A stretch of 27,932 nt of DNA from a virus. The stretch is from positions 1 through 27,932 of the IMG/VR virus record IMGVR_UViG_3300045941_000196, one strand, 5' to 3'. Of the stretch, positions 1 through 27,932 are shown piece after piece. The translations under genes were made by a program, and so were the position numbers. Below the pieces are notes generated by a model. That model was not told the origin of the DNA. It made no database searches and saw only the letters and a program-made list of their open reading frames with translations. How positions within the stretch are numbered: position 1 is the first letter of the stretch; the number at the start of each line of letters is the position of its first letter.

Positions 1-330
1 GTCGAGGGCATCGGCACGGTCTACGTTCGCAAGATGACGCTCGGCGAGCGCGACGAGTACGAGCAGTCGCGCGTCGAGAAAATCGGCGACGAGTACGAAG
101 TCACGATGACGAACGCGCGAGCGCGGCTCGTCGTGCTCTGTGCCTGCGACCAGGATGGCAAGCGGATCTTCACGGATGAAGACATCTCGGCGCTGGCAGC
201 AATGCCAGCGCCGACGCTTGAACCGATCGTGGACAAGGCGATGGAGCTCAATCGGATGCGGCCCAAGGACGTGAAGGACTTGGCAAAAAACTCCGGGCCG
301 ACCCAGAACGGCGTTTCGTCTTCCACCTAG
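1..330 (+). CDS. Tail assembly chaperone, frame-0 product (lambda gpG-like), 5' partial
   Basis: The frame is open from base 1, so the true start lies upstream; the first ATG at 34 is internal. The visible 109 residues include a V-Y-V-R-K-M-T-L-G-E-R-D stretch of the kind seen in tail assembly chaperones. In lambda and most long-tailed phages such proteins bind the tape measure protein before the tail tube forms. The identification rests mainly on context: an A AAA AAC slippery heptamer near the 3' end, an overlapping -1 frame resembling gpT, and the tape measure gene next. The frame-0 protein stops at TAG 328-330, 13 codons after the slip site. The family is highly divergent, so sequence alone would be weak evidence. 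Confidence 0.8.
   Translation, partial: VEGIGTVYVRKMTLGERDEYEQSRVEKIGDEYEVTMTNARARLVVLCACDQDGKRIFTDEDISALAAMPAPTLEPIVDKAMELNRMRPKDVKDLAKNSGPTQNGVSSST
285..291 (+). promoter_or_regulatory. Programmed -1 ribosomal frameshift site (A AAA AAC)
   Basis: In the chaperone frame the codons are GCA AAA AAC, giving a perfect X XXY YYZ heptamer (A AAA AAC). Simultaneous slippage by one base moves ribosomes into the open -1 frame at CTC 291-293, which runs to TAG 603-605. This matches the G/GT frameshift conserved in tails of long-tailed phages. A GC-rich region follows and could form a stimulatory structure, but I did not fold it. Confidence 0.85.
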
Positions 331-605
331 CGCAATCGCTGGGGATGACGCTGGGCCGCCTGCGGTCGGAGATGGATTCGGCAGAGTATACGGAGTGGCG
401 GGCTCTGTCGATGGTCGAGCCCGTTGGCCCGCGCCGGCTTGACATGCTTCTGGGCCAGCTCCTCGTCGTCGTCGGCAGCATGTTCCGCCACACCCCGCCC
501 AAACTCTCCGACGCCTGCTACTGGATTCCGCCAGTGAAGATCAAGCGGCAGACGCCGGAGGAAGTCGTGGCGGCGATGAAGAAGATGGCGAGCGTGTCGG
601 ATTAG
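291..605 (+). CDS. Tail assembly chaperone T-type extension (lambda gpT-like, DUF4035-like), made by -1 frameshift
   Basis: Read as join(1..291,291..605), this gives a G-T fusion of 201 visible residues. The first codons after the slip lead into F-H-L-A-Q-S-L-G-M-T-L-G-R-L, then M-D-S-A-E-Y-T-E-W. That is the typical pattern of the DUF4035/phage tail T family (LA.ALG.T..EL...M...E..EW). This pattern begins upstream of the only ATG (345), so independent initiation there would remove part of the domain; frameshift expression is much more likely. In the model phages gpGT bridges the tape measure protein and the tail tube subunits and is absent from the finished virion. Confidence 0.82.
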   Translation, partial: LRADPERRFVFHLAQSLGMTLGRLRSEMDSAEYTEWRALSMVEPVGPRRLDMLLGQLLVVVGSMFRHTPPKLSDACYWIPPVKIKRQTPEEVVAAMKKMASVSD

Positions 606-629
606 TCTCGCCCTGGCGGAAAGGCAAAC

Positions 630-800
630 ATGGTTCCGCTCTGCAAGAAGTGCAATCTGACCAAGAGCAAGCGGCATCCCGACGAGTGGCTTCGCGAGCG
701 CCACGGCTCCAAAGAGTGCCGGAAGATCGCAGGACGAATCGCAGTATTCTTTGCCCGAGTGCGGCAAGTCGCTGCTGGAGGTGCGTCATTGCCAGCATAG
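630..800 (+). CDS. 56-residue CxxC protein between the tail chaperone and tape measure genes
   Basis: ATG 630 follows a good SD (GGAAAGG about 5 bases upstream) and the frame ends at TAG 798-800. The product starts MVPLCKKC and has C5, C8, H25 and C30, a possible small zinc-binding knuckle, followed by a basic helix-like tail. It overlaps the proposed ATT start of the tape measure gene by 13 bases, which suggests translational coupling. The other frame over this stretch gives a Ser/Arg-rich sequence with no phage-like pattern, which supports this frame as the coding one. I do not recognise a family. A small gene between the G/T pair and the tape measure is not the usual arrangement. Confidence 0.65.
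   Translation: MVPLCKKCNLTKSKRHPDEWLRERHGSKECRKIAGRIAVFFARVRQVAAGGASLPA
777..783 (+). promoter_or_regulatory. Strong SD that decides the tape measure start
   Basis: GGAGGTG lies 6 bases (counted from GGAGG) before ATT 788. No ATG, GTG or TTG in the tape measure frame lies at a usable distance. The ATG at 650 in the same frame is 138 bases further upstream, inside the coding sequence of the small CxxC gene. Confidence 0.6.
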
Positions 801-2803
801 GCGATTTAACACTCTTTTTGCGAGTCTCCACCGGCCCATTCGTGGCCGGCTTGAACCATGCGCAGCGTGAGGTCAGCAAGTTCAACACCTCGATCATGCG
901 CTCCTCCAACGGGATGACGGCGTTCGGCGTTTCCGCTGGCGGGCTGACCGGCATCCTGATGGGCCTCGCCGCCGGTGCCAAGGCACTGATGGATTCCGGC
1001 GTGGATGAGGCTGCCAAGTGGGAGCGGTCCACGGTCGCCCTCGAAGCGATGGGCGCGACTGCCGAGCAGTCCACGGCGATGATGAACAAGATGGCCGAAA
1101 TGGCGCAGGCGTCCCCGATCGACCTGGACGGTGCCCGCCGCGGCACGCAGCGGCTCATGGCGTTCGGTTTCGCGGCGGATGAAGCGACCGGAATCATGGA
1201 GCGGCTGGTCAACGTGGCCGCTTCGGCGCCGGGTGACGCGACGCTGGCGATGGACCGGCTCACCCTGGCACTCGGCCAGATGCGCGGCAAGGGCCGCGTG
1301 ATGACGCAGGAGCTCAATCAGCTCACCGAAGCCGGCATGGGCGACATCTGGCCGGCGATTGCAAAGCGGATGGGCGTGGCGAGGTCGGAGCTCCCGAAGC
1401 TGCTGGAGCAGGGGCTTGTGCCGGCCGAAGTGGGCATCCGGGCGGCGATCGAAGACATCGCGGGCGGGTCGAAGTTCTCCGGCCTGCTGCCCAAGATGGC
1501 CCGGACCTTCAGCGGCATGGCGCAAATGCTGCAAACGGAATTCAAGCTCGGGCTGCGCGACCTGGGCTTCATCATCATGGATGCCCTGGATCTCAAGGGC
1601 GGCATGGCGAAGTGGACGGAGATGATTCGCTCGGCCCGTGAGAATCTGGAAAGCTGGCGTCCGACCATCATGGCGATCGGCGCGGCACTGACGGCTCTCC
1701 GCGACATCCTCCTGCAGCTCGGCTCGGATGCTCTCAAGGCATTCAAGGGGTGGGCGGTCGAGGGCGCCGACCTGGCGACGATCATCGACGACGTTCGCAC
1801 GAAGACGGTCGAGATGGTTCGCGATGCCGTGAAGGGTTTTATGCGGATGGTTAACGAACTAAAGAAAATCGGCATCGCGTTCGACGAGAATGTCCGGCTT
1901 CCGTTCCTGCAGTGGCAGAATCAGAGCGGTCGATTCTTCTTCAACGAAGTCGGCGTGCCAGTCGGCCAAACCAACGCTCGCAACCGCGAACGCGACCTGA
2001 AATACCTCCGCGAAGAAGAGGATTTGGCGAACAGCATTGTTCGGCGGCGATTGGAGATCAACCGCGCCATCGCCGACACCAACAGGGAGCAAGGCGGCGC
2101 AATCGACGCCTGGTTTAACCGCGTCCTCGGCAATGATCGCCGTCCCCCGGCGATGGCGGGCGGGGCTGGCCTCGGCGCGCTGCTGATGACGGATGCCGGC
2201 CTTGCCCGGCAGGCAAGCCAGGCGGTGTTCAACGAGATGGAGCGCAATTCCAACGTGATCGGGCGAGTCGCTGGCTCTGGCTTCATCGCCGCCTTCGGCA
2301 AGGAAATGAAGCACAAGGCGCCGCTCGCCCTCAACATCGCGGGCCTCGCCGGCACGGCCAATGCCGCATTCGAGAAGATGGTCGAGAAGATGCTGACGCC
2401 GCTGGAGAAGCTGCGCGTCGAGCTGAAGCGGCTGCAGGTGGAATGGAACCGGAGCCCACTTGCCGCAAACCGCGATGTGGTCGGCGCAGCGGCCGGCGGC
2501 GCCCTGGCGATGAACCTGCAAGGCATCCAAAACGACATCTTCGGCATGGCAATGGCGCAGGAATTCCTCGACGCCGCCAAGTCGTCGAAGGCTCTCGAAT
2601 TCAAGGCGCCACCGACGCTGCAAGTGGGAACGAAGGAAGCCGAAGAGGCGATCGTTCGCGTCCAGAGCGGCGGCCAGAGCATGAAGGTCGAAGAAATCCT
2701 GAAGCGGATGGAGCAGACGGAAAAGGACCAAAAGAACTTCCTGAAGGACATCCGCGACCAGATGCAGAAGGCGGGCTTGCTCAAGGTGCTTTCGGCGAAG
2801 TGA
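788..2803 (+). CDS. Tail tape measure protein
   Basis: The 671-residue product sets tail length and takes part in DNA ejection in long-tailed phages. Residues about 70-200 match the tape-measure N-terminal domain (TIGR02675 type): K-W-E-R-S-T-V-A-L-E-A-M, then L-M-A-F-G-F, then L-A-L-G-Q-M-R-G-K-G, then E-L-N-Q-L-T-E-A-G. Hydrophobic segments, long amphipathic stretches and a Lys/Glu-rich C-terminus fit the family, though the protein is short for it. I place the start at ATT 788, giving an N-terminus of M-A-S-I-G-D-L-T-L-F-L-R-V, because the strong SD at 777-783 serves it and typical family N-termini look like this. The frame stays open to ATG 650, but those extra 46 residues look like a shadow of the CxxC gene. 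Confidence 0.93.
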   Translation: MASIGDLTLFLRVSTGPFVAGLNHAQREVSKFNTSIMRSSNGMTAFGVSAGGLTGILMGLAAGAKALMDSGVDEAAKWERSTVALEAMGATAEQSTAMMNKMAEMAQASPIDLDGARRGTQRLMAFGFAADEATGIMERLVNVAASAPGDATLAMDRLTLALGQMRGKGRVMTQELNQLTEAGMGDIWPAIAKRMGVARSELPKLLEQGLVPAEVGIRAAIEDIAGGSKFSGLLPKMARTFSGMAQMLQTEFKLGLRDLGFIIMDALDLKGGMAKWTEMIRSARENLESWRPTIMAIGAALTALRDILLQLGSDALKAFKGWAVEGADLATIIDDVRTKTVEMVRDAVKGFMRMVNELKKIGIAFDENVRLPFLQWQNQSGRFFFNEVGVPVGQTNARNRERDLKYLREEEDLANSIVRRRLEINRAIADTNREQGGAIDAWFNRVLGNDRRPPAMAGGAGLGALLMTDAGLARQASQAVFNEMERNSNVIGRVAGSGFIAAFGKEMKHKAPLALNIAGLAGTANAAFEKMVEKMLTPLEKLRVELKRLQVEWNRSPLAANRDVVGAAAGGALAMNLQGIQNDIFGMAMAQEFLDAAKSSKALEFKAPPTLQVGTKEAEEAIVRVQSGGQSMKVEEILKRMEQTEKDQKNFLKDIRDQMQKAGLLKVLSAK

Positions 2804-2807
2804 GGTC

Positions 2808-3764
2808 ATGCAAGTAACGGAATGCAAAGAGATTTCAGGGCGCGCCCTGGACATTGACCAGAACCTCTCGCGTAGCTATCCGCGCCGCTGGCGCGTGCGC
2901 GTCGATAGCCCGATGATGAGCCCGCTCCTCGTCCTCGCCGCCAACGGCATCCCGCGACGCTTCGACCCCTACGTCCTCTTCGACACAAACGGCGGCGTGG
3001 TGGACTTCGATCTGGGCGCGCTCTGCACCAAGGTCAACCCGAAACAGGACGAAGACGACCCCTACGTTTGGTACGTCGATGCGACCTACGAATCAGTCAC
3101 GGGCGTCGATCCGGCCGACGTGAATCAAGTGCCGGGCACTCAGTCGGGCGCCGGCACGGGGCCACAGAACACCCACACGCCGCCGTTGCTCAAGCCGGCG
3201 CGGATTCGGTACGGTCTCAAGAACTTCACCGAGCCGCTGCGGCTGAGTGCCGACTACGACACCCCCGACGAATTCCAGGCGGTTAAGAACAGCGCCGGCC
3301 AGCAGTTTCTTCCCCTACTCGAAGTGGAGCGGTCGCGGCTCACCATCTCGGTGACGCGCAACGAAGCCACGTTCCCGGCCAGCTTCGCCCTCTTGTTCGC
3401 CAACTCGATCAACAACGCCGCGTGGAACGGCTTTGCCAAGTGGACGGTGAAGTGCAACGGTATCACCGCCGACAAGCAGTTTGAGGAAAGCCAGATTTTC
3501 TACAGCGTGACCTACGAATTTGAGGTGCGGTCCGACGACTGGCGGCTGAAGGTCTACGACGCTGGGCTGGAGCAAGTTGACCCCGACGACGCGACCAGGA
3601 CGGTCAAGATCAAGGACAAGGAAGGCAACCCCATCACCGAGCCGCGCTTTCTCGATGGGGCTGGGGAAGTGCTGCCGATCAATGCGGACGAGAGCGACTA
3701 TGTGCAGCTTTACTTCAACGGGTATCCCGAAGAGGCGTTCGCCCTCCTTAACATCACTCTCTAA
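2808..3764 (+). CDS. Probable tail/distal-tail structural protein, unrecognised family
   Basis: The 318-residue soluble protein begins 4 bases after the tape measure stop; GAGGT of an SD overlaps that stop. It is rich in beta-type sequence and aromatic/Asp segments, with no membrane segment or signal peptide. By position (after the tape measure, before the adhesin) it would occupy the place of a distal tail or baseplate hub protein. I see no motif that proves this. Its stop TAA shares a base with the next start (TAATG), so it is tightly coupled to the following gene. Confidence 0.7.
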   Translation: MQVTECKEISGRALDIDQNLSRSYPRRWRVRVDSPMMSPLLVLAANGIPRRFDPYVLFDTNGGVVDFDLGALCTKVNPKQDEDDPYVWYVDATYESVTGVDPADVNQVPGTQSGAGTGPQNTHTPPLLKPARIRYGLKNFTEPLRLSADYDTPDEFQAVKNSAGQQFLPLLEVERSRLTISVTRNEATFPASFALLFANSINNAAWNGFAKWTVKCNGITADKQFEESQIFYSVTYEFEVRSDDWRLKVYDAGLEQVDPDDATRTVKIKDKEGNPITEPRFLDGAGEVLPINADESDYVQLYFNGYPEEAFALLNITL

Positions 3765-4249
3765 TGGCCGAAAATGCTGCTGCATTTGACGAACCGACGG
3801 CGCGCGATCTAATCGCGATGCTCCGGTGGTGGCGCGGCCAGCCGAAGTTTCGGCCGCAAGGGCAGGATCGGGGTCCGACGCAATCGACGGGTGAGCATGT
3901 CATCGTCAAAGTGACGAGCACGACGCCGACGGATGGCCTCTACCCGGCCACGCTGCAAACCTGGACGTTTGCTACGGCAGAGTGGACGGAGGGAGCCTCA
4001 TGCTGGTTCTTGCCCGCGAATGGCGAGACGCCCGCCTTAGACCGCCGCTATGGCGCGCGGCGGATGAGCCTGAACACGGACGATGAGAAAGTCATCTATA
4101 CGCAGGATCTCGGCGTTGCCTGCTTCGTTCGGGTAAAATCGCTCACGAAAATCGGCTGTTTCTATCCGGCCGTCGAGTGCTTCTACGACCCGGAAACTTG
4201 TCAGTGGAATGATGGTGAGGATTGTTGGTATGTGGACGCGAACGAATGA
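3764..4249 (+). CDS. Hypothetical tail-region protein (161 residues)
   Basis: The start ATG 3764 overlaps the previous stop. The N-terminal third carries a basic W-W-R-G-Q-P-K-F segment. The rest is rich in Trp, Tyr and Cys, with repeated aromatic strands (Y-P-A-T-L-Q-T-W, C-W-F-L-P, C-F-Y-D-P-E-T-C, D-C-W-Y-V). The paired cysteines and Trp-rich strands suggest a small beta-fold structural or adhesion protein. I do not recognise a family. It overlaps the next start by four bases (ATGA at 4246-4249). Confidence 0.7.
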   Translation: MAENAAAFDEPTARDLIAMLRWWRGQPKFRPQGQDRGPTQSTGEHVIVKVTSTTPTDGLYPATLQTWTFATAEWTEGASCWFLPANGETPALDRRYGARRMSLNTDDEKVIYTQDLGVACFVRVKSLTKIGCFYPAVECFYDPETCQWNDGEDCWYVDANE

Positions 4250-6528
4250 CTACGATCTTTTTGTGGCTACTGATGATTGCCGCGCAACGATTTGAGGCGC
4301 TTCTGGTCGGTCACGCGAGCGAAGGCTCGGGGTCGTCAGGGCGCAAGATTTACGCCGGCACATGCACCGGCGACCAGTCAGGCTCCGGCGCCTTCTCCGG
4401 TGCCACCTGTCAGAGCGGCTTCGCCTCGCCCGCGGGCGAGGTGCGCGAGCTGGCTCTGCTGGTGGGGAACGCCGACGGACGCAAGGTGTACGCGCAAGGA
4501 GAGTGCTGCACGATCGCGAGCGGCCGCATCGGCGCCTATCTCGCCGGCCATGCGAGCGCGGCGAGCGGAAGCGGCGAATCGGGCAGCGGCGATCTGCGCA
4601 AGGTCTACGTCGGAGCATGCTGCGCACCATCACAAATCACGAATTGTTTTTCCGCGGACTTCGGGCAGGGAGCGGTAACGGCAAGAATCACGGCGCCGGA
4701 CACGAATCTACCCACCGCAAACAGTGCCGAAAAAACGGTCGCATTTTGGGTGAAGGCACGCTCTCTGCCGGCCGACACCAGGACGCTCATCCGTTTCGGC
4801 AGGTTCAACGTGGGTCTCCTGACTGCGGGCACCATTTTCGTCCTCCCCGGCCTGGGCTCTGGCGGCAAGAAAAGCTCGGGAATCACGACGGACCAATGGA
4901 TTCACGTCGTCGCGATCGACACCGGCTCTAGTGCTGATCTCTACATCAACGGCGTGCAGGACGCCGCGAGCCAGGGCGGGTCGAGTCCGCAAATCACCGA
5001 GTTGCGCATCGGCGGTGAGCCGACTTCAACGGCAGAGTTCGATGGTCTGATGTCCGATGTCCGCGTCTATGACCGCGTGCTGACTGCGGCGGAAATCGGC
5101 GAGATCTATAACAGCGGTCAAGGAAGCTGCACCAATGAACTTGCCAGCTCTCTTGTCGGTTGGTGGAAGCTGGACGACGGCACCGGCAGCACCGCAATCG
5201 ACACGAAGAATGGCGCCGACGGCACGCTAGAGGATGGTGCGACCTGGGCAGCAGAGTCACCCTTGCTTTGCGCATGCGAGGGAAGCGGGAGCGACAGCGG
5301 GGCAGACAGTTGCGCGTCGGTGCTGTTGGCCGGCACAACCAGCGCAGCGCGCATCACCGCGCCGGACACCGCACTGCCATCCGGCTCGACCCCCCGCACG
5401 CTTACCTTTTGGTTCAAGCTGAATTCTGGCAGCGATCCTTCGTTGCTGCTGAACATGGTCAATTACGGGCAGCACAGCGGAGCAAACCAGAAATGCGCGT
5501 CGGTTCTTTTGGGCGGCCCGTCGAACCCGAACAAGCTGATCGGCCAAGTCACGCCTGCCGGAGAATCCTTGGTCAGTTCGACGACGCTCTCCGTGGGAAG
5601 GTGGTATTTCGCCGCGCTGACCTATGCCAGCGGCACGGCCAAGCTCTACCTCGACAGCGTACTTGAGGACAGCGGAACCGGCACAGACAGCGGGGCGCTA
5701 AGCGAGCTTCGTATTGGGCACGAAGCCACCGCGAATCCAGCCATCAGCGGCCGAATTTCGGATGTGCGGGTTTTCAACCAGGAACTTTCGGCCGCGCAAC
5801 TCGCCGAGGTGCAGCAGTCGTGTACCAACACAATCGGCTCGGCGCTCCGCGGCTGGTGGAAACTGAACGAAGGCGAAGGGGATGTCGCCGCCGATTCGAT
5901 TGCTGGCAACGATGGCACGCTGGGGGAAGACGCGATATGGTCCACCGAGCATCCGCCAACAGATTGCTGTGGCGGATCGGGGAGCGGCGTTGGCACAGTC
6001 ACAGCCGATGGTTGCTGCCCTGACGAGCTTTTGCCATCGCAGGTTAGTTTCGTTGGCACTTCGGGAATTTATGACGGCGTGACGCTGGGCATCGGAGAGT
6101 GGATTACGGTTCTGCCGGATGGTAGCTCGATCGAATTTCTTGGCACGTTCTCCGGGGGCTGGATATTGCGTGATTTTGTGATCTCTGGGACACACAACGG
6201 TCTGCCTGTCACGGTCACAAAAGACCTGCTGATCTATTGCGGGTACGGGGAGTTCAGTGAAGGCGGCGGCCATGTCTGGGGCTGGCGCTTTAACACCAGG
6301 ACGAGGGGGTCTACCGGCTGGGCTGCCGCTGGGTGTCCGGGCGGTGTGCCCACGTCGTCCGACCTGTGGCAGCACAATTGCCGAGCTGCTGCCTACGACC
6401 CGGATGACTTTCACTCACCATTAACGGTCGGTGAGGGATGTGATCCGGTTTACATCGGCGGGTTCACCAGCGGGCAACCAGAGCTGAACTGTATTCAATT
6501 CCTCGCGTCCTATGTGGTTGTTGAGTAA
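4246..6528 (+). CDS. LamG-domain tail adhesin / tail fibre-like protein
   Basis: I chose ATG 4246 (760 residues) rather than ATG 4222 because it forms an ATGA overlap. The N-terminus is hydrophobic (residues 3-13). Three degenerate repeats follow, each with L-L-V-G-x-A...R-K-V-Y...C-C and Gly/Ser-rich linkers. Two concanavalin A-like (Laminin_G_3) domains lie at about 135-355 and 355-580. Both contain A-R-I-T-A-P-D-T near the start, a S-D-V-R-V strand, and an ending S-C-T-N...G-W-W-K-L...D-G-T-L. The C-terminal 170 residues form a separate Gly/Cys-rich domain. LamG folds bind glycans, so a receptor-binding role is likely. Confidence 0.85.
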   Translation: MTTIFLWLLMIAAQRFEALLVGHASEGSGSSGRKIYAGTCTGDQSGSGAFSGATCQSGFASPAGEVRELALLVGNADGRKVYAQGECCTIASGRIGAYLAGHASAASGSGESGSGDLRKVYVGACCAPSQITNCFSADFGQGAVTARITAPDTNLPTANSAEKTVAFWVKARSLPADTRTLIRFGRFNVGLLTAGTIFVLPGLGSGGKKSSGITTDQWIHVVAIDTGSSADLYINGVQDAASQGGSSPQITELRIGGEPTSTAEFDGLMSDVRVYDRVLTAAEIGEIYNSGQGSCTNELASSLVGWWKLDDGTGSTAIDTKNGADGTLEDGATWAAESPLLCACEGSGSDSGADSCASVLLAGTTSAARITAPDTALPSGSTPRTLTFWFKLNSGSDPSLLLNMVNYGQHSGANQKCASVLLGGPSNPNKLIGQVTPAGESLVSSTTLSVGRWYFAALTYASGTAKLYLDSVLEDSGTGTDSGALSELRIGHEATANPAISGRISDVRVFNQELSAAQLAEVQQSCTNTIGSALRGWWKLNEGEGDVAADSIAGNDGTLGEDAIWSTEHPPTDCCGGSGSGVGTVTADGCCPDELLPSQVSFVGTSGIYDGVTLGIGEWITVLPDGSSIEFLGTFSGGWILRDFVISGTHNGLPVTVTKDLLIYCGYGEFSEGGGHVWGWRFNTRTRGSTGWAAAGCPGGVPTSSDLWQHNCRAAAYDPDDFHSPLTVGEGCDPVYIGGFTSGQPELNCIQFLASYVVVE

Positions 6529-7553
6529 TGCCTAGACCTTGCCAGTGTGGGAAGTGCCGGCGTTGTTACCTCGCCGACAATGACCCGCGATACCAGAAGT
6601 TGTGGGGGCTCAGGGTCACAGTACGCGACCGCCGCTCAACGCCGTGCGCGCACGAAGGCCACATCATCGAACGCTGCCCGCTCGGCTTCGAGTTGGCCCA
6701 TGTCCGCGACTGCGACATTCACGACCGCTGTACGCGCGGTCACAACAACGGCGCGGTGATGAGTTGCCTGCGCTGCCCCGATTACAAGCCAGTGGCAACG
6801 GAGCCGATAACCATGCTGCCAACCCGCAACCTGCTCATGCACCTGTGCCCGTTCGCCAGCGCCGGCCCGATCTGGCGGCGGAACGTGCAGCAGCTCAAGC
6901 ATCGCTGGCATCTGTTCACTGGCAAGAAGATCGTGGCGATCGGCACCGGGCGGGGCATGGACTCGCCGGCGGCAGTCCGCGAAGCCTTCGCCGATGACAG
7001 CGTGCAATACCTGGAATTCGCGAACAATCCCCGTCTGCGCGAGGTGGTGTCGTTCCTGCCGCTGTTCGATGGGGTCGCGTCCACCGATCCGAGCGAGGCC
7101 ACGTTCTACTGCCAAGCCAAGGGCGTGACGCGCCCGCTCAATCCCGGCGTCTCGGTCCACTACTGGACCGATCTACTTTACGAGTGCAATCTCGACTACT
7201 GGCCGCTGGTCGAGGATCTGCTGCAACGGCATCCGCTCGCCGGCTGTTTCAAGAAGGTCGGACGTGGCTTCCAGGGGAGCAAGTCGAGCTGGCACTACAG
7301 CGGCAGCTTCATGTGGCTACGGAATTCGGCGGTGTTCGCGCGTCCCGACTGGAGACGGATAGATCAACACTGGTGGGGCATCGAAAGCTGGCCGGGCATT
7401 CACTTTTCGCCCGCCGAAGCCGGCTGCTTGTTTCACGAGGGGCGAGTTCCGCAGCTCAATCTTTATGACATGGGCTACCTTCGCGGGACTGTGGCGCCAG
7501 CCCTGCGCAAGTGGCGGGCAGAAAACTCGGGAAGGAGAACGGCGAGCGCATGA
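6528..7553 (+). CDS. Putative glycosyltransferase-like protein with Cys-rich N-terminus
   Basis: The 341-residue protein starts at ATG 6528, overlapping the previous stop (TAATG). The first 85 residues are Cys/His-rich (C-Q-C-G-K-C-R-R-C, later C-L-R-C-P), suggesting one or two zinc ribbons. A Rossmann-like strand, K-I-V-A-I-G-T-G-R-G, follows near residue 135. The C-terminal part has W-H-Y-S-G-S-F-M-W-L-R and W-G-I-E-S-W-P-G, which resembles the Y-x-G-N-F-W-W...E-x-W pattern of some GT-A glycosyltransferases. That link is inference. It begins the modification island and is joined by ATGA to the next gene. Confidence 0.6.
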   Translation: MPRPCQCGKCRRCYLADNDPRYQKLWGLRVTVRDRRSTPCAHEGHIIERCPLGFELAHVRDCDIHDRCTRGHNNGAVMSCLRCPDYKPVATEPITMLPTRNLLMHLCPFASAGPIWRRNVQQLKHRWHLFTGKKIVAIGTGRGMDSPAAVREAFADDSVQYLEFANNPRLREVVSFLPLFDGVASTDPSEATFYCQAKGVTRPLNPGVSVHYWTDLLYECNLDYWPLVEDLLQRHPLAGCFKKVGRGFQGSKSSWHYSGSFMWLRNSAVFARPDWRRIDQHWWGIESWPGIHFSPAEAGCLFHEGRVPQLNLYDMGYLRGTVAPALRKWRAENSGRRTASA

Positions 7554-8068
7554 AGCTCCAAATCGGCGGCAAACCTCGCGACGGCTGGACAACTGTGGGC
7601 GCAGACATCGCCCCCGGCGTTGTGCGCGTCAACCTGGGTCGGCAGGCGCTGCCGTTCGACGATCTTGCCTTCGATGCCGCCTACAGTTCGCACGTCCTGC
7701 AGCGCGTCGGCGGTCTGGATCTGTTGCTTCGCGAGATCGTCCGCGTGTGCAAGAACGGCGCGACGTTTGAGCTGCGCCTGCCGCACTGGCTGTCGTCAAT
7801 GGCCCACTGCCCCGGCCAACTGCACACGATCAGCGAGCAGCAGGTGCAGCACTGGTGCCGCGACTTCCCGGCCGACTGGTTCCCGCCTCGCCTATGCGAC
7901 CGCCGGCTGCGGCTGGCGCGCGTCGAGAAAGTGCCGAGCGGCAATTTCCAACGTGCCCGCGAGGTGTTCGGCCCGCTGCCCAGCGACGACGATCTACTCG
8001 ACTTCGTGCCGGATGCCTGCCATGAGGTAGCGTACTACTTCGAGGTAATTCTAAATGAGCTGGCCTGA
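7550..8068 (+). CDS. SAM-dependent methyltransferase-like protein, copy 1
   Basis: The 172-residue protein starts at ATG 7550 (ATGA overlap). It shows the Methyltransf_11 core: L-P-F-D-D-L-A-F-D-A-A-Y-S-S-H-V-L-Q, then L-L-R-E-I-V-R-V-C-K. The N-terminal SAM loop is reduced to L-Q-I-G-G-K, followed by G-W-T-T-V-G-A-D. It is a clear paralogue of the next gene: both share H-V-x(2-3)-H/R, E-I-V-R-V-C, P-H-W-L-S and a C-terminal F-V-P-x-C-H-E. The target is unknown; sugars of the neighbouring pathway are a guess. The degenerate glycine motif may lower SAM binding. Confidence 0.72.
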   Translation: MKLQIGGKPRDGWTTVGADIAPGVVRVNLGRQALPFDDLAFDAAYSSHVLQRVGGLDLLLREIVRVCKNGATFELRLPHWLSSMAHCPGQLHTISEQQVQHWCRDFPADWFPPRLCDRRLRLARVEKVPSGNFQRAREVFGPLPSDDDLLDFVPDACHEVAYYFEVILNELA

Positions 8069-8585
8069 TCCTCTCCGCGTCGAGCTTGGCGGCGGCCCGC
8101 ACCCGTGCGAGGGGTTCGTGAACGTCGATTGGGCGCATGCAACCGACAAGCGATGCAAGATCGACCTGCAGCGCGAGCCGCTGCCGTTCCCGGATCAATC
8201 GGTGGCCGAGCTCTACGCCGCGCATGTGTTCGAGCACCTTGACCCGTTCAACTTCGTTTTGTGCGAGATCGTCCGCGTCTGCCGGCTGGGGACGCGCGTC
8301 GAGATTCGGTCGCCGCACTGGCTATCACAGATGGCGATGTGCGGAGGTCACAAGCACGTCATCAGCCCGCGGCAGGTCGCCAACTGGGTCGGACCGTGGT
8401 GCCATGATTGGTTCCCACAGTGTGCGCGACGCCTGAAACTTGTGTCCGAAGAACACATGCCGGAGACGGCGATAGAGGAAGCTCGCACGCTGCATACTGG
8501 CTGGTCCGACGAGCAACTGATGCGATTCGTGCCCGGCTGTGCGCACGAATCCCGTTACGTTTTTGAGGTGGTATCCAACGAATGA
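8055..8585 (+). CDS. SAM-dependent methyltransferase, copy 2
   Basis: The 176-residue protein overlaps the end of copy 1 by 14 bases. The SAM motif is intact: V-E-L-G-G-G-P-H-P-C-E-G-F-V-N-V-D, the usual pattern of short class I methyltransferases. L-P-F-P-D-Q-S-V-A-E-L-Y-A-A-H-V-F-E-H-L and E-I-V-R-V-C-R follow. Tandem placement and shared sequence with copy 1 indicate a local duplication. It ends with an ATGA overlap into the oxygenase gene, so the whole set is one transcript. Substrate not predictable from sequence. Confidence 0.8.
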   Translation: MSWPDPLRVELGGGPHPCEGFVNVDWAHATDKRCKIDLQREPLPFPDQSVAELYAAHVFEHLDPFNFVLCEIVRVCRLGTRVEIRSPHWLSQMAMCGGHKHVISPRQVANWVGPWCHDWFPQCARRLKLVSEEHMPETAIEEARTLHTGWSDEQLMRFVPGCAHESRYVFEVVSNE

Positions 8586-9229
8586 ACCTGCGTGTCATGG
8601 ATGGCGTTTTCGATCCCCAGCTGGTGCGAGCGGCTGCGGCTGCGTGGCCCGAAGATAGTCCGGCGTGGCATGTGTACGATTCGCCGCTGGAACGGAAGCG
8701 AGCATTAAACGTGTGGGCTGAAATGGGCGAGCCGTGCCGGGCTCTCTTGCGGGAATTGCTCGCCTTCCCCGCATGGGAACCTCTCGGGCTGGATCGCTTG
8801 CAACCGGACACGACGCTTTGGGGCGCCGGCTTGCACGAGCTGCCGGACGGCGGGCACCTCGACGTACACCTCGATAGCGACCGGCATCGGCTCTGCGGGT
8901 ACGAGCGTCGGGCGAATGCGATCCTATTCCTCAACGAGTGGTGGCCGGCGGCCCGCGGCGGCACTCTGGAATTCTGGAATACCGGCCTGAGCTGGTGCGA
9001 GGCTTCGATTGTGCCGCGATTCAATCGGCTTGTTCTCTTCGAGGTGACGGACACAAGCTATCACGGGAACCCGAATCCTGTGCGATCCGAAGAACCGCGG
9101 CGGACGTTAGCAGCCTACTGGTGGGGACTGCCGCGAGGCGAGGGCAAACGCTCACGGGCGTCGTTCGTCGGCATCAACGGTGAGGCTGATCCCAACAAGG
9201 AAGCAATGCGAAGGGAGCGGGCGCAATGA
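8582..9229 (+). CDS. 2-oxoglutarate/Fe(II) oxygenase, prolyl 4-hydroxylase-like
   Basis: The 215-residue protein fits the 2OG-FeII_Oxy_3 family (P4H type). The iron ligands are likely H96 and D98 within G-H-L-D-V-H-L-D (H92/D94 is the alternative), and the distal H161 in S-Y-H-G-N-P. R173 or R174 would hold 2-oxoglutarate. Between them lie the expected R-R-A-N-A-I-L-F-L-N and G-G-T-L-E-F-W strands. Family members hydroxylate peptides or small molecules. Neighbours suggest action on a sugar or a virion protein. The start ATG 8582 is part of an ATGA overlap. Confidence 0.85.
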   Translation: MNLRVMDGVFDPQLVRAAAAAWPEDSPAWHVYDSPLERKRALNVWAEMGEPCRALLRELLAFPAWEPLGLDRLQPDTTLWGAGLHELPDGGHLDVHLDSDRHRLCGYERRANAILFLNEWWPAARGGTLEFWNTGLSWCEASIVPRFNRLVLFEVTDTSYHGNPNPVRSEEPRRTLAAYWWGLPRGEGKRSRASFVGINGEADPNKEAMRRERAQ

Positions 9230-10014
9230 GACGGATAGCAATTTTCCAGGGCGCCAGGCTGGCATCGAGCCGGCTGCCGCTCAAACTGCTGGAGCGCGTC
9301 GGCGAGCATCGGCTGATCGACAGCGGACTGCAATTGCTGGTGCGCGTCCGCGAGGCGACCGGGGCCGTGCCGATCCTGGGGGTGCCGGAAGAGGATGCGC
9401 CGCTGCGCGAGGCTGCCGCCGCTCACGGCATCGAGGTTGTCACGGCGCCATCGACCGGAGTGTATGCGACCGCCTTCGGACCGGCTCGCGCATCGCTGGA
9501 GCGCCGCTTCGACTGGCTCATCAACGGCAACTTCCTGTGCCGCCCCTTTCTCTCCGTCCAGACCGTTGCGCGGATCGTGCAGCATGCGCAGGTTGCGGAG
9601 AAACCATTTCTCACTGCCGACGCTTTTTGCGGCATCATTTGGGACGAGACGGGCCGCGCCGTCGTCGGCGCCGGCAAGACAAGCAACACGGTGACGAACC
9701 CGATCGCCTACGTCGCGAATCACTTAGCCGACGGCATTCCGGCGTCGATCCTTGGCCTGGACGAAGAGACGGCGGCCGCGGTGCCAGTGGCGCTGCCGAT
9801 TGCCGAGCATGACCGAATCGACATCGACACGCTGGCCGACCTGCATCGTGCGCGGCAAGTGAGCTTGGGCCGACTGGAAACGCTCGCCGCCCTCGTGGCC
9901 GAATCGTGCCCGTTCGAGGTCGAGGAGATCGCCGCGCTGGATTCTGTGCCGGGCCTGGTCAAGTGGCTGCTCGGTCGTATGCACCGTCTGCAGCGGCGGG
10001 AATTGGAGCGTTGA
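9226..10014 (+). CDS. Cytidylyltransferase-like protein (SpsF / CMP-sugar synthetase family), copy 1
   Basis: The 262-residue protein has the nucleotide-binding loop of CTP_transf_3 proteins at residues 5-20 (F-Q-G-A-R-L-A-S-S-R-L-P-L-K). Near the C-terminus it has I-D-I-D-T-L-A-D-L (198-206), like the closing motif of NeuA/SpsF enzymes. These enzymes activate acidic sugars as CMP derivatives. The usual acidic G-D-x-P metal site appears instead as N-G-N-F-L-C-R-P-F (100-108), so activity or substrate may differ. About 50 extra C-terminal residues are absent from the paralogue at 13599. ATGA links it to the upstream oxygenase. Confidence 0.78.
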   Translation: MRRIAIFQGARLASSRLPLKLLERVGEHRLIDSGLQLLVRVREATGAVPILGVPEEDAPLREAAAAHGIEVVTAPSTGVYATAFGPARASLERRFDWLINGNFLCRPFLSVQTVARIVQHAQVAEKPFLTADAFCGIIWDETGRAVVGAGKTSNTVTNPIAYVANHLADGIPASILGLDEETAAAVPVALPIAEHDRIDIDTLADLHRARQVSLGRLETLAALVAESCPFEVEEIAALDSVPGLVKWLLGRMHRLQRRELER

Positions 10015-10017
10015 CAC

Positions 10018-10629
10018 ATGAGCGGCGAAATGATCGCTCAGCTAAAGGAAAGGGCCGTGCGGGCGTCGCTGCTGGCGTTGCCGCGCCCGTCGGTACTGTA
10101 CGTCTCGCGCGGGCCATTCCGCGGCTTCGCCAATCGCCTGCGATCCTGTTTCGATGCCGTCGCGACCGTAAACGAGGCCAGCAACGATGTGGCCGGGCCG
10201 ATTGACTTTGGATTCTTCAAGGATGTGGAGACTCTGGAACGCGCCCGGCCTTCATGGGACCGGATCGCTCGTTTTATTTGCCCGGAAGATCTGGGCATCG
10301 ACGACCGGCCCGGCGGGGTTCACCCAGCCGAATTGGGTGTGCCGCGATTGACAACGTACTCGCCGTCCTTTCTCGCCGGCAAGGCCGAGGCGATCAATGC
10401 GGCGGTTGAGGCCGACCAGATCGCATGCACCTACACCGTCGGCGCCGGCCTGCACTGGCTCGCCCTGCATGGCGGCTTCCGCGGCATCTACTGCATCGGC
10501 AATGAAGACGATGAAGACGGCTTCGTTCTCGACACCTACTGGCATCCGATCTGGTGCCTGCAACTGACGGCACGAGCGGTGCGAAAGAAGTTGGGAACGG
10601 TCGTCAGGTTTTGGAGGCCGGGGGAATGA
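10018..10629 (+). CDS. Putative GT42/DUF115-like glycosyltransferase, copy 1
   Basis: The 203-residue protein is a paralogue of the one at 12263. Both have an N-terminal nucleotide-binding-like strand and loop (V-L-Y-V-S-R-G-P-F here) about 20 residues before D-A-V-A-T-V-N. Both then have G-P-I-D and a later G-A-G-L-H-W-L-A-L-H-G-G-F-R-G-I-Y-C-I-G. This layout resembles GT42 sialyltransferases and MptE/DUF115 proteins (G-x-G...N...S-G...G...I-x-L-x-G-x-D). The assignment is inference from pattern. Lying 3 bases after a CMP-sugar synthetase-like gene supports a CMP-sugar-using transferase. Its last 26 bases overlap a convergent minus-strand gene. Confidence 0.6.
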   Translation: MSGEMIAQLKERAVRASLLALPRPSVLYVSRGPFRGFANRLRSCFDAVATVNEASNDVAGPIDFGFFKDVETLERARPSWDRIARFICPEDLGIDDRPGGVHPAELGVPRLTTYSPSFLAGKAEAINAAVEADQIACTYTVGAGLHWLALHGGFRGIYCIGNEDDEDGFVLDTYWHPIWCLQLTARAVRKKLGTVVRFWRPGE

Positions 10630-10780
10630 CGGGCGCTTGTGTAACGCCGGTGCCATTGCAGGCAGAGCACTTCGGCATGATGGGGGCGCCGAAGAGCGCA
10701 ATGCTAACGGCCGTGCTCCATACGCAGCCGGTTCCGTTGCATCGTTCGCATGGCGCCGACTCGGTGGGTTGCATGGTCAT
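10604..10780 (-). CDS. 58-residue protein with two DnaJ-type CxxCxGxG motifs
   Basis: Reading from ATG 10780 to TGA 10604, the protein contains C-E-R-C-N-G-T-G (11-18) and C-S-A-C-N-G-T-G (38-45). This is the pair of half-sites that together bind one zinc ion in the DnaJ cysteine-rich domain. The start follows the stop of the upstream membrane-protein gene by 9 bases that contain GGAG. It is the last gene of the pseudopilin cassette and its end overlaps the convergent gene at 10629. No J-domain is present. A role as a small zinc-dependent chaperone or protein-binding module is a guess. Confidence 0.72.
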   Translation of the reverse strand: MTMQPTESAPCERCNGTGCVWSTAVSIALFGAPIMPKCSACNGTGVTQAPVIPPASKT

Positions 10781-10789
10781 TTTCTCCGG

Positions 10790-10978
10790 TCAATCCCAAG
10801 TGCTGCCTTCGCTGGGCCAGCCGCGATACCACGCGATGAGATTGACGGTGACGGCGAAAGCGACAAACAGGATGGCCGTGCCGCAAACAAGAAAAACGCC
10901 GTCCCAGAAACCAGCCTGGGGCTGCTGGGAATTGTCCGGGCCGGTTGCGGCGATCCAGAGCAGGAGCAGGACGTGCAT
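10790..10978 (-). CDS. Small membrane protein of the pseudopilin cassette
   Basis: The 62-residue protein starts at ATG 10978, two bases after the preceding stop. Residues 1-12 are hydrophobic (M-H-V-L-L-L-L-W-I-A-A). A clear transmembrane helix follows at about 27-48 (V-F-L-V-C-G-T-A-I-L-F-V-A-F-A-V), ending in a short charged tail. It may span the membrane twice, or have a cleaved signal and one span. I do not recognise a family. Cassette membership suggests a part in exporting or anchoring the pseudopilin-like protein. Confidence 0.65.
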   Translation of the reverse strand: MHVLLLLWIAATGPDNSQQPQAGFWDGVFLVCGTAILFVAFAVTVNLIAWYRGWPSEGSTWD

Positions 10979-10980
10979 CG

Positions 10981-11256
10981 CTATTTCCTCCGATCCATCT
11001 CCTGCTGCACCTTCACGAGCGCATAGGGCAGCGAGGAATCGCGAGCAGTTGCGGCATCATCGTAGAGGCGGGCAATGAGCCGAACACGCAACGAGATTAA
11101 CTCATTATCCGAGAGGTTTCGCACGTTGATGCGCAGCCCGTCGTCAAACGCCCCCGGATCGCGGAGGACGAAAACCGGACTATTCGCCGGCTGCCAACGG
11201 TGCGCAACTACAGCGACGGCTAAGAATGCCAGCGCCATCAATAGCGACTTACTCAT
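10981..11256 (-). CDS. Exported or membrane-anchored small protein of the pseudopilin cassette
   Basis: I chose ATG 11256 (91 residues) over 11277 because it overlaps the pseudopilin stop by 8 bases, typical of coupled genes. The N-terminus [19 protein letters not shown] is a signal peptide or anchor. The mature part has beta-type repeats ([29 protein letters not shown]) and a charged helix at the end. No family recognised. It may partner the pseudopilin on the cell surface. Confidence 0.65.
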
Positions 11257-12130
11257 AGACCGGAACTTGAGATCCATCGTTGTAAGCCCAAAGCAAGAGA
11301 AGCGTCGCGCTGGGGATGTTCGTTGCCATCCCCTTCACCGCGCCGTCCGCCATCAGGACGTTGCAGACGGTAACGTGCGCCGCGCCGTGCAAGGTGCCCA
11401 TGTCGCCGTCAGCCATCCCGGCAGCGCCGCCCGCCGAACCAATGGTGTCGGTATAGGCGGCAGCCTTGTCCGTTCGGAGATACAGGGGGCAGCGGAAACG
11501 GTCAAGGTAGTTCGGCACGGCGACCATCGCGGCGTTCAGCGTGGTGCCGCTCGCCGTGGCGTTCCAGCCGACATCGTAGGCGACCGGGACTGGCCGCGCG
11601 GAAGTCGCGTAATCGCTCGGCGGCATTCCCTTCTCGGCGAGCATGAGCGTGTAGCTGAGTCCGTCCCGAACGCGATCGTAGCCAACCGCTGTCGTGTGCG
11701 AGCCGTTGGACTGCCCGAAGAGGATCGAGTTACCGATGCCGCCGGTGAAAGAGACTGGATGCTGCGCGCCTGCATAATCGGCATAGGGGTAGTTCACGCC
11801 GCTGCGACGGCTGGGACAGAGAAACGACCTCACCGCTGCGGCAGTGCTCGGCGTCTGCGACCAGCCGAGCGAATGAGCCGGCGGCTCGCCCATCTGCTCC
11901 AGGATCACGCCGTAGAACGACGTGCCGGCGTTCCAATCGAACGGGAATCGCAAGGCGCTCGTGTGGTAGGCGTGCAGGGCGATGCCGACGTTTCGCAGGT
12001 TGTTGGCGCAAGTGGAGCGGTTCGCGGCCTCGCGGACCTTCTGCACGGCCGGCATCAAGAGCGCCATGAGGATTGCGATGATGGCGATGACTACCAGGAG
12101 TTCGATGAGCGTAAAGGCGCGGCGTTTCAT
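11249..12130 (-). CDS. DUF1559 / H-X9-DG pseudopilin-like protein
   Basis: The 293-residue protein opens with a type IV prepilin leader: M-K-R-R-A then [10 protein letters not shown]. Prepilin peptidase would cut after A5, leaving F as residue 1 and Glu as residue 5. The N-terminal helix continues to about residue 35 and leads into R-E-A-A-N-R-S-T-C-x-N-N-L-R-N, the signature of DUF1559 (SBP_bac_10). The C-terminus carries H-X9-DG (H252, D262-G263). These proteins occur in dozens of copies in planctomycete genomes and are thought to build surface fibres. An SD (AGGAG, 9 bases before ATG) and a promoter at 12179-12207 precede it. Confidence 0.95.
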
Positions 12131-12178
12131 GGTTTGCGTCTCCTGTCAGCTGGCGAACGTGTTATTTGCTCCGGCAAG

Positions 12179-12207
12179 ATGATAGGGCAGCGGACGGGGC
12201 TCTGCAA
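12179..12207 (-). promoter_or_regulatory. Sigma70-like promoter of the pseudopilin cassette
   Basis: On the minus strand TTGCAG (12207-12202) and TATCAT (12184-12179) are 17 bases apart, matching 4/6 and 5/6 of the consensus. The predicted start of transcription is some 40 bases upstream of the pseudopilin ATG. No other promoter is needed to express the four minus-strand genes. Confidence 0.6.
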
Positions 12208-12212
12208 GCATT

Positions 12213-12240
12213 TCGGCCACCGTTGGCCGAGATTTTATTC
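12213..12240 (+). terminator. Possible intrinsic terminator (plus strand) beside the cassette promoter
   Basis: TCGGCCA (12213-12219) and TGGCCGA (12224-12230) form a perfect 7-bp stem with a 4-base loop, followed by GATTTTATT. On the plus strand this is a plausible weak terminator that would stop transcripts running antisense through the cassette. It could also be an operator or an insertion scar next to the promoter. Confidence 0.4.
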
Positions 12241-12262
12241 GTAGGCAGTTGGGGTGACACGG

Positions 12263-12871
12263 ATGTCGTCTCTTCCCGAGCTAATCGCCAGGCGCAGTAC
12301 GGCGCTCTTCGTCGCCACCGGCTCGTCCAACGAGCGCGTCCGCGACTGGCTGCGCCACTTCGACACCGTTGCCACGCACAATCAGGCGGTTCTCGCCGTC
12401 CCCGGCCCGATCGACTACGCCACGTTTCTCTCCTCAGACATGGCCCTTCTCTGCCAGGGCGAATTCCAGCGGATCAAATGCTTCCTCTGCTCCCTCCCAT
12501 TCGGCCGCCAGCCGTGGGATTTCGGTATCCCCGCTGATCGCGCGGTGACGTTCGATCGCGGGCCAGGTGGCATCGCGCGCGCGTCTGCCGACCGCTGCAT
12601 CGGTGAGACGGACACGATTTGGATGGGCGAGGGCGCGGCTTGCACGATTCACCTGCTCGCCAAGCTCGGCTTACAGTGGGTCTTCTGCCTTGGGCACTCT
12701 GACCGGGACGGCAAGGTGCCGGAAGCATATGTCCGGTCGCGCACGGCTTGCGAGGTCGCGGCTGATGCGGTCGAGAAGCGGCACGGCTGCCGCGTCGTGT
12801 TCTGGATGCCAGAGCATACGCCGGAGAACTGGCGGACGCACCAGAAGCGGGGATTCTTGTTCGCGAGGTAG
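12263..12871 (+). CDS. Putative GT42/DUF115-like glycosyltransferase, copy 2
   Basis: ATG 12263 has GGGG 8 bases upstream; GTG 12254 in frame is the alternative. The 202-residue protein is a paralogue of the one at 10018. It has A-L-F-V-A-T-G-S-S-N near residue 14, F-D-T-V-A-T-H-N at 33-40, G-P-I-D at 48-51, and later G-A-A-C-T-I-H-L-L-A-K-L-G-L-Q-W-V-F-C-L-G with an acidic turn. The G-S-S...N pattern and late G-x-x-x-x-x-x-L-A-x-x-G resemble nucleotide-sugar transferases of the GT42/DUF115 type. The match is by pattern only. The next gene begins 2 bases after its stop. Confidence 0.6.
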   Translation: MSSLPELIARRSTALFVATGSSNERVRDWLRHFDTVATHNQAVLAVPGPIDYATFLSSDMALLCQGEFQRIKCFLCSLPFGRQPWDFGIPADRAVTFDRGPGGIARASADRCIGETDTIWMGEGAACTIHLLAKLGLQWVFCLGHSDRDGKVPEAYVRSRTACEVAADAVEKRHGCRVVFWMPEHTPENWRTHQKRGFLFAR

Positions 12872-12873
12872 GC

Positions 12874-13611
12874 ATGACGCTCGCCAGCGAATTCCGGGAG
12901 CAAGGCTACGTCCTTCTGCGCGGCATCTTCAGTGCCGCAGAAACGTCCAGCCTGCGCTTCGACTGCCAGTGCGTGCTCGCCAAGGATTCCGAGTTCGACT
13001 GCGACGATGGCAATTTCCGCATTGATCCGATCAACCGCGAAGACCGGCTGCGCGGCATTGCCTTCTACCCGCCGCTCCTGCAGGCGCTGCGCGACGTGCT
13101 CGGGCCGAAGCTGGCCTACATCCCGGAGCACTCGCTGCTCCGCGCCTACTACCGCGACGGCTTCCACCGCGATTCGCAGCAGTTCAACCTCTCGACGGGC
13201 AGGGATTCGATCTGGGCCGACTGTCTGCTCGCCCGCCCGGCGATCTACCTGCAGGCGAACCATGCGGTCCAGGGCGGCGGGCTCGACGTGATTCCCGGCA
13301 GTCATCGGGGAGAGACCTGCGCCACTCCCGTCACGATCTTCAACCAGCTGGGCGACGTGGTGCTGTTCCACCTGAACACGCTCCACCAGGCGACACCGAA
13401 GCTGGCCCCTCCCTCGATCGACAAAATCGCGATCTTCCTCGCCGTCGGGCCGGATGATGCCCACGCCCGCCAGTTTGCGAAGTACCTGACGGCGCACCAG
13501 ACGCGCTACACCGATTACATGCGGCCCTACAACCTTCGCGACGAAACGAAGATTCTCAGCGAACGCAATGGCGTGCGCTGGCTAACCGGAGGTGAGCAAT
13601 GCGACGCATAG
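12874..13611 (+). CDS. Phytanoyl-CoA dioxygenase (PhyH)-like 2OG/Fe(II) oxygenase
   Basis: The 245-residue protein begins with the PhyH-like F-R-E-Q-G-Y-V-L-L-R-G-I-F. The iron ligands are H98-x-D100 (F-H-R-D-S) and H171 (L-H-Q-A-T-P). G-G-G-L-D-V-I-P-G-S-H (134-144) is the family hallmark strand. The arginine that usually holds 2-oxoglutarate about 10-15 residues after the distal His is replaced by a lysine (K184, I-D-K-I-A-I-F), which is unusual. It is unrelated in sequence to the P4H-type oxygenase at 8582. Bacterial and phage relatives hydroxylate small molecules and sugars. Confidence 0.85.
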   Translation: MTLASEFREQGYVLLRGIFSAAETSSLRFDCQCVLAKDSEFDCDDGNFRIDPINREDRLRGIAFYPPLLQALRDVLGPKLAYIPEHSLLRAYYRDGFHRDSQQFNLSTGRDSIWADCLLARPAIYLQANHAVQGGGLDVIPGSHRGETCATPVTIFNQLGDVVLFHLNTLHQATPKLAPPSIDKIAIFLAVGPDDAHARQFAKYLTAHQTRYTDYMRPYNLRDETKILSERNGVRWLTGGEQCDA

Positions 13612-14276
13612 CGATCTTGCAAGGTGCGCGGCTGGGGTCGAGCCGGCTGCCGAACAAACTGCTGCAGTCCGTGGGGGGCATGACGCTGCTCGAAGGCGGT
13701 CTGCGCCGGCTGCGGGCGCTGGAAGAGGCGATCGGCGTGACCGCCCTGGTGGCCTGCTGCCAGGAAGACGGTGCGATCTGGGAAGCGGTCGCTGCGCACG
13801 GGCTCGAAACCGCGCGGATCACAAAACAGGCGGCCGCGGCAAACACCTGGGCCGACGCATTCGGCGCCCTGCGCGAGCCGCTGGCGCACCGATTTGACTG
13901 GCTCATCGACGGCAACTTCCTCTGCCGGCCGTTCCTATCCGTGGACACGATTCAGCGCATTGTCGAGCTGGCGCGCACGGCAACGCGGCCGCTGGTGACG
14001 GCAACCCTCGCCCGCCGCCTGGTGTGGAACCTCGACGGCGACCTGATTGCCGGCAGCGGGCAGACGGCCAATGGCGTCAGCAACCCGGAGAGCTACGTCG
14101 CCAATCACCTCGCCTACGTCATCCCGGCGATGATGCTGGGCAATGAGGAAGAGGCGGCGAGGGCCGTGCCGGTGGACGTGAAGCTGTCGCCGCTCGACCG
14201 AATCGACATCGACGATCAAGACGATCTGGACCTGGCTCGCCTCATTGGAAGGGACTATCTGTGCTCCTCGAAATAA
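13599..14276 (+). CDS. Cytidylyltransferase-like protein (SpsF / CMP-sugar synthetase family), copy 2
   Basis: The 225-residue protein is a close paralogue of the one at 9226. It shares the start M-R-R-I-A-I-x-Q-G-A-R-L-x-S-S-R-L-P-x-K, the core D-W-L-I-D-G-N-F-L-C-R-P-F-L-S (100-114) and the end D-R-I-D-I-D-D-Q-D-D-L. ATG 13599 is preceded by GGAGGTGA at about 5 bases and overlaps the oxygenase gene by 13 bases. Both copies replace the usual G-D-x-P metal site with G-N-F-L-C-R-P-F, so this is a property of the subfamily and not decay. Likely role: activation of a sugar as a CMP derivative. Confidence 0.78.
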   Translation: MRRIAILQGARLGSSRLPNKLLQSVGGMTLLEGGLRRLRALEEAIGVTALVACCQEDGAIWEAVAAHGLETARITKQAAAANTWADAFGALREPLAHRFDWLIDGNFLCRPFLSVDTIQRIVELARTATRPLVTATLARRLVWNLDGDLIAGSGQTANGVSNPESYVANHLAYVIPAMMLGNEEEAARAVPVDVKLSPLDRIDIDDQDDLDLARLIGRDYLCSSK

Positions 14277-14641
14277 TCCTGGAACATCGCGCTATGACCA
14301 ACCTCCTCGCCAAACTCCGTCCCGCCCTCATCGTCGCGGAGACCCTGCGCTGCTGGGGCGGCGAGCGGATCATGGATCACCACGTCGATACGCCGCAGCG
14401 CGACGCCTTGCAGGCGCTGCTCGATGCGACGGCGAACTACCTCGGCAATGCCGACCGGGATCTTCTGACGCCCCTCGGCGTGACGCTGCCCGTGCCGGAG
14501 ATGCCGAAGACGGCCGCATGGTTCCGGGCCGCGCGCGTGACGCTGACGGTCGCGGCGAAGAAGACGGACGTGCCGGCCTACGGCATCGGCGATGTGCAAC
14601 AGGCATTTGAGAAAGTCGTGCAGGAAGTGCGGCTGCCGTAA
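14261..14641 (+). CDS. Hypothetical protein closing the modification island
   Basis: The GTG at 14261 has a strong SD (GGAAGGG, about 7 bases away) and overlaps the previous gene by 16 bases. ATG 14294 is the alternative. The 126-residue protein is mostly helical, with A-L-I-V-A-E-T-L-R-C-W-G-G-E-R and regular charged heptads; no membrane segment. I do not recognise it. The intrinsic terminator at 14663 starts 22 bases after its stop, so it is the last gene of the long transcript that begins in the tail region. Confidence 0.65.
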   Translation: MLLEIILEHRAMTNLLAKLRPALIVAETLRCWGGERIMDHHVDTPQRDALQALLDATANYLGNADRDLLTPLGVTLPVPEMPKTAAWFRAARVTLTVAAKKTDVPAYGIGDVQQAFEKVVQEVRLP

Positions 14642-14662
14642 AAACACCTGCCCTCGGGGTGG

Positions 14663-14707
14663 CCCCTCGCCGAGCAAGCGCACCGCCGGCGAGGGGTTTC
14701 ATTGTTT
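14663..14707 (+). terminator. Intrinsic terminator after the modification island
   Basis: CCCCTCGCC (14663-14671) pairs perfectly with GGCGAGGGG (14688-14696) around a 16-base loop and is followed by TTTCATTGTTT. It lies 22 bases after the last island gene and directly before the next promoter. Confidence 0.7.
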
Positions 14708-14732
14708 ACATTTGCCCTCTGTATGTTAGAAT
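14705..14732 (+). promoter_or_regulatory. Strong sigma70-like promoter for the holin/peptidase/cytochrome block
   Basis: TTTACA (14705-14710) and TAGAAT (14727-14732) are 16 bases apart, each matching 5 of 6 consensus positions in locally AT-rich DNA. It sits immediately after the terminator and about 120 bases before ATG 14859, so it marks a separate transcription unit, probably a late or lysogenic one. Confidence 0.7.
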
Positions 14733-14757
14733 ACTGACGGTGCGCGAGCCGGAGAGG

Positions 14758-14859
14758 ATGCCGGCCGTGACACCCCACGTCTACGCCAAATCCTCTTCAG
14801 CTACGCCAGCCGCAAGCCGTGTTTCCGTGCGCCCACTTCCTTCCTGCGGAGGCCGCTGA
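14758..14859 (+). CDS. Possible 33-residue leader ORF
   Basis: An ATG 25 bases after the -10 box opens a 33-codon frame whose TGA overlaps the next start (TGATG at 14857-14861). GAGAGG lies directly before the ATG, too close for an ideal SD. The peptide is Ser/Ala/Arg-rich and matches nothing I know. It may be a coupling leader or only untranslated leader sequence. Confidence 0.25.
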   Translation: MPAVTPHVYAKSSSATPAASRVSVRPLPSCGGR

Positions 14860-15203
14860 TGACCTCGGAAGACTGGAAAACGGTACTGCTCGCTTTCATC
14901 GCGACGATCGGTGGCGTGCTCAACGCGATCATCCTGGTTTACGTCGAGCACCTGCGCCGGAAGCAGACGGCGAATGACAAGAAGACGGACGACGCGACCG
15001 TTGCCTCGAAGGCCGCGGAGGCGTCGGCGAATGAGGCCAAGAGGGCGGTGAACGGGCGCCTTGACGAATTGCTCCAGTCGGCCAAGGAAAAGGCATTCCT
15101 CGAAGGCAAGGCGGCGGCGCTCGCGGAAGCAGCGGCCGTCTCCGTCGCGCAGCAGAAGGCAAAGGTGGCAGCCGATGCCGTTGCCAAGGAAGGTGGAAAG
15201 TGA
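14859..15203 (+). CDS. Single-span membrane protein with coiled coil (holin or spanin candidate)
   Basis: The 114-residue protein has one transmembrane helix at about residues 8-29 (V-L-L-A-F-I-A-T-I-G-G-V-L-N-A-I-I-L-V-Y-V). A basic stop-transfer segment (H-L-R-R-K-Q) and a long Ala/Lys/Glu-rich helix, probably a coiled coil, follow to the C-terminus. It is the first gene after a strong promoter and overlaps the metallopeptidase gene by 4 bases (GTGA). A holin is possible from size and place; an inner-membrane spanin-like or anchoring role is equally possible. No family match is claimed. Confidence 0.7.
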   Translation: MTSEDWKTVLLAFIATIGGVLNAIILVYVEHLRRKQTANDKKTDDATVASKAAEASANEAKRAVNGRLDELLQSAKEKAFLEGKAAALAEAAAVSVAQQKAKVAADAVAKEGGK

Positions 15204-16051
15204 CCAGCGCAGAGTCAATCTGGGCGGTGGAACGGATGAAGGACTTGGCGTGGCTGCCGCAAGATGCCGGCCACGATCCGACCGCGTTCTCCGGCGATGC
15301 CGCGCTGATTCAGTATCAGCAAGAGCACGGGCTGGAGCCGACCGGCGAGCTCGACCCGGCCACGGTCAATTGCCTGTTGCACGATCAAGGCCGCTGCGGC
15401 TGTGTGGAACAGCTGGGCGACGGCTCGCCGACCCTCAAGCTGCAGACCAATCGGCCGCTCGTCTTCGTGCGCGATGCTCTGCCGGGTTTCAGCCGCGACC
15501 AGATTTGGTCGTGGGTCGAGGAAGCATACCGCCGCTGGGGTGCCGTCTGCGACTTCAAGGCGCGACGGATTCTCGACTTCGCGGAAGCGGCCTCCACCGA
15601 TTACGTCAACCTCATTACGGTCGCGGACCTGGGCGCGGGCGGCGTGCTCGCCGACCAGCAGTTGCCCTACACTGGCGGCCGTGTGCTGATGATGCGGCTC
15701 AACTCCCGAATTCGCTGGATGCCGACCGATGGGCCGATGAGCGGTGGCGGCATCGACCCGGTGCGCACGATCGCGCATGAGGGCGGCCACTTCCAGGGGC
15801 ACCAGCATTGGCCCGTCGGTGGCCCGCCCGAGCTGATGGAGCCGACCGTCAGCAACACGATCATCCGTCCGCAGCCGACTGAGGGCGCGGTGTCGGCCGG
15901 ATGGTTCGGGCCGCCCCCGCCGCCGCCCCCGCCGCCGGTTCCGACCGATCCGACGAAGTTCAAGTATTACATGAGCCTTTTCGACGGGCTGACCCGCAAG
16001 CCGGTCGGAAAGAGCTTTGGGCTTACCGAATTGCCGGAGTTTATCCGTTGA
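15200..16051 (+). CDS. Peptidoglycan-binding, matrixin-type (M10-like) zinc metallopeptidase
   Basis: The 283-residue protein begins at GTG 15200. Residues about 10-60 form a PG_binding_1 domain (Q-Y-Q-Q-E-H-G-L-E-P-T-G-E-L-D-P-A-T). The catalytic domain has the metzincin motif H193-E-G-G-H197-F-Q-G-H-Q-H203 (HExxHxxGxxH) and a Met-turn candidate M213. A run of nine prolines near residue 240 leads to a short tail. Architecture resembles matrix metalloproteases with a peptidoglycan-binding domain. No signal peptide is visible, so export would need the membrane protein upstream or lysis. It could cleave cell-wall or S-layer proteins; planctomycetes have protein-rich envelopes. Confidence 0.85.
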   Translation: MTSAESIWAVERMKDLAWLPQDAGHDPTAFSGDAALIQYQQEHGLEPTGELDPATVNCLLHDQGRCGCVEQLGDGSPTLKLQTNRPLVFVRDALPGFSRDQIWSWVEEAYRRWGAVCDFKARRILDFAEAASTDYVNLITVADLGAGGVLADQQLPYTGGRVLMMRLNSRIRWMPTDGPMSGGGIDPVRTIAHEGGHFQGHQHWPVGGPPELMEPTVSNTIIRPQPTEGAVSAGWFGPPPPPPPPPVPTDPTKFKYYMSLFDGLTRKPVGKSFGLTELPEFIR

Positions 16052-17532
16052 TGCGCGCCGTCGTGCTCTCTCTGTTGCTCTGCAGTGCCGCTGTCGCTGG
16101 CCCGGCCGATGCTGTTGCTGTCGCAACCGATCTCGGACGGCTGCCGGAGAATGACCGGCTATTCGCGGCGTATTTCGTCCATCCCGTTCCCGTCGAGGCG
16201 GACAAGCGGCTGGCATTCCTTCCGACGCTGGATGAGTTTCACGACGTTTTCTCGTTCCACGTCAACCAGCTTTCCAGCAAGGGCGCGATTCTCCGGCCGA
16301 CCCGAATCGCTCCGCATATCTGGCGCGCGGACTTGCGACATTACGGCTGGAAGCGATCGACCTGGGACAAGATGGCGCCGGCCAATTACGCCTACGTCGA
16401 ATCCGAGCGAAAGAAGCGGAAGGTGCTCGTCAACGGCCGGCGAGTAACAAGGATTTTCGTCAAGGACGCCGTGGCGCACTGGGTTCCGACCGACGCGGCT
16501 GACTTCCTCGTGAGCGAAACGGGAACGGTCACGCCGATCGTCTCGGCGCCGTGGTTCCTCGCGAACACCTGTAGGCAGTTGACGTTGACCAATCAGCAGC
16601 TCGGCTTCGGCTACTACGATTGGTTCGGTGTCAAAAAGCCGCAGGACTTCTTGAAGCTCATTCGATTCCGCGAGAAAGATTCGCTCGACCTGGAGCGCGA
16701 CATCCTGGAAGTCGTTGACGATTCTGGCGTGAGCAAGCAAAACCGGATGATCGCCCTGCACATCGCACTGACCGGGCTGGTGTGCTACACGCTCGACACC
16801 GACAACGAGACGGGCGCCGGCAACGCGATTGCGAACTTGCAGCGAAATGCCTTTAAGCCGAAAGCTCGCGAGTGGTACTTTGTGCTGCTCAACGGCTTGC
16901 CAGGCTACATGCTCTCGGATGACGACCTGAAGGAGCTCCAGGCGTCCGCCCCAGACTTCATTGGCGCCGACAAGTCGCCGTTGAACCAGTCGATCGACCC
17001 GCGCATTCACGTCTGCCTCGCCTGCATCCGCTGTCACGCTGGCGACGTTCTCAAGCCGGTCGATGGCTGGGCGCGCAAGAACTTCACGCTGGACAAGCTC
17101 GGCCTGATGGTCCCCGCACTGTTCAAGGGCGCTGACCCCGATGAGCAATTCAGGATCTTCGAGGAGCTGAAGCGTCAGTACCTCGTGCTGAACTTCTCCA
17201 ACTCCCTGAATGTCCAACGGACAGCCTACCGGGCGTCGATCAAGGAAGCGTGCGGCATGGAGCCCGGCCCGCTGGCTGTGGCGTTTGCGAAGCACTACCA
17301 CGCCTACGCCGACAAGCCGGTGACGCTGGAGATGGCGGCGGCCGAGCTCGGTTACACCGTCGCGGACACGCGGGCAGCCTTTCGTCGCGCTGGCGATCCA
17401 GGCGGATACGGAATTCCGCCCGAGCTCGCAGCGCTTGCGCTTGCGAAAGAGCAGCCGATGAAGCGGCTCAAGTGGGAAGAGAACTACGCTGAGGCGCAGC
17501 GAATCATGCTTGCAGACAAGGGGAAGCCATGA
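16051..17532 (+). CDS. Exported CxxCH protein (c-type cytochrome-like), 493 residues
   Basis: The start ATG 16051 overlaps the peptidase stop. A Sec signal peptide is clear (M-R-A-V-V-L-S-L-L-L-C-S-A-A-V-A, cleavage near residue 17). A single haem-c attachment motif, C325-I-R-C328-H329, lies in V-C-L-A-C-I-R-C-H-A-G-D, next to an extra cysteine C322. The rest is rich in charged and aromatic residues and resembles no phage family I know. Planctomycetes encode many large secreted CxxCH proteins, so host origin is likely. Whether haem is attached is not known. An ATGA overlap links it to the second CxxCH gene. Confidence 0.75.
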   Translation: MRAVVLSLLLCSAAVAGPADAVAVATDLGRLPENDRLFAAYFVHPVPVEADKRLAFLPTLDEFHDVFSFHVNQLSSKGAILRPTRIAPHIWRADLRHYGWKRSTWDKMAPANYAYVESERKKRKVLVNGRRVTRIFVKDAVAHWVPTDAADFLVSETGTVTPIVSAPWFLANTCRQLTLTNQQLGFGYYDWFGVKKPQDFLKLIRFREKDSLDLERDILEVVDDSGVSKQNRMIALHIALTGLVCYTLDTDNETGAGNAIANLQRNAFKPKAREWYFVLLNGLPGYMLSDDDLKELQASAPDFIGADKSPLNQSIDPRIHVCLACIRCHAGDVLKPVDGWARKNFTLDKLGLMVPALFKGADPDEQFRIFEELKRQYLVLNFSNSLNVQRTAYRASIKEACGMEPGPLAVAFAKHYHAYADKPVTLEMAAAELGYTVADTRAAFRRAGDPGGYGIPPELAALALAKEQPMKRLKWEENYAEAQRIMLADKGKP

Positions 17533-18242
17533 AGTATCTCGTTACCTACTTTGCAGTCTTGGCCGGATGCGTCATCGTCGCGGGGCCGGCAATGGCGAAT
17601 CCGCCGTGCCGATCGTGCCCGCCGAAGAAGGCGACGATTCCGCCGAAGCCTCAGTTTCGCGACAGGTTCGTGCCGGTGAACGTGCCGTATCCATACCCGG
17701 TGCCGTATCAGGCTCCGACGAATCTGGTCGCCACGATCTTCCCGCAGCCGACCTACAACACTTCCGTCACCGTGACAACTCCCACGGTCGCCGCTCCGCA
17801 GGCGGTTCAGTTTCAGGTGACGCAGCCGGGCACTGCCCCGGTGTTCGGCGTTCCCTACGGGCAGGCGCCGCACGCGCCAAGTGCCGTTCCGCTGTCAACG
17901 GAAGCACGACTGGACCGGCTTGAAGTCGCCCTCGGCCAGTTGTGTGAAACCCTGAAAGTCACAAACACGGTCAAGGCGCCGGAGCCGGTTAGGACGCCGG
18001 GCCTGCCGCGCGTGCTCGGTAGTAAGTGCGCCATCTGTCACACGCCAGCGAAGGCCAAGGGAGAATTCGTCCTGTTCGACAAGGGCCAGTTGGCCGCGCT
18101 CACAGCCAAGGACTTCGCGCGGATGCACCGCTACGTTGCGGCGAACAAGTGCCCGCCGGCCAACAACCCTGAGAACGTCGTTCCGCTCGACGACGCGGAG
18201 AAGTCGGAACTGCTGGACTGGATCAGCAAGCAACCCAAGTGA
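17529..18242 (+). CDS. Exported small c-type cytochrome-like protein with Pro-rich region
   Basis: The 237-residue protein has a signal peptide (V-T-Y-F-A-V-L-A-G-C-V-I-V-A-G-P-A-M-A, cleavage near residue 24). A Pro/Val/Thr-rich linker runs to about 125, then a short coiled stretch (L-D-R-L-E-V-A-L-G-Q-L). The C-terminal cytochrome-like domain has C167-A-I-C-H171 and a methionine in F-A-R-M-H-R-Y that could be the sixth ligand. C27-R-S-C30 near the mature N-terminus could bind metal or form a disulfide. Placement beside another CxxCH protein suggests they act together outside the cytoplasmic membrane. Confidence 0.78.
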   Translation: MKYLVTYFAVLAGCVIVAGPAMANPPCRSCPPKKATIPPKPQFRDRFVPVNVPYPYPVPYQAPTNLVATIFPQPTYNTSVTVTTPTVAAPQAVQFQVTQPGTAPVFGVPYGQAPHAPSAVPLSTEARLDRLEVALGQLCETLKVTNTVKAPEPVRTPGLPRVLGSKCAICHTPAKAKGEFVLFDKGQLAALTAKDFARMHRYVAANKCPPANNPENVVPLDDAEKSELLDWISKQPK

Positions 18243-18257
18243 AAGGACCGTGTGCCA

Positions 18258-18503
18258 ATGAAGCGTCCAATCGTGTTCGCGTTCGCCGTGGCGTTCGCCC
18301 TGCTGTGCCTCTCGGCCGGCAGCGCCGACGCCGCCCTGTTCCCCCGCCGCGCCCTGCTCCGCTCGCAGGCGCAGCTCAACCGCTCGCAGGCGCGCCTCAA
18401 CAACGCGCAGGCGAGGGCGCTGAACCGCCAACTGCGGTCGGCGAAGTTCGTTACCGTTTTCGACCCGGTGAGTGGCAAGTTTGTGCAGCTCCGGGTGAAG
18501 TGA
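18258..18503 (+). CDS. Small exported protein (81 residues)
   Basis: ATG 18258 has AAAGGA 8 bases upstream; GTG 18252 is an in-frame alternative. A signal peptide (F-A-F-A-V-A-F-A-L-L-C-L-S-A-G-S-A-D-A) is followed by a basic Gln/Asn/Arg/Ala-rich segment with repeated R-S-Q-A-x-L-N units, then V-F-D-P-V-S-G-K-F-V-Q-L. It is the last gene before a strong terminator. I do not recognise it; it may be a small partner of the two CxxCH proteins. Confidence 0.68.
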   Translation: MKRPIVFAFAVAFALLCLSAGSADAALFPRRALLRSQAQLNRSQARLNNAQARALNRQLRSAKFVTVFDPVSGKFVQLRVK

Positions 18504-18516
18504 TCTCTTCCCGCGG

Positions 18517-18553
18517 CGCCCCGGTTGCCGCGGCTGGTGGCCGGGGCGTTTTT
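18517..18553 (+). terminator. Intrinsic terminator after the exported-protein block
   Basis: CGCCCCGG (18517-18524) pairs with CCGGGGCG (18541-18548) and is followed by TTTTT (18549-18553). It starts 14 bases after the stop of the small exported protein and closes the unit that begins at the 14705 promoter. Confidence 0.8.
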
Positions 18554-18573
18554 CCCCTTTGAGGTGCGATTCC

Positions 18574-18840
18574 ATGAGTGATTGCGTCAAGGTCGAGCAA
18601 CTGAAGGCTGCCGGCGTCGATGAGGCGAACCATGCGGAACTGCTGAGCCTGCCGTCGTGGGTGTCGGTCGAGACAGCGCTGAAGCTCTACGCGCTGTGGC
18701 AGGAATTCAAGCCCTACCTGCCCCCGCTCAAGGACTTCCTGGCGAAGTTCTTTGCGATCTTCCGCGAGTCGCCGCCCGCTCCGGCCCCAGTGCCGCCGCC
18801 GGCGCCCGCGCCGACTGACCCTTTCGCCCCGCCGGCGTGA
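18574..18840 (+). CDS. Hypothetical 88-residue protein with Pro/Ala-rich tail
   Basis: ATG 18574 lies about 8 bases after GAGGTG. The N-terminal half is helical (L-S-L-P-S-W-V-S-V-E-T-A-L-K-L-Y-A-L-W), with an amphipathic or weakly hydrophobic stretch around 50-65. The last 20 residues are almost only Pro, Ala, Asp and Thr. No known domain. Its stop forms a GTGA overlap with the HNH gene. Confidence 0.62.
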   Translation: MSDCVKVEQLKAAGVDEANHAELLSLPSWVSVETALKLYALWQEFKPYLPPLKDFLAKFFAIFRESPPAPAPVPPPAPAPTDPFAPPA

Positions 18841-19175
18841 TCCGCCGGATCATCAGCTGGTGGCGAAGGCGGCGGGAGCGGCTGACGATGCCGCTGGTGA
18901 AGCGTAACCCGCGATTCGAGCGGGAGCAGCGGGAATGGGTGAAGGGGAAGGTGTGCGACTGGTGCGGGCGGCCGGCGACGACCGCCCACCACACGAAGCC
19001 AGTGGGCATCTTTCCCGAGCTGGAAATGGTGAAAGAGCTCTGGCAGCCGGTGTGCAACGGCGAGTGCCACTTGCGACTGTCGCACTCCGGCGACTTCCGA
19101 GCGTACAACCCGCACGCCTTCAAGGATGCCAAGAAGCAGCAGAGAAGGCGCAAAGAAAGGAAGTACACGCGATGA
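18837..19175 (+). CDS. Small HNH nuclease-like protein
   Basis: The 112-residue protein starts at GTG 18837; ATG 18888 is possible. After a strongly basic N-terminus (W-W-R-R-R-R) it has C40-D-W-C43, then A-H51-H52-T-K-P, and V-C73-N-G-E-C77-H78-L. This is the arrangement of compact HNH nucleases: two CxxC zinc pairs with the catalytic His in between. Phage HNH proteins of this size act in DNA packaging or as free-standing endonucleases. There is no terminase nearby to favour the first role. ATGA overlap with the next gene. Confidence 0.75.
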   Translation: MIRRIISWWRRRRERLTMPLVKRNPRFEREQREWVKGKVCDWCGRPATTAHHTKPVGIFPELEMVKELWQPVCNGECHLRLSHSGDFRAYNPHAFKDAKKQQRRRKERKYTR

Positions 19176-19300
19176 CTCGCCTGCTCGCCAATATCGCGTT
19201 CGCCGGCCTCGGCATCGTCCTGTTCGTCGGCTTGGCGATCGCCGCCGGCTTCGACAAGAGCAAATGGATCTCGCAGAAACACGGCTGTCTGCACGGATAG
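19172..19300 (+). CDS. 42-residue single-span membrane protein
   Basis: ATG 19172 overlaps the HNH stop. Residues about 5-27 form one transmembrane helix (A-F-A-G-L-G-I-V-L-F-V-G-L-A-I-A-A-G), followed by a short basic tail. Function unknown. Confidence 0.6.
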   Translation: MTRLLANIAFAGLGIVLFVGLAIAAGFDKSKWISQKHGCLHG

Positions 19301-19333
19301 CGGGCCGTTCAACCCTTCCAGGAGACTCGGACC

Positions 19334-20077
19334 ATGCTCGATCAGCTCCCGGCCGACATCCAGGGCCATATCAACTACCTGCGCGAGTTCGCGCAAAAGC
19401 CGGAGACGATCACGGCGCTCGCCGCCGTTCTCGGCTACATCGCGAGTTACTGGGTCGGCAAGCTGGTCTTCGAGCCATTCAAGGGACCGGCGAAGCTGGC
19501 CTGGTGGGTGACGAAGGGCGCCGGGAAGGTCGGCTGGATTTTCACGGCGACGACGGCTGACGCGGCGTGGTTTCTGACGAGCAAGCCGGTGGTAGGTGCG
19601 TGGCGGCTGGCTTTCCCGCCGATGAGCATGAGGGGGCAGCACGTCCTCGATCATCTCGGCTCCACCGTCCGAGAGGCTTCTCGCCATATCGTGAGCACTT
19701 GTTATCACTCCATCTATCTCTTGCCAACGCGAGACGGCTTCGCGGTCACTGTTCGCGATCGTGACACTGGCGACATTATTCCGCTGAAGCCGCGAGAACT
19801 GAGACGCATCGAAAAGGCGGCAGTGGCCGCCCGAGACAAATTCATTGCCGACATCGAATACCGTGAAGCACGCGAGCAACACGAGTTGCACGCGCTCGAT
19901 ATGGCGACCTCGCCAAACCGCCGCAACCTCGCCGGCCAGCCGATCGTGCAATCCACCCATGACATTCCCGACGTGGCGACCAGGTCGGCCGGCATTCTGC
20001 GTCAAATGCGAGGCGGCGGGAAAAAGACGGAGCTGCGCGGCGGTCTCGACTGCGCCCAAGTAGCCGGCGCCATCTAG
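19334..20077 (+). CDS. Hypothetical membrane-associated protein (247 residues)
   Basis: A good SD (AGGAG, about 9 bases) precedes ATG 19334. One likely transmembrane helix spans about residues 27-47 (A-L-A-A-V-L-G-Y-I-A-S-Y-W-V-G-K-L-V-F), with a second hydrophobic region near 65-82. The C-terminal half is soluble and charged, with L-R-R-I-E-K-A-A-V-A-A-R-D-K. No family recognised. It is followed two bases later by a zinc-ribbon gene. Confidence 0.65.
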   Translation: MLDQLPADIQGHINYLREFAQKPETITALAAVLGYIASYWVGKLVFEPFKGPAKLAWWVTKGAGKVGWIFTATTADAAWFLTSKPVVGAWRLAFPPMSMRGQHVLDHLGSTVREASRHIVSTCYHSIYLLPTRDGFAVTVRDRDTGDIIPLKPRELRRIEKAAVAARDKFIADIEYREAREQHELHALDMATSPNRRNLAGQPIVQSTHDIPDVATRSAGILRQMRGGGKKTELRGGLDCAQVAGAI

Positions 20078-20079
20078 CC

Positions 20080-20280
20080 GTGCTGCGTCGCCCGCCCCAA
20101 CTGGTCACGCCATGCCACCGCTGCGGCGAGCCTGCGGAGCTCGCCGAGCGGGGCTGGCAGATTAAATGGTCGGACGGCAAGTGGCTCACCGTGACGCTCT
20201 GCTTGTTCTGCGCCGACCTGTATTTCGTCGATCGCGAGGCGTTCTACGTTGCCCAGTGGCCGGGGCTGCCGCGTGAATGA
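20080..20280 (+). CDS. Small zinc-ribbon protein (66 residues)
   Basis: Starts at GTG 20080. Two CxxC pairs, C-H-R-C-G near residue 12 and C-L-F-C near residue 41, are about 30 residues apart, as in zinc ribbons. The end overlaps the next start (ATGA at 20277). Function unknown; such proteins are common phage accessory products. Confidence 0.62.
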   Translation: MLRRPPQLVTPCHRCGEPAELAERGWQIKWSDGKWLTVTLCLFCADLYFVDREAFYVAQWPGLPRE

Positions 20281-20438
20281 ATCGGCGAAAGCGACGACCG
20301 ACGAACGATGGCGGCGATGCCCTGGTGCTCGCGGCCGATCTGGATTCGTTGGCGAAGAGACTCCGCAAGGGAGAATTCACCGACTTGCAGGGCACGTTTC
20401 ACCTGGACGAACTCGCAGAGGATGTGTGGGTGTGTTAG
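20277..20438 (+). CDS. 53-residue hypothetical protein
   Basis: ATG 20277 forms an ATGA overlap with the previous stop. The product starts with a basic run (M-N-R-R-K-R-R-P), then has L-V-L-A-A-D-L-D-S-L-A-K-R-L-R and an acidic end (D-E-L-A-E-D-V-W-V-C). Codon use and tight overlap support it as real. No family recognised. Confidence 0.55.
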   Translation: MNRRKRRPTNDGGDALVLAADLDSLAKRLRKGEFTDLQGTFHLDELAEDVWVC

Positions 20439-20475
20439 ACGCGGCTCACGCGCGATGGACGGCGCGGAGGGTCAA

Positions 20476-20667
20476 ATGAAGCGCGGCAAGCAATTGCACT
20501 GTCAACGATGCGAGCGCCCGATGGACTTCAAGCATCAGCGTCCTCGACAGTGCGAAGTTGGGGTTATCGTCATCATCGACTGGCAGTGTCCGCAATGCGG
20601 CAAGCACGAGCAACAAATACTGAGGAAGCCTGGAAAGAGACCGCCGCTCAATGGGAGAAGTCACTGA
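20476..20667 (+). CDS. Small zinc-ribbon protein (63 residues)
   Basis: ATG 20476 follows GGAGGG at about 5 bases; ATG 20456 in frame lacks this. Two CxxC pairs, C-Q-R-C near residue 9 and C-P-Q-C near residue 39, flank a beta-rich segment (V-G-V-I-V-I-I-D-W). This fits a nucleic-acid-binding zinc ribbon. Lys/Arg-rich ends. The stop TGA at 20665 lies inside the region leading to the next SD. Confidence 0.62.
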   Translation: MKRGKQLHCQRCERPMDFKHQRPRQCEVGVIVIIDWQCPQCGKHEQQILRKPGKRPPLNGRSH

Positions 20668-20679
20668 GGGAGGTCAAAA

Positions 20680-21231
20680 CTGTTCCCCATCGACTACGCC
20701 CTGTCGTTGGCTCTTATCATGGGACCGTGGGCGACGGACTGGATGGTCGTGCGGAGCGTCCAAAGGGATTCGAGTGGGACCGTTGGGCCATCCCTCGGGC
20801 AAGAAGTGCTCGATCCGCGCGAGTGCCGCTACGTCTTCGTGAGGCAAGAGGATTACCTGGCCGATTGCGGGATGGTCCGACGGCGATGGCGGGAGCTGCG
20901 CGACGCCCCGCCGCTGCACCACTGTATGCGGTTTCCTGACCGAGCATTCATCAACGATCTGCTCTTTTTCAACCGGCAATATAGCGACCATGTTGAGCGG
21001 CAACGCGGGATCGGCTTCGGCAACGACTGGGCCTTGCGCGAGACGGTGTGCGAGTGCAACCGGCTGTATGCGATCTGGGACACGGCGCGGGATGCGCGCT
21101 GCGACTATTACTACGTCACTGTTCGCCGTGGCGCCTTGAAGAAGCTCCGCGAAATGATCGGTTTCCCGGCCTACTGCTCCGGGTGCATGCCGCCGCACAT
21201 ACCGATATGGCGTTTCGCAAAACTAGACTAG
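20680..21231 (+). CDS. Hypothetical 183-residue phage protein, probable CTG start
   Basis: The frame opens after TGA 20665-20667. CTG 20680 has an ideal SD (GGGAGG at 20668-20673, 6 bases away). TTG 20707 and ATG 20719 have none. The extension gives F-P-I-D-Y-A-L-S-L-A-L-I-M-G-P-W. The protein is mixed helical and aromatic, with a Cys-rich C-terminus (A-Y-C-S-G-C-M-P). No family recognised. Confidence 0.62.
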   Translation: MFPIDYALSLALIMGPWATDWMVVRSVQRDSSGTVGPSLGQEVLDPRECRYVFVRQEDYLADCGMVRRRWRELRDAPPLHHCMRFPDRAFINDLLFFNRQYSDHVERQRGIGFGNDWALRETVCECNRLYAIWDTARDARCDYYYVTVRRGALKKLREMIGFPAYCSGCMPPHIPIWRFAKLD

Positions 21232-21242
21232 GGAGAAGGGCA

Positions 21243-21926
21243 TTGCGAGGAAGACTTCAAGACCTCACAAACAAGACGTTTGGCATGCTCACGGCCATTC
21301 GCCATGTAGGGTTTAGCGCCGGATCGTCGGCACTCTGGGAATGCAGATGCGTGTGCGGCAGGATTACCACCGTGTCACAAAACAACCTCTCAAGGACCAA
21401 CCGGCCACGTAGCTGCGGATGTGTGAAGCGCCGGCGAGCCGAGCATGATGACCAATTCGTCCTGAATACACGGAAGATCGGCGACTGTCTCGAATGGCAA
21501 GGCTCGCTAACCAACGCGGGATACGGCCAAACCAGCAAGGATGGCAAGCACGTAAATGCCCATCGGCTTTCCTTCGCTATGTTTCGCGGCCCCATACCTG
21601 ATGGCCTTTGGGTTCTCCATCGTTGCGACAATCGCAAGTGCATTCGGCCTTCGCACCTTTTTCTTGGAACTTTGCAAGACAATTCCGACGACATGGTTGC
21701 TAAAGGCAGGTCTGCGACTGGGCTGCGGCATGGCTCGCATACGCACCCCGAATGTGTAGCGTGGGGCGCCCGAAGGTCTCGCCTCAGACCAGAAGACGTT
21801 ATGCAAATACGAAGCATGGCAGCAAACGGACTTCCGCACAGGATCATTGCCGACAAGTTTCAGGTTGCTCGAACGACGGTCGTGAAAATTGCTCGCCGTC
21901 TCTCATGGAAAAGGATGGGAGACTAA
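21243..21926 (+). CDS. HNH homing-type endonuclease with C-terminal HTH
   Basis: The 227-residue protein starts at TTG 21243 (GGGAG 7 bases upstream). Residues 1-65 match the N-terminal module of many phage HNH proteins (L-T-N-K-T-F-G-M-L-T; W-E-C-R-C-V-C-G; S-C-G-C). The HNH_3 domain follows (C-L-E-W-Q-G; H-R-L-S-F; L-H-R-C-D-N-R-K-C; S-H-L-F-L-G-T). The end is a helix-turn-helix (A-A-N-G-L-P-H-R-I-I-A-D-K-F). Such enzymes cut specific DNA sites and spread by homing. Its base composition is less GC-rich than its neighbours, a sign of recent arrival. TAATG overlaps the next gene. Confidence 0.88.
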   Translation: MRGRLQDLTNKTFGMLTAIRHVGFSAGSSALWECRCVCGRITTVSQNNLSRTNRPRSCGCVKRRRAEHDDQFVLNTRKIGDCLEWQGSLTNAGYGQTSKDGKHVNAHRLSFAMFRGPIPDGLWVLHRCDNRKCIRPSHLFLGTLQDNSDDMVAKGRSATGLRHGSHTHPECVAWGARRSRLRPEDVMQIRSMAANGLPHRIIADKFQVARTTVVKIARRLSWKRMGD

Positions 21927-23131
21927 TGCCCAAACGGTCCGCCAGCAAGGCCGAAACTGCCCGCCGGCTCGCGACCCTCTTGCAGACGCAGGGCGAGCCT
22001 GGCGAATCGTCCGAGCTGTCGATGGGCGACGAGCGGGCCGCCTTGACTGTTCGGAGTTTCACCGTCCGCACGCTGGATGCCGCCCTTGCCACGTCTCAGG
22101 TCGATCTCGCCGTTTGGGAAGTCGAGCGGTACGTCGTCAACAAGTGGGACATGGCGGCGAAGGTGGAAGTCGAGAATCGGCAGAAGCTCGCCGTCACTGA
22201 GCTCTGGCAGGTCAAGGTGTGGCTGCGGCGCCGGGTTGCAAAGACGATGGCGGAAGCGTGCGCCGGCATCATCGACCGCATGCGGCAGCACGCCCCGAAG
22301 TACCCGCGACTGCCAACGGTCCCGCGGATCACCGATCCGCACTTGCTCGTCATCGGCCTGTACGATCATCATTTTGGCAAGCTGGCCTGGGGCAAAGAGA
22401 CTGGCGAGGATTACGACCTGAAGATTGCGGAGGAGAGATTTCTTGAAGGCGGCAAGCAACTGCTGAGCAAGGCGAGCGGCTACCCGATCGAGCGATTCGT
22501 TCTGCCCCTCGGCCAAGATTTTTTGCACATCGACAGCCAGGCGAACACAACGACGGCGGGCACTCCGCAGGACGTGGACGGGCGCTTTGCCAAGATCATC
22601 GAAGTGGCGAAGATGGCGGTCATCAGGCTCATCGACCATCTCATCGCCTTCGCCCCGGTCGAGGTGCCTTGGGTGCCTGGCAACCACGACTATTACACCT
22701 CGTATATGTTGGCGAAGATCATTGAGGCGTGGTATCGGACGACGCCGCGGGTGATCGTCGATGCCGCGCCCATCCCTCGCAAGAGGATCTGCTACGGGGT
22801 CAACCTGCTCGGGCTGACGCACGGCTGCGACGAGCGGCATAGTGGCCTGCCAGGGAACATGGCGCAGGAATGGCCGCACGATTGGGCGGCGACGCGGTGC
22901 CGGGAATGGCTGATCGGACACCAGCACAAGGTAAAAGAGGATCACTACAACACGGCCGACATGCACAGCGGCGTCGTGGTCCGCGTGCTGCCGTCGCTCT
23001 CGGGCACGGACGCTTGGCATTACAAGCGAGGCTACATCGGTGGGCGCGGCAAGTCGGCGCTGGGCCTGCTTTACAGCAAAAGGGATGGATTCGCCGGCCA
23101 GTTCTCAACGAACGTATGGAGACGCCCATGA
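21926..23131 (+). CDS. Calcineurin-like metallophosphoesterase
   Basis: The 401-residue protein carries the metal ligands in order: D147-H-H149 (L-Y-D-H-H-F-G), D198 (G-Q-D-F-L-H-I-D), G-N253-H254-D255 and G-H332-Q-H334. The N-terminal 110 residues contain a helix-rich extension, possibly DNA-binding. Enzymes of this fold cleave phosphoesters in DNA, RNA or nucleotides; phage members often act in DNA metabolism or host-DNA processing. The start ATG 21926 overlaps the HNH stop and its end overlaps a 27-residue ORF (ATGA). Confidence 0.88.
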   Translation: MPKRSASKAETARRLATLLQTQGEPGESSELSMGDERAALTVRSFTVRTLDAALATSQVDLAVWEVERYVVNKWDMAAKVEVENRQKLAVTELWQVKVWLRRRVAKTMAEACAGIIDRMRQHAPKYPRLPTVPRITDPHLLVIGLYDHHFGKLAWGKETGEDYDLKIAEERFLEGGKQLLSKASGYPIERFVLPLGQDFLHIDSQANTTTAGTPQDVDGRFAKIIEVAKMAVIRLIDHLIAFAPVEVPWVPGNHDYYTSYMLAKIIEAWYRTTPRVIVDAAPIPRKRICYGVNLLGLTHGCDERHSGLPGNMAQEWPHDWAATRCREWLIGHQHKVKEDHYNTADMHSGVVVRVLPSLSGTDAWHYKRGYIGGRGKSALGLLYSKRDGFAGQFSTNVWRRP

Positions 23132-23211
23132 CCGAGCTCGCCCAACTGTGTGCCGTCCTGTTTCTCGCCTCACTGCTGAGAATACTCACGGAGCGAAACT
23201 ATGGCCGCTGA
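23128..23211 (+). CDS. 27-residue hydrophobic micro-protein
   Basis: ATG 23128 overlaps the phosphoesterase stop, and its own end overlaps the next start at 23201. The peptide has a hydrophobic core (L-A-Q-L-C-A-V-L-F-L-A-S-L-L-R-I-L). It may be a tiny membrane peptide or only a translational coupling bridge. Confidence 0.4.
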   Translation: MTELAQLCAVLFLASLLRILTERNYGR

Positions 23212-23476
23212 ACCGATCACACTGGACGAATTGACCTCCGAACTGAATCGGCTCGGCGTTGGCATTGCCGACGCCGGCAAGGGCATGACGACGGAAGAGT
23301 GGGGCGAGCATTGGGGCATGAGCGCGTCACTGGCGCGGCAGAAGCTCAAGAAGGTAGCCAAGGTTGCCAAGGTCATTCCTCGGCAGATACCGCGGCAGTC
23401 GTTTGGCGGGCAGGTGCGGACCTACACCGTCTACGAGATCGTGCTGCCGGCGAAGTCGAAGGGCAAAAAACGATGA
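23201..23476 (+). CDS. Hypothetical 91-residue basic protein
   Basis: Begins at ATG 23201 and ends in an ATGA overlap. Residues 31-57 (T-E-E-W-G-E-H-W-G-M-S-A-S-L-A-R-Q-K-L-K) look like a helix-turn-helix, and the C-terminus is Lys-rich. It could be a small DNA-binding regulator. The pattern is weak and no family is claimed. Confidence 0.62.
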   Translation: MAAEPITLDELTSELNRLGVGIADAGKGMTTEEWGEHWGMSASLARQKLKKVAKVAKVIPRQIPRQSFGGQVRTYTVYEIVLPAKSKGKKR

Positions 23477-23823
23477 GAACGAGAGTGTATGTCGCGGGGC
23501 CGATCAGTAAGGGCGACCTGCGCGAGAACATCCGCATCGCGTGCGACGCCGGCATGCGACTGCTCAAAGCCGGCTTCGCGCCGCTCGTGCCGCACGCGAC
23601 CTGCTACCTCGACGGGACTGGCGAGCCGCACATCCTGCCGAGCGGTACGACGCACGAAGATTGGATGGCGGCGGACCTGCCGTGGGTTTCCGTCACCCAA
23701 TGCTTGCTCCGGCTGCCGGGCGAATCTGTAGGTGCCGACCAAGAGGTCGAGAAGGCAAGGTCGCTCGGCATCCCGGTCTATTTCGACATCGACACTTTGA
23801 TTCAACGCGAGCGTGCCGCATGA
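23473..23823 (+). CDS. DUF4406-like protein (nucleoside 2-deoxyribosyltransferase fold)
   Basis: The 116-residue protein shows the family pattern from the start: R-V-Y-V-A-G-P-I-S-K-G-D, then A-G-F-A-P-L-V-P-H, W-M-A-A-D-L-P-W-V, and L-R-L-P-G-E-S-V-G-A-D-Q-E-V-E-K-A. The Y-x-A-G-P, the Ser-Gly-Ala-Asp loop and the following Glu match nucleoside deoxyribosyltransferase-type proteins common in phages. A nucleotide-salvage or nucleotide-sensing role is likely but the substrate is unknown. It overlaps the next nucleotide-metabolism gene by 4 bases. Confidence 0.82.
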   Translation: MRTRVYVAGPISKGDLRENIRIACDAGMRLLKAGFAPLVPHATCYLDGTGEPHILPSGTTHEDWMAADLPWVSVTQCLLRLPGESVGADQEVEKARSLGIPVYFDIDTLIQRERAA

Positions 23824-24266
23824 GTGAAAGCAAGCCGTCGAATTCCAAAGACATCATCGGCAGCAGCAAGCTGCCGCTCCACCTGTGGCCGGAGACCGCC
23901 ACGGCGCACGGCTGCCTGGCACTGCTCGAAGGTGCTCTCAAGTATGGTAGAAGCAACTGGAGGGCAGTCGGCGTTCGCGCGTCGATCTACGTCGATGCGT
24001 GCAAGCGTCATCTCAATGCGTGGTTCGAGGGCGAGGAAGTGGCGCCGGATTCTGGGATTCCGCACCTGGCACACGCGATCGCCTGCATTGCCATTCTGAT
24101 TGATGCCAAGTCGGCCGGGAAACTGACCGATGATCGAGCCTATCCGGCTGGCTACCTAAGCGTCGTGGCCGAGTTGACCGAGCACGTCGATCGTCTGCGG
24201 GAGTTGCACAAGGACAAGATCCCCAAGCATTACACGATTGCCGACCCTGTTACAACTGCTCGCTGA
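23820..24266 (+). CDS. DUF5664 / MazZ-like dNTP pyrophosphohydrolase
   Basis: I chose ATG 23820 (148 residues, ATGA overlap); the longer frame upstream runs over the preceding gene. The motifs fit dATP/dGTP diphosphohydrolases of phages: K-D-I-I-G-S-S-K-L-P-L, K-Y-G-R-S-N-W-R, Y-x-D-A-C-K-R-H-L-N-A-W-F-E-G-E-E, and S-G-I-P-H-L-A-H-A. Such enzymes strip pyrophosphate from purine dNTPs. In some phages a relative (MazZ) acts with PurZ and DatZ to make 2-aminoadenine DNA; neither partner is in this window. It ends convergently with, and overlapping, the minus-strand operon. Confidence 0.8.
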   Translation: MSESKPSNSKDIIGSSKLPLHLWPETATAHGCLALLEGALKYGRSNWRAVGVRASIYVDACKRHLNAWFEGEEVAPDSGIPHLAHAIACIAILIDAKSAGKLTDDRAYPAGYLSVVAELTEHVDRLRELHKDKIPKHYTIADPVTTAR

Positions 24267-24453
24267 GCTTGTCGATGGCCGATTCAAGGTCTTGCACGGC
24301 TTGGTCGGCATCTTCAGCTATCTCCTCAATGTCGGCGTGCAGTTCGCGTAGCTTATCGCGCGCCCGCTCGATTTTCAGCTTCTCCGCTTCGATGGCTTTC
24401 ACCAGCGCGGCCAGTCGCTTCTTCGTTGCGTCAGACAGTTCGAGCCGTGGCAT
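24250..24453 (-). CDS. 67-residue coiled-coil protein
   Basis: ATG 24453 has a perfect SD (AGGAG, 6 bases). The product is nearly all charged helix (A-A-L-V-K-A-I-E-A-E-K-L-K-I-E-R-A-R-D-K-L) with heptad spacing, so it should form a coiled coil. Last gene of the minus operon; overlaps the convergent gene by 17 bases. Function unknown. Confidence 0.65.
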   Translation of the reverse strand: MPRLELSDATKKRLAALVKAIEAEKLKIERARDKLRELHADIEEIAEDADQAVQDLESAIDKLSEQL

Positions 24454-24463
24454 GTTGTTCTCC

Positions 24464-25117
24464 TTAGCCCCCACTGGTGCCGTCGGGCGTCGGCTCCACC
24501 TCCCGGCACTCCCGCAGCAGAGCCTCCGCGTCCGCCTTGGCGTCCGGCACATAGGCGGCGATGTAAAGGGCGCGGAGTTTGGTGGAGCGCACGAACAACT
24601 CCAACTCGGCGATTCGCTCTGAGGCCGCCTTCCGACCCCGCTCCCGCTCCGCTGCCAACCGCCCCTCGATGCACGCATTCAAAGCAGCATCGTCGGCGAG
24701 GACGGAGGCGCGGCCCCGCTGCTCGGCGGCGGTATCGCGTCCGATTGCAACCAACCGCAGTGAGGCCGCAATGTCGCGGGCGAGGCCATGCCAGCCGTTC
24801 TCCGGCAGGATGCGCCATGAGCGCATGACCCTCTCGGCTTCTCGGTCGGCCCAGTCCGGCGTCTGCTCCGCTGCCGTGGGGGTGGTCGCATCGCCACGCA
24901 ACGCATAGACGCTACCCGGTTGCCCTGGCTCATTGCTCTGAGTGCATTCGTAGCGGTGGTCGCTCGCGTGCGGACAGCGTTTGTTGCCGCACGTCGGACA
25001 GACGATCATGCGCGTGGCCGCTACTGGCAATCCTTCGGGGCTGCGCTCGTTGCGCTCGTCCAGGCATCGGAGGCACTGGCATTGCTCCGCTGCCGTGGGG
25101 CCGGTGTCAGGGGTCAT
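24464..25117 (-). CDS. Hypothetical 217-residue protein with N-terminal zinc motif
   Basis: ATG 25117 has GGAG 7 bases upstream and overlaps the previous stop (ATGA). The first 60 residues hold C-Q-C-L-R-C and C-P-T-C-G-N-K-R-C-P-H, probably one or two zinc sites. The C-terminal half is a long Ala/Glu/Arg-rich helix (A-A-E-R-E-R-G-R-K-A-A-S-E-R), resembling low-complexity phage early proteins of the Ea22 kind. That likeness is loose. Function unknown. Confidence 0.6.
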   Translation of the reverse strand: MTPDTGPTAAEQCQCLRCLDERNERSPEGLPVAATRMIVCPTCGNKRCPHASDHRYECTQSNEPGQPGSVYALRGDATTPTAAEQTPDWADREAERVMRSWRILPENGWHGLARDIAASLRLVAIGRDTAAEQRGRASVLADDAALNACIEGRLAAERERGRKAASERIAELELFVRSTKLRALYIAAYVPDAKADAEALLRECREVEPTPDGTSGG

Positions 25118-25320
25118 GTCCGTTCTCCTCGGAACTTGTAAACGGATACGTCCAAAACGTAACAGCACGGAAACCTATCGCTGCGTTCTCTGGCCCATGC
25201 TGCGTAACCGTCTCCGAGCCACTTGGGGCCGACGTAAATGGTCTGCGGAATCTCCCCGCCGACAGAGTGAACCTTCGCTCCGTCTTGGGGACCACCCACT
25301 AACTCCTTGAATGTCGGCAT
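25114..25320 (-). CDS. Hypothetical 68-residue protein
   Basis: ATG 25320 follows AGGAG at about 8 bases. The sequence P-T-F-K-E-L-V-G-G-P-Q-D-G-A-K-V is the start seen in many small phage proteins with a G-G-P-x-D-G-x-x-V motif. Beta-rich, ends in Y-V-L-D-V-S-V-Y-K-F. ATGA overlap with the next gene. Function unknown. Confidence 0.62.
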   Translation of the reverse strand: MPTFKELVGGPQDGAKVHSVGGEIPQTIYVGPKWLGDGYAAWARERSDRFPCCYVLDVSVYKFRGERT

Positions 25321-25628
25321 CACCAGTTCTCCTTGATCCACTTAGCTTTTTGCTCATCTTCCGGAGTCGGCTTCGGTGGTTCTCCTGAGTTTGGGGCCGA
25401 CTCCAAGAGCCGCTGAGTTTGGAGCATCAACAGCGTTCCCTGGTGGGCCGCTTGCTCGTCGTCAAGCGTCACTTCCAGTTCATCGACTTGCTCGCGCAGT
25501 CGCCGGCACTCAGCGAGGAGCCGATTAGCCTTGTGGCAGATATCTTGCCCCAGCTTGTTGCCGCAGACTTCCATCGCATAGGCGATGTCCCTCTCCAGCG
25601 CGTCGAGGTCCAGGGGGTCACTCGGCAC
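25320..25628 (-). CDS. Coiled-coil hypothetical protein (102 residues)
   Basis: Starts at GTG 25628 within the 17-bp junction repeat, with GGAGG as SD. The central part is a leucine-rich coiled coil (R-L-L-A-E-C-R-R-L-R-E-Q-V-D-E-L-E-V-T-L). The C-terminus is Pro/Glu/Lys-rich. It overlaps the HNH gene by 11 bases. No family recognised. Confidence 0.65.
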   Translation of the reverse strand: MPSDPLDLDALERDIAYAMEVCGNKLGQDICHKANRLLAECRRLREQVDELEVTLDDEQAAHQGTLLMLQTQRLLESAPNSGEPPKPTPEDEQKAKWIKENW

Positions 25629-26211
25629 GTTCGGCCTCCTTCCAATGCGTCGGCAGCTTGAGCCATCCCCATGTCCTGCCGTTTTTGATCGTGCTAATCG
25701 TCGCGGCCGCTACGCCAAACGCTTTGCTAATCGCCACGCATGAGTCGCCTTGAGCCAGCCGTTGCTTAATCGTTAGAACCTGATCCTTGCTCAGCTTCGA
25801 CAATGGATGCCGCTCGCCGATCTGGTCAGTTCCATGCTTCTTCTTGTCTGCGTTGTTGCCTGACGGGGTATCCCAGCGAAGGTTTCCAATTGCATTATTC
25901 TTGGGGTTGCCGTCGTTATGGCACCCGTGCGCACCAACTGGACGGGGGCCAATGAAAGCCAGCAAAACAAGATGGTGGACTTTGACGACTCGTACCTTTT
26001 TCTCGCGGCAGAGCGAAACAACCAGATAGCCCGCCGTGTCTGCGGCAAGCTTCATCGGCCACCACTTGTCGCTGAGTACGCGAGCGATTCCTCTCCCGTA
26101 TCCCTTGCCGCGACGAATCCAACAGGACCAAACACTGCCGTCGCTGCCAACACGGTATCCCGGAAAACCGGACGCAGGTCGGTACTCAACTGCGGCATCG
26201 CAGCTAATCAC
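25618..26211 (-). CDS. HNH homing endonuclease (NUMOD4-HNH_3-HTH)
   Basis: The 197-residue protein (GTG 26211) has a NUMOD4-like start (Y-R-P-A-S-G-F-P-G-Y-R-V-G-S-D-G-S-V-W-S). An HNH_3 domain follows: V-H-H-L-V-L-L-A-F-I-G, C-H-N-D-G-N-P-K-N-N, and N-L-R-W-D-T. The end is a helix-turn-helix (S-C-V-A-I-S-K-A-F-G-V-A). It is a free-standing homing endonuclease of the kind that lands between phage genes. Its sequence is more AT-rich than the neighbours. It is embedded with overlaps on both sides, one being a junction repeat. Confidence 0.88.
   Translation of the reverse strand: MISCDAAVEYRPASGFPGYRVGSDGSVWSCWIRRGKGYGRGIARVLSDKWWPMKLAADTAGYLVVSLCREKKVRVVKVHHLVLLAFIGPRPVGAHGCHNDGNPKNNAIGNLRWDTPSGNNADKKKHGTDQIGERHPLSKLSKDQVLTIKQRLAQGDSCVAISKAFGVAAATISTIKNGRTWGWLKLPTHWKEAERAE
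25624..25640 (-). repeat. Gene-junction repeat, copy A (17 bp)
   Basis: On the minus strand AGGAGGCCGAACGTGCC spans the E-A-E-R-A codons at the end of the HNH gene and gives the next gene its SD and GTG start. Identical copies lie at 26394-26410 and 26579-26595. Confidence 0.85.
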
Positions 26212-26398
26212 TTAGAGGTCTCCAATGAGAAGGTTGGTAGTAGACGTACATCGAACCGTCGGCAAAGAACCACAGCTTGCCGGGGCCGCGCTTCAGGGGT
26301 TGCTCGTTGCGGCATCCCTTGGCGTCGTCAATCTTCGTCAGCACCACTTGGTCGCGCTCCGGCAGACGCTCGTCGCAGGGTATCCATTGGTCAGGCAC
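26204..26398 (-). CDS. DUF551-like protein (64 residues)
   Basis: I start at GTG 26398, in the junction repeat with SD GGAGG, rather than the longer frame from 26467. The sequence D-Q-W-I-P-C-D-E-R-L-P-E-R-D-Q-V-V-L is the DUF551 signature, and the end S-H-W-R-P-L matches the family (HW.PLP). DUF551 proteins are small phage products of unknown role. Overlaps the HNH gene by 8 bases. Confidence 0.78.
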   Translation of the reverse strand: MPDQWIPCDERLPERDQVVLTKIDDAKGCRNEQPLKRGPGKLWFFADGSMYVYYQPSHWRPLSD

Positions 26399-26410
26399 GT
26401 TCGGCCTCCT
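26394..26410 (-). repeat. Gene-junction repeat, copy B (17 bp)
   Basis: Identical to copies A and C. Here the repeat lies directly after the TGA of the upstream membrane-protein gene, so only its SD and GTG functions are used and it is not read as E-A-E-R-A. Confidence 0.85.
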
Positions 26411-26583
26411 CAAAAGACGCCGCAGAGTTTCAGAATGCCCACGGCGATTGCCAGTGGAATCGACCACACGATGACGAAAAACACCAGCGCCATTATGGCC
26501 GTACCGCCGAGCGCGCCGACGATCATAAAAACGTCACGCACATCGCGTAGATAATCGCGGACACGCGAGCGCCAGCTAGGCAC
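26410..26583 (-). CDS. 57-residue membrane protein
   Basis: Starts at GTG 26583 in copy C of the junction repeat. After a basic N-terminus (R-S-R-V-R-D-Y-L-R-D) the rest is hydrophobic (A-L-G-G-T-A-I-M-A-L-V-F-F-V-I-V-W-S-I-P-L), enough for one long or two short spans. Function unknown. Confidence 0.65.
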   Translation of the reverse strand: MPSWRSRVRDYLRDVRDVFMIVGALGGTAIMALVFFVIVWSIPLAIAVGILKLCGVF

Positions 26584-27025
26584 GTTCGGCCTCCTTCGGG
26601 AGTGTGGAGAGGTAGGTGCGGGCCTTGCTGCACAACGGGCAGTCTCCGGCCGGTTCATCGTTCTCGTCACAGTCTTTGCCGTCGCCGCCGCAGTAGGCAC
26701 AGTCGTCAACCATCACTAGAAGTATCCGCCGCACCTCGACCAGTTCGCGGGCCAGAGCGGGGCAGGCGGTGCGGAATAGGGCAATAGCCTGCGAGGTTGG
26801 CCGTGGCCGCAGGTCGCTCATGTCCATCGGCACTTCGGCTATCAATTGCTTGCCGTCGCTCACTCGCCCTGGCTCGCCTCCAAAGCGCGGCCACCACGGC
26901 CCCGGCGTGGCCTCTCGGTCGAGCCTGAGTACTTCGGCCACATCAACGCGAGCGGGTTTGGCGGCCTCCTTCTCTTTGAGATACCAGTAGCCGGCTAAAG
27001 TGCCGTTCCAACTGTTCCAGTTCAC
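26576..27025 (-). CDS. Hypothetical 149-residue phage protein with CxxCGGDG motif
   Basis: Starts at GTG 27025 (GGGAG 6 bases upstream). Residues near 35 carry R-E-A-T-P-G-P-W-W, a motif seen at the start of many phage hypothetical proteins. The C-terminal third has C-A-Y-C-G-G-D-G-K-D-C and C-P-L-C, a likely zinc site of the DnaJ-like type. Ends in E-A-E-R-A within the junction repeat. Confidence 0.68.
   Translation of the reverse strand: MNWNSWNGTLAGYWYLKEKEAAKPARVDVAEVLRLDREATPGPWWPRFGGEPGRVSDGKQLIAEVPMDMSDLRPRPTSQAIALFRTACPALARELVEVRRILLVMVDDCAYCGGDGKDCDENDEPAGDCPLCSKARTYLSTLPKEAERA
26579..26595 (-). repeat. Gene-junction repeat, copy C (17 bp)
   Basis: Same 17 bases as copies A and B. 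It codes the last five residues (E-A-E-R-A) of the 149-residue protein and supplies the SD and GTG of the 57-residue membrane protein. With copy A it shares two more bases upstream (GA). Confidence 0.85.
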
Positions 27026-27040
27026 GGCGGCTCCCTTCGT

Positions 27041-27062
27041 GGACTCAGGGCGGACTCAGGGC
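27041..27062. repeat. 11-bp tandem duplication at the end of the methyltransferase gene
   Basis: GGACTCAGGGC occurs twice in a row (27041-27051 and 27052-27062), covering the stop codon region of the C5-methyltransferase remnant. GGACTCAGG also occurs at 27651-27659, at the stop of the next upstream gene. Confidence 0.8.
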
Positions 27063-27632
27063 GTCCTTCACTGCGCGGGCGATGGCGCGGCCCATTGGCT
27101 GCGGAACTCCGTTGCCGATTGCTTTGCATAGGGCCGTTGACCGAAACGGCAGGTGTTCCAGAAATTCCACCGGCAACCCTTGCTTGCGGCACAGTTCTTG
27201 CGCCGCCGCCGCACCCTTTCCGTTGAAAGGGAGCTTGCTCATCTTGGCCCCCGTCCGTTTGTTTCTCTTGGGCCGCATCCGGTCGGTGCCGCGCGTGAGG
27301 CCGTTCTTCTCGCTGCTGCCACCACACGCCGCATACTCGAACTCCGGCGACTCAAACGTAACCACGTCGATGAGCAGCGGCGGGCGTCCTTCACCGCGCC
27401 AGCCCCAGGAGAATCGTCGCACCCTGTTCTGCGTGGCCGGGTTGCCGTCCTCATCGACACACTGGCGGTTGTTCAGGATGTACGAGTAAACGTCATAGCC
27501 CTTGACCTTCGGCGTTGGAGCGTCGGGCACGTTCTCCATCAGGAACCATTGCGGCGCGGCCTCGCCTATCACTCGCTCGAACTCCGGTATCAAGTTAAGG
27601 TCAAGGCCGGGGAATAAACTCAGCACGAGCAA
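27045..27632 (-). CDS. C5-cytosine DNA methyltransferase remnant lacking the catalytic PCQ segment
   Basis: The 195-residue product (TTG 27632; SD GGGGAGG 9 bases upstream; GTG 27641 is the alternative) begins V-L-S-L-F-P-G-L-D-L, motif I of C5 methyltransferases. It then jumps to L-I-P-E-F-E-R-V-I-G-E-A-A-P-Q-W-F-L-M-E-N-V, which holds motif VI. Motif VIII (Q-N-R-V-R-R-F-S-W-G) and motif X (A-I-G-N-G-V-P-Q-P-M-G-R) are present. The segment with motifs II-V, including the catalytic Pro-Cys-Gln, is missing, so it cannot methylate alone. The reading frame stays open, so it is either an in-frame deletion relic or a regulatory remnant. Confidence 0.75.
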   Translation of the reverse strand: MLVLSLFPGLDLNLIPEFERVIGEAAPQWFLMENVPDAPTPKVKGYDVYSYILNNRQCVDEDGNPATQNRVRRFSWGWRGEGRPPLLIDVVTFESPEFEYAACGGSSEKNGLTRGTDRMRPKRNKRTGAKMSKLPFNGKGAAAAQELCRKQGLPVEFLEHLPFRSTALCKAIGNGVPQPMGRAIARAVKDALSPP

Positions 27633-27654
27633 GCGCTCCACCCTCCCCTCGGAC

Positions 27655-27909
27655 TCAGGTACACCTTGCGGCCTCACGCAGCACGTCCACAAACATGCTG
27701 TACAGCGCCACGCGCTGGTAGATGTCGAGGGCGTCAAATCCAGTATCCGGCAGCAGTTGGCAGTGCCTATCGGACTCGCGGGCGAACCACTCCTCGAAGG
27801 CCACGAAGTCGGCGTATGGGCCTTCGGTAGTCTCTAACTCTGCCGCACGAGCAGACCACGGGCTGTCCTGTCGTTCCTCTGGTTGTGCAGACCATTCGCT
27901 TGCGGCCAT
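27655..27909 (-). CDS. Hypothetical 84-residue acidic protein
   Basis: ATG 27909 has GGGGAG about 6 bases upstream. The product is acidic and helical, with Y-A-D-F-V-A-F-E-E-W-F and D-A-L-D-I-Y-Q-R-V-A-L-Y-S-M-F. No domain recognised. It ends 13 bases before the methyltransferase remnant's first possible start. Genes further upstream in this operon lie outside the window. Confidence 0.62.
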   Translation of the reverse strand: MAASEWSAQPEERQDSPWSARAAELETTEGPYADFVAFEEWFARESDRHCQLLPDTGFDALDIYQRVALYSMFVDVLREAARCT

Positions 27910-27932
27910 GTTTGCTCCCCCGGCGAGCGGGT

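Follow-up and report, generated by a model that had tools for sequence, protein, structure and literature searches.

A probable split di-haem c-type cytochrome pair encoded beside a peptidase gene in a tailed phage

Gene organization of the locus

The DNA analyzed in this study, hereafter the window, is the whole stretch of 27,932 nucleotides of the IMG/VR virus record IMGVR_UViG_3300045941_000196. The contig is that of a tailed phage, with a gene for a tape measure protein (PF20155, 3.5e-25; TIGR02675), and it also carries phage exonuclease and HNH endonuclease genes. An initial annotation had proposed that two exported proteins with CxxCH motifs, at C325 and C167, and a third exported protein follow a metallopeptidase in one terminator-bounded unit. 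Both motifs lie exactly at these residues of the proteins P0001 and P0002, the third exported protein (P0003) was likewise found, and strong hairpins flank the unit on its two sides (Table 1); the simple count of terminators in the window was not above that in shuffles.

Table 1. Coordinates of the cassette genes, haem-motif residues and flanking hairpins in the window
Feature	Coordinates	Strand	Remarks
Hairpin 5' of the unit, terminator-like	14662..14697	+	weak U tract; -33 kcal/mol with flank, z -3.04
Gene for 114-aa protein	14859..15203	+	a single hydrophobic segment at the N-terminus, tail charged; resembles a holin in anatomy only
Peptidase P0004 gene	15200..16051	+	peptidoglycan-binding domain and metzincin-type zinc motif; no signal peptide
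P0001 gene, long CxxCH protein ("domain D")	16051..17532	+	signal peptide MRAVVLSLLLCSAAVAG
CIRCH of P0001 (C325-H329), haem c attachment motif	17023..17037	+	invariant in 36 relatives
P0002 gene, short CxxCH protein	17529..18242	+	237 aa; signal peptide
CAICH of P0002 (C167-H171), haem c attachment motif	18027..18041	+	
C208 in CPP segment of P0002	18150..18152	+	Met position in aligned relatives
P0003, small basic exported protein	18258..18503	+	start best placed at ATG 18258; GTG 18252 also possible
Terminator hairpin, then UUUUU	18515..18550	+	-29.1 kcal/mol, z -1.99

The P0001 and P0002 genes are both intact; P0001 has an ATG start at 16051 and a product of 493 aa. The peptidase gene runs into P0001, and P0001 into P0002, with overlaps of one to four bases, TGATG being common to the peptidase stop and the P0001 start, and ATGA to the P0001 stop and the P0002 start. 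The GC content is even throughout the window (0.58-0.67). A chimeric assembly, which the initial annotation had named as one finding that would overturn its proposal, is for practical purposes excluded here by the overlapping genes and the recurrence of the cassette in other phages. No near DNA match to the window was found among phage records. By chance, about 0.007 CxxCH motifs are expected per 493 aa of the composition of P0001, and 0.11 over the 8,366 residues of the open reading frames of the window, in which the sole other CxxCH belongs to an open reading frame (21889-22200) overlapping the exonuclease gene in a different frame. The 114-aa protein matched phrog_3534, of unknown function, weakly (0.0014) and had no Pfam match above cut-off.

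The long and short CxxCH proteins

No family for P0001 was found in Pfam, PHROGs or NCBIfam, and PDB sequence searches with P0001 and with profiles gave nothing useful for domain D. An alignment of 36 P0001-type sequences indicated that P0001 is homologous to the bacterial di-haem family (see below) over the whole of domain D, with 17-25% identity between the relatives and P0001. Only ten columns are invariant (F169, Y188, E274, N281, G282, L283, C325, C328, H329 and R472); these include the residues of the CxxCH motif, whose invariance in such distant relatives bears out the haem c motif proposed for P0001, and the NGL motif (N281-G282-L283) that precedes it. Apart from the invariant Y188, residues Y41 and Y286 are nearly invariant, H329 is the sole invariant His, and no Met is invariant in the 36 sequences. 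With no other His or Met conserved throughout, a haem bound by domain D (haem 2) probably lacks a strong ligand on its second side or is ligated there by Tyr. P0001 keeps the ten invariant residues but deviates from its relatives at many nearly invariant positions, and its branch in the tree is very long (3.54); it might therefore be degenerate or changed in function.

The AlphaFold2 model of P0001 had a pLDDT of 76 and a pTM of 0.79, with low confidence at residues 306-317 and 336-344, which flank the motif (pLDDT about 50-70). Cysteines placed away from any haem pocket in structure models had been named as a further finding that would speak against the cytochrome assignment; the strict conservation of the motif supports the assignment, but the model is too uncertain to display a pocket. 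A fold search of the P0001 model against PDB and BFVD gave no match at E <= 0.001, and the model of a fused bacterial relative (see below) gave only weak matches, to cytochrome c6/OmcF (probabilities 0.44 and 0.20). Because no fold match was found in PDB or BFVD, domain D looks like an undescribed fold, subject to the quality of the model.

P0002 consists of a signal peptide (read by eye), a Pro/Val/Tyr-rich arm with CRSC, a short helix and a C-terminal class I cytochrome c domain. A lipobox, LAGC, was set aside because the relatives of P0002 seem to have ordinary signal peptides. The CAICH motif is invariant in eight relatives. P0002 alone matched cytochrome c domains weakly (0.13), below cut-offs, and the short proteins of huge phages matched Cytochrome_CBB3 (8e-5) and PSCyt1 (0.0019). 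Comparison of the P0002-type domain with bacterial cytochrome c domains by hhalign gave a probability of 98.1% (E 1.3e-13), so that the designation of P0002 as cytochrome-like holds for its C-terminal part, which is homologous to class I cytochrome c domains. For the short protein, PDB sequence searches with P0002 and with profiles yielded no more than short CxxCH matches. In class I cytochromes c, Met is the usual distal haem ligand at the position where P0002 has C208 and its aligned relatives have MPP, MPR or MPS; His/Cys ligation occurs in other cytochromes c. Since such His/Cys cytochromes exist, Cys208 would alter the properties expected of the domain and is compatible with haem binding; by analogy, a lower redox potential or a more open haem site is to be expected.

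Alternatively, the motif cysteines might serve in disulfides or in metal binding, whether in the wall or in the virion, and not as haem sites. The arm of P0002 has further cysteines, relatives have a Cys-rich N-terminus, and the P0001 model is of low confidence around the motif, all of which would fit such a role. However, in both families the His of CxxCH is conserved as strictly as the two Cys, and the cytochrome c domains to which the P0002 domain shows homology have an invariant distal Met, which makes a non-haem function of the cysteines highly improbable.

Split forms in phages and fused forms in bacteria

The initial annotation had suggested that viral databases be searched for CxxCH proteins beside phage lysis genes, and the searches revealed a recurrent long-short cassette, usually near a peptidase gene. 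A tblastn search of phage records with P0001 detected one relative, the 595-kb phage LR756511 (6e-10; BLASTP 8e-17 with its proteins), which carries two copies. In one copy (L007), a papain-like peptidase and then a 149-aa protein are followed, in this order, by the long CxxCH protein, the short CxxCH protein and a Gly/Val-rich exported protein, and in the other (L002) the long gene follows an exported C39-like peptidase. In IMG/VR, no close relative was found with P0001 or P0002 as single queries, with the first alignment scan, with the subtilase-type alignment or with the peptidase of the window. Scans with the LR756511 copies identified contigs of 341 kb (L009), 103 kb (L010), 18.8 kb (L011), 51 kb (L014), 57.5 kb (L015) and 162 kb (L016), L009 and L010 being apparently the same phage. 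The long-short-third gene order is kept in all six, and in L016 the cassette lies just downstream of a Baseplate_J gene (PF04865, 7.8e-13). The long gene is without an adjoining short gene in two loci (L002 and L099).

The third proteins of the other phages are exported, Gly/Val/Tyr-rich and, in six phage loci, Lys-poor, and the short proteins of the phage loci have Pro/Tyr-rich exported arms. P0003 occupies the place of the third protein but has no similarity to these proteins and no Tyr. These compositions bear on the main rival, or partner, to the envelope role discussed below, namely peroxidase-like chemistry, with hydrogen peroxide as the oxidant by which the di-haem pair would cross-link or cleave exported proteins rich in Tyr/Cys. 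A haem 2 with a conserved Tyr and no conserved distal His or Met is what an open haem would show, and the Tyr/Pro-rich arm and the Lys-poor, Gly/Tyr-rich third proteins of the six phage loci would suit as substrates. Nevertheless, there is no Pfam or NCBIfam match to CCP/MauG or to any peroxidase family, no PDB fold match at E <= 0.001, and no Tyr in the P0003 of the window, and such chemistry is considered unlikely. Its targets would be host wall proteins or, among phage products, the short-protein arm or the Gly/Val/Tyr-rich third protein of other phages.

A genome scan identified 46 bacterial loci, in Poribacteria, Planctomycetota, Acidobacteriota, Armatimonadota, Verrucomicrobiota and Rhizobiales. 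Most of these relatives are fused proteins, in which an N-terminal class I cytochrome c domain (Cytochrome_CBB3/PSCyt1/Cytochrom_C) is followed by domain D with its own CxxCH, about 350-395 residues beyond the first. In 13 fused proteins, both CxxCH motifs and the distal Met-Pro of the first haem are invariant. The N-terminal cytochrome c domain of the fused forms is absent from P0001 and is encoded next door as P0002; the short proteins align to this domain, and the two phage genes therefore correspond to the two halves of one bacterial protein. The bacterial di-haem family has no Pfam name and no PDB fold match, and no described function was found for it.

Caspase genes occur in the retrieved flanks of seven fused loci (L018, L046, L036, L052, L053, L057 and L101), which raises the question of whether the cassette serves superinfection exclusion or envelope counter-defence, for instance against a caspase-type peptidase defence near some of the fused homologues. 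That the cassette is an exported, variable accessory would be in keeping with such a function. Yet the loci with caspases nearby, counted as raw occurrences, are a minority of the fused ones, and in the window the cassette sits among late genes; a defence-related function appears quite unlikely.

In the tree, 11 single-haem rows, comprising nine of phage or prophage origin and the bacterial loci L062 and L059, are split from the 55 other rows with support of 100/98. The place of the window among the single-haem rows is unsure because of its long branch. On a Pirellulales chromosome (L062), a subtilase gene, a long gene and a short CAACH gene follow one another in the same long-short order between valS-like and folK/panC-like genes (identified by reading). 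In a planctomycete genome (L099), a subtilase gene and a long gene adjoin genes for a terminase (PF17289) and a lambda-type portal (PF05136), and this stretch is therefore of prophage or phage origin. The third subtilase-linked long gene (L059) is apparently chromosomal by reading, and its contig ends there. Any match to the family was found in 12 of 392 planctomycete genomes, and the subtilase-linked form in two of the 392 (1e-30), and thus the form is rare.

To our knowledge, c-type cytochromes have hardly been reported from phages. The initial annotation called them almost unknown there, and this stands insofar as no description of such a pair was found in open-licence papers on phage c-type cytochromes and the word "cytochrome" is absent from the main text of the huge-phage paper (PMC7162821), but the cassette itself recurs in other phages. 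It spans contigs of 19 kb to 595 kb and a phage-gene neighbourhood in a planctomycete genome. Sequence comparison thus marks the cassette as real and conserved, a putative virus-borne split form of an uncharacterised bacterial di-haem cytochrome family, and the pair is, as far as found in the literature, unrecognised.

Upstream peptidases and a possible envelope role

A peptidase is encoded just 5' of the long gene in nine of the 11 single-haem loci, the exceptions being L015 and L016. These peptidases belong to four unrelated families: metzincin (window), papain C1 (L007, L009, L011 and L014), C39-like (L002) and subtilase S8 (L062, L099 and L059). One small gene lies between the peptidase and long genes in the papain-type loci, and the other types adjoin directly. 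The peptidase is part of a recurring arrangement, which the initial annotation had not remarked. P0004 matched PG_binding_1 (PF01471, 1e-5) and, weakly, Matrixin (PF00413, 0.063); its zinc motif HEGGHFQGHQH (HExxHxxGxxH) was read directly. Only weak, partial matches to P0004 were found in the 392 planctomycete genomes. Several of the upstream peptidases, including that of the window, have no signal peptide, so that they need not meet the exported cytochromes directly.

The neighbourhoods also bear on the suggestion that the pair are auxiliary metabolic genes that feed or drain host periplasmic electron transport and sustain respiration during infection. P0002 has a class I cytochrome c domain, and bacterial relatives occur in phyla rich in such domains. 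However, no oxidase, dehydrogenase or other respiratory partner is encoded in or beside the cassette at any locus examined, domain D matches no respiratory family, and the conserved neighbour is a peptidase. The tie to electron transport raised in the initial annotation finds no positive support at these loci, and a respiratory function is judged improbable.

Instead, P0001 and P0002 very probably constitute a split di-haem c-type cytochrome, a reading based on the structure of the genes, their homology and synteny, the invariant haem motifs and the split versus fused forms, from which we infer haem attachment. P0002 would supply a class I, electron-transferring cytochrome c domain on an arm containing Pro, Tyr and Cys, and P0001 a second domain, of novel fold, with a covalent haem held by the proximal His of CxxCH and no conserved His or Met opposite. 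From the established biology of c-type cytochromes, both proteins would leave the cytoplasm by the Sec route and be supplied with haem by the host cytochrome c maturation system. Since they are fused in relatives, the two proteins would form a complex, and it is likely that they act jointly; the split/fused relation thus predicts a directly testable complex. Electrons would move between haem 1 and the more open haem 2, in either direction, as in a low-spin/high-spin di-haem redox enzyme.

The unit is presumably expressed late in infection, since it follows the tail genes and includes the small membrane protein and the peptidoglycan-binding metzincin. The pair and the peptidase may then remodel or breach a protein-rich host wall at the end of infection. 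An envelope role is preferred because of the link to peptidases, the Pro/Tyr-rich arms, the Gly/Val/Tyr-rich third proteins and the reported protein wall of planctomycetes. Planctomycete walls have been reported to consist of Pro/Cys-rich, disulfide-stabilised protein (PMC3035269), and peptidoglycan is also described as present in planctomycetes (PMC4432640). The coupling of an envelope role to the peptidase or to lysis is proposed tentatively, as a possibility rated less likely than not. We know of no phage precedent for redox chemistry as a step in lysis or in remodelling of the envelope. The broader proposal, that a dedicated two-part haem redox enzyme in phages of planctomycetes and perhaps of other bacteria, with interchangeable peptidases, chemically modifies or opens a disulfide-bonded, protein-rich envelope, is speculative and on present indications doubtful. 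Taken as a whole, a split di-haem pair that acts jointly in a late envelope role is the best explanation and is moderately favoured. Phages seem to maintain a dedicated redox module at the envelope. The peptidase varies from locus to locus whereas the haem protein beside it stays constant, which suggests an extracytoplasmic process, common to phages and bacteria, that is seemingly unnamed.

Among known proteins, PSCyt1 (PF07635, planctomycete cytochrome C) and Cytochrome_CBB3 (PF13442) are of the same general class I type as the P0002 domain, whereas P0002 falls under their cut-offs and has Cys in place of the distal Met. Di-haem cytochrome c peroxidase and MauG combine one electron-transfer haem with one open haem, as proposed for the pair, but they are different proteins with no sequence or fold match to it. 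Phage lysis cassettes comprise a holin, an endolysin and accessory proteins. In the window, the unit places the gene for a small membrane protein, holin-like in anatomy alone, and that for a hydrolase with a peptidoglycan-binding domain immediately 5' of the pair; no lysis cassette known to us contains c-type cytochromes. The fused bacterial family (for example, Planctomycetaceae, L021; Chloracidobacterium, L017; Poribacteria, L026; Rhizobium sp., L053) has the CxxCH and NGL motifs of P0001 and a cytochrome c domain homologous to P0002. It often adds TPR, LRR/cohesin/dockerin or DUF4384 domains and occurs outside a phage context. In the fused family a single polypeptide keeps the distal Met, whereas the phage pair consists of two proteins, of which P0002 has Cys.

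Exported proteins of the phage cassette

The third gene of the CxxCH cassette encodes, in six phage loci, an exported protein rich in Gly, Val and Tyr and nearly free of Lys, a composition which suggests that these proteins may be structural or cross-linked wall material. The further exported proteins of the larger phages are related to one another, and their C-terminal half reads as thioredoxin-fold-like, lacking CxxC; no family match was found for them. The long CxxCH gene is present twice in the 595-kb phage LR756511.1 (361.8-362.8 kb and 483.0-485.6 kb), in diverged copies preceded by different peptidases, C39-like and papain-like.

Features of the window and of cassette-bearing phage loci (L007, phage LR756511; L009 and L014-L016, IMG/VR contigs)
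Feature	Positions	Domain match
Nucleotidyltransferase, CMP-Kdo synthetase-like	window 13599-14276 (and 12874-13611)	PF02348, 4.3e-5
Tail-region protein, two LamG/ConA-like lectin domains	window 4222-6528	PF13385, 2.7e-42
HNH endonucleases, DNA repair exonuclease, DNA methyltransferase	window 18837-19175, 21048-21926, 21752-23131, 27045-27737	
Gly/Val/Tyr-rich exported protein, third cassette gene	L009:10852-11571, L014:9943-10641, L016:9776-10654	
Further exported protein, 5' of cassette	L007:4927-5682, L009:5923-6657, L015:6357-7244, L016:6017-6874	

Neighbours of the fused bacterial homologues

Caspase-domain genes, some joined to an FGE-sulfatase domain, lie close to fused di-haem homologues in seven bacterial loci (L018, L046, L036, L052, L053, L057 and L101). 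Some of the fused homologues themselves carry DUF4384.

Other genes of the window

Among the DNA-enzyme genes, that for the methyltransferase is coded on the minus strand. The nucleotidyltransferase, whose KdsB-type NCBIfam matches were below cut-off, is encoded in the stretch that separates tail genes from the lysis-like unit and may have a role in surface sugar modification. The lectin-domain protein is probably a receptor-binding part.
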